From the NCBI GenBank assembly GCA_030685215.1, contig JAUXQB010000053.1, forward strand, positions 1 to 35,527: a DNA stretch of 35,527 bases. Direction: 5' to 3'. Shown in pieces: positions 1-35,527 of the stretch. Made by a program: the position numbers and the translations under genes. The first letter of the stretch is position 1, and each line of letters starts with the position of its first letter. Below the pieces are notes generated by a model. That model searched no databases, had not been told where the DNA came from, and saw only the letters and a program-made list of their open reading frames with translations. The DNA comes from Actinomycetota bacterium. GTDB lineage: Bacteria; Actinomycetota; Acidimicrobiia; Acidimicrobiales; Ilumatobacteraceae.

Positions 1-645
1 TTCGTCTCGCTCGACGCCGGTCGCATCGAGCTGGAAGGTCGCGACATCACCGACATGGCCGCGAGCGGACGGGCGGCGGCCGGGCTCGGTCGCAGCTTCC
101 AAGATGCGCGCCTGTTCCCCGACATGACCGTGCAGGAGACACTGGCCGTGTCGTTGGAGCGCTGGGTGAAGAGCCGCAGCGCGCTCGCGGCCGCACTGCG
201 CCTGCCGGCGGTGTTCGACGACGAATCACGCACCAAGCTGCGCGTGCACGAACTGATCGAACTGATGAACCTCGGCGACTACCGCAACTCGTTCGTCCGC
301 GAGCTGAGCACCGGCACGCGGCGCGTGGTCGACCTCGCGTGCATCGCTGCGCACCGACCGGTGATGGTGCTGCTCGACGAACCGAGCAGCGGCATCGCAC
401 AGCGCGAGGTGGAGGCGCTGGCGCCGGTCCTGCAGCGCCTGCGCGACGAGATGGGTGCCAGCCTGTTGGTGATCGAGCACGACATTCCGCTCATCTCCAC
501 CATCAGCGATCGGCTCGTCGCGCTCGACCAGGGAGCCGTCCTCACCGACGGCTCCCCGACTGATGTTCTCAATCACCCTGACGTGATAGAGAGCTACTTG
601 GGGAACAACACAGCGGCGCGAGAGCGCAGCGGCACAAGGGGGTAG
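1..645 (+). CDS. ABC transporter ATP-binding protein, branched-chain amino acid type (5' end outside window)
   Basis: The frame is open from base 1, so the protein is cut at its N-terminus and the Walker A region is outside the window. What remains reads like the second half of a LivG/UrtD-type ATPase: GLGRSFQDARLFPDMTV (Q-loop region), a signature loop written LSTGTRR instead of LSGGQ, Walker B VMVLLDEPSSG, and the switch histidine in LLVIEHD. Such ATPases drive import of branched-chain amino acids, urea or related small molecules with two membrane permeases. The next gene, starting 2 nt after the stop, is the matching substrate-binding protein, so the two are almost certainly co-transcribed. 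From memory LSTGTRR recurs in a subgroup of actinobacterial transporters; the substrate cannot be told. Confidence 0.93.
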   Translation, partial: FVSLDAGRIELEGRDITDMAASGRAAAGLGRSFQDARLFPDMTVQETLAVSLERWVKSRSALAAALRLPAVFDDESRTKLRVHELIELMNLGDYRNSFVRELSTGTRRVVDLACIAAHRPVMVLLDEPSSGIAQREVEALAPVLQRLRDEMGASLLVIEHDIPLISTISDRLVALDQGAVLTDGSPTDVLNHPDVIESYLGNNTAARERSGTRG

Positions 646-647
646 CC

Positions 648-2429
648 ATGCAACCGGCAAGCGCATCGGGAGCAACAGGGGGCAGCAACCGGCAGCTGAA
701 ACGATGGGGGCCCATTGCTGGCGTCGCCGCGGTTCTCGCCATCGGCGCCGGCGTGCTCATCGCCACGGGGGGTGACGACGAGGAAGCGGCAGACACCACG
801 ACGACCGAAGCGGTGGTCGACACCACCGCGCCCACCACCGACACCGACCCGCCCGACACGGGCAGCACGCCCGACACCAGCGAGCCGGCCGGGGAGATCA
901 CCTTCCCGCTCACCTACTCGCAGGCCGTCGAGCAAGGCGTCGAAGATCAGGTCGACTGGGGCGATCGCTGCGACACCAGCACCGGCCGGTTGGCCGTGCC
1001 CGACTACTTCGCACCCGAGTGCTACGCACCGTTCACCGGCGACAACGGCGGTTCCACCGCCACCGGTGTGACCGCCGAGGAGATCACGGTGGTGTACTAC
1101 GAAGGTCAGGCCAACGACCCGATCATCGCGTACATCACCGACGCCATCTCCGTCGACGACACCAACGAGCAGCAGTTCGAGACCATGCGCGGCCTCGTCG
1201 ACTACTACGAGGCCTTCTACGAGATGTACGGCCGCACCATCAACCTCGTCACCTTCGAGGGCACCGGTGGGGCACAGGACGAAGTGGCAGCACGTGCCGA
1301 CGCCGCGGCCATCGTCGAGCAGTACAACCCGTTCGTGGTGCTCGGTGGTCCGGCGCTCACCAGTGCGTTCGGCGACGAACTGGCTGCACGCGACACGCTG
1401 TGCATCAGCTGCACACCCGGTCAGCCGGCCGAGTTCTACAGCGAGCGCGATCCGTACGTGTGGGGTCTCGACGGCAGCGCACTGCAGAAGCAGGCGCACG
1501 TGCTCGAGTTCCTCGAGAAGCAGATCATCGGCAAGGCCGCCGAGTTCGGTGGCCATGCGGTGAAGGAGCAGCCGCGCAAGTTCGGTCTCCTCTACCTGGA
1601 GAGCAGCGGTGCCTCGAAGGATCTCGCCGACAGGTTCGCCGCGGAGATGGAGGCGCTCGGTGCACCGTTCGCCGAGGTCGTCCCCTACGAGCTGAACCCG
1701 GCCACCATCCAGCAGACCGCAGTGCAGGTCATCACGAAGATGAAGGCGGCCGGCGTCACGTCGATCGTGTTCAGCGGCGACCCGGTCGCTCCTCGCGACT
1801 TCACCAAGGAAGCCACCGCACAGGAGTACTTCCCGGAGTGGATCGTGGCGGCCAGCACGCTGGTCGACGTGACCGCATTCGCTCGAACGTACGACCAGCA
1901 GCAGTGGTCGCACGCGTTCGGTGTCACCCAGCTCGCTACTCGTGGGAACCCCACGACCACCGGGGCCTACGCGAACTACGAGTGGTTCACCGGTCAGGCG
2001 CCCGCCGCCGACGACACCATCGGTGTCATCGCGCCGGCGCCGGCGCTGTTCTTCGCGGTGCTGCAGGGCATCGGCCCGAACCTCACCGCCGAAGGCTTCC
2101 GCGACGCGGCGTTCGCCGCTGAGGGAACTCGGCCCGGTATCAGCCAGCCCTACTTGACGTACGGCGACAAGGGCTACTGGGACGGCGTGGCCGACTACCA
2201 GGGTGTCGACGACGCCACCGTGTTCTGGTGGGATCCGGTGGCAACCGGTCAGGACGAGATCCGTCGTGACGGCACCGGCATGTACCAGTACGTCGACGGC
2301 GGGCTTCGCTACCTGCCCGGCGCATGGACCAGCGACGAGAAGCTGTTCGATCCGGAAGGCGCGGTGAGCATCTACCTCGAACCGCCAGCCGGTGAGGAAC
2401 GCGGCGACTACCCCAGCCCCGCAGGCTGA
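648..2429 (+). CDS. ABC transporter substrate-binding protein (periplasmic-binding-protein type I, Leu/Ile/Val-like)
   Basis: 593 aa. The N-terminus has one hydrophobic segment (about residues 24-42, ending GVLIATGG) followed by an acidic, Thr/Pro-rich linker (residues 43-85). This indicates a secreted protein held at the outer face of the membrane; there is no lipobox cysteine. The rest fits an extended type I periplasmic-binding fold: GVTAEEITVVYYEG opens the ligand domain, and VVLGGPALTSAFGDEL and GVTSIVFSGDPVAP match the ribose-fold strands. A Shine-Dalgarno-like AAGGGGG lies 5 nt before the ATG. It follows the ABC ATPase by 2 nt and is closed by a strong hairpin terminator, so it is the last gene of the transporter operon. 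At nearly 600 aa it is longer than classical LivK (about 370 aa). The ligand is unknown. Confidence 0.88.
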   Translation: MQPASASGATGGSNRQLKRWGPIAGVAAVLAIGAGVLIATGGDDEEAADTTTTEAVVDTTAPTTDTDPPDTGSTPDTSEPAGEITFPLTYSQAVEQGVEDQVDWGDRCDTSTGRLAVPDYFAPECYAPFTGDNGGSTATGVTAEEITVVYYEGQANDPIIAYITDAISVDDTNEQQFETMRGLVDYYEAFYEMYGRTINLVTFEGTGGAQDEVAARADAAAIVEQYNPFVVLGGPALTSAFGDELAARDTLCISCTPGQPAEFYSERDPYVWGLDGSALQKQAHVLEFLEKQIIGKAAEFGGHAVKEQPRKFGLLYLESSGASKDLADRFAAEMEALGAPFAEVVPYELNPATIQQTAVQVITKMKAAGVTSIVFSGDPVAPRDFTKEATAQEYFPEWIVAASTLVDVTAFARTYDQQQWSHAFGVTQLATRGNPTTTGAYANYEWFTGQAPAADDTIGVIAPAPALFFAVLQGIGPNLTAEGFRDAAFAAEGTRPGISQPYLTYGDKGYWDGVADYQGVDDATVFWWDPVATGQDEIRRDGTGMYQYVDGGLRYLPGAWTSDEKLFDPEGAVSIYLEPPAGEERGDYPSPAG

Positions 2430-2441
2430 GCCGACGCAACG

Positions 2442-2489
2442 AGGGCCGGGTGGTGCTGTCGAGCACCCCCGGCCCTTCGCCGTTTTCGC
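2442..2489 (+). terminator. Rho-independent terminator after the ABC operon
   Basis: AGGGCCGGGTGGTGCT (2442-2457) pairs with AGCACCCCCGGCCCT (2462-2476) around a 4-nt GTCG loop. This gives about 15 GC-rich base pairs with one bulged T. It is followed by a short T run (TTTT at about 2483-2486). It sits 13 nt after the stop of the substrate-binding gene and before the convergent ung gene. Confidence 0.8.
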
Positions 2490-2510
2490 GCTCCTGATCG
2501 TCGACTGCCG

Positions 2511-3182
2511 TCAGTCGGGCAGCGACCAGTCGATCGGCTCGAGCCCGGCGGCCTCCAGCGCGGCGTTGGCGCGGCTGAACGGTCGGCTGCCGAAGAACCC
2601 GTTGTGCGCGCTCAGCGGCGACGGGTGCGCCGATTCGAGCACGACATGGCGAGTGAGATCGATGAGCGACTTCTTCTTGCGGGCCGCCGCGCCCCACAGC
2701 AGGAACACCACCCGCTCTTGCTTGCCGTTGACCGTGCGCAGCACTTCGTCGGTGAACAGCTCCCAGCCCTTGCCCTGGTGGCTGGCAGCCTCGCCGGCCC
2801 GAACGGTGAGCGTGGTGTTGAGCAGCAGCACGCCTTGGCGGGCCCATGCCTCCAGGTTGCCGTGCGAGGGGATCGGCAGCGCGAGGTCGCTGTGCAGTTC
2901 CTTGTAGATGTTGGCCAGCGACGGCGGCACCGCCACGCCACGGCGCACGGAGAAGCACAGCCCGTGCGCCTGCTGGGGGCCGTGGTACGGGTCTTGCCCG
3001 AGGATGACCACCCGCGTGTCGGCGTACGACGTGAGGTGCAGCGCGGCGAACACGTCGGGCTGCGGTGGGAAGACGGTGTAGCGGGCACGCTGCTCGGCGA
3101 CGAACCGCTGCAGCTGTTCCCAGTACGGCTTGGCGAACTCGCCGCGCAGCACCGGGTTCCAGTCGGTCGTCTGTGTTGCCAC
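2511..3182 (-). CDS. ung: Uracil-DNA glycosylase, family 1
   Basis: 223 aa from a GTG start; an upstream in-frame ATG would add 54 unrelated residues and overlap the neighbouring gene. Removes uracil from DNA by cleaving the N-glycosidic bond, the first step of base-excision repair. Family-1 motifs are complete: GQDPYHG at residues 62-68 with catalytic Asp64, LNTTLTV near 121-127 (uracil-contacting Asn122), and the intercalation loop HPSPLSA with catalytic His186 followed by GFFGSRPF. Length is normal for the family. The box CATACT at 3189-3194 lies 6 nt before the GTG, which fits a leaderless transcript. The gene starts 37 nt after the end of the anti-sigma gene on the same strand. Confidence 0.97.
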
Positions 3183-3219
3183 GCGCCCAGTATGGACCGT
3201 GCGACGCGAGCCAGATTGC

Positions 3220-3951
3220 TCAGGTGGCCTGTTCGCGGATGTCGGGCACCATCGATCCGCCGACCAGGTCGATGCGGATCTCGGTGCGATGGGCGGCCGA
3301 CTCGAAGCGCACCTCCACCCGGTCGCCCGACGCCTTGCGCACATCGGCCGCGAAGCCGGTGGCGGGTGACGACGACACGAGCGTGAGGGTGCCGTTCTGC
3401 ATGCGCACGGTCACCGAGCCACCGACGCCGCTGAAGGTCTGCGTGACCGGAGCGGGTGGCGTGGTGGCGGGCGAGGTGCTGGCCGTCGTGGATGCCGTGG
3501 TCGTCGGTGTGGTGGCCGGTGTCGACGAGGTGGGTGTCGACGATGAAGGCGTCGAACCACCGGGTGCGGAGCCGGTCGGAGTGGTCGCTCCCGGTGCAGT
3601 GACGGTGGGCGTGCTCACGGGCGTGACGGACGAGTTCGTCGAGCCGTCGGTCACCGGCACCAGCGACTGGTCGGGCGACGACGACAGCGTGTCGGTGGAG
3701 CCGGGCAGGGAGTCGCGCTCGCCGGTGCTGTCGCCGGGACGAACGGTGTCGCTGCCCGGTTGGCGTGTCCCGGCGAACACCGCGGCGGCGAACAGCAGGC
3801 TGCATGCAGCGCCGCTCACCACCGCCGCGCGGCGACGCTTCACCTGACGGACGCGTCCCTGCACCTGCTGGAACGCGACGTTCACGTCGGGGAACGGCCC
3901 GCCGGTGCGGCCGAGCAGGTTCTCCAGGTCGGGGTCGTGGAACTCGTTCAT
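3220..3951 (-). CDS. Putative membrane-anchored anti-sigma factor with Thr/Ser/Pro-rich extracytoplasmic stalk
   Basis: 243 aa. Residues 1-40 form a short cytoplasmic head ending in a basic patch (VKRRR). Residues about 42-60 are a single membrane segment. Residues 65-165 are a low-complexity Thr/Ser/Pro/Ala linker, and the last 75 or so residues are a small beta-rich domain containing [12 protein letters not shown]. The start ATG overlaps the stop of the ECF sigma gene (ATGA), so the two are translationally coupled, and this pairing plus topology is the argument for an anti-sigma role. I see no zinc anti-sigma motif (HxxxCxxC) and do not recognise the C-terminal domain. It could instead be a membrane sensor or another partner of the sigma factor. 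Confidence 0.7.
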
Positions 3952-4517
3952 CGGGCTTCCTCGCCGTGAGCAGTGGCCGGGTGGTGCGCGGTGAACACGG
4001 TCTTCAGGCGGTCTCTGCCGCGGTTGAGGTGGAACTTCACTGCGCCTTCGCTGATGTCGAGTGCGTGGGCCACTTCGGCCACGCTGAGCCCGTTCACGTA
4101 GAACAGTGCCATCGCCAATCGCATCTGGCGCGGCAGTTCGGCGAGCAGCGCGGTCACGTCGGTGCCGTCGGACCAGTCCATCGCCTCCGGTCGGGCATCG
4201 AGCTGGAGACGCTCGATCGCCTTCTCCTTGCGACCGCGACGGCGGTGGTCGTCGCGGAGGCGGTTGATCGCCACTCGTCGGATCCAGCCGACCGGGTCGT
4301 CGTAGCGCTGGATCCGTCGCCAGTGGAGGTGCGCCTTCACGAACGCTTCCTGCACCGCGTCGGCCGCCGATTCCTGGCTGCCGGAGACCACGGTCAACGC
4401 ACGGACCAACCGCGGGTAGTGCGCGCGGAACAGCGATTCGAGGTCGTGAACGACGGCGATCTCCGTCACGTTCTGAAGATCACCTACTTCGCTCATCAGG
4501 CCTGCCAGTGCTCGCAC
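3948..4517 (-). CDS. RNA polymerase ECF (sigma-70 family) sigma factor
   Basis: 189 aa. Region 2 runs over about residues 25-95: LFRAHYPRLVRALTVVSG, ADAVQEAFVKAH, and the -10-recognition segment with RIQRYDDPVGWIRRVAINRLRD. Region 4 is at about residues 120-180 with LPRQMRLAMALFYVNGLS and the helix-turn-helix VAHALDISEGAVKFHLNRGRDRL. Together these define an ECF sigma factor, which directs RNA polymerase to a small regulon in response to a signal relayed by its anti-sigma. The GTG at 4517 is chosen because a possible ECF promoter ends 7 nt upstream; ATG at 4496 (MSEVGD) is an alternative. Its stop overlaps the start of the putative anti-sigma gene by 4 nt. A lipoprotein gene diverges from it. 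Confidence 0.93.
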   Translation of the reverse strand: MRALAGLMSEVGDLQNVTEIAVVHDLESLFRAHYPRLVRALTVVSGSQESAADAVQEAFVKAHLHWRRIQRYDDPVGWIRRVAINRLRDDHRRRGRKEKAIERLQLDARPEAMDWSDGTDVTALLAELPRQMRLAMALFYVNGLSVAEVAHALDISEGAVKFHLNRGRDRLKTVFTAHHPATAHGEEAR

Positions 4518-4524
4518 GGAGAAG

Positions 4525-4550
4525 TCACGTCGGCACGGTGCCTGAGGTTT
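4525..4550 (-). promoter_or_regulatory. Candidate ECF-type autoregulatory promoter
   Basis: On the minus strand AAACC (4550-4546) is followed after 16 nt by CGTGA (4529-4525). This resembles the AAC-N16/17-CGT layout of many ECF promoters, and the sigma gene's GTG lies 7 nt further on. That would make the transcript leaderless and the gene self-activated. The match is short and could be chance. Confidence 0.3.
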
Positions 4551-4651
4551 GGTCGGGTGTGAAGAGATCTTGCCGAAAGAAGTGCAAGAGTTGGACCGAT
4601 CTTGGATCGAGTCGTTGTGTTCGCACCGGTGACCACATCGAAGGAGCCCTC

Positions 4652-5554
4652 ATGACCAGTTCCCGCCCACGCGCGATCGCACTCCTCGTGGCCGCGCTGC
4701 TGCTCGCGTCAGCATGCAGCGACAGCAAGAAGATCACCGGTGCCGATGGCACCTCCACCTCGGTTCCCGTCACCTCGACCAGCAGCACGGTCGTCGACGC
4801 CTCGACCAGCACGTCGGTGCCGGCGTCGGTGGCGGAGACCACCGCGGCACCCACCACCGTGCCGGCGCCGGCCACCACCGCTGCCACGCCCACCACCACT
4901 GGCAGTGGAGGCGCTGGTGTGCGACTGGGGCAGCCGACCAACCTGCAGGCCGCGAGCGCGCCAGTCGTCAGCCTGCCGTCGGGGTTCCTCTGCGACGGCT
5001 CCGACCCGGGCATCCCCGGCTGGGTGGTGGAGGACTGCCAGCAGATGCCGTCGTACAACGCGGGCGTCACCACGTTGGTGGCACGCAGTACCGGCGACGG
5101 CAGCTTCGCCGTGTTCGTGCTGTTCCAGGAGGAAGGCGCGCTGCGCAGCACGTTCGAGGCCTACGAGCCCGGTGCCGGCACGTGGGAGTCGGTGACCGTG
5201 CAGCTCGGCGACTACCACTTCGACGACGGGGCCGAGATCTGGGTCGGCTACCGCTACGCCGGCACGGGTAGCTTCCTCGACCTCGACGTGATCGACCCGC
5301 AGCCGGAGGGCCCCGACTTCCCGGCCACCCGCAACTTCTTCCTCGGTGGCCTGCAGGGCCTCGACGGCGGCCAGGTCGACCTGCACCCCGGCGGCGCCAC
5401 CGTGCTCACTTCCGTGTACGCCGGTAGCGACCCCAACTGCTGCCCGAGCAGCTTCCTGGTGCGCGAGATCACCTGGGCGGCGAACGAGTGGCGCATCGAT
5501 GCCGGCACCACCTACCCCGCCGCCAGCACCCCCGACGTCTTCACCGACTTCTGA
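4652..5554 (+). CDS. Secreted lipoprotein of unknown function with Thr-rich linker
   Basis: 300 aa. The first 22 residues are a lipoprotein signal with the lipobox LASAC (Cys22), so the mature protein is expected to be lipid-anchored outside the membrane. Residues about 30-85 are a Thr/Ser/Pro/Ala linker. The C-terminal ~200 residues form a globular domain with five cysteines (in FLCDGSD, EDCQQM, NCCPSS), likely disulfide-bonded. I do not recognise a catalytic motif. The ATG at 4652 is preceded by AAGGAG with 5-nt spacing, an unusually clear ribosome binding site for this window. It is transcribed divergently from the ECF sigma gene, so it is a candidate member of that regulon. Confidence 0.82.
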   Translation: MTSSRPRAIALLVAALLLASACSDSKKITGADGTSTSVPVTSTSSTVVDASTSTSVPASVAETTAAPTTVPAPATTAATPTTTGSGGAGVRLGQPTNLQAASAPVVSLPSGFLCDGSDPGIPGWVVEDCQQMPSYNAGVTTLVARSTGDGSFAVFVLFQEEGALRSTFEAYEPGAGTWESVTVQLGDYHFDDGAEIWVGYRYAGTGSFLDLDVIDPQPEGPDFPATRNFFLGGLQGLDGGQVDLHPGGATVLTSVYAGSDPNCCPSSFLVREITWAANEWRIDAGTTYPAASTPDVFTDF

Positions 5555-5598
5555 GCGACTGCCCTCACGGCAGGAACCGTCGGCGAGCGGGTCGGCCT

Positions 5599-5628
5599 GT
5601 CAGGCTCGGACGGCTGCGGCACTAGGTT
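5599..5628 (+). promoter_or_regulatory. Leaderless promoter of the LAL regulator gene
   Basis: TAGGTT at 5623-5628 ends 8 nt before the GTG start at 5637. A weak -35-like TGTCAG lies at 5599-5604 with 18-nt spacing. There is no Shine-Dalgarno sequence before the GTG. Confidence 0.5.
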
Positions 5629-5636
5629 CTCCGGGC

Positions 5637-8249
5637 GTGGGAGACGATCCGGCCATCGCCGTGCGCAGCTGGGAGTTCATGCTGCGCCAGGCGGAGGTCG
5701 TTCGCCTCGCGCAACTGCTGGCCGATCCGTCTCACCCGACGGTGCTGGTGGCCGGCGAGGCGGGCGTGGGCAAGAGCCGGCTGACCGAGCACGTGTTGCA
5801 GCGACACCTGCTGGGGGGCGCGCCCGGGCGTCGCTGCTTGGCCAGCTCGTCGCTCGCGGAGGTCCCCTTCGGTGCACTCGTCGGCCTGGTGCCGGCTCAC
5901 CACATGGCCGCGGTCGCGGCCGGCACGCAGCAGCTCAGCGTGTTCTCGATGGTGCGCGAGCACATCCTCGACAGTGGCGCCACCGACCACCGTCCGTTCG
6001 TCATCTGCGTCGACGACCTGCACCATCTCGACGATGCCTCGTGCGGACTGCTCGTGCAGCTCACCGGCAACGCACCCGTGCAGCTGCTCGCGACCTACCG
6101 CAGCGGCGAACCGCTGCCCGACGGCGCGCTGCCGTTGTGGACCGCCAGCACCGCGGTCAGGCTCGACATCGCGCCGTTCGATCGCGACGACACCGACGAG
6201 ATCGTGCAGCGCATCATGGGCGCCACCACTCCCGAGGTGAGCGAGGCACTCTGGCAGCAGTCGCGCGGCAACGCGCTGTACCTGCGCGAGCTCATCGTCG
6301 GCTCCGTCGCAGCGCGGCGCATCGTGATGCACGCGGGCACCTGGGTGCTCGCCCAACCCTTGGTCGGTTCCGCTCACCTCGGCGAGTACCTGCTGCAGCG
6401 CGTACGCCACCTCGACGACGCTGCCCGGCGACTGGTCGACATGCTCGCGCTCTGCCAGCCGTTGCCACTGGCGATGTTCGACCGCGACGAGCTGAGGTCA
6501 CTCGATCAGCTGATCCATGCCGGTGTGGTCAACGCGGCGGGCGACCCTGCGACGGCCGACGTGCGACTGGCGCACCCGATCTACGCCGAGGTGATCAGAG
6601 CTCACATCTCGGCGGTGAGCGAGCGCGCACTGCTCGGCGAAGCAGTGGCGCGCATCCAGGCACACCGCCGGCCGGGCGACGACCTGCGCGTCATCGTGTG
6701 GCAGCTCGACGCCGGCGAGTCGCCGTCGCTCGACGACCTCGTGCAGGCGGCCCGCGCGGCCATGGCAGGGCGCGACATGCTGCTGGCCTGCCGGCTCACG
6801 CGCGCCGCGCAGGCGATCAGCCCGAACCACCCCGCTGCCTCGTTGGTGCTCTCCGACGCGCTGTACGAGATGGGGGAGTTCACCGCGTCGGCAGCGGAGG
6901 CCACCGGCGCACTCGGCGCGGCGAGTCCCGACGAGCAGGCCTCGCTGGTGGCTTCGCTCTACCGCACCCACATGTGGGGTCTCGACGACGCCGACGGTGC
7001 GCTGGAAGTGGTCGAGTTCGCGCAGGCGTTCACGCCACCCGGCCCGGCCCACGTGCGACTCGGCATCGCGGTGGCCAACGCGCTCACGTTCAGCGATCGC
7101 CCCGCGGAGGCCATCGATCGTCTGCCGGTGATCACCGACGATGTCGACGATCTCGATCTGCGACTGCACCACGCGGTGGAAGAAGCCGCGCTCAGCCAGT
7201 TGGGCCGAACCGCCGATGCTGTGCAGCGGCCGCTGGTCGGACAGGTCGACACGTTGCAGCTGGTGGTGCGCAGCTTCGGGCTCACCGAGCACGGCTCGTT
7301 CGACGAGGCGGCCGAGATGGCGGAAGCGTTGCGCGCCGACGTGATCGGACTCGCCCGCACGCTCGACCAGATGTGGGGCGCCCTCAATGCGGCGCGAGCG
7401 CATCTGCTGGCCGGTCGACCTCGCACGGCCGCGCTGTGGGCGGGCGACGCGATGATCACCGCCGAACGCGCTGGCCTCATCACCGGCCAGTCGCTCATCA
7501 CCTCGGTGCTGGCGGCCGCGCACGCACAGCTCGGCGACCAGCGCGCCGCTGCGGTGGCAGACCAGCGCGCCGCCGAGCTGAGCGACGTGCGCGGGTTCCT
7601 CCGCGCGGAACGCGCGGTGGGCCGCGCGTGGGCCGCGTACGCGGCCAATGAGCACACGCGAGCGCGCCAGCTGCTCCTCGACGGCGCGACGCTCGCCCGT
7701 GCGGCAGGCCAGGTGGTGTCGGAGAGCTTCCTGCTCCACGAACACCTCCGCCTCGGTGGCGAGCCCGCCGCCGCTCGACTGGCCGAACTGGCGGCTGCCT
7801 CGCAATCGCCGCTCGTCGCGGCTCGAGCTGCGCACGCCACGGCGCTGGCGGCACACGATGCGACCGCGCTCGCGGGTGCCGCCGAGCAGTTCCTCGCACT
7901 CGGCGCTCGCCTCGCCGCGGCCGAGGCGTACGCCGGGGCCGCCGCGCTGGCCGCCGGTACTGCTCGTCAGGTCGCCACGTTCAGCAGCCTCTCCGAGAAG
8001 TACCGCGAGCAGTGCGAAGGGGCCGTCACGCCGTTGCTCGAGCAGCAGCGCGAGGGCCGCTCCGCAGTGGCGCTGTCGCGCCGCGAGCACGAGATCGCCG
8101 CGCTCGCGGTGTCGGGTCTCACCGCGCGCGACATCGGCGAGCGGCTGTTCCTGTCCACCCGCACGGTCGAGAACCACCTCCAGCGCGTGTACACGAAGCT
8201 CGGCGTCGCGAACCGGCACGAGCTGATCGAGTACTTCGCTCGCGACTGA
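5637..8249 (+). CDS. LAL-family LuxR transcriptional regulator with N-terminal AAA ATPase
   Basis: 870 aa from GTG. Residues 1-300 are a STAND/AAA-type ATPase: Walker A GEAGVGKS at 40-47 and Walker B FVICVDDLHHLDD at about 120-132. The middle ~450 residues are helical and alanine-rich, as expected for a TPR-like signal-sensing superhelix. The last ~58 residues are a LuxR/GerE DNA-binding helix-turn-helix: LSRREHEIAALAVSGLTA, then STRTVENHLQRVYTKLGV. Large ATP-binding LuxR (MalT-like) proteins are activated by binding an inducer and ATP, oligomerise, and recruit RNA polymerase. The target is unknown; the only downstream gene is a truncated amidase fragment. The start is supported by the TAGGTT box 8 nt upstream. 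Confidence 0.93.
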   Translation: MGDDPAIAVRSWEFMLRQAEVVRLAQLLADPSHPTVLVAGEAGVGKSRLTEHVLQRHLLGGAPGRRCLASSSLAEVPFGALVGLVPAHHMAAVAAGTQQLSVFSMVREHILDSGATDHRPFVICVDDLHHLDDASCGLLVQLTGNAPVQLLATYRSGEPLPDGALPLWTASTAVRLDIAPFDRDDTDEIVQRIMGATTPEVSEALWQQSRGNALYLRELIVGSVAARRIVMHAGTWVLAQPLVGSAHLGEYLLQRVRHLDDAARRLVDMLALCQPLPLAMFDRDELRSLDQLIHAGVVNAAGDPATADVRLAHPIYAEVIRAHISAVSERALLGEAVARIQAHRRPGDDLRVIVWQLDAGESPSLDDLVQAARAAMAGRDMLLACRLTRAAQAISPNHPAASLVLSDALYEMGEFTASAAEATGALGAASPDEQASLVASLYRTHMWGLDDADGALEVVEFAQAFTPPGPAHVRLGIAVANALTFSDRPAEAIDRLPVITDDVDDLDLRLHHAVEEAALSQLGRTADAVQRPLVGQVDTLQLVVRSFGLTEHGSFDEAAEMAEALRADVIGLARTLDQMWGALNAARAHLLAGRPRTAALWAGDAMITAERAGLITGQSLITSVLAAAHAQLGDQRAAAVADQRAAELSDVRGFLRAERAVGRAWAAYAANEHTRARQLLLDGATLARAAGQVVSESFLLHEHLRLGGEPAAARLAELAAASQSPLVAARAAHATALAAHDATALAGAAEQFLALGARLAAAEAYAGAAALAAGTARQVATFSSLSEKYREQCEGAVTPLLEQQREGRSAVALSRREHEIAALAVSGLTARDIGERLFLSTRTVENHLQRVYTKLGVANRHELIEYFARD

Positions 8250-8310
8250 GCCGGCACAGCGACGCAGGCCACCGGCGCCACGTGCCGGGAACGATCATGC
8301 CGGCGCACAG

Positions 8311-8700
8311 TTGGGTGTGCTGCGCGACGCGGTCATCGAGACCTCGAAAACCTGGGGCGACCAGCCCTACTGGCGCAAGCTGTCGTTCCCGCGCACGCCG
8401 CTGTGGAACACGCAGGTGCTGGCCGCGATGTTCAAGCTCGACGGCTCCGACTACCCGGGCGACGCCGAGATGTTGCTCACCTACCTGCTCGGCCGGCAGG
8501 GCATCGCCAACGCCACCACGGACATGTTCTGCTCCGAGATGATCGCCGCCACCTGCATGATGGTCGGGTTGCTGCAGGAAGTGCACCCGCCCAACTTCTA
8601 CGCGCCGCGCGACTTCTCCTCCGAGCCGAACGCCACTCTGCCGCTGGTGCCCGCGGCCACACTCGCCACCGAGCTGAAGGTGGTCCTGCCGCCTGACTGA
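8311..8700 (+). pseudogene. C-terminal fragment of a permuted papain-like (YiiX-type) amidase
   Basis: 129 codons from TTG, or 127 from GTG at 8317. The frame is open upstream with no ATG or GTG in the 61-nt gap after the LAL gene. The readable part resembles the C-terminal half of permuted papain-like/NlpC-P60-related hydrolases: MFCSEMIAATCMMVGLL, carrying the cysteine expected to be the nucleophile, followed by PPNFYAPRDFSSE. In this fold the catalytic His and the GD(I/V)-type opening strand lie N-terminal to the cysteine, and they are missing here. Either the gene lost its 5' half when the LAL gene became its neighbour, or it is a short stand-alone protein of related fold. The family assignment rests on motif memory only. 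Confidence 0.5.
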
Positions 8701-8750
8701 TCGGCGAGCGCCGGGCCTGAGCCGGCCGACACGTGTGTCGACGCCGGCGC

Positions 8751-8756
8751 TACGGT
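8751..8756 (+). promoter_or_regulatory. -10 box of the oxygenase gene (leaderless)
   Basis: TACGGT ends 6 nt before the ATG at 8763. The GGAGG next to the ATG has only 1-nt spacing, too close to act as a ribosome binding site, so a leaderless start is more likely. Confidence 0.45.
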
Positions 8757-8762
8757 GGAGGC

Positions 8763-9731
8763 ATGAGCGAAATCCTGGAAGTCGATCTTCTTGCGTTCGA
8801 ACGTGGCAGCTCCGAGCAGCGACGGGCGGTGGTCGACGGTGTGCGCCGCAGCCTCGCCACCGGGTTCGTCTACACCCGCCACGATCTCTCCGACGACATG
8901 CTCGACACCGCCTACGCGATGCTGAAGGAGTTCTTCGAGCACCCGCAGGAAGTGAAGCAGGCCTTCATCGCGCCCGACAGCCACGGGCAGACCGGCTACA
9001 CCGGCCTGCTGGTGGAAACCGCGGCCAGCAGCGACGTGCCCGACTGGAAGGAGATGCTCAACTGGGGCATCGCGTTGCCCGACGGTCACCCGCTGCGCAC
9101 CCGCTACCCGCACCGCTACGGCCCGCAGGTGCTGCCGGAAGCGGCGGTGCCCGGCATCACCGACGTGCTCAACCACTTCCACCACAAGGTGGAAGACATC
9201 CAGCGGCGCTTCCTGCGCATCATCGCCGAGAGCCTCGGCTGCCACGAGTCGTTCTTCGACGAGATGACCACCAACGGCGCCACGCTCACTCGCGCCATTC
9301 GCTACCCGGCGATGCAGCACGCCCCCAGCGGCGGGCACGTGTGGGCCGGCTCCCACGGCGACATCAACCTCATCACTGCGCTGCCCCGCGCCACGGCGCC
9401 CGGGCTGCAGGTGCTCGTCGACGATGAGTGGGTCGACGCGGTGGCCCCCGACGGCCAGGTCATCATCAACACCGGCATGATGCTCGAACGCCTCACCAAC
9501 GGCGTCATCCCCACCGGCATCCATCGTGTGGTCGCCGCGCCCGGCTACACCGGCGAGCGCTACAGCGTGGTGCAGTTCTCCCACCCCACACCCTGGACCC
9601 TGCTCAACCCGCTGGCCGCGTGCATCACGCCCGAGAACCCGCAGCGCTTCAGCGGCATGATCAGCGCCGACGCCCTCGATCTGGTGCTCTACGAGATCAA
9701 CCTGGTCGAGACCGCACGGCGCGTCGGATGA
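8763..9731 (+). CDS. 2-oxoglutarate/Fe(II)-dependent dioxygenase, isopenicillin N synthase-like
   Basis: 322 aa. It has the IPNS-family architecture: a DIOX_N-like N-terminal region (TGFVYTRHDLSDDML, about residues 34-48), then a double-stranded beta-helix core with the iron ligands His198-x-Asp200 (SHGDINLITAL) and His254 (GIHRVV). Arg266-x-Ser268 (RYSVVQF) is the co-substrate carboxylate anchor. These enzymes hydroxylate, desaturate or cyclise small molecules using O2 and usually 2-oxoglutarate. The substrate cannot be read from the sequence; no peptide synthetase is nearby, so a beta-lactam role is not suggested. The ATG at 8763 is chosen over a 10-codon upstream extension because of the TACGGT box. 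The ROK kinase gene begins 4 nt after the stop, so the two are likely co-transcribed. Confidence 0.9.
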   Translation: MSEILEVDLLAFERGSSEQRRAVVDGVRRSLATGFVYTRHDLSDDMLDTAYAMLKEFFEHPQEVKQAFIAPDSHGQTGYTGLLVETAASSDVPDWKEMLNWGIALPDGHPLRTRYPHRYGPQVLPEAAVPGITDVLNHFHHKVEDIQRRFLRIIAESLGCHESFFDEMTTNGATLTRAIRYPAMQHAPSGGHVWAGSHGDINLITALPRATAPGLQVLVDDEWVDAVAPDGQVIINTGMMLERLTNGVIPTGIHRVVAAPGYTGERYSVVQFSHPTPWTLLNPLAACITPENPQRFSGMISADALDLVLYEINLVETARRVG

Positions 9732-9735
9732 ACGC

Positions 9736-10716
9736 ATGACCGACAGCTCCACAACTCACGAGGCGGACGAGCCCGTCGTCGCCGCGCGGGTCGTGCCGGC
9801 CACGGTTGGCGACGTCGTGGTCGCCATCGACATCGGCGGCACGAAGATGGCCGTCGGTCTGGTCACGCTGCAGGGCGAGCTCATCGACCGCGACAAGGTC
9901 GACGTGGATCATCGCCTCCCGGCCGACGCGCTGTTCGGCACCCTCAACGACCTGATCAGCTCGCAGCTCGCCCGCGCGCGCGACCACCACCACCTGCGCC
10001 CGGTGGCCGTCGGTGTCGGCAGCGCCGGCCCCATCACCCCGCACGTGGAGACCATCTCGCCGCTCAACATCCACGCGTGGAAGCTGTACCCGCTGCGCGA
10101 GAAGCTCACCGTGGCCACCTCGTTGCCCGTGTTCGGCGACCTCGACGCGAAGGCGCTCGCGCTCGCCGAAGGATGGTTGGGTGCCGCGCAGGGCAAGGAG
10201 AGCTTCCTGGCGATGGTGGTGAGCACCGGCGTCGGCGGTGGCATCGTGCTCAACGGTCAACTGCTCGACGGTGCCAGCGGCAACGCCGGGCACGTCGGTC
10301 ACATCATCGTCGAACCCAACGGCCGCCGCTGCCCGTGCGGTTCGCGCGGCTGCCTCGAGGCCGAGGCGTCGGGAGCCGCCATCGAAGCCATCACCGGCCG
10401 GCCGCCCACCTCGCCCACCTACGAGATCATGCAGCGCACCGGTCGCCTCGTCGGACGCGCCGCGGCGTCGGTGTGCAACGTGCTCGACCTCGATCTGGTG
10501 GTCGTCGGCGGCTCGGTGGCACTCGGCTTCGGCGCCACGTTCTTCAACAGCGCGCAGGAGACGCTCGACGAGCACGCGAAGCTGTCGTTCGCACGTGGTG
10601 CGCGCATCACGTCGGTGCGCCTGGGCGACCGCGGGCCGCTCATCGGCGCCGGTGCCGTCGCCGTCCGCGGCATCCACCGCGCCCGCCGCGCGCGTGCAGC
10701 ACGAGCCTCTGCCTAG
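9736..10716 (+). CDS. ROK family sugar kinase (glucokinase-like)
   Basis: 326 aa. The phosphate-binding motif DIGGTK is at residues 32-37. VGVGSAGPI and GNAGHVGHIIV match the ROK signature, and CPCGSRGCLEAEASG carries the zinc-binding cysteines of ROK kinases. VVVGGSVALG is the second nucleotide-binding segment. Predicted to phosphorylate glucose or a related hexose with ATP in the cytoplasm. There is no N-terminal winged helix, so it is a kinase and not a ROK repressor. The N-terminal ~25 residues before the first strand are a nonconserved extension. The start is 4 nt after the oxygenase stop, suggesting one transcript. Confidence 0.9.
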   Translation: MTDSSTTHEADEPVVAARVVPATVGDVVVAIDIGGTKMAVGLVTLQGELIDRDKVDVDHRLPADALFGTLNDLISSQLARARDHHHLRPVAVGVGSAGPITPHVETISPLNIHAWKLYPLREKLTVATSLPVFGDLDAKALALAEGWLGAAQGKESFLAMVVSTGVGGGIVLNGQLLDGASGNAGHVGHIIVEPNGRRCPCGSRGCLEAEASGAAIEAITGRPPTSPTYEIMQRTGRLVGRAAASVCNVLDLDLVVVGGSVALGFGATFFNSAQETLDEHAKLSFARGARITSVRLGDRGPLIGAGAVAVRGIHRARRARAARASA

Positions 10717-10742
10717 GCAGCACATGCCGATGCGGCTCGGCG

Positions 10743-10748
10743 TAGGCT
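10743..10748 (+). promoter_or_regulatory. -10 box upstream of the metallopeptidase gene
   Basis: TAGGCT ends 8 nt before an ATG at 10757. That ATG opens a 7-codon reading frame (MPRGVLV) whose TGA overlaps the ATG of the metallopeptidase at 10777. The main gene also has the ribosome binding site AGGGGAG with 7-nt spacing. Confidence 0.45.
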
Positions 10749-10776
10749 CTGCGTCCATGCCGAGGGGAGTGCTCGT

Positions 10777-11682
10777 ATGACCAAGATTCGCAGCAAGGAC
10801 AAGTCCAACATCGACGACCGCCGCGGCCAGGGTGGCGGCGGGGGCGGCTTCTCGTTCCCCGGCATGAGTGGCGGTGGCGGTGGCATGGGTCTGCCCGGTG
10901 GCATGAAGGCGGGCGGCGGCATGCTCGGCATCATCGTGCTGCTGGCCGCGTTGTTCCTGCCCAAGCTGCTGGGCGCCGGCGGCGGTGCCGGCACAGGTTC
11001 GCAGGCCGCCGAAGTGGGTGGCAGCAGCAACCCCAGCGAGTGCGTCACCGAGCTCGAGCAGATCGTGTGCGGTGTCACCAACGACGTGCAGGAGTACTGG
11101 ACCACTGCACTCCCGGAGTTCTTCAACACGCCCTACCAGCAGACCGAGACGGTGTGGTTCTCCGGTGGCGTCAGCACCGGGTGCGGCCAGGCCAGCAGCC
11201 AGACCGGGCCGTTCTACTGCCCGGCCGACAACCTCGTGTACATCGACCTCGAGTTCCTGCAGCAGCTCGAGGAGCAGCTCATCGGCAGGCCCACCGATCT
11301 CGCCGAGCAGTACATCCTCGCCCACGAGTACGGCCACCACGTGCAGAACGTCCTCGGCACCAACGCGCAGGTGCAGCAGGCCCAGCAGAACGACCCCGGG
11401 CGAGCCAACCAGTACTCGGTCGCCCTCGAACTGCAGGCCGACTGCTACGCCGGCGTGTGGGTGGGCGCGCGCGACGTGCTCGACAGTCCCGAGGAGCTCG
11501 ACGAGGCCATCGCTGCGGCGGAAGCAGTCGGCGACGACCGCATCCAGCAGTCCACGCAGGGTCGCATCGACCCGGAGAGCTGGACCCACGGCTCGGCCGA
11601 GCAGCGCAAGTCGTGGTTCCTGCAGGGCTTCAACTCGCTCGACCCGCGGGTGTGCAGCAAGACCTTCGACGAGATCAGCTGA
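10777..11682 (+). CDS. Neutral zinc metallopeptidase, YpfJ family, membrane-anchored
   Basis: 301 aa. The N-terminus is basic, then very Gly/Met-rich (residues 18-48). A single membrane helix follows (about 49-65, MLGIIVLLAALFLP). The extracytoplasmic domain carries the zinc-protease motif HEYGHH, with ligands His183 and His187 and catalytic Glu184. Downstream, ELQADCYAGVW supplies the usual third-ligand region, and HGSAEQRKSWFLQGF matches the family C-terminus. YpfJ-like proteins are predicted peptidases of unknown substrate. The start is supported by AGGGGAG 7 nt upstream. Its last 8 nt overlap the 3' end of the convergent DUF418 gene. Confidence 0.93.
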   Translation: MTKIRSKDKSNIDDRRGQGGGGGGFSFPGMSGGGGGMGLPGGMKAGGGMLGIIVLLAALFLPKLLGAGGGAGTGSQAAEVGGSSNPSECVTELEQIVCGVTNDVQEYWTTALPEFFNTPYQQTETVWFSGGVSTGCGQASSQTGPFYCPADNLVYIDLEFLQQLEEQLIGRPTDLAEQYILAHEYGHHVQNVLGTNAQVQQAQQNDPGRANQYSVALELQADCYAGVWVGARDVLDSPEELDEAIAAAEAVGDDRIQQSTQGRIDPESWTHGSAEQRKSWFLQGFNSLDPRVCSKTFDEIS

Positions 11683-12784
11683 CCGGGTCGCTGAACCGGC
11701 GGTACACCCATTCGAGCGGACCGTTCGCGTAGGTGCGGTGCAGCCACACCGCGATCAATACGGCGCACACCCAGTAGGCGCCCGCGAACACGAGCGCGGT
11801 GCCCAGTGCGCCGGGCTGCACCCAACCCCACCAGTGCACCAGCAGGTTGTACACCAGCACGTGGACCACGTAGAGCGTGAGGGTGGTGCGCCCGGCATCG
11901 GCGATCGCGCGTGTGATCGTGCTGTCGGCCGTGCGTTCGGCCACCCAGCCGATGAGCGCGATGGCGAGCAGCGTGGAGCCCACCGTGGTGAGCGTGTAGA
12001 GCAGACCGCGATCGAACGGTGCCGTGGACTCGAGTGTGGGGTGCCACGCCAGCACGTCCTTGGCGAGGTAGCCGAGGCCCAGGCAGATGGCGCCTGCGCC
12101 ACCGAGCTGCACTCGCCGCTCGGAGGAGAACGGCAGCATGCGTCCGAGCACGATGCCCATGCACAGGAACACCAGCCACGGCAGCAACGGGTGTGTGCCG
12201 CGCACGACCGTGTCGAACAGCAGGTCGCGCGGCGACTCGGTCTGGCCGGCCGACCCGTTGAACAACCACGACACGCTCTCGCCCCGTGCGGTGCGGTCGA
12301 CGCGCCACCACTGCAGCGCCGCCGCTGCTGCGGCCGACGTGACGCCGATGACGACCAGCCAGCGAGTGCGGAGCATGAACAGCGCGGCACCGACCACGAA
12401 GAACGCGCCGTAGAAGAACAGGATGGTGCCGGGCCACACCCAATCGAGGAAGTAGCCGAACGTGTAGAGCAGCACGCCGCGGCGGATGAGCACCCACCGA
12501 TGCGCACTGATCGCCGCGCGGTCTCCACTGGCACGGCTGCGCCGGGTGAGCAGCGTGATACCGATACCGGCGAGGGTGACGAACGTGGCGGCGAAACGTG
12601 TGGAGAGCGGACCCTGCCACGGGTCGAACACTCGCTCGGCGAAGTTGGTGGGTGGGTACTTCGCGCCGTCGCCGATGAGGTAGCCGTGGTAGTTCATGAC
12701 GCACACACCGATGAGCGCCACGGCACGCACCACGTCGACCTCGATCAGGCGCCGGTTCGCCGGCGCGATGGTGTGCTCGCTCAC
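11675..12784 (-). CDS. DUF418 multi-pass membrane protein (acyltransferase-like)
   Basis: 369 aa, about ten hydrophobic segments. The N-terminus RLIEVDVVRAVALIGVCVMNYHGY matches the opening helix of the DUF1624/heparan-alpha-glucosaminide N-acetyltransferase superfamily. The C-terminus, with GRTTLTLYVVHVLVY and GPLEWVYRRFSDP, is characteristic of DUF418. Such proteins are thought to move acyl groups across the membrane onto sugars or other surface molecules; no substrate is established for this subgroup. The GTG start overlaps the stop of the upstream racemase-like gene (GTGA), so the two are translationally coupled and probably act together, perhaps on a cell-envelope molecule. The overlap fixes the start. 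Confidence 0.88.
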   Translation of the reverse strand: MSEHTIAPANRRLIEVDVVRAVALIGVCVMNYHGYLIGDGAKYPPTNFAERVFDPWQGPLSTRFAATFVTLAGIGITLLTRRSRASGDRAAISAHRWVLIRRGVLLYTFGYFLDWVWPGTILFFYGAFFVVGAALFMLRTRWLVVIGVTSAAAAAALQWWRVDRTARGESVSWLFNGSAGQTESPRDLLFDTVVRGTHPLLPWLVFLCMGIVLGRMLPFSSERRVQLGGAGAICLGLGYLAKDVLAWHPTLESTAPFDRGLLYTLTTVGSTLLAIALIGWVAERTADSTITRAIADAGRTTLTLYVVHVLVYNLLVHWWGWVQPGALGTALVFAGAYWVCAVLIAVWLHRTYANGPLEWVYRRFSDPVS

Positions 12785-13746
12785 GTCCACTCCAGCTCGT
12801 CGACGGTGACCGTGATGAGCGGGCGCTGCACATCGACCCGGTCGCCCACCTGCGGGCACGGCTGGCCGTGGGGCACCACGACCATCGTGGTGTGCATGTG
12901 CGGCCGCTCGAGCAGCGAGAGGCGATGGCGTTCGAAGTGGAGCGGGCTGCGCCGCGCCGGGTCGTCGTGATCGAGCGGAGCGACGCCGTGCGCGGAGCCG
13001 GCGCCGACGGCCACCAGCGTGCCGTCGAAGGGCACCTCGCTGTGGAAGTAGCCGGCGGTGTCGCCGCCGCGCACCGGTTCGGTGTGCAGCACCTCGGCGG
13101 TGAGCCGCAGGAAGGTGGCGCGAGGCGTGCCGTGCCACAGCCCGGTGCCCACGCGCACCGCGATCGGTCGCTCGGGATGCGCAGCCTGCAGTGCGGCGAA
13201 CGACGCGGCCGAGAGGTGGCTCACCCACAGCGGCGTGTCGACGACCGGGAGGTGCGGCAGCCACGACTCGATCTCGGCGAGGCGGCCGGGGTCGTCGCCG
13301 ACCAGCGGCAGGTGCAACCCGAACGAGTGCACCCGCAGTCCGGCGCCATCGACGGCGGCGAGCAGTTCGGGCAACCCGGCCACGGTGACCCCGTAGCGGT
13401 GCATGCTGCTGGCCAGCTTCACCACCACGCTGCCCCTCCAGCCGGCGAGTGCCGCCACGTGGTGAGCGCTGTCGACGGTGACCACTGCGTCGGCGCGCGA
13501 CGGGGGAGTGAGGGCCGGGGTGAGCACGATCGGCGTGAGTGCGAGGGGCACGTCGTGCAGTTCGTGCACCGTGCCCACGCACACGTGTTGCTGGCCGACA
13601 CCGGCGACGAGGTCGTGCAGCAGCGGCCGGCCGAAGCCGTAGCCGTTGCCCTTCACCACCGGCACCAGCCCATGGCCGTAGGCCATCACGGTGGCCTGCA
13701 CCTGCGCCTGCCACTCGGCGCGTGGAACCGTCAGTCGTACTGTCAT
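12781..13746 (-). CDS. Alanine-racemase-like PLP protein lacking the catalytic tyrosine
   Basis: 321 aa. The fold-type III PLP barrel is clear: VPVVKGNGYGFG carries the Schiff-base lysine Lys32 (alanine racemase has VVKANAYGHG), and KLASSMHRYG (110-119) matches the conserved KxxTGMxRxG strand. The C-terminal beta domain with VGDRVDVQRPL is also present. The segment that in racemases reads GYaDGy and supplies the second catalytic base is here GAGSAHG (248-254), with no tyrosine, and the MDQ motif is changed to MHT. It may therefore be a decarboxylase, a racemase with different chemistry, or a non-enzymatic PLP protein. The ATG is supported by TACCGT 9 nt upstream (13756-13761). It is coupled to the DUF418 gene. 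Confidence 0.85.
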   Translation of the reverse strand: MTVRLTVPRAEWQAQVQATVMAYGHGLVPVVKGNGYGFGRPLLHDLVAGVGQQHVCVGTVHELHDVPLALTPIVLTPALTPPSRADAVVTVDSAHHVAALAGWRGSVVVKLASSMHRYGVTVAGLPELLAAVDGAGLRVHSFGLHLPLVGDDPGRLAEIESWLPHLPVVDTPLWVSHLSAASFAALQAAHPERPIAVRVGTGLWHGTPRATFLRLTAEVLHTEPVRGGDTAGYFHSEVPFDGTLVAVGAGSAHGVAPLDHDDPARRSPLHFERHRLSLLERPHMHTTMVVVPHGQPCPQVGDRVDVQRPLITVTVDELEWT

Positions 13747-13782
13747 GTGGTCGTCACGGTAGCCGTCCGGGTGAATCCTGAG

Positions 13783-13811
13783 TTGTCCGATCGGGATTGT
13801 CGGTCTACGAT
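13783..13811 (+). promoter_or_regulatory. Leaderless promoter of the DUF4395 gene
   Basis: TTGTCC at 13783-13788, 17-nt spacing, and TACGAT at 13806-13811, which ends 6 nt before the ATG at 13818. This is the best -35/-10 pair in the window. It is back to back with the promoter of the racemase-like gene. Confidence 0.65.
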
Positions 13812-13817
13812 GCTGGC

Positions 13818-14315
13818 ATGCGTCAGCGGCTGTTCGGCTTCCCCAACCCGGTCAACGAGACATCGGCCCGCCTGGTCGCCACGGGCGCGCTGCTGCAGGC
13901 GCTCGCGTTCCTCGTGTTCCGCCAGTGGTGGCTGCTCGTGCCGCTCGCCTACGGCTTCCTCGCGCGGGTGCTCAGCGGGCCTCGGTTCAGCCCGCTCGGC
14001 CAGTTCGTCACCCGCGTGCTCACCCCACGCGTCCACACCGAGCACCGCTTCGTCGCCGGCCCGCCGAAGCGCTTCGCACAGGGCGTCGGCCTCGGTTTCA
14101 GCGGCGGCGCGCTCGTCGCGTGGGCGCTCGGTGCGCACAGCGTCAGCTACGCGCTCATCTCGTTCCTGGCCATTGCGGCCACGCTCGAAGCCGTGTTCGC
14201 GTTCTGCCTCGGCTGTGCCGTGTTCAACCGGCTGATGCGCCTCGGGATCATTCCCGCCGACGTGTGTGCCGAGTGCAACGACCTCAGCCGCCGCCTCGTG
14301 GGGGCCAGTTCGTGA
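13818..14315 (+). CDS. DUF4395 integral membrane protein
   Basis: 165 aa. Four predicted membrane segments lie in pairs (about residues 20-38, 39-55, 95-115, 118-140). FGFPNPVNETSARLVA at the N-terminus and FCLGCAVFNRLMRLGI near the C-terminus match DUF4395; the CxxC in the last helix is the family hallmark and suggests a thiol or metal role. Function unknown; related proteins are often near thioredoxin-like or sulfur-transfer genes, which are not seen here. ATG at 13818 is chosen over an upstream in-frame GTG because the TACGAT box ends 6 nt before it. The last 32 nt overlap the 3' end of convergent mftF. Confidence 0.85.
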   Translation: MRQRLFGFPNPVNETSARLVATGALLQALAFLVFRQWWLLVPLAYGFLARVLSGPRFSPLGQFVTRVLTPRVHTEHRFVAGPPKRFAQGVGLGFSGGALVAWALGAHSVSYALISFLAIAATLEAVFAFCLGCAVFNRLMRLGIIPADVCAECNDLSRRLVGASS

Positions 14316-15684
14316 ACTCAGGTGTCAGCGGGCCGGCGTTCCGTTCGGCCAGCACGCCCGCCCACACGCCCGCGCCGTAGGCCATCTGGTCCAGCGTCGC
14401 GAGCGGCGCATCGGTCAGCGGCCGCGTGCTGTGTGAGCGTGCGGCGTCGTACAGGGCCGGCCCGATCAGCGCTGCCAGCACGGGAAGCCGCGCTCGTCGC
14501 AGCAGCATCGCGGCGGGCAGCGCGACCGGCCACCACACACGGGTGACGGCGCTCGCGAACTGGCGACCGGCAGCGATGTGCCCGAGCCCGGCCAACCGCG
14601 CCGACTCCGACGGCGGCAGGTCGTGCAGCTTGCGCACCAGAGCGGCAGTGGTGCCCACCGCGACGCCGCCGGCGAGCAGCGGCCGCCGCATCGCGAGCAG
14701 CAGCCACGTGGCAGCGCTCCAGCCACTCATCCGCACCGGCGCGAGCGCACCGGGGTGCCGCGCGGCCAGCGGTGCCGCCGACCGGCCGTACCCGAACCGC
14801 TGGCGCAGCATCGCGAGCAGCGTGGGCCGCGCACGATGGTGCACCACCGACTCGGGTTCGTAGCGGCAGCGGTGGCCGCCGTCGGCGAGTCGCCACACCA
14901 GGTCGACGTCCTCGCCGAAGCGCAGCGAGTCGACGAACCCGCCGACCTCGCGCATCACCTCGACCCGGCACACCAGCGCCGCCGCGGGCACGTAGCTCAC
15001 CCGCGTGCCGGCCGCCACTCGCGCCGGTTCCGGCCCCAGATCGAGCGGGCTGTGACGCTCCTCGTACTCGGCCACCCGCCCGTCGCCGGGAAGCCCGACG
15101 ACCCGCGGCGCGACCAGCGCCACCAGCGGGTCGGCGAAGTGCGCGAGCAGCGGCTCCAGCCAGCCCGGCGACAGCACCACGTCGGTGTCGACGAACGCGA
15201 CGAGCGGCGAGGCGACTTCCGCCAACCCAGTGTTGCGCGCGGCCCCAGGTCCCTGGTTCGTCTCATGGCGCAACAGCGAGAAGCACGGTGGGACCATGAC
15301 ATGAAACGAGATCGGAGTGGGGGAGGCGTCGTCGACGACGATCACTGCGCCCAGGCGTGCGGCCCCGGGCGCACTGAGCTGCTCGACGAGCTGCTGCACC
15401 AGCTGCTCGGGCACGTCGCCGTACGCGGGCACCACCACCGTCACGTCAGCCGCTGTGAACGGCCCTGCTGAGTACACCGGATGGAGCGCGCCTGCGGCCA
15501 CGAAGCGGTCGAACAGTTGGTGGATGGCCGCCGTGTCGGGTGCCTCGCCGTGCTCGAGCATCGCGGTGACCTGCGCACCGCCGGTGGACAGCCGGAACAG
15601 GCGCAGCGGCGACCCGGCCACGAGCACCTGACCGTCTCCCGGGCGGCGCCACGACGAGTCGAGGCGGTAGCGCACTGCGGCCAC
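14284..15684 (-). CDS. mftF: Mycofactocin biosynthesis glycosyltransferase MftF
   Basis: 466 aa. Residues 1-80 form a small N-terminal domain (YRLDSSWRRP, VLVAGSPLRLFRLS) typical of MftF, resembling a PqqD-like peptide-binding unit (inference). Residues 81-300 are a GT-A family 2 glycosyltransferase: VTVVVPAYGD, VIVVDDASPT, the metal-binding DTD (166-168, VAFVDTDVV), and the acidic FGEDVDLVWR (257-265). Hydrophobic C-terminal segments suggest membrane association. MftF adds glucose units to the premycofactocin head group to give oligoglycosylated mycofactocin. The GTG start directly follows the TGA of mftE with no gap, and mftE-mftF is the canonical gene order. It is the last gene of the operon. 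Confidence 0.9.
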   Translation of the reverse strand: MAAVRYRLDSSWRRPGDGQVLVAGSPLRLFRLSTGGAQVTAMLEHGEAPDTAAIHQLFDRFVAAGALHPVYSAGPFTAADVTVVVPAYGDVPEQLVQQLVEQLSAPGAARLGAVIVVDDASPTPISFHVMVPPCFSLLRHETNQGPGAARNTGLAEVASPLVAFVDTDVVLSPGWLEPLLAHFADPLVALVAPRVVGLPGDGRVAEYEERHSPLDLGPEPARVAAGTRVSYVPAAALVCRVEVMREVGGFVDSLRFGEDVDLVWRLADGGHRCRYEPESVVHHRARPTLLAMLRQRFGYGRSAAPLAARHPGALAPVRMSGWSAATWLLLAMRRPLLAGGVAVGTTAALVRKLHDLPPSESARLAGLGHIAAGRQFASAVTRVWWPVALPAAMLLRRARLPVLAALIGPALYDAARSHSTRPLTDAPLATLDQMAYGAGVWAGVLAERNAGPLTPEFTNWPPRGGG

Positions 15685-16371
15685 TCAGTCCCACCACTCG
15701 TCGACAGCGGCGACGAGATCGATGCTGAGATGGGTGAACAGCGTGCGCCCGTGCGACTCGTTGGCCTGACGCGGGTCGCCGAGGATGCCGTTGGGGCTGA
15801 CGGCGCGCACGCCACCTTCGATCATCTCGTCGATGAGGTCGGCGAGCGGCTCGGTGTTGCCACGCTCGACCCGGTGCATGCGCACGAGGTCGGGCGCGAT
15901 GGCCAGCATCAGCGAGGTCTCGGTGTACCCCGCGTGAGCGTCGCCGTCCTTCACCCGCGGCCACCACGCCAGCACCTTGCGCTGCTCACTGCGCAGCAGC
16001 CGCACCGCGCGTTCCACCGGCACGCGGTTGCCGCCATGGCCGTTCACCAGCACCACCCCGGCGCTCCAGTCGGCGCTGCGCACGAGCTCGACGATGATCT
16101 GCTCGAACACCTCCGCACCCACCGAGAGCGTGCCCGGGAACGATGCGTGCTCGCCGCTCGACGAGATGGTGAGCGGCGGTGCGACGAGCAGGTCGCCCTC
16201 ATCGAACTTCTGTGCCAGCCCGTCGGCGAGCGCGCTGGCGATGCGGGTGTCGGTGTCGAGCGGGAGGTGCGGCCCGTGCTGTTCGCAGGCGCCGACGGGC
16301 ACGATGAGCAGCGGGCGTCGCGTGGGCTTCCAGTGGTCGGTCCAGGTGGTGCGCCCGAGGAACCGCGTCAT
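15685..16371 (-). CDS. mftE: Mycofactocin maturation peptidase MftE (creatininase family)
   Basis: 228 aa, the usual family size. Metal-ligand motifs of the creatininase fold are all present: PVGACEQHGPHLPLDTDTRI (Glu30, His32, Asp39/41), SGEHASFPGTLSVG, VNGHGGNRVPVE (His112) and HAGYTETSLML (Glu151). The EQHGPHLPLDTD and GEHxxFxGT combination is characteristic of MftE, not of creatinine amidohydrolase. MftE cleaves the MftC-modified MftA peptide to release the C-terminal Val-Tyr-derived core that becomes the redox cofactor. The ATG overlaps the stop of the beta-propeller gene (ATGA), and mftF follows with zero spacing. mftA, B, C and D are not in this window, so the substrate peptide must be encoded elsewhere. 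Confidence 0.9.
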   Translation of the reverse strand: MTRFLGRTTWTDHWKPTRRPLLIVPVGACEQHGPHLPLDTDTRIASALADGLAQKFDEGDLLVAPPLTISSSGEHASFPGTLSVGAEVFEQIIVELVRSADWSAGVVLVNGHGGNRVPVERAVRLLRSEQRKVLAWWPRVKDGDAHAGYTETSLMLAIAPDLVRMHRVERGNTEPLADLIDEMIEGGVRAVSPNGILGDPRQANESHGRTLFTHLSIDLVAAVDEWWD

Positions 16372-17972
16372 CCCGGTGTGCCGAGGCAGTAGACGTAGCC
16401 GGCGCGAGTGCCCACGTAGATGCGGCCCTCCCACACGACCGGCGTGCTCTCGATGTTGGCATCGAGCGTGACCGACCACAGCTCGGTGGGCGCCGTGCGC
16501 GGCGACGACACGTCGTAGGCGTGCACGGTGCCGTTGCCATCGGCCTGGATGAGCACACCGTCGACCACCGACGGCGAGCTGAGCACCGGCGCGGCGACAC
16601 TGAGCTTCCACAGGATCTCGCCCGTCGTGCGGTCGACGCCGTACACCTTGCCCGGCTTCGTGTTCCAGATGACCACGTCGTCGAGCACGATCGGCGCGGC
16701 CCACGTGCCGCTGCCCTCGCCGTTGTTCACGTCGATGCTCCACACCACCGGGTCGTCCGGGTTGCGCGGGTCGAGCTTCAGCAGTTGACCCGTGGCCTGG
16801 GCGCGCGAGTTGTTGCGATCCACCTCGGCACCCACGAACAGGAAGCCTTCGTCGTCGGGCACGATGGTGGCGTCGCTGTCGTCGCCGGTCCAGAAGCGGA
16901 ACGTGCGCTGCACGTCGCCCTGACCGGTGCGCAACGACGAGATGTCCCAGCCCTGCACCAATCCACCCGACGAGTTCAGCCACGCGGTGTCGCCACTGAC
17001 GGCCACCGAGGCCTCCAGGCTGACGCGGTTCGGATCCTTCGAACCGAGGTCGTCGATCAGCTGCTGGTCCCAGCCCGGCACACGGAACGTGAGTGCCGGG
17101 TCGACGGTGACGGTGCCGTCGGCGGCATATCCGCGGTTGAGCTTGATGCCGTAGAACCAGCTGTTCTCGCCGCCCTCGAGGAGGTGGTCGTTGAGCACCA
17201 GCGGCGCGGCGTCCCAGTCGTCGTTGTGCTTGCGATCGTCGGTGCGACCGTTGATCTTCCACAGCTCGCGCGGCTCGGAGCCGTCGAATGCGATGACGCG
17301 CAGGTAGTTGTCGCGCGAGCCGACGTAGACGAGCGGGAACCCGTCGGGGTCGACGGTGACGTTGCCCTTCGCGAGGTCGCCGGTCTCGAAGGGCGGGATG
17401 ATGTCGAGCCCGGTGGCGGCGTCGACGAAGTGCACCTTCCAGTCGTACGCACCGAACACCACCCAGGTGCGGCCGTCGCGCTCGAACACCGCGGGTTGAC
17501 CGGTCCAGCCGGTGCCGCACCAGATGCGCACGTTGCCGTACTCGCTGCTCTCGCCGCACATCGGGTTGCCCTTGCCCGGGTACTGCCACAGCACCTGCGG
17601 CTGCGACCTGGGCACCGGGCCACTGCCGTAGTAGCTGCGCGTGGGGTTGCCGCGGAAGGTGAGCACGCCCGGCACGTCGGTGCTGTACGGCCGTCCGAAC
17701 GACTCGGGGTCGACCAGCACGTCGGTGCGCGCGACGAAGGGCGCGGCGGTCGTGGTGGTGCTGCCGGCAGGTGCGGTGGGCGCGGGGCTGCTGGCGTCGG
17801 TGCCCTCGGTGTTGGCGGCGGTGGTGTCGCTGCCGTTCACCTCGCCGACGGGCGACATGCGCTCGGTGGTCTCGTCGTCGCTCGACGCGAGATCGAAGAG
17901 CAACCCGACGAGCAGCGCGACCACGGCGACGGCGGCCACGAACACCGTGCCGCGGCGAGCGAAGTAGCTCAC
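16368..17972 (-). CDS. Membrane-anchored PQQ-like beta-propeller protein in the mft operon
   Basis: 534 aa from GTG. Residues 9-27 are an uncleaved-looking signal anchor (VFVAAVAVVALLVGLLF). Residues 45-85 are a Thr/Ala/Ser linker. Residues 90-534 are WD/PQQ-type blades rich in YVGxxxxYxY-like strands (e.g. TPVVWEGRIYVGTRAGYVYC, VVFGAYDWKVHFVDAATG), so the propeller lies outside the membrane. Cysteines occur in MCGESSEYGNVRIWCG and near the C-terminus. No dehydrogenase active-site motif was recognised. Its GTG overlaps the tetR stop (GTGA) and its stop overlaps the mftE start (ATGA), so it is translated as part of the TetR-mftEF unit. A role in binding or reoxidising mycofactocin, or as a BamB-like scaffold, is inference. 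Confidence 0.82.
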   Translation of the reverse strand: MSYFARRGTVFVAAVAVVALLVGLLFDLASSDDETTERMSPVGEVNGSDTTAANTEGTDASSPAPTAPAGSTTTTAAPFVARTDVLVDPESFGRPYSTDVPGVLTFRGNPTRSYYGSGPVPRSQPQVLWQYPGKGNPMCGESSEYGNVRIWCGTGWTGQPAVFERDGRTWVVFGAYDWKVHFVDAATGLDIIPPFETGDLAKGNVTVDPDGFPLVYVGSRDNYLRVIAFDGSEPRELWKINGRTDDRKHNDDWDAAPLVLNDHLLEGGENSWFYGIKLNRGYAADGTVTVDPALTFRVPGWDQQLIDDLGSKDPNRVSLEASVAVSGDTAWLNSSGGLVQGWDISSLRTGQGDVQRTFRFWTGDDSDATIVPDDEGFLFVGAEVDRNNSRAQATGQLLKLDPRNPDDPVVWSIDVNNGEGSGTWAAPIVLDDVVIWNTKPGKVYGVDRTTGEILWKLSVAAPVLSSPSVVDGVLIQADGNGTVHAYDVSSPRTAPTELWSVTLDANIESTPVVWEGRIYVGTRAGYVYCLGTPG

Positions 17973-18562
17973 GCGGCCAACCCCTGCATCACCGCGAACG
18001 TGGCGTCGTCGAACACGCGCTTCCAGTCGACCGGCGTGTCGGTGACGTGCTTCAACTCCAGGCTGATGACGCCGTGGCACGTGCTCCACACGATGGCAGC
18101 CGCGTGCATCGCCTCCATGCGGCGCAGCTGCCCGGCGTCCATCGCTCGCTGCAGTCGCTCGGCGAGCAGCACGAGCGTGCCCATCGCGGTGTCGAGCGCG
18201 GCGGGCGACGGCTCGTAGTCGGCCACCACCCGGTCGAACATCACGGCGTAGAGCGTGGGGTGCGCGACCGCGAACTCGCGGTAGGCGGTGCCGCAGCGGC
18301 TGAGGTCGAGCATCGGGTCGTCGGTCTCGTCGATGCTGCGCATGCCCTCGCCGAGCAGCTCGAAGCCCTGCACGAACAGCTGCTCGACCACGCCGTCCTT
18401 GCCGCCGAAACGGGAGTACACGTTCATCGTGCTCACCCCGGCGTCGGCCGCGATGCGGCGCACGGTGAGCGCGGCCGGACCCTCCAGCGCGAGCAGCCGG
18501 TCGGCCGCGTGCAACAACGCCACGCCCACCTCGTCGAGGCTGTTGGCGGTGGCGGCGCTCAC
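17969..18562 (-). CDS. TetR/AcrR family transcriptional regulator with WHG-type C-terminal domain
   Basis: 197 aa from GTG. The N-terminal helix-turn-helix is at about residues 27-60 (LTVRRIAADAGVSTMNVYSRFGGKDGVVEQLF). The C-terminal ligand domain includes WSTCHGVISLEL, the W-x3-HG signature of WHG-type TetR proteins. These usually repress their own operon and release on binding a small ligand. It does not look like MftR, the known mycofactocin-cluster TetR regulator. As the first gene of an overlapping operon with the propeller, mftE and mftF, it is the probable regulator of that unit. The GTG is supported by TAGGTT ending 6 nt upstream. Confidence 0.9.
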   Translation of the reverse strand: MSAATANSLDEVGVALLHAADRLLALEGPAALTVRRIAADAGVSTMNVYSRFGGKDGVVEQLFVQGFELLGEGMRSIDETDDPMLDLSRCGTAYREFAVAHPTLYAVMFDRVVADYEPSPAALDTAMGTLVLLAERLQRAMDAGQLRRMEAMHAAAIVWSTCHGVISLELKHVTDTPVDWKRVFDDATFAVMQGLAA

Positions 18563-18568
18563 ACGCCC

Positions 18569-18574
18569 AACCTA
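18569..18574 (-). promoter_or_regulatory. -10 box of the tetR-propeller-mftE-mftF operon
   Basis: TAGGTT on the minus strand ends 6 nt before the GTG of tetR. The same hexamer precedes the LAL gene. There is no Shine-Dalgarno sequence, so the transcript is probably leaderless. All four genes overlap or abut, so this may be the only promoter. Confidence 0.5.
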
Positions 18575-18634
18575 GCCGTCGGCCAACGCGCCACCCCGAA
18601 CCCCGTCCGAGGGTTTGCTCCAGACGAGGGGCAT

Positions 18635-18693
18635 CCGAGGCTTTCCTCGGGCACACCACGTACGTGAGCCTCGGGTTGGACGAGAGCCTCGGG
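18635..18693. other. Intergenic hairpin, 10-bp palindrome and CCTCGGG repeats between fixA and tetR
   Basis: The 140-nt gap between fixA and tetR holds a perfect 6-bp stem CCGAGG-CTTT-CCTCGG (18635-18650) that could end fix transcription. It also holds the palindrome CACGTACGTG (18657-18666) and direct repeats GAGCCTCGGG at 18666-18675 and 18684-18693, with a third CCTCGGG at 18645. The palindrome is a candidate TetR operator but lies about 85 nt upstream of the tetR -10 box, so this is weak. Confidence 0.35.
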
Positions 18694-18702
18694 AGGGTGG
18701 GG

Positions 18703-19503
18703 TCAGAGGTAGCCCCACTCGTGGAGCGCGGCGGCGATGCGGGCCGCGGCGGCGGCGGGCTCGAGGGTCACCGTGTCGCCGCGGGCGGCCACCGCCGCGC
18801 CCGAGTCGGTGAGGGCTCGCAGGCGATCGAGCGGCGTGTCGCCGACCGGGGCCGCGAGCGCCCGAGCGCGCGGGCGGTAGGCGCGCACGACCGCGTCGTC
18901 GGCGTGCGCCGTGGCCGCCGGATGGACGGTTCGGACCTCTGCGTGCGCCGCCGTGCGCAATGCGCTCAACCCGGCGCGGCGGAGGTGAGCGGTGGCGCCT
19001 TCGACGCTCACGACCGCCGGCGGGGAGACGCCGAGCAGCTCGCGGCGACCGCCGTCGAGGCGACGAGTCGCCACCAGACCGTCGCCCTGCCAGTGCACGG
19101 CGATGATGCCAAGCGCCTGTTGCGCACCCAGCCTCGCGGCGAGGAACGCGGGCACGCTGCCGGTGCCGCGATCCAGCGAGTAGTCGCCGCACCACACCCA
19201 TCGGGCGTCGGGCACCGCCTCCGCGATCGCGTCGGCCACGTGTGCGCTGTGCATGGCGCCGTGCACCGGCACGTGCACCGCGTGCGTGGCTCCGCACGCG
19301 AGCGCCTCGCGCAGCACCTTCTCGGCCGCGGGTGGCCCGACGGTGACGGCGGTGACGGTGGTGCCCAGCGCGGCGGCCTGCACCAGCGCGAACTCGAGTG
19401 CCGAACGATCTGCCGGGCTGATGCCCGCGAAGCGCTCGTCGTGCGGTTCGCCGGGGTGGCTGACCCACTTCAGGCAGGCAACGACATCGGACGGCAGGCT
19501 CAT
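18703..19503 (-). CDS. fixA: Electron transfer flavoprotein beta subunit, FixA-type
   Basis: 266 aa. ETF-beta features: VACLKWVSHP opening strand, SALEFALVQAAALGTTVTAVTVGP, EALACGATHAVHV, and CGDYSLDRGTGSVPAFLAARLG, the nucleotide-binding segment. Together with FixB it holds FAD and passes electrons from dehydrogenases to FixC. It is the last gene of fixB-fixC-fixX-fixA, starting 10 nt after the fixX stop. It carries ALAAPVGDTPLDRLRALT near the C-terminus, the region where ETF-beta docks on partners. From memory, ETF subunits of a distinct 'mycofactocin-associated' class exist in databases; the neighbouring mftEF operon makes this protein a candidate, but I could not check. Confidence 0.88.
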   Translation of the reverse strand: MSLPSDVVACLKWVSHPGEPHDERFAGISPADRSALEFALVQAAALGTTVTAVTVGPPAAEKVLREALACGATHAVHVPVHGAMHSAHVADAIAEAVPDARWVWCGDYSLDRGTGSVPAFLAARLGAQQALGIIAVHWQGDGLVATRRLDGGRRELLGVSPPAVVSVEGATAHLRRAGLSALRTAAHAEVRTVHPAATAHADDAVVRAYRPRARALAAPVGDTPLDRLRALTDSGAAVAARGDTVTLEPAAAAARIAAALHEWGYL

Positions 19504-19513
19504 GTCGTGGCGC

Positions 19514-19864
19514 TCACGTACGCCGGAAGACGACACCATGGCCGCCCTCGGGGTAGTTCCAGCTGATCGCGCCTTCCTTGTTGCACACCAGGTAGCAGGT
19601 GCCGCACTCGAAGCACTGCTCGTGGTTGAACACGAGGCCGCCGTCGCTGGTGGGCACGAACAGGTTGGCCGGGCAGGCGACGATGCACTCGCGAGTGCTG
19701 CAGCCCTCGCACACGGAGCCGTCGACCACGATGTGCGCCTGGTGGTGGATGCGGAACTCGGCGGTGGCCATGCGCTCCTGGAACGAGAGGCCACCCCAGG
19801 CGGCGGGGGCGAGGATCTCGGCCGGGTGCGCGCTCACGTGCTCGGCGGGGTTGACGGTGCTCAT
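19514..19864 (-). CDS. fixX: Ferredoxin-like protein FixX
   Basis: 116 aa. Eight cysteines form two ferredoxin motifs: Cys52-x2-Cys55-x4-Cys60-x3-Cys64 (VCEGCSTRECIVACP) and Cys84-x2-Cys87-x2-Cys90-x3-Cys94 (CFECGTCYLVCNKEG). They are followed by the FixX hallmark SWNYPEGGHGVVFR. FixX is the iron-sulfur partner of FixC, equivalent to the C-terminal Fe-S domain of ETF-quinone oxidoreductase. The ~40-residue N-terminal extension before FRIHHQAHIVVDG is longer than in rhizobial FixX. The ATG overlaps the fixC stop (ATGA), which fixes the start and indicates translational coupling. Confidence 0.93.
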   Translation of the reverse strand: MSTVNPAEHVSAHPAEILAPAAWGGLSFQERMATAEFRIHHQAHIVVDGSVCEGCSTRECIVACPANLFVPTSDGGLVFNHEQCFECGTCYLVCNKEGAISWNYPEGGHGVVFRRT

Positions 19865-21174
19865 CCGAAGCTCCTGAACCCGGTCCAGCCGTCGCGCAAC
19901 AGGTCGCGCCGGCGCACGCCGGCACGCTTGCGCTCCTGCGCCAGGATGCGGCGCACTCCCGGCTTCGGATTCGGATTGTCGACTCGGAACATGCGCTCGA
20001 CGACGTTGGCCACCATCGTCGGGTAGAGGTGCTGCACGCGATCGCTGAGTACGAGCTCGGGCGCACGGCGCAGCTTGCGGTGGTCCTTCAGCACGAACGT
20101 GTCGCTGAGCCGGCGCTGGTAGTCGGCCAGCCCGGTGGCGGTGGTGTCGCCGCCGGCGATGGCCTCCACCGCGGTCTCGCCCGCGTACATGCCGCTGGCC
20201 ATCGCGAAGTTGACCCCCTCCAGCCAGATGCCGGCCGCGAGGCACAGCGCCGCAGCGTCGCCCGCGACGAGCATGCCGGCGGTGGTCATCTTCGGCATCA
20301 TCTTCAACCCGGCCTCGGGGATGAGGTGCGCGCTGTACTCCTTCAGCTCGCCGTCCTGCACCAACGGCGCGATGGCGGGGTGCTGCTTCAGGGCGGCGAT
20401 GATCTGCTCCGGCCGCTGCTGCTGGGCGCCGAGCTTGGTGATCTTCAGCACCACTCCGACCGCGATGGTCTCCAGGTTCGTGTAGATGAACCCGCCGCCG
20501 TTCACGCCACCGGTGGCACCGATGATCTCGATGTCGACGCCGTCGCGACCACGCACGCCGAAGCGCTCGTCGATGACCTCCTTCGGCAGCGCCAGGGTCT
20601 CCTTCACACCGAGGGTGAAGTGCTTGGCGTCGGTGTGCTCGTAGAGGCCGGCCTCCTTGGCGAGGAAGCTGTTGACGCCATCGCAGGCGATGACGACTCG
20701 CGCGGTGAGGTCGCCGTCGGGTCGGTCGGTGCGCACGCCGATGACCGCGCCCTGCGCGTCGCGGATGAGCCCGGTGACCGTGGTGCTGGTGATGATCTGC
20801 GCACCCGCGGCCTCGGCATGGCCGGCGAGCCAGTGGTCGAAGTCGGGCCGGTAGGCGGTGGCGCCGTTGTGCGGCGGCTTGCCCCACGCCTCGCTGCGGA
20901 AGTCGACGGTGAGCGCCTGTGTGTCGGTGAGCAGCATCGTGCTGCGCCGCGTGACCCAGCGCTGGACGGGCGCCTCCAGCCACCACTCGGGAATGAGCTG
21001 GTCGAGGATGCGCGGGTAGACCACACCGCCGTACATGTTCTTGCTGCCCGGGAACGGACCGCGCTCGAGCAGCACCACCGACAGGCCGGCGCGAGCCGCC
21101 ACCAATGCGGCGCACGCACCCGCCGGGCCGCCGCCGACGACGATCACGTCGACATCGGTGGTGCTGGCGCTCAT
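19861..21174 (-). CDS. fixC: FAD-dependent ETF-quinone oxidoreductase FixC
   Basis: 437 aa. The Rossmann FAD motif VIVVGGGPAGACAA is at residues 10-23. FPGSKNMYGGVVYPRIL is the FixC/ETF-QO signature, and AGMLVAGDAAALC (the GD motif binding the FAD ribityl) lies near residue 305. IWLEGVNFAMASGMYAGETAVEA matches the quinone-binding half. It accepts electrons from the FixAB flavoprotein and passes them with FixX to quinone, or to ferredoxin in bifurcating systems. Its start overlaps the fixB stop and its stop overlaps the fixX start, both as ATGA. Confidence 0.94.
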   Translation of the reverse strand: MSASTTDVDVIVVGGGPAGACAALVAARAGLSVVLLERGPFPGSKNMYGGVVYPRILDQLIPEWWLEAPVQRWVTRRSTMLLTDTQALTVDFRSEAWGKPPHNGATAYRPDFDHWLAGHAEAAGAQIITSTTVTGLIRDAQGAVIGVRTDRPDGDLTARVVIACDGVNSFLAKEAGLYEHTDAKHFTLGVKETLALPKEVIDERFGVRGRDGVDIEIIGATGGVNGGGFIYTNLETIAVGVVLKITKLGAQQQRPEQIIAALKQHPAIAPLVQDGELKEYSAHLIPEAGLKMMPKMTTAGMLVAGDAAALCLAAGIWLEGVNFAMASGMYAGETAVEAIAGGDTTATGLADYQRRLSDTFVLKDHRKLRRAPELVLSDRVQHLYPTMVANVVERMFRVDNPNPKPGVRRILAQERKRAGVRRRDLLRDGWTGFRSFG

Positions 21175-22091
21175 GTCGCGCCGCCCGCGAGTAGTGCCTC
21201 GAGTGCGTCGAGCGTCTCGTTCGCATCGGCCACGATGGCCAGGTCGGCCAGCTGCATCATCGGGCAGTGCTGGTCGGTGTTGACCGAGATGATGTGATCG
21301 GGGTTGCCCAGGCCGCTGGTGTGCTGCACCGCGCCGCTCACGCCGAACGCGAGGTAGAGCTGCGGGTTCACCACCACGCCGGTGGTGCCGATCTGGCGCT
21401 CGTGCGGCACCCACCCACGGTCGGTGATGACGCGGGTGGCGCCGGTGCTCGCGCCGAGCTGCGTGGCCACGCGGTCGAGCTGCGCGATGCGCTCGCGACC
21501 GTCGAGACCGGCGCCGCCGCCGACGATGCGCGGTGCTTCCGACAGGTCGATGGTGGCGGGGTCGGGCGGTTGCACCTCGAGCACGGTGGCATCGCGGTCG
21601 TGATGGTGCACGGCTGCCGGCACGTCGTGGTGCGCCCGTACCGCCGGCGCGCCCAGCGTGGGTTCGGGCGCCACGCCACGCACCCCGGGCTGCAGCGTGG
21701 CGACGAAGTGCTCGCTCGGGGTCACCGTGTGCAGCTCACGTCCGCCGTTGCGGGCGAGGTCGATGCGCTGCGACCCCACCTCGGTGGCGCCGGCATGGAG
21801 CGGCCGGTGCAGCAGCGCGGCGAGCCGCGGCGCGAGGTCGCGGCCGTCGGGCGAACCGGGCAGCACGATGGCGGGTTCGGCAGCCAGCAGCGGTGCGAGC
21901 CTGGCGGCCCACGCCGCGGGCTGGAACGCACCCAGCTCGACGGTGACGACATCGATGGCCACACCCTGTAGCTCGTCGATCGCGGCGGCGAGGCCGCTGC
22001 CGACGAGCACGGCGCGGCCGTGGCACTCGGCCACTGCTTCCGCTCCGCCTGCGGGCAGCTGCCCGTCGCGCACCACCACCACAGCGATCAT
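21171..22091 (-). CDS. fixB: Electron transfer flavoprotein alpha subunit, FixB-type
   Basis: 306 aa. The N-terminal half (IAVVVVRDGQLPAGGAEAVAEC) is the ETF alpha/beta fold domain. The C-terminal half is the FAD-binding domain with IVGGGAGLDGRERI, then QIGTTGVVVNPQLYLAFGVS, GAVQHTSGLGNPDHIISVN and FAD-contacting residues before ADLAIVADANETL. It is shorter than typical FixB (about 330-370 aa) but complete at both ends. It is the first gene of the fixBCXA operon. The ATG is preceded by TAATCT (22099-22104) ending 7 nt upstream, so a leaderless transcript is likely. The promoter lies next to the large inverted repeat. Confidence 0.92.
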   Translation of the reverse strand: MIAVVVVRDGQLPAGGAEAVAECHGRAVLVGSGLAAAIDELQGVAIDVVTVELGAFQPAAWAARLAPLLAAEPAIVLPGSPDGRDLAPRLAALLHRPLHAGATEVGSQRIDLARNGGRELHTVTPSEHFVATLQPGVRGVAPEPTLGAPAVRAHHDVPAAVHHHDRDATVLEVQPPDPATIDLSEAPRIVGGGAGLDGRERIAQLDRVATQLGASTGATRVITDRGWVPHERQIGTTGVVVNPQLYLAFGVSGAVQHTSGLGNPDHIISVNTDQHCPMMQLADLAIVADANETLDALEALLAGGAT

Positions 22092-22098
22092 CGGCTGC

Positions 22099-22104
22099 AG
22101 ATTA
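22099..22104 (-). promoter_or_regulatory. -10 box of the fixBCXA operon
   Basis: TAATCT on the minus strand ends 7 nt before the fixB ATG. It is the closest to TATAAT of the leaderless boxes. Its -35 region would fall inside the left arm of the inverted repeat at 22108-22146, so the element could affect fix expression. Confidence 0.5.
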
Positions 22105-22107
22105 GGC

Positions 22108-22266
22108 CCGCCACTGCCACCTCCCCCCATCCGCGTCGGTGCACTTCCGCTCGCATGCCGGGCGTCGGCGCACAGACGCGGCCCGCAGCGCCTGGCGTCT
22201 GTGTACTTCGGCTCGCATGCCGGTCGAAAGTGCACAGACGCGGATGGGGGGAGGTGGCAGTGGCGG
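22108..22266. repeat. 159-bp inverted-repeat element between divergent fixB and molybdoenzyme genes
   Basis: Left arm 22108-22146 and right arm 22228-22266 are 39 nt each and are reverse complements with one mismatch. The 81-nt centre contains a second inverted pair, GCACAGACGC (22170-22179) against GCGTCTGTGT (22195-22204), and a direct repeat CTCGCATGCCGG (22150-22161 and 22212-22223). A core close to GCGTCTGTGC therefore occurs four times in alternating orientation. This is the layout of a REPIN- or MITE-like element made of paired REP units. No target-site duplication is evident and there is no open reading frame of note inside. Confidence 0.85.
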
Positions 22267-22316
22267 CACCAGGGAAGGTGCTTGCCGGCAATCCGGCCAG
22301 CGAGTAGACCCAGCAC

Positions 22317-24269
22317 ATGGTCGCCATCGATTCGCCGCTCACCCGCGTGGTGCACACCGCGTGCACCCTCGACTGCCCCGACGCGTGTTCGCTGGCCGTC
22401 ACCATCACCACCGTCGGCGATGTGGAACGCATCACCGACATCGACGCCGCACCCGAGAACCCGCTCACCGACGGGTGGATCTGCGCGAAGGTGAAGCGGC
22501 ACGCCGATCGCGTCTACGCCCCGGAGCGCGTGCTCACGCCGCTGGTCCGCACCGGCGAGAAGGGCGCCGGCGAGTTCCGTGCCGCCACCTGGACCGAAGC
22601 GCTCGACCTCGTCGCGCAGCGCATGCGGCAGGCCATCGACGCCAAGGGTCCCGACTCGGTGGTCGCGTTCACCTACAACTCGTCGGCGGCGGTGCTCGAA
22701 CGTAACAGCCTCACCGAGGCGTTCTTCGCCGCCATCGGAGCCAGCGTCGCCGAGCACACCATCTGCGCCCACACGATGGGTGTCTCGTGGGACTCCGTGT
22801 TCCCGGCCATGGCGTCGGCCGACCCCACCACCGTGGTGCACAGCCGGCTCGTGGTCATCTGGGGCGCCAACCCGACGGTCAGCAACACGCACTTCCCACC
22901 GCTCGTGCAGCAGGCCGTGAAGGCCGGCGCCAAGGTGGTGGTCATCGACCCGCGTCGCACCGCGATGGCCAAGCGCGCGCACCTGCACCTCGCAGTACGG
23001 CCGGGCACCGATGCCGTGCTCGCGTACGCCGTCGCCAACCTCTGGGCGCAGCGGGGCCACCTGGCCGCCGACTTCGTGGCCGCGCACGCCGACGGCGCCG
23101 AAGAGTTCATGTCTGCGGCGGCGGAGTGGACGCTCGATCGCGCCGCCGCGGAGACCGGCCTCGCGGCGGTCGACATCGAGCTGCTCGCCGAGTGGTGGGG
23201 CACCACCCGACCGGCGATGTTGCGCATCGGCTGGGGACAGGAACGCAACGCGAACGGCGGAGCCGCGTGCCGAGCGATCCTCGCGTTGCCGGTGCTCGGC
23301 GGGCACTTCGGTGTGCCCGGCAGCGGCGTCATCGGCTCCACGTCGGCAGGCGCCGCGAAGCCACGCGCGCGTTGGCCGAAGGAGGCGTTCGACGGCCCAC
23401 AGCGACGTGTGCTCCCCATGCACCAGGTGAGCCGGTGGATGGCCCCGGGCTCGTCGGATCCGTGCGAGGTGCTGTTCGTCCAGGGAGCCAACCCGCTGGT
23501 GATGTGCCCCGATCAGCACGCCGTGGTCGCGGCGTTCAGCCGGCCCGACGTGTTCACCGTGGTGCACGAACAGGTGCTCACCGACACCACTCGCTACGCC
23601 GATGTCGTGCTGCCGGCCACCACCAGCTTCGAGATCGACGACGTCACCTCCAGCTACGGCTCGCTGATGGTGATGCCCGTGCGCAGTGTCATCCCGCGCG
23701 TGGGGGAGAGCCGCTCGAACGACGAGACCGGCCTGGCCTTGGCGCAGGCGTACGGCTTCGCGTGGAATCCGGTCGCGATGGCGGTCGCGGTCGCCGACCC
23801 GGGTCCCCGTGAGTCGCAGGCACCGTCGCAGCAGTTCGTCGACACCTTTCCCGAGGGTGGCCGCGCGCAGCTCGTCGACGCCGCGCACGGCGCGCCGCGC
23901 TACGTGGCGTTGCCGCACGCGGCCGATGCGCTCACGCTCATCTCGCCGGCCACCTCGAAGCTGGTCAACTCGATGTTCGGCGAGTTCCAGAGCCCGTCGC
24001 CGGCCGTGCTGATGCATCCTGCCGACGCGGCAGAGCGCGGTCTCGTCGCCGGTCAGCAGGTGGTGGTCGCCAGTCCGCTGGCCGCCATCACCGTGCCGCT
24101 CGCGGTCGGTGCCGACACTCGGCCGGGCGTGGCGGTGATGAGCAAGGGCGTCTGGTTGCGCAACCACGGCGACGGGTGGGGCGTCAACGCGCTCACGCCC
24201 GCCACTGGCGACGCGCTCGCCAACGGTGCCTGCTTCAACGACACCTTCGTGACGGTCACCCCCGCCTGA
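22317..24269 (+). CDS. Molybdopterin-dependent oxidoreductase (bis-MGD family) with N-terminal [4Fe-4S] site
   Basis: 650 aa. The N-terminus has the iron-sulfur motif Cys16-x3-Cys20-x3-Cys24...Cys56 (TACTLDCPDACS and GWICAKVKR). It is followed by the Mo/W-bis-MGD catalytic domain: VVIWGANPTVSNTHFP, VVVIDPRRTAMAKRAHLHL, RIGWGQERNANGG, LFVQGANPLVMCPD and DTTRYADVVLPATTSFEID. The C-terminal cofactor-binding domain (MHPADAAERGLVAGQQVVV) is complete. No Tat signal is present, so it is cytoplasmic. Substrate unknown; it resembles formate dehydrogenase/thiosulfate-reductase-like actinobacterial members. A weak TAGACC box (22305-22310) ends 6 nt before the ATG. It diverges from fixBCXA, so it could share that electron-transfer pathway (inference). 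Confidence 0.92.
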   Translation: MVAIDSPLTRVVHTACTLDCPDACSLAVTITTVGDVERITDIDAAPENPLTDGWICAKVKRHADRVYAPERVLTPLVRTGEKGAGEFRAATWTEALDLVAQRMRQAIDAKGPDSVVAFTYNSSAAVLERNSLTEAFFAAIGASVAEHTICAHTMGVSWDSVFPAMASADPTTVVHSRLVVIWGANPTVSNTHFPPLVQQAVKAGAKVVVIDPRRTAMAKRAHLHLAVRPGTDAVLAYAVANLWAQRGHLAADFVAAHADGAEEFMSAAAEWTLDRAAAETGLAAVDIELLAEWWGTTRPAMLRIGWGQERNANGGAACRAILALPVLGGHFGVPGSGVIGSTSAGAAKPRARWPKEAFDGPQRRVLPMHQVSRWMAPGSSDPCEVLFVQGANPLVMCPDQHAVVAAFSRPDVFTVVHEQVLTDTTRYADVVLPATTSFEIDDVTSSYGSLMVMPVRSVIPRVGESRSNDETGLALAQAYGFAWNPVAMAVAVADPGPRESQAPSQQFVDTFPEGGRAQLVDAAHGAPRYVALPHAADALTLISPATSKLVNSMFGEFQSPSPAVLMHPADAAERGLVAGQQVVVASPLAAITVPLAVGADTRPGVAVMSKGVWLRNHGDGWGVNALTPATGDALANGACFNDTFVTVTPA

Positions 24270-24766
24270 CCACCCGAGGCCGGTGGCCGGCGGAAGCGTC
24301 GGTGCGGGCGTTGAGCGGGTGCGGTCGGCGGGCCTGGTCGACGAGCGAGCGGTTCGAGCGGCGGAACGGCCCGCTGATCTCGTAGGTGAGGCCGTGGGCG
24401 CCGTCGGTGCCGCGCTGCGACGTGACGTACAGGCGAGCGTGGTCGGGTGTGAACGCGATGCCGGTGACCTCCGATGCGTCGTGCCCGACGAACCGCAGGA
24501 ACGGTGCCACTTCGCCCGGGCCGACGGTGGTGATCAGCACGACCTCCATGTTGCCGCCGTCCTCGGCCACGAAGAGGTCGCCGCTCGGCAGGTGCCCGAC
24601 CAGGTTGTCGACGGCGGTCAACGACGTGCCGGCGACGGCGCGACCGTCGTACAGCACCGACAGCTGCTGCGCCCACAGGTCCATGCGCCACACGCGCACG
24701 TCGCCCTTGGTGGTGAAGTACAGCGCGTCGCGCATGATCCATGCGCCTTCGCCGCCGTTGAACACC
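24256..24766 (-). pseudogene. C-terminal remnant of a PhoX/DUF839-type phosphatase-like protein
   Basis: About 170 codons of clear DUF839/PhoX similarity: EGAWIMRDALYFTTKGDVRVWRMD, LYDGRAVAGTSLTAVDN, SGDLFVAEDGGNMEVVLIT, SEVTGIAFTPDHARLYVTSQRG and YEISGPFRR. The similarity ends at the 5' side near 24766. Upstream the frame stays open but reads into low-complexity and repeat sequence with no PhoX-like residues, no signal peptide and no start of its own. Complete members are about 450-650 aa with a Tat signal and most active-site residues in the missing half, so this copy should be inactive. The 3' end overlaps the molybdoenzyme stop by 14 nt. The repeat cluster starting at 24833 coincides with the truncation. 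Confidence 0.72.
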
Positions 24767-24832
24767 TCGAGTCGGACGCGCCGGACTGCGACAGGTCGAA
24801 CATTCGCCGCCACCAACACGCACTGGAAGAGC

Positions 24833-24870
24833 GACAACGTTGGTTGCCCCGGCGCGCAACCAACGTTGTC
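24833..24870. repeat. Perfect 15-bp palindrome with 8-nt loop
   Basis: GACAACGTTGGTTGC (24833-24847) and GCAACCAACGTTGTC (24856-24870) are exact reverse complements around an 8-nt GC loop. A related copy lies at 25120-25149. Confidence 0.85.
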
Positions 24871-24994
24871 ATCGGTCCCAGAGAAGGAGATGGCACCTCG
24901 CGTGCGGCGCCCGAGCCGCCGCCGGTCACCGCTGTGGCTCTGCCTCGGCCCCGGCGTCGGGTCGGGCAGTCCAGCTCCTGGCACATCGTTTCGG

Positions 24995-25041
24995 TCAGCG
25001 ACAACTATCCCTGCACCAAGTGCAGCAAAAGTTGTCGCTGA
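24995..25041. repeat. Nested hairpin with symmetric internal loop
   Basis: An outer perfect 12-bp stem pairs TCAGCGACAACT (24995-25006) with AGTTGTCGCTGA (25030-25041). A 4-nt by 4-nt internal loop follows, then an inner perfect 6-bp stem CTGCAC/GTGCAG (25011-25016, 25020-25025) closed by CAA. The outer stem shares the word GCGACAAC with the palindrome at 24833. There is no T tract, so it is not an ordinary terminator. Confidence 0.8.
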
Positions 25042-25119
25042 ACTGAGAGAACTGGGCAGCCAATGGTGCGCCGCACCCGACGGCGACCGCCGGTCACCCA
25101 CACAAGCCTGAGGAGAGCC

Positions 25120-25149
25120 ACTTTGGTTGCGGCGGCGCGCAACCAAAGT
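25120..25149. repeat. 11-bp palindrome, second copy of the 24833 type
   Basis: ACTTTGGTTGC (25120-25130) and GCAACCAAAGT (25139-25149) are exact reverse complements with an 8-nt loop. The loop length and the GGTTGC...GCAACC core match the 24833-24870 palindrome. The paired C-to-A and G-to-T changes keep the stem intact. Confidence 0.8.
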
Positions 25150-25224
25150 TGTCACCGGTCGGAGAAGGAGGTGGCACCTCCGTCTTCCGAGTGCCAGCCG
25201 ACAGGAGCGCCGTGCGGAGACGGG

Positions 25225-27111
25225 TCAGACCACGTCGGTGGCCGCGCCGGCGAACTGCGCGTTGTAGAGCGTGAAGTACGCGCCCTGCTGGGTGAGCAGG
25301 TCGTGGTGCGAGCCTTGCTCGACGATGCGGCCGGCGTCCATCACGAGGATGACGTCGGCATCGCGGATGGTGCTCAGCCGGTGGGCGATGACGAAGCTGG
25401 TGCGGCCGCCGCGCAGCGTGGCCATGGCCCGCTGGATGAGCACCTCGGTGCGCGTGTCGACCGAGCTGGTGGCCTCGTCGAGGATGAGGATGGTGGGGTT
25501 CGCCAGGAACGCGCGGGCGATGGTGAGCAACTGCTTCTCGCCGGCGCTCACCGAGCTGCCCTCGTCGTCGAGCACGGTGTCGTAGCCCATCGGCAGCGAG
25601 TGCACGAAACGGTCGACGTAGCAGGCCTTCGCGGCGGCGAGGATCTGCTCGTCGGTGGCATCGGCGTTGCCGTAGGCGATGTTGTCGCGGATGGTGCCGC
25701 CGAACAGCCACGTGTCCTGCAGCACCATGCCCAACTCGCTGCGCAGTTCGGCGCGTGGCATGGCGGCGATGTCGCGGCCGTCGAGCGTGATGCATCCGCC
25801 GTCGAGCTCGTAGAAGCGCATGATCAGGTTCACCAGCGTGGTCTTGCCGGCACCGGTGGGGCCGACGATCGCCACGGTCTGCCCCGGCTCGGCCACCAGC
25901 GAGAGGTGCTCGATGAGCGGCGTGTCGGTGCGGTAGTTGAACGACACGTCGTGGAACTCGACGCGACCGAGCACGGGCGGTGCGTCGACCATCGGCTCGG
26001 GGTCGGGCGTCTGTTCTGGTGCGTCGAGCAGTTCGAAGACGCGCTCGGCCGATGCGACGCCCGACTGCAGCACGTTGATCATCGACGCGGTCTGCGTGAG
26101 CGGTTGCGAGAACTGGCGCGAGTACTGGATGAAGGCCTGCACGTCGCCGAGCCCGAGCGAACCGTTGGCCACCTTGAGACCACCGAACACGGCGATGGCC
26201 ACGTAGTTGAGGTTGCCGACGAGCACGGTGGCGGGCTGCACGCACCCGCTGATGAACTGCGCCGAGAAGCCGGCTTCGGCCAGTTGTGCGTTGGTGGCGT
26301 CGAACCGGGCCTGCGCCTCGCGCTGGCGGCCGAAGGCCTTCACGATCGGGTGACCGGTGAACGTCTCCTCGACCTGCGCGTTGAGCGCACCGGTGTGCTG
26401 CCACTGCGCCATGAACTTGCCCCGCGAGTAGCCGGCGATCTTCTTCATGATCATGATGGAGACCGGCACGCTGACGATGGCGATGATGGCGAGCTGCCAC
26501 GAGATCCAGAGCATCATCGCGATGGTGCCGACGATGGTGAGCACGCCGGTGAGCAGCTGACTGAGCGACTGCTGCATGCTCTGCGCGACGTTGTCGATGT
26601 CGTTGGTGACTCTGCTGAGCAGATCGCCGCGAGCCTGCTGGTCGAGGTACGACAACGGCATCTCGTGCAGCTTCGCCTCCACGTCGGCGCGCAGCCGGAA
26701 CATCGTGCGCTGCACCACGCCCGCCAGCACGTAGGCCTGCATGTACGACAGCAGGTACCCGGCCAGGTACAACCCCACCGCGATCCACAGCGTGAGGTGC
26801 AGCTCGGCGAAGTCGATGCCGGGGCCACCGCTCGCTCGGCTGACCAGGCCGTCGAACAACAGGTTGGTGGCGTGGCCGAGGATCTTCGGTCCCGACACCA
26901 CCAGCGCGACGCTGACGACCGCGAGAGCGAGCACGAGGTACGCCTTCGGTCGCTCGGGGCCGAGGCGGTTGAACAGGCGGCGACTCGACGTGGCGAAGTC
27001 CTTCGACTTCTCGGTGGGCACGCCCACCGTGTTCATCCGGCCGCCGCGCAGCTCGCTGGTGCTGGCCGGTGGGCGCGGCGGCTCTTTCGAGTCGTGGGTG
27101 TCGTCGCTCAT
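25225..27111 (-). CDS. ABC exporter half-transporter with canonical Walker B (subunit 2 of heterodimer)
   Basis: 628 aa. A ~65-residue polar N-terminal extension precedes a type I exporter membrane domain (six helices, about residues 75-355) and an ATPase domain. The ATPase has Walker A IVGPTGAGKTT, Q-loop MVLQDTWLFGGTIRDNI, a degenerate signature SVSAGEKQLL in place of LSGGQ, canonical Walker B ILILDEATSSVD with catalytic Glu, and the His switch VIAHRLST. It starts by ATGA overlap with the stop of the other half-transporter gene, so the two form a heterodimer. Such exporters pump lipids, drugs or peptides; no substrate is indicated. The stop is next to the repeat cluster. Confidence 0.94.
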   Translation of the reverse strand: MSDDTHDSKEPPRPPASTSELRGGRMNTVGVPTEKSKDFATSSRRLFNRLGPERPKAYLVLALAVVSVALVVSGPKILGHATNLLFDGLVSRASGGPGIDFAELHLTLWIAVGLYLAGYLLSYMQAYVLAGVVQRTMFRLRADVEAKLHEMPLSYLDQQARGDLLSRVTNDIDNVAQSMQQSLSQLLTGVLTIVGTIAMMLWISWQLAIIAIVSVPVSIMIMKKIAGYSRGKFMAQWQHTGALNAQVEETFTGHPIVKAFGRQREAQARFDATNAQLAEAGFSAQFISGCVQPATVLVGNLNYVAIAVFGGLKVANGSLGLGDVQAFIQYSRQFSQPLTQTASMINVLQSGVASAERVFELLDAPEQTPDPEPMVDAPPVLGRVEFHDVSFNYRTDTPLIEHLSLVAEPGQTVAIVGPTGAGKTTLVNLIMRFYELDGGCITLDGRDIAAMPRAELRSELGMVLQDTWLFGGTIRDNIAYGNADATDEQILAAAKACYVDRFVHSLPMGYDTVLDDEGSSVSAGEKQLLTIARAFLANPTILILDEATSSVDTRTEVLIQRAMATLRGGRTSFVIAHRLSTIRDADVILVMDAGRIVEQGSHHDLLTQQGAYFTLYNAQFAGAATDVV

Positions 27112-28844
27112 GCGGCTGCCTCTTCGGCGGTGAGCTGCGACTGCACGATCTCGAGGTAGGTGGGGCAGCCGGCGACGAGCTCGTCGTGGGTGCCGAGACC
27201 CACCGGTTCGCCGTCTTCCAACACCAGGATCTGATCGGCGTGCTTGATGCTGGTGACCCGCTGCGCCACCATCACCACGACCGCGTCGCGCGTGTACGGC
27301 GCCAACGCCGCACGCAGGCGGGCGTCGGTTGCCATGTCGAGCGCCGACAGCGAGTCGTCGAAGAGGTAGACCTCGGGCTTGCGCACGAGGGCGCGGGCGA
27401 TGGCGAGTCGTTGCCGCTGACCACCCGACACGTTGCTGCCGCCCTGTGCGATGCGCGCGTCGAGACCGTCGGGCATGGCTCGCACGAAGTCGGCGGCCTG
27501 GGCGACCGTGAGCGCTTCCCAGAGCTCGTCGTCGGTGGCGTCGGGCTTCCCGTAGCGCAGATTGCTGGCGACGGTGCCGCTGAACAGGTACGGCCGCTGC
27601 GGCACCAATCCGATGCGCTGCCACAGGGCGTCGGTGGCCAGATCGCGCACGTCGACGCCGTTGACGAGCACCGCGCCTTCGGTGACGTCGAACAGGCGGG
27701 CCAGCAGGCTGACGAGCGTGGTCTTGCCCGACCCGGTGCTGCCGATGACGGCGATGGTCTGCCCCGCGTCGCACCGGAAGGTGACGTCGGACAGCACCGC
27801 GTGCTCGGCGCCCGGGTAGCGGAACCCGGCGGCTCGGAACTCGATGGAGGCATCGGGCGGCAGCGCATCGATCGGGTGCTCGGCGGCGGCGACGCTCGAC
27901 GGGGTGTCGAGCACTTCCTGGATGCGCTCGGCGCTGACCGCCGCACGAGGCACCAGCGCGGCCATGTAGGTGGCGAGCATCACCGCCATCAGGATCTGCA
28001 TCAGGTAGGTGAGGAACGCGATGAGCGCGCCGATCTTCAGTTCGCCGCTGTTCACGCGGTTGGCGCCGAACCATATGACGGCCACGCTCGACACGTTGAC
28101 GATCATGATGACCGTGGGGAACATCAGGCCCATCAGGCGGCCACCGCGCAGCGCCGTACGGGTGAGCGCAGCATTGCCTTCTTCGAAGCGCTCGGTCTCG
28201 TAGGGCTCGCGCACGAACGCGCGCACCACGCGGATGCCGGTGATCTGTTCGCGCAGCACACGGTTGATCTCGTCGGTGCGGTCCTGCATGCGGCGGAACG
28301 TGGGGACCATGTTGAAGATGACGGTGCCGATGGAGATGACGAGCACCGGGATGGCGACGGCGAGGATCCAGATCAGCTCGACGTCTTCGCGCAGCGCCAT
28401 CACCAGACCGCCGGCGGCCGTGAGCGGTGCTGCGATGAGCAGCGTGCAGGTCATCTGCACCAGGGTCTGCACTTGTTGTGCGTCGTTGGTGACGCGGGTG
28501 ATGAGCGTCGGCGGACCGAAGTGCGTGACCTCACGGGCAGAGAACTCGGTGACCTGATGGAACAGTGCGGCGCGCACGTCGCGCCCGAAGTTCGTGGCTG
28601 CCCGCGAGCCGTAGTAGATGGCGGCGATGGAGAACAGGATCTGCACCGCGCTGACTGCGAGCATGATGGCGCCGTGCCGCCAGATGTATCCGGTGTCGCC
28701 GGTGGCGACGCCCTTGTCGATGATGTCGGCGTTGAGGGTGGGCAGCAGCAGTGCCGCTGCGGTCTGTGCCGCCTGCAGCAGCACCACCGCGACGAGGACT
28801 CCCCGGTAGCGCCGGAGGAAGGTGCGCAGGAGTCTGATCAACAT
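27108..28844 (-). CDS. ABC exporter half-transporter with degenerate ATPase site (subunit 1 of heterodimer)
   Basis: 578 aa. A six-helix exporter domain spans about residues 1-310, followed by an ATPase domain: Walker A VIGSTGSGKTT, Q-loop LVPQRPYLFSGTVASNL and canonical signature NVSGGQRQRLAIARAL. Walker B reads VYLFDDSLSALD, with Asp where the catalytic Glu belongs, and the switch reads MVAQRVTSI, with Gln in place of His. Both changes are the known mark of the degenerate subunit of heterodimeric exporters (TM287-like). Its partner has the matching degenerate signature loop. ATG at 28844 is preceded by CATGAT 9 nt upstream. It diverges from the beta-lactamase-fold gene. Confidence 0.94.
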   Translation of the reverse strand: MLIRLLRTFLRRYRGVLVAVVLLQAAQTAAALLLPTLNADIIDKGVATGDTGYIWRHGAIMLAVSAVQILFSIAAIYYGSRAATNFGRDVRAALFHQVTEFSAREVTHFGPPTLITRVTNDAQQVQTLVQMTCTLLIAAPLTAAGGLVMALREDVELIWILAVAIPVLVISIGTVIFNMVPTFRRMQDRTDEINRVLREQITGIRVVRAFVREPYETERFEEGNAALTRTALRGGRLMGLMFPTVIMIVNVSSVAVIWFGANRVNSGELKIGALIAFLTYLMQILMAVMLATYMAALVPRAAVSAERIQEVLDTPSSVAAAEHPIDALPPDASIEFRAAGFRYPGAEHAVLSDVTFRCDAGQTIAVIGSTGSGKTTLVSLLARLFDVTEGAVLVNGVDVRDLATDALWQRIGLVPQRPYLFSGTVASNLRYGKPDATDDELWEALTVAQAADFVRAMPDGLDARIAQGGSNVSGGQRQRLAIARALVRKPEVYLFDDSLSALDMATDARLRAALAPYTRDAVVVMVAQRVTSIKHADQILVLEDGEPVGLGTHDELVAGCPTYLEIVQSQLTAEEAAA

Positions 28845-28902
28845 GTGCCCGCCATCATGCCGGGGATTCCGACGACTCCACGAACCGGGCCATGCGGCAC
28901 CG

Positions 28903-28908
28903 TACGAT
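28903..28908 (+). promoter_or_regulatory. -10 box of the beta-lactamase-fold gene (leaderless)
   Basis: TACGAT ends 7 nt before the ATG at 28916. The same hexamer is used for the DUF4395 gene. No Shine-Dalgarno sequence is present. Confidence 0.5.
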
Positions 28909-28915
28909 GCCGACG

Positions 28916-30067
28916 ATGACGGGCCACGAGGGGTTTTCGCGTCGCACGGCACTCGCCGCGGGGGCCACGATGCTGCTGGGCGGTGTCGCGGGCTGCTCCG
29001 CACGCGAGGGTGATGGCGCAGTGGCGACCTCGCCGCCCACCGACCCGGCGACGACCTCGATACTCGCGACGTCACCGCCCACCACCGGCAGCCCGACGAG
29101 CACGACCGTGGAGGCGACGGTCACCGAGGGCTACGTGCCGGTCGCGGGCGAGTGGTCCACCGTCACCGCGGCCGATGCCGGGTACTCCGAGGCCGGACTC
29201 GCCGCGGTGGTCGAACTCGTCGGCACCAGCAACAGCGACGCGCTCGTGATCCTCGCGGAGGGCCGCATCGTCGCCGAGCAGTACTGGCGCGAGGCCACGG
29301 CGACCACCGTTCGCGATGTCGCGTCGGTGCAGAAGAGCATCGTGTCCACACTCGTCGGGCTCGCCCGCTCGCGGGGGTTGCTCGTGCTCGACGACCCCGT
29401 GAGCGAGTTCCTCGGCGATGGCTGGTCGAACGCGTCGGTGGTCGACGAGCGCATCATCCGTCTGCACCACCTGCTCACTATGACCAGTGGACTCGATCCG
29501 CGCACGCTGCGCACCGCAGCGCAGCCCGGCATCGTGTGGGACTACAACACCGATGCGTACCAGAAGCTGCGGCAGGTGCTCGAGGTGGTGGCCGGCACCG
29601 ACATCAACTCGCTCACCCTCGACTGGTTGTTCCGCACCATCGGCATCACCACCGAGTCGCCCTGGCGCTCACGGGCGCGTGCGGTCGACGCCACCGGCGA
29701 CGAGTTGTGGGGTCTCCGCCTCACGGCGCGCGACATGGCACGGTTCGGGCTCCTCGCGATGCGGAACGGGCACTGGGCGGGCGAGCAGATCACCGAGCCG
29801 GGGTGGTTCGCGGAAGCGTGGACGCCGATCCCGCTCAACGCGAACTACGGGTACCTGTGGTGGCTGCTCGGTGGCAGCGGCCGCACCGGCGGGCAGGGGC
29901 CGGCAGATCTCGTCGCGGCGCTCGGCGCGCAGGACCAGAAGATCTACGTCGCGCCGTCGATCGGTCTCGTGCTGGTACGTCAGGGCGACGCCGCCGCCCA
30001 GGTCACCGAGGCCGGTTCCGACTTCGATGCAGCGCTGGTGAGCGCACTGATGCGCGCCCGCGAATGA
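28916..30067 (+). CDS. Class C beta-lactamase-fold serine hydrolase, Tat-exported lipoprotein
   Basis: 383 aa. The signal peptide FSRRTALAAGATMLLGGVAGCS has a twin-arginine motif (Arg9-Arg10) and a lipobox with Cys27, so the protein is folded before export and then lipid-anchored. A Thr/Pro/Ser linker spans residues 33-68. The catalytic domain has the SxxK motif Ser137-Val-Gln-Lys140 (VASVQKSIVS) and a Tyr-Asn motif (WDYNTDAYQ, Tyr210). The C-terminal GAQDQKIYVAPSIGLVLV replaces the usual KTG strand region. Members include esterases, D-amino-peptidases and beta-lactamases; the function here is unknown. ATG at 28916 is preferred over the in-frame ATG 8 codons upstream because of the TACGAT box and the signal-peptide length. 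Confidence 0.88.
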   Translation: MTGHEGFSRRTALAAGATMLLGGVAGCSAREGDGAVATSPPTDPATTSILATSPPTTGSPTSTTVEATVTEGYVPVAGEWSTVTAADAGYSEAGLAAVVELVGTSNSDALVILAEGRIVAEQYWREATATTVRDVASVQKSIVSTLVGLARSRGLLVLDDPVSEFLGDGWSNASVVDERIIRLHHLLTMTSGLDPRTLRTAAQPGIVWDYNTDAYQKLRQVLEVVAGTDINSLTLDWLFRTIGITTESPWRSRARAVDATGDELWGLRLTARDMARFGLLAMRNGHWAGEQITEPGWFAEAWTPIPLNANYGYLWWLLGGSGRTGGQGPADLVAALGAQDQKIYVAPSIGLVLVRQGDAAAQVTEAGSDFDAALVSALMRARE

Positions 30068-30102
30068 TCGGCGACGGTCGGGCGTGCCGGCGAGGCGTCG
30101 GG

Positions 30103-30108
30103 TAGCTT
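30103..30108 (+). promoter_or_regulatory. -10 box of the FAD oxidoreductase gene (leaderless)
   Basis: TAGCTT ends 6 nt before the GTG at 30115, which lies 47 nt after the preceding stop. Confidence 0.45.
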
Positions 30109-30114
30109 CGCAGC

Positions 30115-31377
30115 GTGACCGAGTCGACGCACGTGCCCGACGACGCCGACGTGGTGGTCGTCGGCGCCGGGCTGGCGGGCCTCGCCGCGGCGGGCGCGGT
30201 GCAGCGCGCTGGTCGATCGGTGGTGGTGCTCGAGGCAGCCGATGGAGTCGGCGGTCGCGTGCGCACCGATCTCGTCGACGGGTTCCGGCTCGATCGCGGG
30301 TTCCAGGTGTTGCTCACCGCGTACCCGGAGGTGTCGAGCCAGCTCGACGTCGACGCGCTCGACCTGCGCGCGTTCGACCCAGGGTCGATGGTGTGGTCGG
30401 GTCGGCGCCTGCACACCCTCGGCGACCCCACGCGTCGGCCCGGCATGCTGCTCTCGAGCGTGGTCGCGCCGGTGGGCAGCGTGATCGACAAGGTGCGTCT
30501 CGCCGGGTTGCTGCACCGGCTGCGCAAGGCCGACCCGGTGAGCCTGTTGCGGGCGCCCGACGTCACCACGCTCACCGCGTTGCGCGATCTCGGTTTCAGC
30601 ACGCGCATCATCGACCGCTTCTTTCGGCCGCTGCTCGGCGGCATCCAGCTCGACCCGCGGTTGTCCGCCAGCAACCGCATGGCGTCGATCATCCTCCGTT
30701 GCCTCGCCACCGGCGACTCGGCGGTCCCTGCGATGGGGATGCAGGCCATCCCGGATCAGCTCGCGGCCGCCCTCGCCCCGGGCACCGTGCACCTCGACAC
30801 TCCGGTGAGGTCCGTGGCGCCCGGTGTCGTCACCCTCGACGACGGGCGCGCGGTGCGCGCTCGGCGGGTGATCGTGGCCACCGACGGCCCCCGTGCTGCC
30901 GGCCTCCTCGGCGATCGCGTGCCGCTCACCGCGTCGCGTGTGGTGTCGTGCGTGTGGTTCGCCGCGCCGGTGGCACCCATCGGCTCCCGCCTCATCGTGC
31001 TCGACGGCACGCTCACCGGCCCGGCGCTGAACGTGGCAGTGATGACCAACGTCGCGCCCGAGTACTCCACCGACGGTCGCGCGCTCATCGCGGCGGCGTG
31101 TCCCGCCATCGAGATGATGGGCGATGAACTGTCGGTCGCGGTGAAGCGTCAACTGCGCGGATGGTGGGGTCCGGCCGTCGACGGGTGGACCTCGCTGCGC
31201 ACCGACACCATCCACCACGGCCAGCCCGACTCGCAGCCGCCGTTCCGACCGAAGCAACCGGTGGCGTTGGGCGACGGGCTGTTCGTGTGTGGCGATCATC
31301 GCGACACGCCATCGATCCAGGGTGCGCTGTTCAGTGGTCGCCGCACTGGGGAAGCAGTGGTGGCATCATTGGCCTGA
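30115..31377 (+). CDS. NAD(P)/FAD-dependent oxidoreductase, amine oxidase/phytoene desaturase-like
   Basis: 420 aa from GTG. The dinucleotide-binding motif VVVVGAGLAGLAAAGAVQRAG is at residues 13-33, followed by VVVLEAADGVGGRVRTD, the amine-oxidase-type FAD signature. VIVATDGPRAAGLL and the C-terminal LFVCGDHRDTPSIQGALFSGRRTGEAV form the second FAD-binding segment. The length and the RGFQVLLTAYPEV segment place it near protoporphyrinogen oxidase or carotenoid desaturase-like flavoproteins of unknown substrate. No carotenoid genes are adjacent. The lipoprotein gene starts 1 nt after its stop, so translation is probably coupled. Confidence 0.88.
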   Translation: MTESTHVPDDADVVVVGAGLAGLAAAGAVQRAGRSVVVLEAADGVGGRVRTDLVDGFRLDRGFQVLLTAYPEVSSQLDVDALDLRAFDPGSMVWSGRRLHTLGDPTRRPGMLLSSVVAPVGSVIDKVRLAGLLHRLRKADPVSLLRAPDVTTLTALRDLGFSTRIIDRFFRPLLGGIQLDPRLSASNRMASIILRCLATGDSAVPAMGMQAIPDQLAAALAPGTVHLDTPVRSVAPGVVTLDDGRAVRARRVIVATDGPRAAGLLGDRVPLTASRVVSCVWFAAPVAPIGSRLIVLDGTLTGPALNVAVMTNVAPEYSTDGRALIAAACPAIEMMGDELSVAVKRQLRGWWGPAVDGWTSLRTDTIHHGQPDSQPPFRPKQPVALGDGLFVCGDHRDTPSIQGALFSGRRTGEAVVASLA

Positions 31378-31378
31378 C

Positions 31379-32233
31379 ATGGGGAACCGCGGCGGCGTGC
31401 CGCGACGTCAGAAGGGCATGCGTCTGAAGGGCATGAGGTGCTCCGTGCGTCCGAACCGGCTCGTTCGTGTGGGGGCCATCGTGGCCGGCGCGGGTCTTGT
31501 CGCCGCACTCGTCGGCGGCTGTGGCGACACGACCGAGCCCGCCGAGAAGACGGCGCTGTCGGGTCGTGCCTTCACCGCCATCGACGCGCAGGGTCTCGTG
31601 CTGCCGCCGGGCAGCAACCTCCGACTCACGTTCGACGGCCTCAGCGTGCGGATGACCGGCGGCTGCAACACCGGCACCGCCGACTACGACGTGCAGGACG
31701 ATCTGCTGATCATCGAGAGCATGGCGCTCACCGAGATGGCGTGCGAGGAAGATCTGATGGCGCTCGACGCGGCAGTGGTCGCGCTGCTGACGTCGCGCCC
31801 GACGGTTCGGCTGGTGGCCGACGAGCTCACCGTGCTCGGCGCGGGGGTCTCGCTGCGGCTGTCCGACGAGTTCGTGCCCGCGGCCGACCGGCCGTTGGAG
31901 GAGACCCTGTGGGTGGTCACCTCCGTGCTGCACCTCGACACGGCTGCAGGCGGCTTCGGGACTGCGCGCGCCACGGTGCGGTTCGTCGGTGACACGGTCG
32001 AGGTGAACGGCGGCTGCAACGCCGGCATCGCGTCGGCCGCCATCGGCGACACGTCGATCGAGTTCGGTGTGCTCGGGCTGACGAAGATGGCGTGCCCGCA
32101 GTCGACGATGGAGCTCGAGTTCTCGGTCGCGTTGGTGGTGCAGGGCACCGCCAGCTACCGCATCGACGGCGATCAGCTCACGTTGCTGAACGGCGAGTAC
32201 GGGTTGCTGCTGGAGGCAGCGGCCGCCGCGTGA
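31379..32233 (+). CDS. Lipoprotein with two META (HslJ-like) domains
   Basis: 284 aa from the ATG directly after the preceding stop (TGAcATG); ATG at 31418 or 31433 would give a more usual signal-peptide length. A hydrophobic stretch ends in the lipobox LVGGC (Cys48 with the first start). Two tandem repeats follow: SGRAFTAIDAQG...MTGGCNTGTADYDV...MALTEMACEEDLM, and EETLWVVTSVL...EVNGGCNAGIASAAI...LGLTKMACPQSTM. The GGCN and (L)TxMAC(P) motifs with paired cysteines are the META domain signature. META/HslJ proteins are small envelope proteins linked to stress and antibiotic tolerance; biochemical function is unknown. The duplication within one lipoprotein is complete in both halves. Confidence 0.86.
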   Translation: MGNRGGVPRRQKGMRLKGMRCSVRPNRLVRVGAIVAGAGLVAALVGGCGDTTEPAEKTALSGRAFTAIDAQGLVLPPGSNLRLTFDGLSVRMTGGCNTGTADYDVQDDLLIIESMALTEMACEEDLMALDAAVVALLTSRPTVRLVADELTVLGAGVSLRLSDEFVPAADRPLEETLWVVTSVLHLDTAAGGFGTARATVRFVGDTVEVNGGCNAGIASAAIGDTSIEFGVLGLTKMACPQSTMELEFSVALVVQGTASYRIDGDQLTLLNGEYGLLLEAAAAA

Positions 32234-32258
32234 GCGCCCTTCCGCGGCCGCAGCCTGC

Positions 32259-32264
32259 GATACT
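32259..32264 (+). promoter_or_regulatory. -10 box of the NERD-like gene (leaderless)
   Basis: GATACT ends 6 nt before the ATG at 32271. It matches TATAAT at four positions and has the same geometry as the other leaderless starts here. Confidence 0.4.
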
Positions 32265-32270
32265 GAGCAG

Positions 32271-33650
32271 ATGATCGAAGGTGGTGTCGCCGGTGGCAGT
32301 GCGCTGAGCCAGGCGGCGCAGCGTCGTGCCACCGCGGAGCGCCTCGTGCTGGAAGCGCAATGGCTGGAAGCACTCGCCACCGACGAGCGCGCGGTGGCCG
32401 CTCAGCTCGCGCAGTTGCCGGCCGCGTACGCATTGCTGCACGACCTGAAGCTGCCCGGCTCGAAGGGCAACATCGACCACTTGGTCATCGGCCCGGGTGG
32501 CGCGTTCGTCGTCGTCACCCGGCGTTGCCAGGAGGCCATCACGTTCCGCGGCGGGCAATTGTGGTCCGGCGATCTCTCGTTGCGCGACCTGCTCGACGCG
32601 GCGCGGGTCGAGTCGCAGTTGCTCACGCAGAGCATCGGCACGCCGGTGGTGCCGGTGGTCACCATCATCGGTGTGCTCGTGTCGGCCTCACTGCCCAGTG
32701 CGGTCGACGGCGTGCTGCTGTGCTCCGCGGAAGACGTCGTGCGCGTGGTCACTCGTGGTTCCCACACTCAGTTGCCGCCGCACAAGGTGAGTGAGGCGGC
32801 CGAGCGCGCGTTGCCGCTGCTGCACAACCCTGGCTCCGTCACTCGCACCGAGGCCGCCGCCGGCCAGCGCGTGGAGCCCATCGCCGCCGCGTCGTTCAAG
32901 CCGGTGATGCCGCCGTCGGCGTCGCCCGCAGAGAACGCCGCCCGACGTGAGCAGGCCACCGAGTCGGCCGTGAACCGTGGGCGCGCCACCGGTTCCGTGG
33001 AAGTCGTCCCGCCCGTCGCGGTGGCCCCGGTGGCCGAGGTCGCCGAGTCGGCCCGCCGTCCCGCAACGGCGGCAGCGGCCGAGCCGTCGCCGCGACCGGC
33101 GGCGAAGGAGCGGTCCGGCCGCAGCCGTTCCGTCGGCTTCGTCGTCGCCGCGCTCGTCGTGCTGTGCCTGGTGGCCATCGGCATCGGCAGCCTCGTCGGC
33201 GGGTTCTGGGGAGGCGACGACGACGGCGGTTCCGACACCACCGCCGTCGATTCCACACGGGTCACCACCGCCGGCACGACGGTGCCGGCCACCGCGCCAC
33301 CCGTCACCACCCCTGCCGTCACTCCCGCGCCGGGCTCCCTGGCAGCCGGGGTCGCGGCTCCCATCGTGCAATTCTCGCCACTGTGCCCGGCGTCCGGAGC
33401 CGGCTGGCAGATGCAGCCGGTGTGGCCGGGCGACCTCGTCGGGCTGGCGCAGTACGACATCGAGCTGGCCAACCCGGACGGCTCGTGGGTGGCGTTGGCA
33501 CCGTTGCCCACCGCGTCCACGCCGTGGGGTTCACTGGTCGGCCAGGCACCCGGCACCACGCTGTCCATCCGCATCACTGCGGTGATGACCGACGGCAGCC
33601 GCAGCATCAACCAGCCCACCGACGTCGTCACCCCCGCCGAGTCCTGCTGA
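32271..33650 (+). CDS. Membrane protein with degenerate NERD nuclease-like domain
   Basis: 459 aa. Residues about 45-180 resemble a NERD domain: LLHDLKLPGSKGNIDHLVIGPGGAFVVVTRR, then FRGGQLWSGD and VDGVLLCSAEDVVRVV. The NIDH aspartate is kept, but the following catalytic strand reads FVVVTRR where active members have the pattern D/E-x-K (vfvIDtK), so the PD-(D/E)XK site looks dead. A basic, Ala/Pro-rich segment (195-285) leads to one membrane helix (about 291-310). A Thr-rich linker and a ~110-residue C-terminal domain with two cysteines (SPLCPASGAGWQ and the terminal Cys) follow, predicted outside. It may be a binding protein linking a cytoplasmic NERD-fold to an outer sensor domain. The start is supported by GATACT 6 nt upstream. 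Confidence 0.75.
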   Translation: MIEGGVAGGSALSQAAQRRATAERLVLEAQWLEALATDERAVAAQLAQLPAAYALLHDLKLPGSKGNIDHLVIGPGGAFVVVTRRCQEAITFRGGQLWSGDLSLRDLLDAARVESQLLTQSIGTPVVPVVTIIGVLVSASLPSAVDGVLLCSAEDVVRVVTRGSHTQLPPHKVSEAAERALPLLHNPGSVTRTEAAAGQRVEPIAAASFKPVMPPSASPAENAARREQATESAVNRGRATGSVEVVPPVAVAPVAEVAESARRPATAAAAEPSPRPAAKERSGRSRSVGFVVAALVVLCLVAIGIGSLVGGFWGGDDDGGSDTTAVDSTRVTTAGTTVPATAPPVTTPAVTPAPGSLAAGVAAPIVQFSPLCPASGAGWQMQPVWPGDLVGLAQYDIELANPDGSWVALAPLPTASTPWGSLVGQAPGTTLSIRITAVMTDGSRSINQPTDVVTPAESC

Positions 33651-33701
33651 CCCGCTGGGCCGCCTCGTGCGACCCGTCCGCAATCGGCTGTCGGCTGTCG
33701 G

Positions 33702-33729
33702 TCGTGTTCCGCGGTGCCCCCGATAACAT
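33702..33729 (+). promoter_or_regulatory. Candidate fusA promoter with ~80-nt leader
   Basis: TAACAT at 33724-33729 is preceded 16 nt upstream by TCGTGT (33702-33707), a poor -35. The region just upstream carries a short tandem repeat (CGGCTGT twice, 33685-33698). Transcription from here would give a leader of about 80 nt, with purine-rich AGAGAGAG before the ATG as a weak ribosome binding site. No clear riboswitch fold was seen. Confidence 0.35.
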
Positions 33730-33816
33730 TGGCTCTTGCGCCTGTGGCCGGTTTCGGTCCTGCGCGCCCCCGAATCGCACCACACACGACGTACGTGAGT
33801 AGAGAGAGACACTGAG

Positions 33817-35527
33817 ATGGCCAAGCGCGAATTCCCCCTCGAGCGCACACGCAACATCGGCATCATGGCCCACATCGATGCCGGCAAGACCACCACCACC
33901 GAGCGCATCCTCTACTACACGGGCAAGAGCTACAAGATCGGTGAGGTGCACGACGGCGCCGCCACCATGGACCACATGGCCCAGGAGCAGGAGCGCGGCA
34001 TCACCATCACGTCCGCCGCCACCACGTGCATCTGGAACAACCACCGCATCAACATCATCGACACCCCTGGCCACGTCGACTTCACCATCGAGGTCGAGCG
34101 GTCGCTGCGCGTGCTCGACGGTGCCGTCACGGTGTTCGACTCGGTGGCCGGCGTCGAGCCGCAGACCGAGACCGTGTGGCGTCAGGCCAACAAGTACAAA
34201 GTGCCGCGCATGTGCTTCGTTAACAAGATGGACCGCATCGGCGCCGACTTCTACCGCACCGTCGACATGGTGAAGACCCGCCTGCAGGCCAACCCGGCCG
34301 TGCTGCACCTTCCCGTCGGCGCCGGTGGCCCGGAGAGCAACAAGCCGTTCGCCGGTCTCATCGACCTGGTGAAGATGAAGGCGCTCATCTGGCAGGACGA
34401 AGAGCTCGGCGCCAAGTGGGACGAAATCGACATCCCCGCCGACATGGTCGACCAGGCCAACGAGTACCGCGAAGCGCTGCTCGAGACCATCGCCACCAGC
34501 GACGACGAAGTGATGGAGAAGTACCTCGCCGGTGAGGAGCTCACCGAGGCAGAGGTCAAGCGCGCCATCCGCAAGGGCACGCTCGCGTTCGACTTCGTGC
34601 CCATCCTGTGCGGCTCGGCCTTCAAGAACAAGGGCGTGCAGCCGATGCTCGACGCCGTCGTCGACTTCCTGCCCAGCCCGCTCGACATCCCGCCCACCCA
34701 GGGCGTGCGGCCGAACCACGAGGACGAGATCCTCACCCGCAAGGCCAGCGAGAGCGAGCCGTTCTCCGCGCTCGCCTTCAAGATCGTGGCCGACCCGTTC
34801 GGCAAGCTCACCTACTTCCGGGTGTACTCGGGCCAGATCAACAAGGGCGACGAGGTGTACAACAGCACCAAGGAGCGCAAGGAACGTCTGGGCCGCATCC
34901 TGCTCATGCACGCGAACAACCGTGAAGACCTCGACGTGGCCATGGCCGGCGACATCGTGGCCGGCCTCGGTTTCAAGGACACCACCACCGGCGACACGCT
35001 GTGCGATCGCAACCACGCCATCATCCTCGAGCGGATGATCTTCCCCGAGCCCGTCATCCACGTGGCCATCGAGCCGAAGACCAAGGACGACAGCGACAAG
35101 CTGGGCAAGGCCCTCAAGAGCCTGTCCGACGAAGACCCCACGTTCCGCGTGCGCACCGACGAGGAGACGGGTCAGACCGTCATCTCCGGCATGGGCGAGC
35201 TGCACCTCGAGATCCTCGTCGACCGCATGATGCGCGAGTTCGGCGTGGTCGCCACCGTCGGCAAGCCGCAGGTGGCCTACCGCGAGACCATCACCAAGCT
35301 GGTCGAGCAGGTCGAGTACCGCCACATCAAGCAGTCGGGTGGCTCCGGCCAGTTCGCCGTCGTCAAGATCAACCTCGAGCCGAACCCGGGCAAGGGCTAC
35401 GAGTTCGTCGACAAGATCAGCGGTGGCCGCATCCCGCGTGAGTACATCAACCCCACCAACCAGGGCATGCAGCAGGCGCTCGATTCGGGCGTGCTCGCCG
35501 GCTACCCGACGGTGGACGTGAAGGCCA
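33817..35527 (+). CDS. fusA: Translation elongation factor G (3' end outside window)
   Basis: The first 570 codons of about 700. GTPase motifs are all canonical: G1 [13 protein letters not shown]2 with [13 protein letters not shown]3 DTPGHVDF, G4 FVNKMDR and G5 CGSAFKNKG. Domain II ([23 protein letters not shown]) and domain III ([24 protein letters not shown]) follow, and the window ends inside domain IV ([13 protein letters not shown]...). EF-G drives ribosome translocation and, with RRF, recycling. The sequence is the standard housekeeping type. In many bacteria fusA follows rpsL-rpsG and precedes tuf; here the upstream neighbour is an unrelated membrane protein gene 166 nt away, so fusA has its own promoter or has left the str operon. 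Confidence 0.97.

Follow-up and report, generated by a model that had tools for sequence, protein, structure and literature searches.

A split mycofactocin locus in the Ilumatobacteraceae with an OYE-ETF-FixCX cassette as a candidate replacement for MftD

The locus described here carries the late genes of mycofactocin biosynthesis, mftE and mftF, with none of mftABCD beside them. It raises the question of where the early steps are encoded and what takes the place of MftD, which makes the redox centre of mycofactocin. The window analyzed is one whole contig (C36; 35,527 nucleotides) of a 92%-complete assembly of a member of the Ilumatobacteraceae.

A late-gene block and its early genes on a second contig

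The preliminary description of the window named four genes, for a TetR regulator, a beta-propeller protein, MftE, and MftF. The last two are real, each scoring over its curated cut-off (Table 1), and the gene overlaps were confirmed (GTGA between TetR and propeller, ATGA between propeller and mftE, and TGA followed by GTG between mftE and mftF). The propeller protein has a hydrophobic N-terminal stretch, a membrane anchor predicted from its sequence only. Unremarked at that stage were etfA, fixC, fixX, and etfB, which lie on the same strand and extend the block upstream of TetR to position 22091. The etfA and fixC reading frames share 4 bases, and a gap of 140 bases separates the etf/fix genes from TetR. 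Both ETF subunits exceed the curated cut-offs of mycofactocin-associated families. The gene order, etfA(B)-fixC-fixX-etfB(A), comprises four subunits homologous to those of FixABCX, which differs in that the ETF subunits here come from mycofactocin-specific families. The quinone-side Pfam matches of the fixC-like product (ETFQO_UQ-bd, weak, 20.3 bits) and of the fixX-like product (Fer4_ETF_QO, 20.4 bits) lie below their gathering scores, which counts against a quinone-linked role, and the FixX model match (45.9 bits) is also below its cut-off.

Table 1. Features of the late-gene block in the window
Feature	Coordinates	Strand	Evidence
etfA, mycofactocin-associated ETF alpha, FixB-like	21171..22091	-	NF038209 376.8 bits (cut-off 240); ETF_alpha Pfam 98.8 bits
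fixC-like FAD oxidoreductase, proposed ETF:quinone oxidoreductase half	19861..21174	-	PRK10015 (355.7 bits) and FixC (322.3 bits), each under the cut-off of its model
fixX-like 4Fe-4S ferredoxin	19514..19864	-	Fer4_9 33.6 bits, above gathering
etfB, mycofactocin-associated ETF beta, FixA-like	18703..19503	-	TIGR04503 214.4 bits (cut-off 200)
TetR-family regulator, optional insertion	17969..18562	-	TetR_N 44.0 bits, TetR_C_33 64.1 bits; synteny
BamB/PQQ_2-like beta-propeller protein, optional insertion	16368..17972	-	PQQ_2 44.9 bits, above gathering; synteny
mftE, creatininase-family peptidase	15685..16371	-	TIGR03964 279.5 bits (cut-off 172)
mftF, glycosyltransferase	14284..15684	-	TIGR03965 392.9 bits (cut-off 280)

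Genome searches placed MftA (50.7 bits; cut-off, 25) on another contig, C241, with MftB (93.3 bits; cut-off, 33) and MftC (624 bits; cut-off, 265) adjoining it, and found no MftD; tblastn of the window gave no match to MftD from a relative or to the MftB and MftC of the genome itself. mftABCD are therefore absent from the window, as had been described. The suggestion that the early genes are elsewhere was correct for mftA-mftB-mftC, but mftD was found neither in the genome nor in the genus. The contiguous arrangement of mftABCDEF is thus lacking, with the early genes on C241 and the late genes on C36. We also searched the genome for a second complete mftA-F cluster and saw none: MftA matched once, and MftC and MftF once each at E ≤ 1e-50; apart from the MftE described above, a single MftE-like match turned up, under the cut-off at 137 bits. 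Among long-contig relatives, at least ∼87 kb (G004) and 170 kb (G022) separate mftC from mftE; among single-contig genomes, the two genes are far apart in G025 and G032 (both MftD-type) and 3 kb apart in G050. Since the two genes are far apart in the long-contig relatives and in two of the three single-contig ones, an assembly artefact is an unlikely cause of the split.

TetR and propeller genes beside mftE

The preliminary description took the split locus as a means of placing the late steps, as a tetR-propeller-mftE-mftF unit, under separate, ligand-responsive TetR control. The overlaps of TetR with the propeller gene and of the propeller gene with mftE speak for such control, as does the recurrence of the pair in 5 of the 13 genus members, out of 15, in which the surroundings of mftE were read (G000, G002, G007, G008, and G014). 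However, the pair was incomplete or absent in seven others, with the propeller but no TetR in G003, TetR but no propeller in G005, and neither in G001, G004, G006, G011, and G013; in G009, the contig end falls inside the propeller gene. Conservation of the pair beside mftE-mftF across relatives was thus not borne out. In four genomes (G002, G008, G014, and G027), TetR is divergent from an adjoining MFS efflux gene, and it therefore resembles an efflux regulator that was inserted here. No shared TetR operator emerged from a motif search or from inverted repeats, and promoter and terminator scans yielded no more than shuffled sequence did. TetR and propeller are optional insertions. With a variable pair, an MFS neighbour, and no conserved operator, the late steps do not appear to be an independently regulated unit, and we regard separate TetR control as very improbable.

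MftD and the cassette among relatives

The best MftD match in the window's own genome reached 31.6 bits versus a cut-off of 470.85, and MftD was over the cut-off in none of the 15 genus members (63 to 99% complete). On the former value, we rejected an MftD hidden as a distant LldD; given the latter, loss of MftD in the unassembled part of the genome is unlikely. LldD-like proteins of ∼200 to 310 bits, below the 470.85 cut-off, occur in some cassette genomes, and such proteins coexist with MftD in some MftD-type genomes. Genomes without mftD are already known: the gene is present in most, not all, species (Haft 2011), and the mycofactocin-like clusters of Saccharopolyspora (BGCFlow, NAR 2024, PMC11162802) lack it, carry a TIGR03997 OYE-type gene, and have an MftA ending in IDGMCGVY, as here. 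Those are 17 clusters of one genus, typed by antiSMASH 6.1.1 as ranthipeptides, in which the function of the OYE protein was left unknown; ETF genes, exclusivity towards MftD, and switching between the two states go unmentioned in the cluster description (PMC11162802). None of the literature searched pairs mycofactocin with electron transfer flavoprotein or with Ilumatobacter, or joins it to both Acidimicrobi and gene cluster, and we found there neither a described replacement for MftD nor a remark on the ETF genes or on the exclusion; an earlier mention may stand in a 2019 review, in work on MftD biochemistry, or in the S. erythraea paper.

In our genome, the gene for a mycofactocin OYE-type Fe-S flavoenzyme (OYE1) adjoins mftC. 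Unsplit operons of relatives, Streptomyces included, carry OYE1-OYE2-etfA-fixC-fixX-etfB in the mftD slot. Of 80 named loci, 18 have mftC and etfA on a single stretch, and each of these 18 has OYE1 and OYE2 between the two genes; mftE is the next marker after etfB in 42 of the 68 loci showing etfB. OYE1 and OYE2 occur together in many relatives; no OYE2 turned up in the genus of the window, though the search was insufficient to rule it out. Compared with the canonical mycobacterial mftABCDEF, the locus here is alike in that MftA, MftB, MftC, MftE, and MftF are all over curated cut-offs; it differs in its split over two contigs and in the lack of a detectable MftD, whose slot the six-gene cassette fills in unsplit relatives.

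MftD and the cassette were mutually exclusive in the genomes searched. Among 120 relatives, 73 were MftC-positive, 26 with MftD and 47 with the cassette, none with both and none with neither. Counting only scores over the cut-offs, 25 had MftD and 44 had mft_etfA, with no overlap; the remaining 4 were assigned at contig ends, from cassette parts (G007, G037, and G070) or an MftD fragment (G044). A further 53 mft_etfA genomes (45 distinct new ones when coordinates were compared by hand), including Amycolatopsis alkalitolerans, had no MftD over the cut-off, and the same was true of all 41 of the 120 genomes with OYE_1 over the cut-off. Within the 47 etfA genomes, OYE_1 was over the cut-off in 38 and a partial or lower match in 6 more; in 3 (G012, G018, and G031) it was missing at E ≤ 1e-110, which counts against the explanation that we favor. 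As the E-value limit of the OYE_1 search sat at the level of OYE2, OYE2 is undercounted.

The two states changed places repeatedly along the MftC tree. This tree, of 57 rows, has 11 state changes, at least 6 of them on supported branches; a quicker tree required no more than 2. Independent pairs on the MftC tree were opposite in 6 of 6 cases (P = 0.031), a modest test. The tree label E denotes absence of MftD, and every E row was checked by eye; loci L090, L092, L097, and L107 were read by tblastn, and L084, L085, and L091 enter the tblastn set only. Reading of the stretches in 12 plasmid records with mftC showed 8 with the cassette and no mftD and 4 with mftD and no cassette. Two of these records, both haloarchaeal plasmids, carry a one-OYE cassette with a single OYE2-like gene, and the haloarchaeal ETF homologues score below the NF038209 and TIGR04503 cut-offs. 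The MftA C terminus SIDGMCGVY was identical in 54 of 54 printed genes, from 14 MftD-type and 40 cassette-type loci, under a search pattern that itself required CGVY.

Predicted function of the cassette

An FMN barrel, 4Fe-4S cysteines, and a first nucleotide fold, with no GxGxx[GA] in the second, mark the family of trimethylamine dehydrogenase (TMADH), histamine dehydrogenase (HADH), and Pno. Most rows of our alignments carry these features of an ETF-linked OYE-type amine dehydrogenase: both OYE proteins scanned have the Oxidored_FMN domain (Pfam), the first nucleotide fold is present in all OYE1 and OYE2 rows, the second lacks GxGxx[GA] in 42 of 43 OYE1 and 59 of 59 OYE2 sequences, and all four Fe-S cysteines are kept by 36 of 43 and 59 of 59, respectively. 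The other 7 OYE1 sequences are short of one to three of these cysteines, which counts against our explanation. Also against it, the amine dehydrogenases are not the nearest relatives of OYE1 and OYE2 by sequence, since FadH or naphthoyl-CoA reductase (NCR) came first; by fold, FadH ranked first for OYE1, with HADH and NCR close behind. The OYE1 model, of only fair quality (pLDDT 75.7; pTM 0.74), fits the FadH/HADH/NCR/TMADH fold and does not separate reductase from amine dehydrogenase.

In Agrobacterium tumefaciens S33, the FMN/4Fe-4S enzyme Pno deaminates an amine and passes electrons via EtfAB to ETF:ubiquinone oxidoreductase (PMC7688666). Its nicotine module resembles the cassette in uniting genes for an OYE-type FMN/4Fe-4S flavoenzyme, ETF, and ETF:quinone oxidoreductase in one cluster, and Pno, TMADH, and HADH share with the mycofactocin enzymes the amine deamination predicted for the latter. 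In M. smegmatis deleted for mftD, AHDP accumulates and no mycofactocin is made (PMC7491314). The genes, their families, their position in the mftD slot of relatives, and, in the genomes searched, the exclusion of MftD are observed; the substrate, the path taken by the electrons, their quinone acceptor, and the independence from O2 are inferred, as follows. The precursor would be cyclized with MftA, MftB, and MftC from C241, AHDP released by MftE, and glycosylation carried out by MftF. The OYE-type flavoenzyme (OYE1 beside mftC here; OYE1 and OYE2 in many relatives) would oxidatively deaminate AHDP to the redox-active keto-amide PMFT, with EtfAB and FixC-FixX carrying the electrons to the quinone pool rather than to O2. 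That the late-gene block forms the distal half of a split mycofactocin locus working without MftD, and that OYE enzyme(s), EtfAB, and FixCX replace MftD in this way, is a joint reading to which we give a probability of roughly 70%. For a single biosynthetic oxidation, two flavoenzymes together with an ETF and an ETF-QO pair would be elaborate machinery, which counts against it.

Alternatively, the cassette might, as MftG does in mycobacteria, reoxidize mycofactocinol and couple it to the respiratory chain, while an unlinked enzyme deaminates AHDP. EtfAB-FixCX would be a natural path to quinone; MftG is missing from ∼25% of the genomes with MftC, and the possibility that another enzyme substitutes there was left open (PMC11778925); and mftG was present in 2 of 4 MftD-type plasmid loci and in none of 7 annotated cassette-type ones (stretch read). 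Against this, MftG was over the cut-off of the main model, TIGR03970, in just 1 of the 120 genomes of the order, and this one (G027) is cassette-type. MftD-type relatives are therefore likewise without MftG by TIGR03970, yet have no cassette, and what the cassette excludes is MftD, not MftG. We rejected the cassette as an MftG replacement on the TIGR03970 count and consider this function unlikely.

Less likely still, cassette lineages might turn AHDP into a chemically different final cofactor, the OYE/ETF proteins doing that chemistry. In its favor, AHDP as the shared intermediate is something that we infer, the reaction typical of OYE enzymes is the reduction of C=C bonds, and the nearest solved relatives of OYE1 and OYE2 by sequence are FadH and NCR. 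On the other side, the two groups have their partner enzymes in common, with genes matching the NDMA-dependent alcohol dehydrogenase and the mycofactocin-coupled SDR close to mft genes in each, and S. erythraea, from the genus with mftD-less TIGR03997 clusters, is stated to make methylated mycofactocin (PMC11162802).

Returning to MftD replacement, the cassette beside the pathway, in this genome and in many relatives, suggests a second route to mycofactocin, one that is probably independent of oxygen. We lean, by a little, towards a broader view of a second pathway type in bacteria and archaea, in which OYE-ETF-FixCX stands in for MftD, forms the keto-amide without O2, passes electrons to quinone, perhaps also reoxidizes the finished cofactor, and has been repeatedly exchanged. 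Cluster finders that require mftD can misfile cassette-type loci. If the replacement is true, four families so far named only "mycofactocin-associated" or "mycofactocin system" would gain a testable role, and the mycofactocin pathway would gain a form able to run without oxygen.

The mycofactocin block and its separated early genes

All four genes of the preliminary description, those for the TetR regulator, the propeller protein, MftE, and MftF, were confirmed in the window with their overlaps; MftE and MftF both scored well above their NCBIfam cut-offs, and the propeller protein matched PQQ_2/BamB. Gene calling showed that the same-strand block starts further upstream, at etfA, giving the order etfA, fixC, fixX, etfB, a 140-base gap, TetR, propeller, mftE, and mftF. 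By EtfA, the nearest named loci are Acidimicrobiaceae/Ilumatobacteraceae metagenome assemblies. On the upstream side of etfA, a molybdopterin oxidoreductase gene (window 22317-24269) is transcribed divergently; just four of the called loci contain members of its cluster.

Electron transfer genes of the block in the window
Gene	Position	Strand	Evidence
etfA	22091-21171	same as mftE/mftF	gene calling; NCBIfam mycofactocin-associated ETF alpha above cut-off
fixC	between etfA and fixX	same as mftE/mftF	gene calling
fixX	between fixC and etfB	same as mftE/mftF	gene calling
etfB	19503-18703	same as mftE/mftF	gene calling; NCBIfam mycofactocin-associated ETF beta above cut-off

The early genes mftABCD had been placed elsewhere in the genome. 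This holds for mftA, mftB, and mftC, which lie together on contig C241, but not for mftD, which was not found in the source assembly (a 4.32-Mb draft with 92% completeness and 3.7% contamination, of which the window is the full 35,527-base contig C36). On C241, the three genes adjoin those for a PlsY acyltransferase and an OYE-type enzyme matching TIGR03996 (731 bits; cut-off, 627.9), and two NDMA-dependent alcohol dehydrogenases are encoded on the opposite side of mftA. The split of the locus looks biological, because its halves lie on separate long contigs in relatives G004 and G022 and because mftC is far from mftE in two of three single-contig genomes (G025 and G032; they are 3 kb apart in G050).

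The mftE surroundings were read in 13 of the 15 genomes of the genus, and the tetR-propeller pair was not a constant neighbor: the pair was present in five, the propeller alone in one, TetR alone in one, and neither in five, and in the last (G009) the contig stops within the propeller gene. A divergent MFS gene adjoins the TetR homologue in G002, G008, G014, and G027 (loci L057, L063, L071, and L095); the MFS gene of G002 (L057), the sole member tested, is LfrA-like. We take the TetR protein to be an inserted efflux regulator, and that of the window may be the orphaned regulator of such an MFS gene.

MftD and the cassette in relatives and on plasmids

In 120 relatives, we searched for MftC, MftD, MftE, MftF, OYE_1 (OYE1, TIGR03996), MftG, and mft_etfA (NF038209), the latter marking the cassette OYE1-OYE2-etfA-fixC-fixX-etfB. 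MftC was above cut-off in 73 genomes, 25 of which had MftD and 44 mft_etfA above cut-off, with none having both (Fisher P = 1e-15, ignoring kinship). In the remaining four, contig ends cut off the cassette genes (G007 and G070), divided etfA (G037), or left a 370-bit MftD fragment (G044), and the final tally is therefore 26 MftD and 47 cassette genomes, with none having both or neither. Three more etfA genomes gave no MftC match (G010, G012, and G018; completeness of 94, 78, and 77%, respectively). Phylum-wide, mft_etfA is rare (8 of 396 drawn genomes); MftD was above cut-off in 0 of 53 additional etfA genomes (45 distinct new ones) and in 1 of 27 comparison genomes without mft_etfA. Only one MftG (TIGR03970) exceeded its cut-off among the 120 relatives; it lies at G027:C31:24354-25847, in a genome that has the cassette and no MftD.

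In a careful MftC tree (57 rows), a minimum of 11 changes of state is needed, six of them imposed by well-supported branches, and all six independent pairs were opposite (P = 0.031); a quicker tree (58 rows) had just two forced changes. Since the states change repeatedly on the MftC tree, it is unlikely that the exclusion reflects one old split.

Among 80 named etfA loci, mftC and etfA occur together in 18, always with OYE1 and OYE2 between them, and 17 loci carry mftC, the whole cassette, and mftF on a single stretch. The next marker after etfB (68 loci) was mftE in 42, TetR/propeller in 10, mftF in 4, and an SDR gene in 3; the other 9 loci showed no further marker. Genes for PlsY and for a membrane protein of the DedA type are recurrent neighbors of mft genes in both groups; the skeleton mftB-mftC-PlsY-DedA-mftF was seen with and without the cassette (L097, L107, and L204 versus L148, L149, and L152).

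Twelve plasmid records with mftC were compared (plasmid sequences only). The cassette is on six Streptomyces records, two of them near copies (five annotated; S. lavendulae read by tblastn), and mftD on four (Streptomyces NBC_00080, Mycolicibacterium chubuense, Tsukamurella, and Thermomicrobium roseum). The remaining two, from haloarchaea, each have mftA and mftC, either mftE or a gene of the creatininase type, a single OYE2-like gene (625 and 615 bits; cut-off, 793), and etfA-fixC-fixX-etfB homologues, with the ETF ones under the mycofactocin cut-offs; no mftD was found in the stretches read. On the Streptomyces SAT1 plasmid (L215:12209-14169), OYE2 is unannotated and matches as two overlapping pieces; it may be broken or mis-sequenced. 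The MftD-type plasmid loci L210 and L219 contain mftR and mftG, and no mftG was found in the stretches read of annotated cassette-type plasmid loci.

The names of four mycofactocin-associated families show that NCBI curators had seen the association. Haft 2011 reported that MftD is not universal (PMC3023750), and BGCFlow 2024 described Saccharopolyspora clusters without mftD but with the OYE-type family TIGR03997 and cited mycofactocin production by S. erythraea (PMC11162802). In the mycofactocin literature searched, we found no published mention of the ETF link, the exclusion, or exchange between states.

A candidate replacement for MftD

MftD deaminates AHDP to PMFT, and Mycobacterium smegmatis without MftD makes no mycofactocin (PMC7491314). 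The MftA end SIDGMCGVY is identical across 54 printed genes representing both groups, and the same intermediate would therefore be expected in both. OYE1 and OYE2 combine an FMN barrel with a nucleotide-binding part as in FadH, HADH, and TMADH (fold comparison for OYE1 only). In FadH, the second nucleotide motif, GxGxx[GA], is required for NAD(P)H; it is missing in 42 of 43 OYE1 and 59 of 59 OYE2 sequences, and the Fe-S cysteines are retained in 36 and 59 of these, respectively. The seven OYE1 sequences lacking one to three of the four cysteines (L134, L135, L139, L159, L184, L194, and L195) all have OYE2 in the same locus, and the two may divide the labor between them. TMADH is an ETF-linked enzyme, and a chain of the kind proposed here operates in the nicotine module Pno-EtfAB-Euo (PMC7688666). 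FixC and FixX may, on weak hits only, be the two halves of an ETF:quinone oxidoreductase. The OYE enzyme(s), EtfAB, and FixCX would replace MftD, converting AHDP to PMFT and passing the electrons to quinone.
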